Shown piece by piece: positions 1-8,326 of a DNA stretch of 8,326 nt. The stretch lies in contig JAETSS010000052.1 of assembly GCA_021769545.1 (NCBI GenBank), positions 1-8,326 on the forward strand, read 5' to 3'. Numbering within the stretch: the first letter of the stretch is position 1; every line of letters begins with the position of its first letter. The stretch is from Eubacterium sp. (GTDB taxonomy: Bacteria > Bacillota_A > Clostridia > Peptostreptococcales > Anaerovoracaceae). The notes beneath the pieces are model-generated. The model saw only the letters and a program-made list of their open reading frames with translations, was not told the DNA's origin and did not search any database. The position numbers were made by a program, and so were the translations under genes.

Positions 1-2
1 AA

Positions 3-92
3 GATCCTGAAACGAAAGAGAAGATCAACCGTATGCACAAAGCTAATCTGTTCAAGCTTCAGCCGATGCCTACTTTCCAGTACGAGGGATAG
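3..92 (+). CDS. C-terminal fragment of an unrecognised protein
   Basis: An open frame enters from the left edge and ends at a TAG stop at 90-92, giving 29 residues that finish in PTFQYEG. The residues are polar and basic with no membrane segment. The codons resemble those of the other genes here, so I read this as a genuine gene end rather than chance. I do not recognise the family from such a short tail. No good plus-strand terminator follows: the hairpin at 148-168 has its U-tract on the other strand. Confidence 0.5.
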   Translation, partial: DPETKEKINRMHKANLFKLQPMPTFQYEG

Positions 93-141
93 GATAGAAT
101 TGGTGACAGGTAGTTCCAAATGAGATATTTAAAGTGATAAG

Positions 142-168
142 AAAAAACGGCAGGCTGTATGCCTGCCG
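142..168 (-). terminator. Rho-independent terminator of the 36-aa micro-gene
   Basis: A perfect 8-bp stem (CGGCAGGC / GCCTGCCG) with a 5-nt loop lies at 148-168. Read on the minus strand it is followed directly by TTTTTT (142-147), the standard intrinsic terminator form. Read on the plus strand the hairpin is followed by AAAAATATG, so it should work mainly on minus-strand transcripts. It lies 47 nt after the micro-gene stop codon. Confidence 0.85.
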
Positions 169-215
169 AAAAATATGTTTAATATTTATTTTTTATTTTT
201 CGTAGTATCATCATC

Positions 216-326
216 TTATAACTGACCGTGTTGTACTACTTCATCGATAAGATAAGCACAGTCTTTGAAAGTTTTAACAATAGATTCAACCTTCTCAACG
301 ATGACTTTCTTTGTAGCATTACTCAT
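216..326 (-). CDS. 36-residue small protein of unknown function
   Basis: ATG at 324-326 (minus) opens 36 codons ending in TAA at 216-218. A ribosome binding site (AGAGGGA) precedes the ATG by a few bases. The protein begins MSNATKKVIVEKVESIVK and ends DEVVQHGQL. Its hydrophobic residues V8/I9, V13, I16/V17, F20, A24, I27 and V31 recur every three to four positions, as in one amphipathic helix, with Lys, Glu and Asp on the other face. It has one cysteine (C23) and no signal peptide or long membrane segment. A consensus promoter (376-404) and a strong terminator (142-168) bracket it as a monocistronic unit of about 230 nt. I do not recognise the family and propose no function. A regulatory RNA with an incidental ORF is the alternative, but the well-placed binding site favours translation. 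Confidence 0.75.
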   Translation of the reverse strand: MSNATKKVIVEKVESIVKTFKDCAYLIDEVVQHGQL

Positions 327-375
327 GATATCCCTCTTTTCCTTAGCTGCTTGCTACTATTTTTACTACGATTAT

Positions 376-404
376 ATTATATTTACTACCTTGCTGTTTG
401 TCAA
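376..404 (-). promoter_or_regulatory. Sigma-A promoter of the micro-gene
   Basis: On the minus strand TTGACA (399-404) is followed after exactly 17 nt by TATAAT (376-381). Both hexamers are perfect consensus. Transcription should begin near 369, leaving a roughly 43-nt 5' UTR before the ATG. This is the strongest housekeeping-type promoter in the window, so the short transcript is probably abundant. No operator palindrome is obvious. Confidence 0.85.
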
Positions 405-581
405 TGTTTTTTGCAATTAATTTGCGTGAATTGTAGATATCAACAATAAATATTCAATGATTTTGTGATATAAAATTGAAAATAATGTGAAAATTATAAA
501 TCACTTTCAAAAATGAATACCGATTTGTACATGCAATATACTATCAAAATTTTACCGCAATATTAAAAGCTATACGTAAGA

Positions 582-911
582 TCATTTTGACTTTTCAAGA
601 TAATCCCTGCCCCAATTACACATGGCATCCAGCACAGGCATCAGGGTCTTGCCGAAATCAGTCAGCGAATATTCCGTTTTGGGCGGCACCTGAGGATAGA
701 CCTTTCTTGAGATCAGCCCGTCTCTTTCCATCTCGCGGAGCTGCTGTGTCAGCACCTTATCGGTGACGGCAGGGATAAGACTATGTATCTGACCGTAGCG
801 CATTTTTCCATCGGCCAGATTCCAGAGGATGACTGGCTTGTATTTACCGCCCATGATCTTGACGGTGGCTTCAACGGGGCAGTTGAATGTAGTTTCACAG
901 CATTTGTTCAT
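582..911 (-). CDS. HxlR-family (DUF24) winged-helix regulator
   Basis: A 109-residue protein, the usual size for HxlR-type regulators, which act as DNA-binding dimers. The conserved CPVEAT...GGKYKPVILWNL block spans about residues 11-32. The helix-turn-helix follows (about 38-70, including LTQQLREMERDGLISR), then the wing (about 71-87, PPKTEYSLTDFG). C11 lies where many HxlR proteins carry a conserved N-terminal cysteine; in Bacillus YodB and HypR such a cysteine senses quinones, disulfide stress or hypochlorite. C4, C5 and C98 are additional. AAGG precedes the ATG at a normal distance. It is divergent to the VOC-family gene, with interleaved promoters, so control of that gene and of itself is the natural inference. 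The inducer cannot be read from sequence. Confidence 0.92.
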   Translation of the reverse strand: MNKCCETTFNCPVEATVKIMGGKYKPVILWNLADGKMRYGQIHSLIPAVTDKVLTQQLREMERDGLISRKVYPQVPPKTEYSLTDFGKTLMPVLDAMCNWGRDYLEKSK

Positions 912-933
912 CGTTTACCTTACTTTCTTTTTG

Positions 934-946
934 GTTAGTATCTATC
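934..946. promoter_or_regulatory. Possible operator: imperfect dyad in the divergent region
   Basis: GTTAG-TAT-CTATC is an imperfect 13-bp dyad (4 of 5 arm positions symmetric). It lies just downstream of the minus-strand -10 element, in the regulator's 5' UTR. HxlR regulators commonly bind short AT-rich dyads next to their own promoters, which is the only reason to single it out. An 8-bp palindrome CAGGCCTG at 1000-1007, near the plus-strand start site, is a second candidate. Both are weak on sequence alone. Confidence 0.25.
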
Positions 947-960
947 AAAAAAGTGCATTC

Positions 961-988
961 TTGATTATATTTTTTATCGCAATATAAT
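961..988 (+). promoter_or_regulatory. Promoter of the VOC-family gene
   Basis: TTGATT (961-966), a 16-nt spacer and a perfect TATAAT (983-988) form a good sigma-A promoter. The start would be near 995 and the 5' UTR about 50 nt. It overlaps the opposing promoter of the HxlR-type gene almost completely, so RNA polymerase should not occupy both at once. Confidence 0.65.
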
Positions 989-993
989 GTTAA
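964..993 (-). promoter_or_regulatory. Promoter of the HxlR-type regulator gene
   Basis: On the minus strand TTAACA (988-993), an 18-nt spacer and a perfect TATAAT (964-969) fit a sigma-A promoter. Its -10 shares bases with the -35 of the plus-strand promoter, and its -35 abuts the plus-strand -10. A repressor bound here could control both genes. Confidence 0.55.
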
Positions 994-1045
994 TACAGGC
1001 AGGCCTGAAAAACAATCGTTTTTGATCATAAAAGGAGGTAATTCT

Positions 1046-1438
1046 ATGAGACTTGGACATGTTGCGGTGTTTACTGCAGATACGGAAAAATCAATGAAAT
1101 TTTATGAGCTGCTTGGCGGAAAGTTTGCAGCTTCGGATATTCTGGATATAGGTGACGGAAAGAACAAAAAGCTTACGCACATGGTGTTTGATGGCGGAGG
1201 TATCGTGGAGCTTGTGGAGCCCAGCGACAAGGAGATGCTGCTGAAAAACCCGGGCGTGTGCGAACATTTCTGTTTTAATGTAGAAGATGTTGAAAAGGTG
1301 GTGAAAGAGCTGAAAGCAAAGGGCGTAGACACCTTCGATGCCGACGAGCCTTACGAGCCTGATGTATTGGGAGGAATAAGGATAATTTTCCTGACAGGCC
1401 CCGACGGGGAGCTGATCGAGCTTTATCAGAAGCTGTAA
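1046..1438 (+). CDS. VOC (glyoxalase/dioxygenase fold) protein
   Basis: A 130-residue single-domain vicinal-oxygen-chelate protein. The fold places two beta-alpha-beta-beta-beta modules around a divalent metal. Likely metal ligands are visible: H5 (GHVAV), E55 (GIVELVEP), H74 (EHFCFNV) and E125 (GELIELYQ), matching the four-ligand glyoxalase I pattern. The C-terminal GPDGELIELYQ is a typical VOC ending. The start is set by an excellent AAAGGAGGT (1031-1039) 6 nt before ATG 1046; a longer TTG-initiated frame from 1022 would put the binding site inside the gene. The family includes lactoylglutathione lyases, epimerases and dioxygenases, and the substrate cannot be told here. Pairing with a thiol-type HxlR regulator would suit removal of an electrophile such as methylglyoxal, but this is inference. 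Confidence 0.9.
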   Translation: MRLGHVAVFTADTEKSMKFYELLGGKFAASDILDIGDGKNKKLTHMVFDGGGIVELVEPSDKEMLLKNPGVCEHFCFNVEDVEKVVKELKAKGVDTFDADEPYEPDVLGGIRIIFLTGPDGELIELYQKL

Positions 1439-1515
1439 TCTTTAGAAACAGCAAGAAATATGAAACATGATGCAAATTTTTTCGTTATCATTTATCACAA
1501 CAGGAGGAATTTGCA

Positions 1516-2388
1516 ATGCACCACAATATCAAAACCATAACAGCCGCAATAGACCACATCGAGAGCCATTTACACGAAAAGCTGGATCTGGAGACCGTTG
1601 CAAAAGCTGTGCATTACTCAAAATATCATCTGCACCGCATGTTTACCGATACGGTAGGTCTGACCATCCACGATTATGTACAGCGCCGCAAGCTGACGGA
1701 AGCCGCAAAGCTGCTTGTTTTCTCCGGCAGACCGATCATCGAGATCGCTATGATAGCAGGATATGAAAGCCGTCAGGCCTTTTCAGATGCTTTCAAGGCC
1801 ATGTACAAGAAATCACCGAACCGATACAGAGATGAGGAAGAATTCTATCCGCTTCAACTCCGATATGCATTGAATGAAGACCCTGCAGTTTTAGATACGA
1901 ACGACTGGCGTGAAAAAATCGTCTTTGCGACAAACGAGGATATTCCCCAATGGATGAGGCTGGTCCGCCTGGTCATCGACGGCTTTCCACATCTCGATGA
2001 AGAGCGATATGCAGGGCAGCTGCGACAGTGCATAGAAAACAGCCGGGCTCTGATCTTAAAGGATGATGATATTGCCATCGGCATCATGGCTTTTGATGAA
2101 AGATCGGGAAGCATCGACTTTCTGGGAGTTCACCCTCAGTACAGGAATCGCGGGATCGCGAAGGCCTTTTGTGAAAAAGCGCTTTATGAGCTTTCAGGTT
2201 CTGGACTGATAAGCATTACGACATTCAGAAAAGGTGACAGGGCAGACACCGGATATCGTGAAGCCTTCAAACGCCTCGGCTTTGCAGAGGGAGAGCTGCT
2301 TATGGAATTCGGATATCCGACACAGCGGTTCACACTGCAAAAGGCGAAACCGGAAGAACCGCACCCGGATGGTGAGAAACATGGATGA
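1516..2388 (+). CDS. AraC-type HTH / GNAT acetyltransferase fusion regulator
   Basis: A 290-residue two-domain protein. Residues 1-106 form a MarA/SoxS-like AraC domain: first helix-turn-helix about 23-48 (LDLETVAKAVHYSKYHLHRMF), second about 72-105 (PIIEIAMIAGYESRQAFSDAF), then the characteristic KSPNRYR. Residues from about 115 form a GNAT domain with acetyl-CoA motif A at 184-200 (GVHPQYRNRGIAKAF, an R-x-x-G-x-A loop). The C-terminal stretch TGYREAFKRLGF resembles the last strand and helix of GNAT domains. The enzymatic part may sense or modify a ligand; the acceptor is unknown. A strong AGGAGG (1502-1507) precedes ATG 1516. Its stop overlaps the MATE start by 8 nt, indicating translational coupling and suggesting that it controls, or acts with, that efflux pump. 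No convincing promoter is seen in the 77-nt gap upstream. Confidence 0.9.
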   Translation: MHHNIKTITAAIDHIESHLHEKLDLETVAKAVHYSKYHLHRMFTDTVGLTIHDYVQRRKLTEAAKLLVFSGRPIIEIAMIAGYESRQAFSDAFKAMYKKSPNRYRDEEEFYPLQLRYALNEDPAVLDTNDWREKIVFATNEDIPQWMRLVRLVIDGFPHLDEERYAGQLRQCIENSRALILKDDDIAIGIMAFDERSGSIDFLGVHPQYRNRGIAKAFCEKALYELSGSGLISITTFRKGDRADTGYREAFKRLGFAEGELLMEFGYPTQRFTLQKAKPEEPHPDGEKHG

Positions 2389-3742
2389 TAAGCGAAAGGA
2401 CATGCGAAGGGAAGCAGATCCTCTGGCACAGAGCTTTGATATAAAGTCACTTCTCAGGTTTGCATTTCCGACGATCTTAACGATGATATCCATGGGATTA
2501 TATACGGTCGTCGACACGGTATTCGTAGCACGATTCGCAGGAACCAACGCACTGTCGGCCCTTAATATCGTATGTCCCGTCATCAATCTCATCGTGGGCT
2601 TTGGGACTATGCTCGCAACAGGAGGAAACGCCATCATTGCACGAAAAATGGGAGCCGGGGACCGTATCCGGGCATCGCGTGATTTTACTTTGATCATCTG
2701 TGCTGGAGCGTTGTCGGGAATATCGATCGCTGTCTTTGCATCGGTCTTCATAGACGTGATCATCAGAGGGCTTGGAGCAGGCGATATCCTGTTTCCGTAC
2801 TGCAGGGAATACCTTTCCATCCTGCTGCTGTTCACCCCGGCAAGCATACTGCAGGTGCTTTTCCAGAATCTGATGGTAACGGCAGGGCGTCCCGGGACAG
2901 GGATGGTGCTCAGCATAAGTGCAGGTCTAGTAAATATCCTGCTGGATTAAGTCTTTATGGCTTTGATGCATATGGGGATAAAAGGAGCGGCTGTGGGAAC
3001 AGGCATAGGTTATCTGATACCGGCTGCTGCGGGACTGCTGTTTTTTTCTGCAAAAAAGCGCACTTTGCATTTCAGAAGGCCGGTCATGGACATTTCCATA
3101 CTGACAGAAAGTTGCACCAACGGGTTTTCGGAAATGGTGAGTCAGGCGGCATCTGCCGTCACAACGGTCCTGTTCAACGCTGTAATGATGCGGCTTCTGG
3201 GGGAGAACGGAGTTGCGGCCATAACCATCATCATCTATACGCAGTTTTTACTGACGGCCCTTTACATAGGATTTTCCATGGGCGTCGCTCCCGTTATCAG
3301 CTATAACTACGGGAGACGGGACCGGGAACAGCTCAGGAACGTGTTTCATATATGCGTGAGGTTCATTGTTCTGGTTTCGGTAATGATATGCAGCGCGGCG
3401 CTTCTTTTCGGTCCGCAGCTTGTGAGCGTGTTTTCGGAGAAGGGGACTGCTGTTTATGAGATCGCGCGGGAAGGTTTTTTGATATTTCCGTTCAGCTTTC
3501 TGTTTTGCGGGGTGGATATCTTTACGTCTGCTGCATTTACGGCGCTATCCAATGGAAAGCTGTCAGCGCTGATATCCTTTTTGCGGACCTTTGGTCTGAT
3601 CACGGTTCTGCTGCTGGTTCTTCCTGAGATTTTTGGCGTGACAGGTGTATGGCTTGCAGTGCCCGTGGCGGAGCTGGTGACGATGGTGGTGGCACTGATG
3701 CTGATTTACAGGAACAATGTGAAAAACCCTGTTTCATTATAA
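2381..3742 (+). pseudogene. MATE-family efflux transporter interrupted by in-frame TAA
   Basis: ATG 2381 opens a frame encoding MATE-type multidrug/Na+ antiporter sequence: TM1 about residues 23-45 (FPTILTMISMGLYTVVDTVFVARFAG), then VCPVINLIVGFGTMLATGGNA and NLMVTAGRPGTGM. After LVNILLD at residue 189 comes TAA (2948-2950, codon 190), inside predicted TM5. The very same frame then resumes as VFMALMHMGIKGAAVGTGIGY and runs without another stop to TAA 3740-3742, ending in IYRNNVKNP. Counting the TAA as a residue, the total is 453 codons, the normal MATE length with 12 helices. One base change (for example TAT or TAC to TAA) explains it, so the event is recent or a sequence error. The possible restarts (ATG 2957, 2966, 2972) have no clear ribosome binding site. 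The first 189 residues alone hold only about four and a half helices and are unlikely to transport. The start overlaps the AraC-GNAT stop. Confidence 0.88.
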
Positions 3743-3765
3743 CGGATATTGTGGTATCATATATT
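3737..3765 (+). promoter_or_regulatory. Possible promoter for the pnuC-like leader
   Basis: TATATT (3760-3765) is a good -10 and lies 17 nt after TTATAA (3737-3742), which is a poor -35 (3 of 6) and includes the MATE stop codon. A start near 3772 would begin the transcript just ahead of the tandem hairpins. Read-through from the MATE operon is an equally possible source of the leader. Confidence 0.3.
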
Positions 3766-3778
3766 AAATATTATCGTG

Positions 3779-3810
3779 ACTGCCACCGGGTAGTGAATGC
3801 ATGAGCATTC
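3779..3810 (+). promoter_or_regulatory. Tandem leader hairpins, candidate aptamer and antiterminator
   Basis: Two adjoining hairpins precede the pnuC-like gene. The first is ACTGCC / GGTAGT (3779-3784 and 3789-3794) with loop ACCG. The second is GAATGC / GCATTC (3795-3800 and 3805-3810) with loop ATGA. The GCATTC arm of the second hairpin is also the base of the following terminator stem, so the two structures cannot form together. Such a shared strand is the usual architecture of a transcriptional riboswitch or attenuator. I cannot match it to a named riboswitch class. Confidence 0.55.
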
Positions 3811-3858
3811 GTTTACACATCGTTAGGTCTTTGAAGATGTGTATGCGGATGCTTTTTT
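3805..3858 (+). terminator. Attenuator-type terminator before the pnuC-like gene
   Basis: The 17-nt arms GCATTCGTTTACACATC (3805-3821) and GATGTGTATGCGGATGC (3836-3852) pair with 14 Watson-Crick pairs, two G-U wobbles and one U-U mismatch. The loop is 14 nt and six Ts follow (3853-3858). It ends immediately before the ribosome binding site AAAGAGG (3859-3865) of the next gene, so it would block that gene unless disrupted. It could also end MATE transcripts. Its close apposition to the binding site and the competing upstream hairpin favour conditional control. Confidence 0.75.
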
Positions 3859-3871
3859 AAAGAGGTTTTAT

Positions 3872-4582
3872 ATGAAAGGCATAAGATATTTAGCAGAATA
3901 TTTTTCAAAGGGAGAGATCACGTTATGGTCCGTATCCACAGCGTTTATCGTGGTTTCATACTGCATATTCGGAGGCGGAAGCTGTCTGACTCTCATCGCG
4001 TCGGTAATAGGAACGACGTCGCTGATATTCAATGCCAAGGGCAATCCCTTCGGACAGCTTCTGATGGTGATTTTCAGCATACTGTACGGGATAATATCCT
4101 TCACATTCTCATATTACGGCGAGATGATAACGTATCTTGGAATGACGGCCCCGATGGCGCTCTTTTCGCTGATATCGTGGCTGCGAAATCCATATAACGG
4201 CAACAGGTCCGAGGTGACAGTCAACCGTATCGAAAGAAAAGAGATCCTGTTGATGTCTGTCCTTACGGTCATCGTCACCGTCGTTTTTTATTTCATCCTC
4301 AAGGCCTTTGACACTGCCAATCTGATACCCAGCACGCTGTCCGTTACCACCAGCTTTGCCGCCGTGTATCTGACATTCAGGAGAAGTGCATTTTTCGCAT
4401 TATGGTATGCGGCTAACGATGTGGTGCTGATAATCCTGTGGATACTGGCCTCCATGAGCGATATTTCGTATCTGTCGGTAGTCATCTGTTTTATTGCATT
4501 TCTGGCCAATGATATATATGGCTTCGCCAACTGGCGGCGGATATCCATACGGCAGAAGATTGTCAAAAAAATATTACTGTGA
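3872..4582 (+). CDS. PnuC-family vitamin / nicotinamide riboside-type transporter
   Basis: A 236-residue membrane protein with about seven hydrophobic segments. It matches the PnuC family, whose members are facilitators for nicotinamide riboside, thiamine or riboflavin. Supporting stretches are GNPFGQLLMVIFSILYG (57-73), YYGEMITYLGMTAPMALFS (81-99), and the C-terminal RRSAFFALWYAANDVVLIILW (170-190) and LANDIYGFANWRR (211-223). Nicotinamide riboside PnuC proteins carry a W-x-x-W motif in the substrate site; here the equivalent appears to be F175-x-x-W178, so the ligand may differ. Start ATG 3872 is chosen for AAAGAGG 6 nt upstream; a GTG-initiated frame from 3839 would start inside the terminator stem. 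Expression is probably set by the attenuator leader. The flavoprotein gene 35 nt downstream is likely co-transcribed. Confidence 0.82.
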   Translation: MKGIRYLAEYFSKGEITLWSVSTAFIVVSYCIFGGGSCLTLIASVIGTTSLIFNAKGNPFGQLLMVIFSILYGIISFTFSYYGEMITYLGMTAPMALFSLISWLRNPYNGNRSEVTVNRIERKEILLMSVLTVIVTVVFYFILKAFDTANLIPSTLSVTTSFAAVYLTFRRSAFFALWYAANDVVLIILWILASMSDISYLSVVICFIAFLANDIYGFANWRRISIRQKIVKKILL

Positions 4583-4617
4583 TAAAATTACGTGAAATAT
4601 ATGAGGAGGTAATGATA

Positions 4618-5154
4618 ATGAAAATAACGATGGTTTTGGGAAGCCCACGCAAGGACGGCGTTTCGACACGTATGGCAATGAGCTTTGCAGATGGTGCAAA
4701 GGCAGCGGGACATGATGTAAAGATATACAATGTCAATGAAATGGAGCTGATGGGCTGTCAGGCATGCGGCTGCTGCCGTAAATACGACACGGACTGCGTG
4801 ATAGAGGATGATATGGAACAGTATTTCAGGGATCTTCGCGAGAGCGGCGCACTTGTTATAACGTCGCCTAACTACTATTCCCAGATAGCAGGACCGATGA
4901 TAACCTTCATGAACCGTCACTACTGCCTTTTGGATAAGGAAAAGAATCCGCGGCTCGAAGACTGCAAGAAGCTGTTTGCATTCTTCGCTCAGGGAGCTCC
5001 GGAAGGGTATGAAAAGTATTTACCGAATTACGAATGGTATATAGGGACGTTTACATCTAAGAATATGGAGCTTGTGAAGCAGATAATTGCAGGCGGAAAC
5101 AGTGATGTGGATGCTATGGTGAAGGAAGCATATGAGGCGGGGAAGGCGCTGTGA
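4618..5154 (+). CDS. Flavodoxin-fold NAD(P)H-dependent FMN oxidoreductase, ISF-like
   Basis: A 178-residue cytosolic flavoprotein. The N-terminal strand and FMN-phosphate loop are MKITMVLGSPRKDGVSTRM (G8-S9-P10-R11). SPNYYSQIAGPMITFMNRH (83-101) matches the SPvYfxxxxxxxKxfxDR block that holds the flavin ring and contacts the partner subunit. C47-x2-C50-x2-C53-x6-C60 fits the C-x2-C-x2-C-x4-7-C motif of archaeal iron-sulfur flavoproteins (4Fe-4S). In many bacterial relatives only part of this motif is kept, so cluster binding is possible but not certain. The ATG at 4618 lies 8 nt after GGAGG (4605-4609); the ATG at 4612 is too close and the upstream GTG frame overlaps the pnuC-like stop. Its electron acceptor is unknown. 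Confidence 0.85.
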   Translation: MKITMVLGSPRKDGVSTRMAMSFADGAKAAGHDVKIYNVNEMELMGCQACGCCRKYDTDCVIEDDMEQYFRDLRESGALVITSPNYYSQIAGPMITFMNRHYCLLDKEKNPRLEDCKKLFAFFAQGAPEGYEKYLPNYEWYIGTFTSKNMELVKQIIAGGNSDVDAMVKEAYEAGKAL

Positions 5155-5172
5155 TCGACTTCTATTTAATGG

Positions 5173-5432
5173 ATTCCAAAGAAATGATGTAATTGGACTG
5201 TTCTTTTTGGAATCATACCCCCGTTATTGACTTTTACACAGGTACATTCCAAAAACTGCAGGTAATATCCATCGATTTTTTGGAAAAATCGCAGTGAACA
5301 GATGTTATCAGACCGATCATTCCAAAGAACAGTGTTGTTTGAGCCGGTTCCTTTGGAATATACAGCCTTAGGCTAGTCCATAAGCGCCGAAATTCCAAAA
5401 GATTGCGCATTTCCCGAAGGAAATTTTGGAAT
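5173..5432. repeat. Four-unit, exactly 73-nt-periodic array of inverted 8-mers
   Basis: ATTCCAAA occurs at 5173, 5246, 5319 and 5392. Its reverse complement TTTGGAAT occurs at 5206, 5279 (as TTTGGAAA), 5352 and 5425. Each unit is therefore 8 + 25 + 8 = 41 nt, units are separated by exactly 32 nt, and the period is 73 nt with no slippage. The 25-nt and 32-nt gaps share no evident sequence between units. The ninth stem position shows compensating pairs (G-U, A-U, G-C, A-U), and each 41-nt unit can fold as a hairpin; unit 4 has an inner ATTTCC-CGAA-GGAAAT stem. The array nearly fills the gap between two convergent gene ends, and I see the 8-mer nowhere else in the window. The function is unknown. 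Options include a structured RNA, a phased protein-binding site array, or a spacer-type array. It is not a standard CRISPR, because the repeats are only 8 nt and alternate in orientation. Confidence 0.9.
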
Positions 5433-5479
5433 CACCTGAGCCTGAAACAGCGGTTCAATTTATCCTGCTGTGCGCAAGC

Positions 5480-6226
5480 CTACCGGAGCACGATACAATC
5501 GTACCGGATGGCCTTGCCTTTCAGCGCATAGCTTGGCTTCACACCTGCCAGATACGGTCCCTTGAGGGGTCTTTTTATCACTATTCGCTGCGGGGCGGCT
5601 GAGAGGGCAGCGTTCAGAAGGGTCTGTTCATCGGAGCAGGGTTGTTCCAGCTGCTGGAGCATCTGGAATTTCTTTTTTACGAGGCCGCTCTTCTGTCTTA
5701 TGGGAAACATGGGGTCCAGAAGAACGATGTCGGGGGATGGTGCCAGCCGGGGGAGCATAGCTATGCTGTCTTCCGGGTGCAGCTCCATTCGGCTGATGAT
5801 GGGTGCAAGCTGGGGATCGAGTGCGCCTCTGCGAAGGGCGTCGCAGAGAAGGGCGGCGATGACGGGATTCCGTTCGTATAATCTGACGTTATAGCCTACC
5901 GCCGCCAGCAGAAGGGAGTCTTCTCCCAGTCCCGCAGTGGCGTCGACTGCCATGGGCGCGCCTTGTATGTTCTTTAATTTTGCCGCTTTTACGAGAAGCT
6001 CTCCATTTAAGTTGTTGGGGATGAGCCTTGATTTTGATTTTGTGAAATCGCCTCGCAGGATATGTCCGTTTTCTACCAGGAAAAGGCCGTCTTTATCTAT
6101 TTGCAGGTAAAGTCCTTCCCGGGCTGACTCGGGCAGCCTGTCGGTGGGCTCGGTTCTCAGCATTTTTGATATGGTATCGACGACGTCTCTATCGGCGTCG
6201 TTTTTTGTATATAATATAATGTCCAT
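5480..6226 (-). CDS. rsmJ: RsmJ-like class I SAM-dependent methyltransferase
   Basis: A 248-residue protein matching the RsmJ/YhiQ (DUF548) family; E. coli RsmJ methylates N2 of G1516 in 16S rRNA. SAM-binding motif I is VDATAGLGEDSLLLAAVG (94-111), followed by an acidic loop at YERNPVIAALLCDAL (117-131). The catalytic-type DPMFP (171-175) is followed by KSGLVKKKFQMLQQLE, all typical of the family, and IVIKRPLKGPYLAG is near the C-terminus. Length matches the family. GAGGT precedes the ATG on the minus strand by about 5 nt. It is monocistronic and convergent with the flavoprotein gene. RsmJ is best studied in Gammaproteobacteria, so the exact target base here is inferred by family only. Confidence 0.85.
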   Translation of the reverse strand: MDIILYTKNDADRDVVDTISKMLRTEPTDRLPESAREGLYLQIDKDGLFLVENGHILRGDFTKSKSRLIPNNLNGELLVKAAKLKNIQGAPMAVDATAGLGEDSLLLAAVGYNVRLYERNPVIAALLCDALRRGALDPQLAPIISRMELHPEDSIAMLPRLAPSPDIVLLDPMFPIRQKSGLVKKKFQMLQQLEQPCSDEQTLLNAALSAAPQRIVIKRPLKGPYLAGVKPSYALKGKAIRYDCIVLR

Positions 6227-6319
6227 TTTGACCTCGTAAATTTTTTCCTGTAATTTCGCACATAATAAAATCTGTACTCATAAGAATGTCACTTCTCATA
6301 TACCGAAGTTACCGGTTAG

Positions 6320-6349
6320 ATTCTATCATATATGTATTTTATAAATCAA
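6320..6349 (-). promoter_or_regulatory. Promoter of the rsmJ-like gene
   Basis: On the minus strand TTGATT (6344-6349) is followed after 18 nt by TAGAAT (6320-6325), preceded by TG one base upstream (an extended -10). The start near 6313 would leave a roughly 87-nt 5' UTR before the ATG at 6226. No strong terminator-like hairpin is seen in that leader. Confidence 0.5.
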
Positions 6350-6402
6350 TATTCAAAATACTTTTTACAATTCCACCTGTCTTCATGCTAATTTCCTGTC
6401 AT

Positions 6403-6457
6403 TTTACATACATTTAACCTGAGGAAGATTTTGGATTTAACATTGGATATCTATAAT
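6403..6457 (+). promoter_or_regulatory. pst operon promoter with PhoP-box-like repeats
   Basis: A perfect TATAAT (6452-6457) has a poor -35 at 17-nt spacing (TTTTGG, 6429-6434), as expected of an activator-dependent promoter. Just upstream are TTTACA (6403-6408) and TTAACC (6414-6419), 11 nt apart, and TTTAAC (6436-6441), three 11-nt steps after the first; the intervening step at 6425 is not a match. Bacillus PhoP binds TTAACA-like repeats with 11-nt periodicity, so phosphate-starvation control by a PhoP/PhoB-type regulator is likely. Another TTTACA lies at 6364. The predicted start is near 6464 and the 5' UTR about 60 nt. Confidence 0.6.
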
Positions 6458-6525
6458 ATGCCTTGTACATAGGAAAACTAAAGGTAATTCATTAAATCTT
6501 AAGTAAAACGAAGGAGATGTAAAAG

Positions 6526-7413
6526 ATGAAAAAAAGCAGATTATCAAAGATACTGACATTGGGTCTTGCGGCAGCCATGATGCTGTCACTGGCAAGCTGC
6601 GGCGGCGATGACAAGGACGGCGGCGATGCAACGGAGGGAAAGGATATCACGGTCATTTCCCGCGAGGAAGGCTCCGGCACAAGAGATGCATTCACGGAGC
6701 TGACCGGCGTTATGTCAGATGACATAGACAACACCGTTGCCACGGCGGAGATCTCCAACAGCACATCGGTAGTGCTCCAGTCGGTAAAAGGCAACGATGC
6801 GGCGATCGGATATGTATCACTGGGCTCCATGAGCGACAGCGTCAAGGCTGTCAAGGTGGACGGGACAGAGGCTTCCGTAGATAACATAAAGAGCGGAGAC
6901 TATAAGCTGCAGAGACCTTTCAACATCGTTACAAAGGGAGAGATCGATGAGCTTCCGCAGGATTTCATCGACTTCATCATGAGCGCCGACGGCCAGGCGA
7001 TCATTGAAGAAGAAGGGTATATCGCGGCAAACGAGGAAGCCGAAGCCTATGAATCAAGCGGTCTTAAGGGAACCATAACTTTAGCAGGCTCAACATCGGT
7101 ATCACCTGTAATGGAGGTGCTGGCCGACAAGTATAAGGAAATCAACACCGGCGTCACCATCGAGATCCAGCAGACCGGTTCCGGCGCAGGGATCCAGAGC
7201 ACCATAGAAGGCGTATGTGATATCGGTATGGCATCAAGGGCTCTCGAAGATGATGAAGAAGGCGAGGGTCTTGAAAGCAGGGAGATCGCTCTTGACGGTA
7301 TCGCAGTGATCGTAAACAAATCAAACGAAGTAAACGACCTGTCTACGGAGCAGATCATGAAGATATTTACAGGCGAGATCACAAACTGGGCTGATGTTGA
7401 TGGTGATAAATAA
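6526..7413 (+). CDS. pstS: Phosphate-binding lipoprotein PstS, halves in permuted order
   Basis: A 295-residue secreted lipoprotein: a basic N-terminus and hydrophobic signal end in lipobox L22-A23-S24-C25, then a Gly/Asp-rich linker. It would capture phosphate outside the membrane for the PstCAB transporter. Residues about 40-180 carry DITVISREEGSGTRDAF and AIGYVSLGSM, which form the second half of a conventional PstS. GSTSVSPVMEVL (188-199), CDIGMASR, DGIAVIVNK and FTGEITNWADV (281-291), normally the first half, come last. The conserved join (NW-x-x-V then ITVxxREEGSGTR) is therefore split between the C- and N-termini: a circular permutation. All expected blocks are present, so it should bind phosphate. 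AAGGAG lies 9 nt before the ATG. pstC follows after 57 nt. Confidence 0.9.
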   Translation: MKKSRLSKILTLGLAAAMMLSLASCGGDDKDGGDATEGKDITVISREEGSGTRDAFTELTGVMSDDIDNTVATAEISNSTSVVLQSVKGNDAAIGYVSLGSMSDSVKAVKVDGTEASVDNIKSGDYKLQRPFNIVTKGEIDELPQDFIDFIMSADGQAIIEEEGYIAANEEAEAYESSGLKGTITLAGSTSVSPVMEVLADKYKEINTGVTIEIQQTGSGAGIQSTIEGVCDIGMASRALEDDEEGEGLESREIALDGIAVIVNKSNEVNDLSTEQIMKIFTGEITNWADVDGDK

Positions 7414-7470
7414 GCAAGGTAAGTCAGATGATCCTAAGAAAGCAAGAAGAAAGCAACAGGTATAAGCAAA

Positions 7471-8319
7471 ATGCGTAATCATAGCGAAAATGTTATGAAG
7501 GTCGTCTTCCTGGCAGCGGCATGTGTATCGATACTGGCGGTGATACTCATATGTGTGTTCCTGCTCTCAAGCGGTATACCTGCCATAAGGGAAATCGGGA
7601 TATCCGATTTCCTGCTGGGCAGGACGTGGAAACCCAATCAGGACCTTTACGGGATCTTTCCGATGATAATCGGAAGCATATATGTAACAGCAGGGGCGAT
7701 AATAATAGGAGTGCCGATAGGTCTCCTGTGCGCTGTGTTCATGGCGAGATACTGCCCCAGGAAGCTATATATTATAATCAAACCGGCAGTGGATCTGCTG
7801 GCGGGGATACCTTCGATAGTATACGGATTTTTCGGACTGATGGTGATAGTTCCTATTATCCAGGACAGCTTCGGAGGCAGCGGCAAGGGGCTGCTGACAT
7901 CATCGATACTGCTGGGTATAATGATACTTCCCACGATAATAAGCGTATCGGAATCAAATATCAGAGCAGTTCCTGAAAGCTACTATGAAGGAGCGCTGGC
8001 TCTGGGAGCCACCAGGGAGAGAAGCATATTCAGGACCGTACTTCCGGCAGCCAAAATGGGTATCCTTACAGGCATCATCCTGGGAATAGGCAGAGCCATC
8101 GGCGAGACCATGGCGGTGGTAATGGTATGCGGAAATCAGGCGATAATGCCCGAGAGCATCGTCTCAGGAGTCAGGACACTTACAGCCAACATAGTTCTGG
8201 AAATGGGCTATGCGTCGGGACTTCACAGGGAATCCCTCATAGCGACGGCAGTCGTTCTGTTCGTCTTCATACTCATTATAAATCTGTCATTCATGGCGTT
8301 GAAGAGGAGGAATGACTGA
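7471..8319 (+). CDS. pstC: Phosphate ABC transporter permease PstC
   Basis: A 282-residue inner-membrane permease with about six helices. It shows the PstC N-terminal region (SDFLLGRTWKPNQDLYGIFPMIIGSIYVT, in two runs here), the GIPSIVYGFFGL segment conserved in Pst permeases, and the ABC-permease EAA loop EGALALGATRERSIFRTVL (173-191) that docks on the PstB ATPase, followed by GRAIGETMAV. It forms a heterodimeric channel with PstA. Only a weak AGG (7458-7460) stands before the ATG, poorer than for other genes here, so translation may be modest. The stop TGA overlaps the next ATG by one base. Confidence 0.93.
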   Translation: MRNHSENVMKVVFLAAACVSILAVILICVFLLSSGIPAIREIGISDFLLGRTWKPNQDLYGIFPMIIGSIYVTAGAIIIGVPIGLLCAVFMARYCPRKLYIIIKPAVDLLAGIPSIVYGFFGLMVIVPIIQDSFGGSGKGLLTSSILLGIMILPTIISVSESNIRAVPESYYEGALALGATRERSIFRTVLPAAKMGILTGIILGIGRAIGETMAVVMVCGNQAIMPESIVSGVRTLTANIVLEMGYASGLHRESLIATAVVLFVFILIINLSFMALKRRND

Positions 8320-8326
8320 TGAAAAA
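8319..8326 (+). CDS. pstA: Start of the next pst gene, probably pstA (cut by window edge)
   Basis: ATG at 8319-8321 overlaps the pstC stop (TGATG) and is preceded by GAGGAGG (8304-8310) at a good distance. Only the first two codons (Met-Lys) and part of a third are visible. Identification as pstA rests on the usual pstS-pstC-pstA-pstB order, not on protein sequence. Confidence 0.5.

Follow-up and report, generated by a model that had tools for sequence, protein, structure and literature searches.

The 8,326-nt stretch of DNA analyzed here, referred to as the window, contains an array of eight inverted 8-nt arms that repeats with a period of exactly 73 nt. Four copies of ATTCCAAA alternate with four of TTTGGAAT, one of which is changed to TTTGGAAA. 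The array is real and clearly non-random, and it fills 260 of the 325 nt that separate the stops of two convergent genes (intergenic region 5155–5479). We tentatively read it as a DNA platform for a putative protein, made up of inverted half-sites in helical phase, with a BIME-like layout. We assign this reading a probability of roughly 40%, and our overall confidence in it is moderate to low. It is preferred because the arm sequence is constant and shows no covariation, and because the arms come close to a single helix face with a pitch of 10.4–10.5 bp per turn. A structured RNA from the minus strand ranks second, an order that results from weighing arm constancy, covariation, and helical phasing against the evidence from folding; the two readings are compatible with each other.

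The gap within each arm pair is 25 nt long (four of four), and the gap between pairs is 32 nt long (three of three). A further 32-nt stretch located 3′ of the last arm is the fourth of its kind, unclosed by another arm. When up to three mismatches are allowed, the window contains exactly four matches to the unit with the 25-nt gap (0.07 expected) and exactly three to the unit with the 32-nt gap (0.09 expected). These counts were reached in none of 200 shuffles for either unit, which rules out a chance origin of the array. Outside the array, TTCCAAA or TTTGGAA occurs a single time in the window, at position 114. Direct reading and the shuffle counts thus bear out the original prediction that the 8-mers alternate at exact gaps of 25 and 32 nt with a 73-nt period. 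The positions of the arms and of the other features discussed below are compiled in Table 1.

Table 1. Coordinates of the array, its arms, the predicted RNA domains, and the two convergent genes
Feature	Position	Strand	Description
Whole array	5173–5432	.	Four units of ATTCCAAA-N25-TTTGGAAT, N32 between units, period 73
Arm 1L	5173–5180	+	ATTCCAAA
Arm 1R	5206–5213	-	TTTGGAAT on + strand
Arm 2L	5246–5253	+	ATTCCAAA
Arm 2R	5279–5286	-	TTTGGAAA on + strand; sole variant arm
Arm 3L	5319–5326	+	ATTCCAAA
Arm 3R	5352–5359	-	TTTGGAAT on + strand
Arm 4L	5392–5399	+	ATTCCAAA
Arm 4R	5425–5432	-	TTTGGAAT on + strand
Predicted RNA domain I	5295–5457	-	5457–5439 with 5314–5295, 5436–5425 with 5326–5315, inner hairpin 5402–5349; mean pair probabilities 0.94–0.97
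Predicted RNA domain II	5156–5291	-	5291–5285 with 5162–5156, 5285–5270 with 5189–5174, inner hairpin 5255–5204; mean pair probabilities 0.82–0.97
FMN-reductase-like gene (NADPH-dependent FMN reductase/flavodoxin-like fold)	4618–5154	+	Left convergent gene; PF03358, E 8.1e-16
RsmJ-like SAM-dependent methyltransferase gene	5480–6226	-	Right convergent gene; PF04445, E 8.6e-54

When all eight arms are turned to one orientation, 63 of the 64 arm bases are constant. The conserved arm extends slightly beyond 8 nt. On the side of the 25-nt gap, a purine comes next in all eight arms, and the base after it is again a purine in seven of them; the half-site motif is about ATTCCAAARR, roughly 10 bp. Most other columns past the motif carry little information. 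Exceptions are three inner gap columns in which only two letters occur across the eight arms (0.9–1.1 bits). One of these columns, counted from both sides, lies at the center of the 25-nt gap and holds a T in all four units.

Over all pairs, the gaps themselves agree at 102 of 342 positions, where shuffled gaps give 87.5 ± 8.1 (p = 0.046); the count takes in the unclosed 32-nt stretch that follows the last arm. Of this total, 50 of 150 positions come from the 25-nt gaps and 52 of 192 from the 32-nt stretches. In the 25-nt gaps, at least three bases are equal in 9 of 25 columns (null 5.4, p 0.07), and the similarity of the gap cores, from which the three bases beside each arm were removed, has a p of 0.06. 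This weak signal is missing from the 32-nt gaps, where at least three bases are equal in 4 of 32 columns (null 6.8). The gap sequences, originally described as completely different, are near-unrelated, but in the strict sense the difference is not complete. Alignments of unit-sized chunks for larger inverted or direct similarity lie partly above shuffles and add little, because the chunks include the arms.

If the units were drifted tandem copies, a rough model with assumed indel/substitution ratios of 0.02, 0.05, and 0.1 would predict about 5, 12, or 25 indels, respectively; none is seen. The lack of indels despite near-random gap identity indicates that the spacing is under selection or that the array was built to length. 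Over the eight sites, the gap lengths are fixed and the gap sequence is nearly free, which suggests that distance is being read.

The gene to the right of the array encodes a methyltransferase that matches the RsmJ model with an E of 5.2e-41, although its score of 140.6 bits compares with a curated cut-off of 422. Its two closest relatives among 120 listed share 98% and 88% identity, and the listed relatives include Ruminococcus sp. 5_1_39BFAA, a Butyricicoccus MAG, Candidatus Eisenbergiella, and Oribacterium, which suggests a Lachnospiraceae-like Clostridium as the source. One weak partial match of the protein to the PADLOC model mad2 (E 4.6e-05, 20 bits) is taken for general methyltransferase similarity. 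Transposase, cas, Nop, nuclease, and recombinase domains are absent from the 10 ORFs of the window scanned with Pfam, and none of nine proteins scanned with PADLOC matches a cas model. A consensus scan of positions 4500–6600 found neither terminator-like nor promoter-like sites in 5155–5479, and intrinsic terminators within the array were likewise rejected by consensus scan. No tRNA or tmRNA was found. A protein-coding repeat was rejected on two grounds: a period of 73 nt is no whole number of codons, and an ORF of 58 amino acids that covers part of the array (5234–5410, minus strand) matches no NCBIfam or PADLOC model.

Several other genes of the window show features of their own. The PstS-like phosphate-binding protein encoded at 6526–7413 (plus strand) appears to be circularly permuted, its halves matching the usual PstS models in swapped order; the structure of PstS 2 (PDB code 4h1x) aligns with its residues 40–290 in one stretch, and the permuted form is therefore already known. 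A gene for a MATE-family transporter (2234–3742, plus strand) is split by an in-frame stop into two ORFs in the same frame (2234–2950 and 2957–3742), each of which matches PF01554; it is either a decayed gene or the result of a sequencing error. The protein encoded at 1516–2388 (plus strand) is a fusion of an AraC-type helix-turn-helix with a GNAT acetyltransferase domain. A small ORF of 36 amino acids (216–326, minus strand) is possibly a small peptide gene, with a terminator-like hairpin and T run, recognized by eye, downstream on its strand at ∼142–168.

The exact three-arm pattern, searched on both strands of the genome_contigs collection (84,980 species), returned a single match. The match is an AT-rich intergenic stretch of Flavobacterium hibisci (L001:4281–4430) with several ATTCCAAA and TTTGGAAT words, some of them overlapping, and it looks like chance or a separate, unrelated Flavobacterium repeat. 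A search of this one genome with the methyltransferase family found no member (0/1). The viral_contigs collection contains no exact three-arm pattern. The single 25-gap unit occurs there in 44 stretches, none of which carries a further in-phase arm within 160 nt when one mismatch is allowed. The core pattern with loosened gaps occurs in 12 viral stretches (four of them one homologous locus), and none continues as an array; a single stretch, L056, carries an additional core word, with one mismatch, at twice its period, and this word is missing from the three homologues of L056. Exact arms with gaps of 15–45 occur in seven viral stretches, the same seven being found with the mirrored pattern, and none has a fourth exact arm in phase.

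A scan for alternating inverted 7-mer arrays in the window and the collected loci (625,296 bases) found the array at 5173–5432 and no other. Used as queries, the two neighboring proteins found no relatives in the viral contigs. The whole window has no near match among plasmids. The comparison with phages and plasmids that had been proposed for the gaps was run with the 325-nt intergenic region. Even when E values of up to 10 are admitted, this region has no distant match among plasmids, and its matches to six phage records (E 1–4) are at chance level (20 nt exact at E 4, 36 nt at 83% at E 1). A literature search on such repeats and on both 8-mers, with subscription papers mostly outside its scope, gave no description of the array among the matches listed. 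As the collection searches were exact-match and thus blind to arrays with other arm sequences, the lack of array relatives means that the array in its exact form is either confined to its own lineage or built from other arm sequences elsewhere.

At 10.5 bp per turn, the eight arm starts fall within −51 to +51° of one face of the helix (span 102°), and 3.7% of 20,000 random spacing pairs phase equally well. The spread depends on the pitch, being 83° at 10.4 bp per turn and 163° at 10.6. The earlier proposal of a phased protein-binding platform retains no more than moderate support, with constant arms that share one face at 10.4–10.5 bp per turn, but with phasing that is weakly significant and lost at 10.6. 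We infer that the eight ∼10-bp half-sites, which alternate in orientation at steps of 33 and 40 bp, would be presented near one face of double-stranded DNA. A putative dimeric or oligomeric DNA-binding protein would bind adjacent inverted half-sites, and the bound protein may bridge or wrap the DNA between them. With such bridging or wrapping, the length of a gap would matter, and its sequence hardly at all. The position between convergent genes, where no terminator-like site was found, suggests an architectural or barrier role rather than promoter control; the array might separate the two transcription units or mark a chromosomal site.

The constancy of the arms, which pairing alone does not need, fits recognition by a protein, and there is no compensating change among them. 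The purine preference stops about two bases further in, and the only variant arm, TTTGGAAA, breaks its pair uncompensated, which speaks for the DNA platform and against an RNA stem. Exact spacing next to near-random gap identity points in the same direction. However, a protein that binds the motif was not found, a general architectural site would be expected in further copies, none of which is known, and the three restricted inner columns show that the gaps are not wholly free. A DNA-only role also does not account for the folding of the minus strand, on which region 5155–5479 reaches −101.5 kcal/mol, where dinucleotide shuffles give −75.2 ± 4.9 (z −5.4, none of 100 shuffles; plus strand, z −2.0, 3 of 100). 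When the 8-nt arms are kept and the rest is shuffled, the real energy is reached by 0 of 200 shuffles on the minus strand and 73 of 200 on the plus strand. With 10-nt arms kept, it is reached by 4 of 350 and 185 of 350, respectively, and the energy difference between the strands, 17.1 kcal/mol, by none of 350. These arm-preserving shuffles were single-base and kept base counts but not dinucleotides, and among 12 other segments of the window, three show raw strand differences that exceed 17.1 kcal/mol (19.6, 21.1, and 40.3 kcal/mol). A structured RNA, which could belong to the RsmJ-like mRNA as its 3′ end or be a transcript of its own, is possible but rather unlikely. In it, two long hairpin domains in tandem, with outer and inner stems, would be built around the arms (Table 1) and would protect or terminate the transcript. 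The three minus-strand 48-nt hairpins around the 32-nt gaps stand at 12, 31, and 57 of 500 shuffles (combined p 0.008, uncorrected for four tests; the other three combined tests gave p 0.16, 0.39, and 0.54), and one hairpin is predicted to have a UUCG loop on the minus strand. In contrast, the 41-nt hairpins around the 25-nt gaps fold no better than their gap-shuffled versions on either strand, and neither the 25-gap nor the 32-gap units, which comprise only four and three sequences, show a covariation signal. Of the hairpin series in the original prediction, the individual 41-nt hairpins thus turn out to be ordinary, whereas the whole minus strand and the three 48-nt hairpins jointly do fold better. 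Since every L arm is able to pair with every R arm, one specific fold is hard to secure, and an RNA would leave the exact gap lengths unexplained. No Rfam family is matched at the gathering threshold; two permissive matches (E 0.29 and 4.2) lie far below the gathering scores.

Two further explanations concern the origin of the array. It would be a decayed or minimal repeat of the REP/BIME/REPIN or MITE type if a transposase encoded elsewhere had amplified alternating inverted elements in tandem between the convergent genes. BIMEs have the same layout, with regular spacing and alternating orientation, and the weak residual similarity of the gaps, including that of the 25-nt gap cores alone, is consistent with such an amplification. 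We nevertheless consider it unlikely, as the arms are not self-palindromic, a GTAG or CGTC tag is absent from both strands of 5151–5450, no transposase is encoded in the 10 ORFs scanned, the exact three-arm run matched only once in genome_contigs, and the gap lengths are exact and not merely similar. Exact lengths, near-unrelated gap sequences, and zero indels, of which the assumed ratios predict several if tandem copies had decayed, are also what would be left by growth through fixed-size insertions (25 and 32 nt) between 8-nt repeats. The array would then store guides in the manner of CRISPR or TIGR arrays, and its effector would be encoded elsewhere. This reading, which corresponds to the original suggestion of an array that acquires sized inserts, is very unlikely: the array has four units only, its repeats are mutually inverted, its spacers are far longer than the 9 nt of TIGR arrays, and the results for cas, Nop, transposase, and nuclease domains and for plasmid and phage matches given above all speak against it. 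Less probable again is a new type of array in which length-measuring machinery would set unrelated 25- and 32-nt inserts between alternating 8-nt repeats, to serve as a store of guides or tags for an enzyme encoded elsewhere.

If the DNA platform is the correct reading, the array points to an unrecognized DNA-organizing or barrier protein in Clostridia. If the array instead consists of length-measured inserts, it would represent a new class of memory or guide array. The significance is limited to one locus in one organism, with no array relatives found in the collections searched and two live mechanisms.

CRISPR arrays consist of direct repeats of ∼20–50 nt and variable spacers of one length class. 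The present array resembles them in its constant repeats and in variable spacers of constant length, whereas its repeats are 8 nt long and alternate in orientation, its spacers have two alternating lengths and no convincing match, and a cas family is found neither in the 10 ORFs (Pfam) nor in the nine proteins (PADLOC) scanned in the window. Iterons, operators, and centromere-like platforms are usually contiguous or direct repeats beside a replication, partition, or regulator gene. The array resembles them in having several short, constant sites, which come near helical phase at 10.4–10.5 bp per turn, and largely free sequence in the intervals, but no replication, partition, or regulator gene borders it.

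TIGR arrays, in the excerpted text of their description, have two alternating repeats of 8–12 nt with box C/D motifs, spacers of 9 nt (some up to 12), and an adjoining gene for the Nop-domain protein Tas (PMC12045711). Measured against that excerpt, the array likewise has two alternating short repeats and spacers of set length. It differs in that its gaps are 25 and 32 nt long, one repeat is an inverted copy of the other, and the 10 ORFs scanned in the window include no Nop-domain gene.

The nearest known system in layout is the BIMEs. The source excerpts describe BIMEs as regularly spaced REPs in alternating orientation (PMC2817692) and report that REPs can sit between convergent genes and that some REP dimers have spacers alike in length and unlike in sequence (PMC3733652). 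As far as these excerpts go, the array is similar in being composed of short extragenic repeats that alternate in orientation at regular spacing. The array departs from BIMEs in the exactness of its gap lengths and in its unit, which is a half-site of 8–10 nt, whereas BIME and REP units are imperfect palindromes of 20–40 bp with a GTAG or CGTC tag. BIMEs and REPs are further marked by a high copy number per genome and a RAYT transposase. It thus shares with BIMEs the alternating, regular arrangement of extragenic units and is set apart from them by unit and tag.
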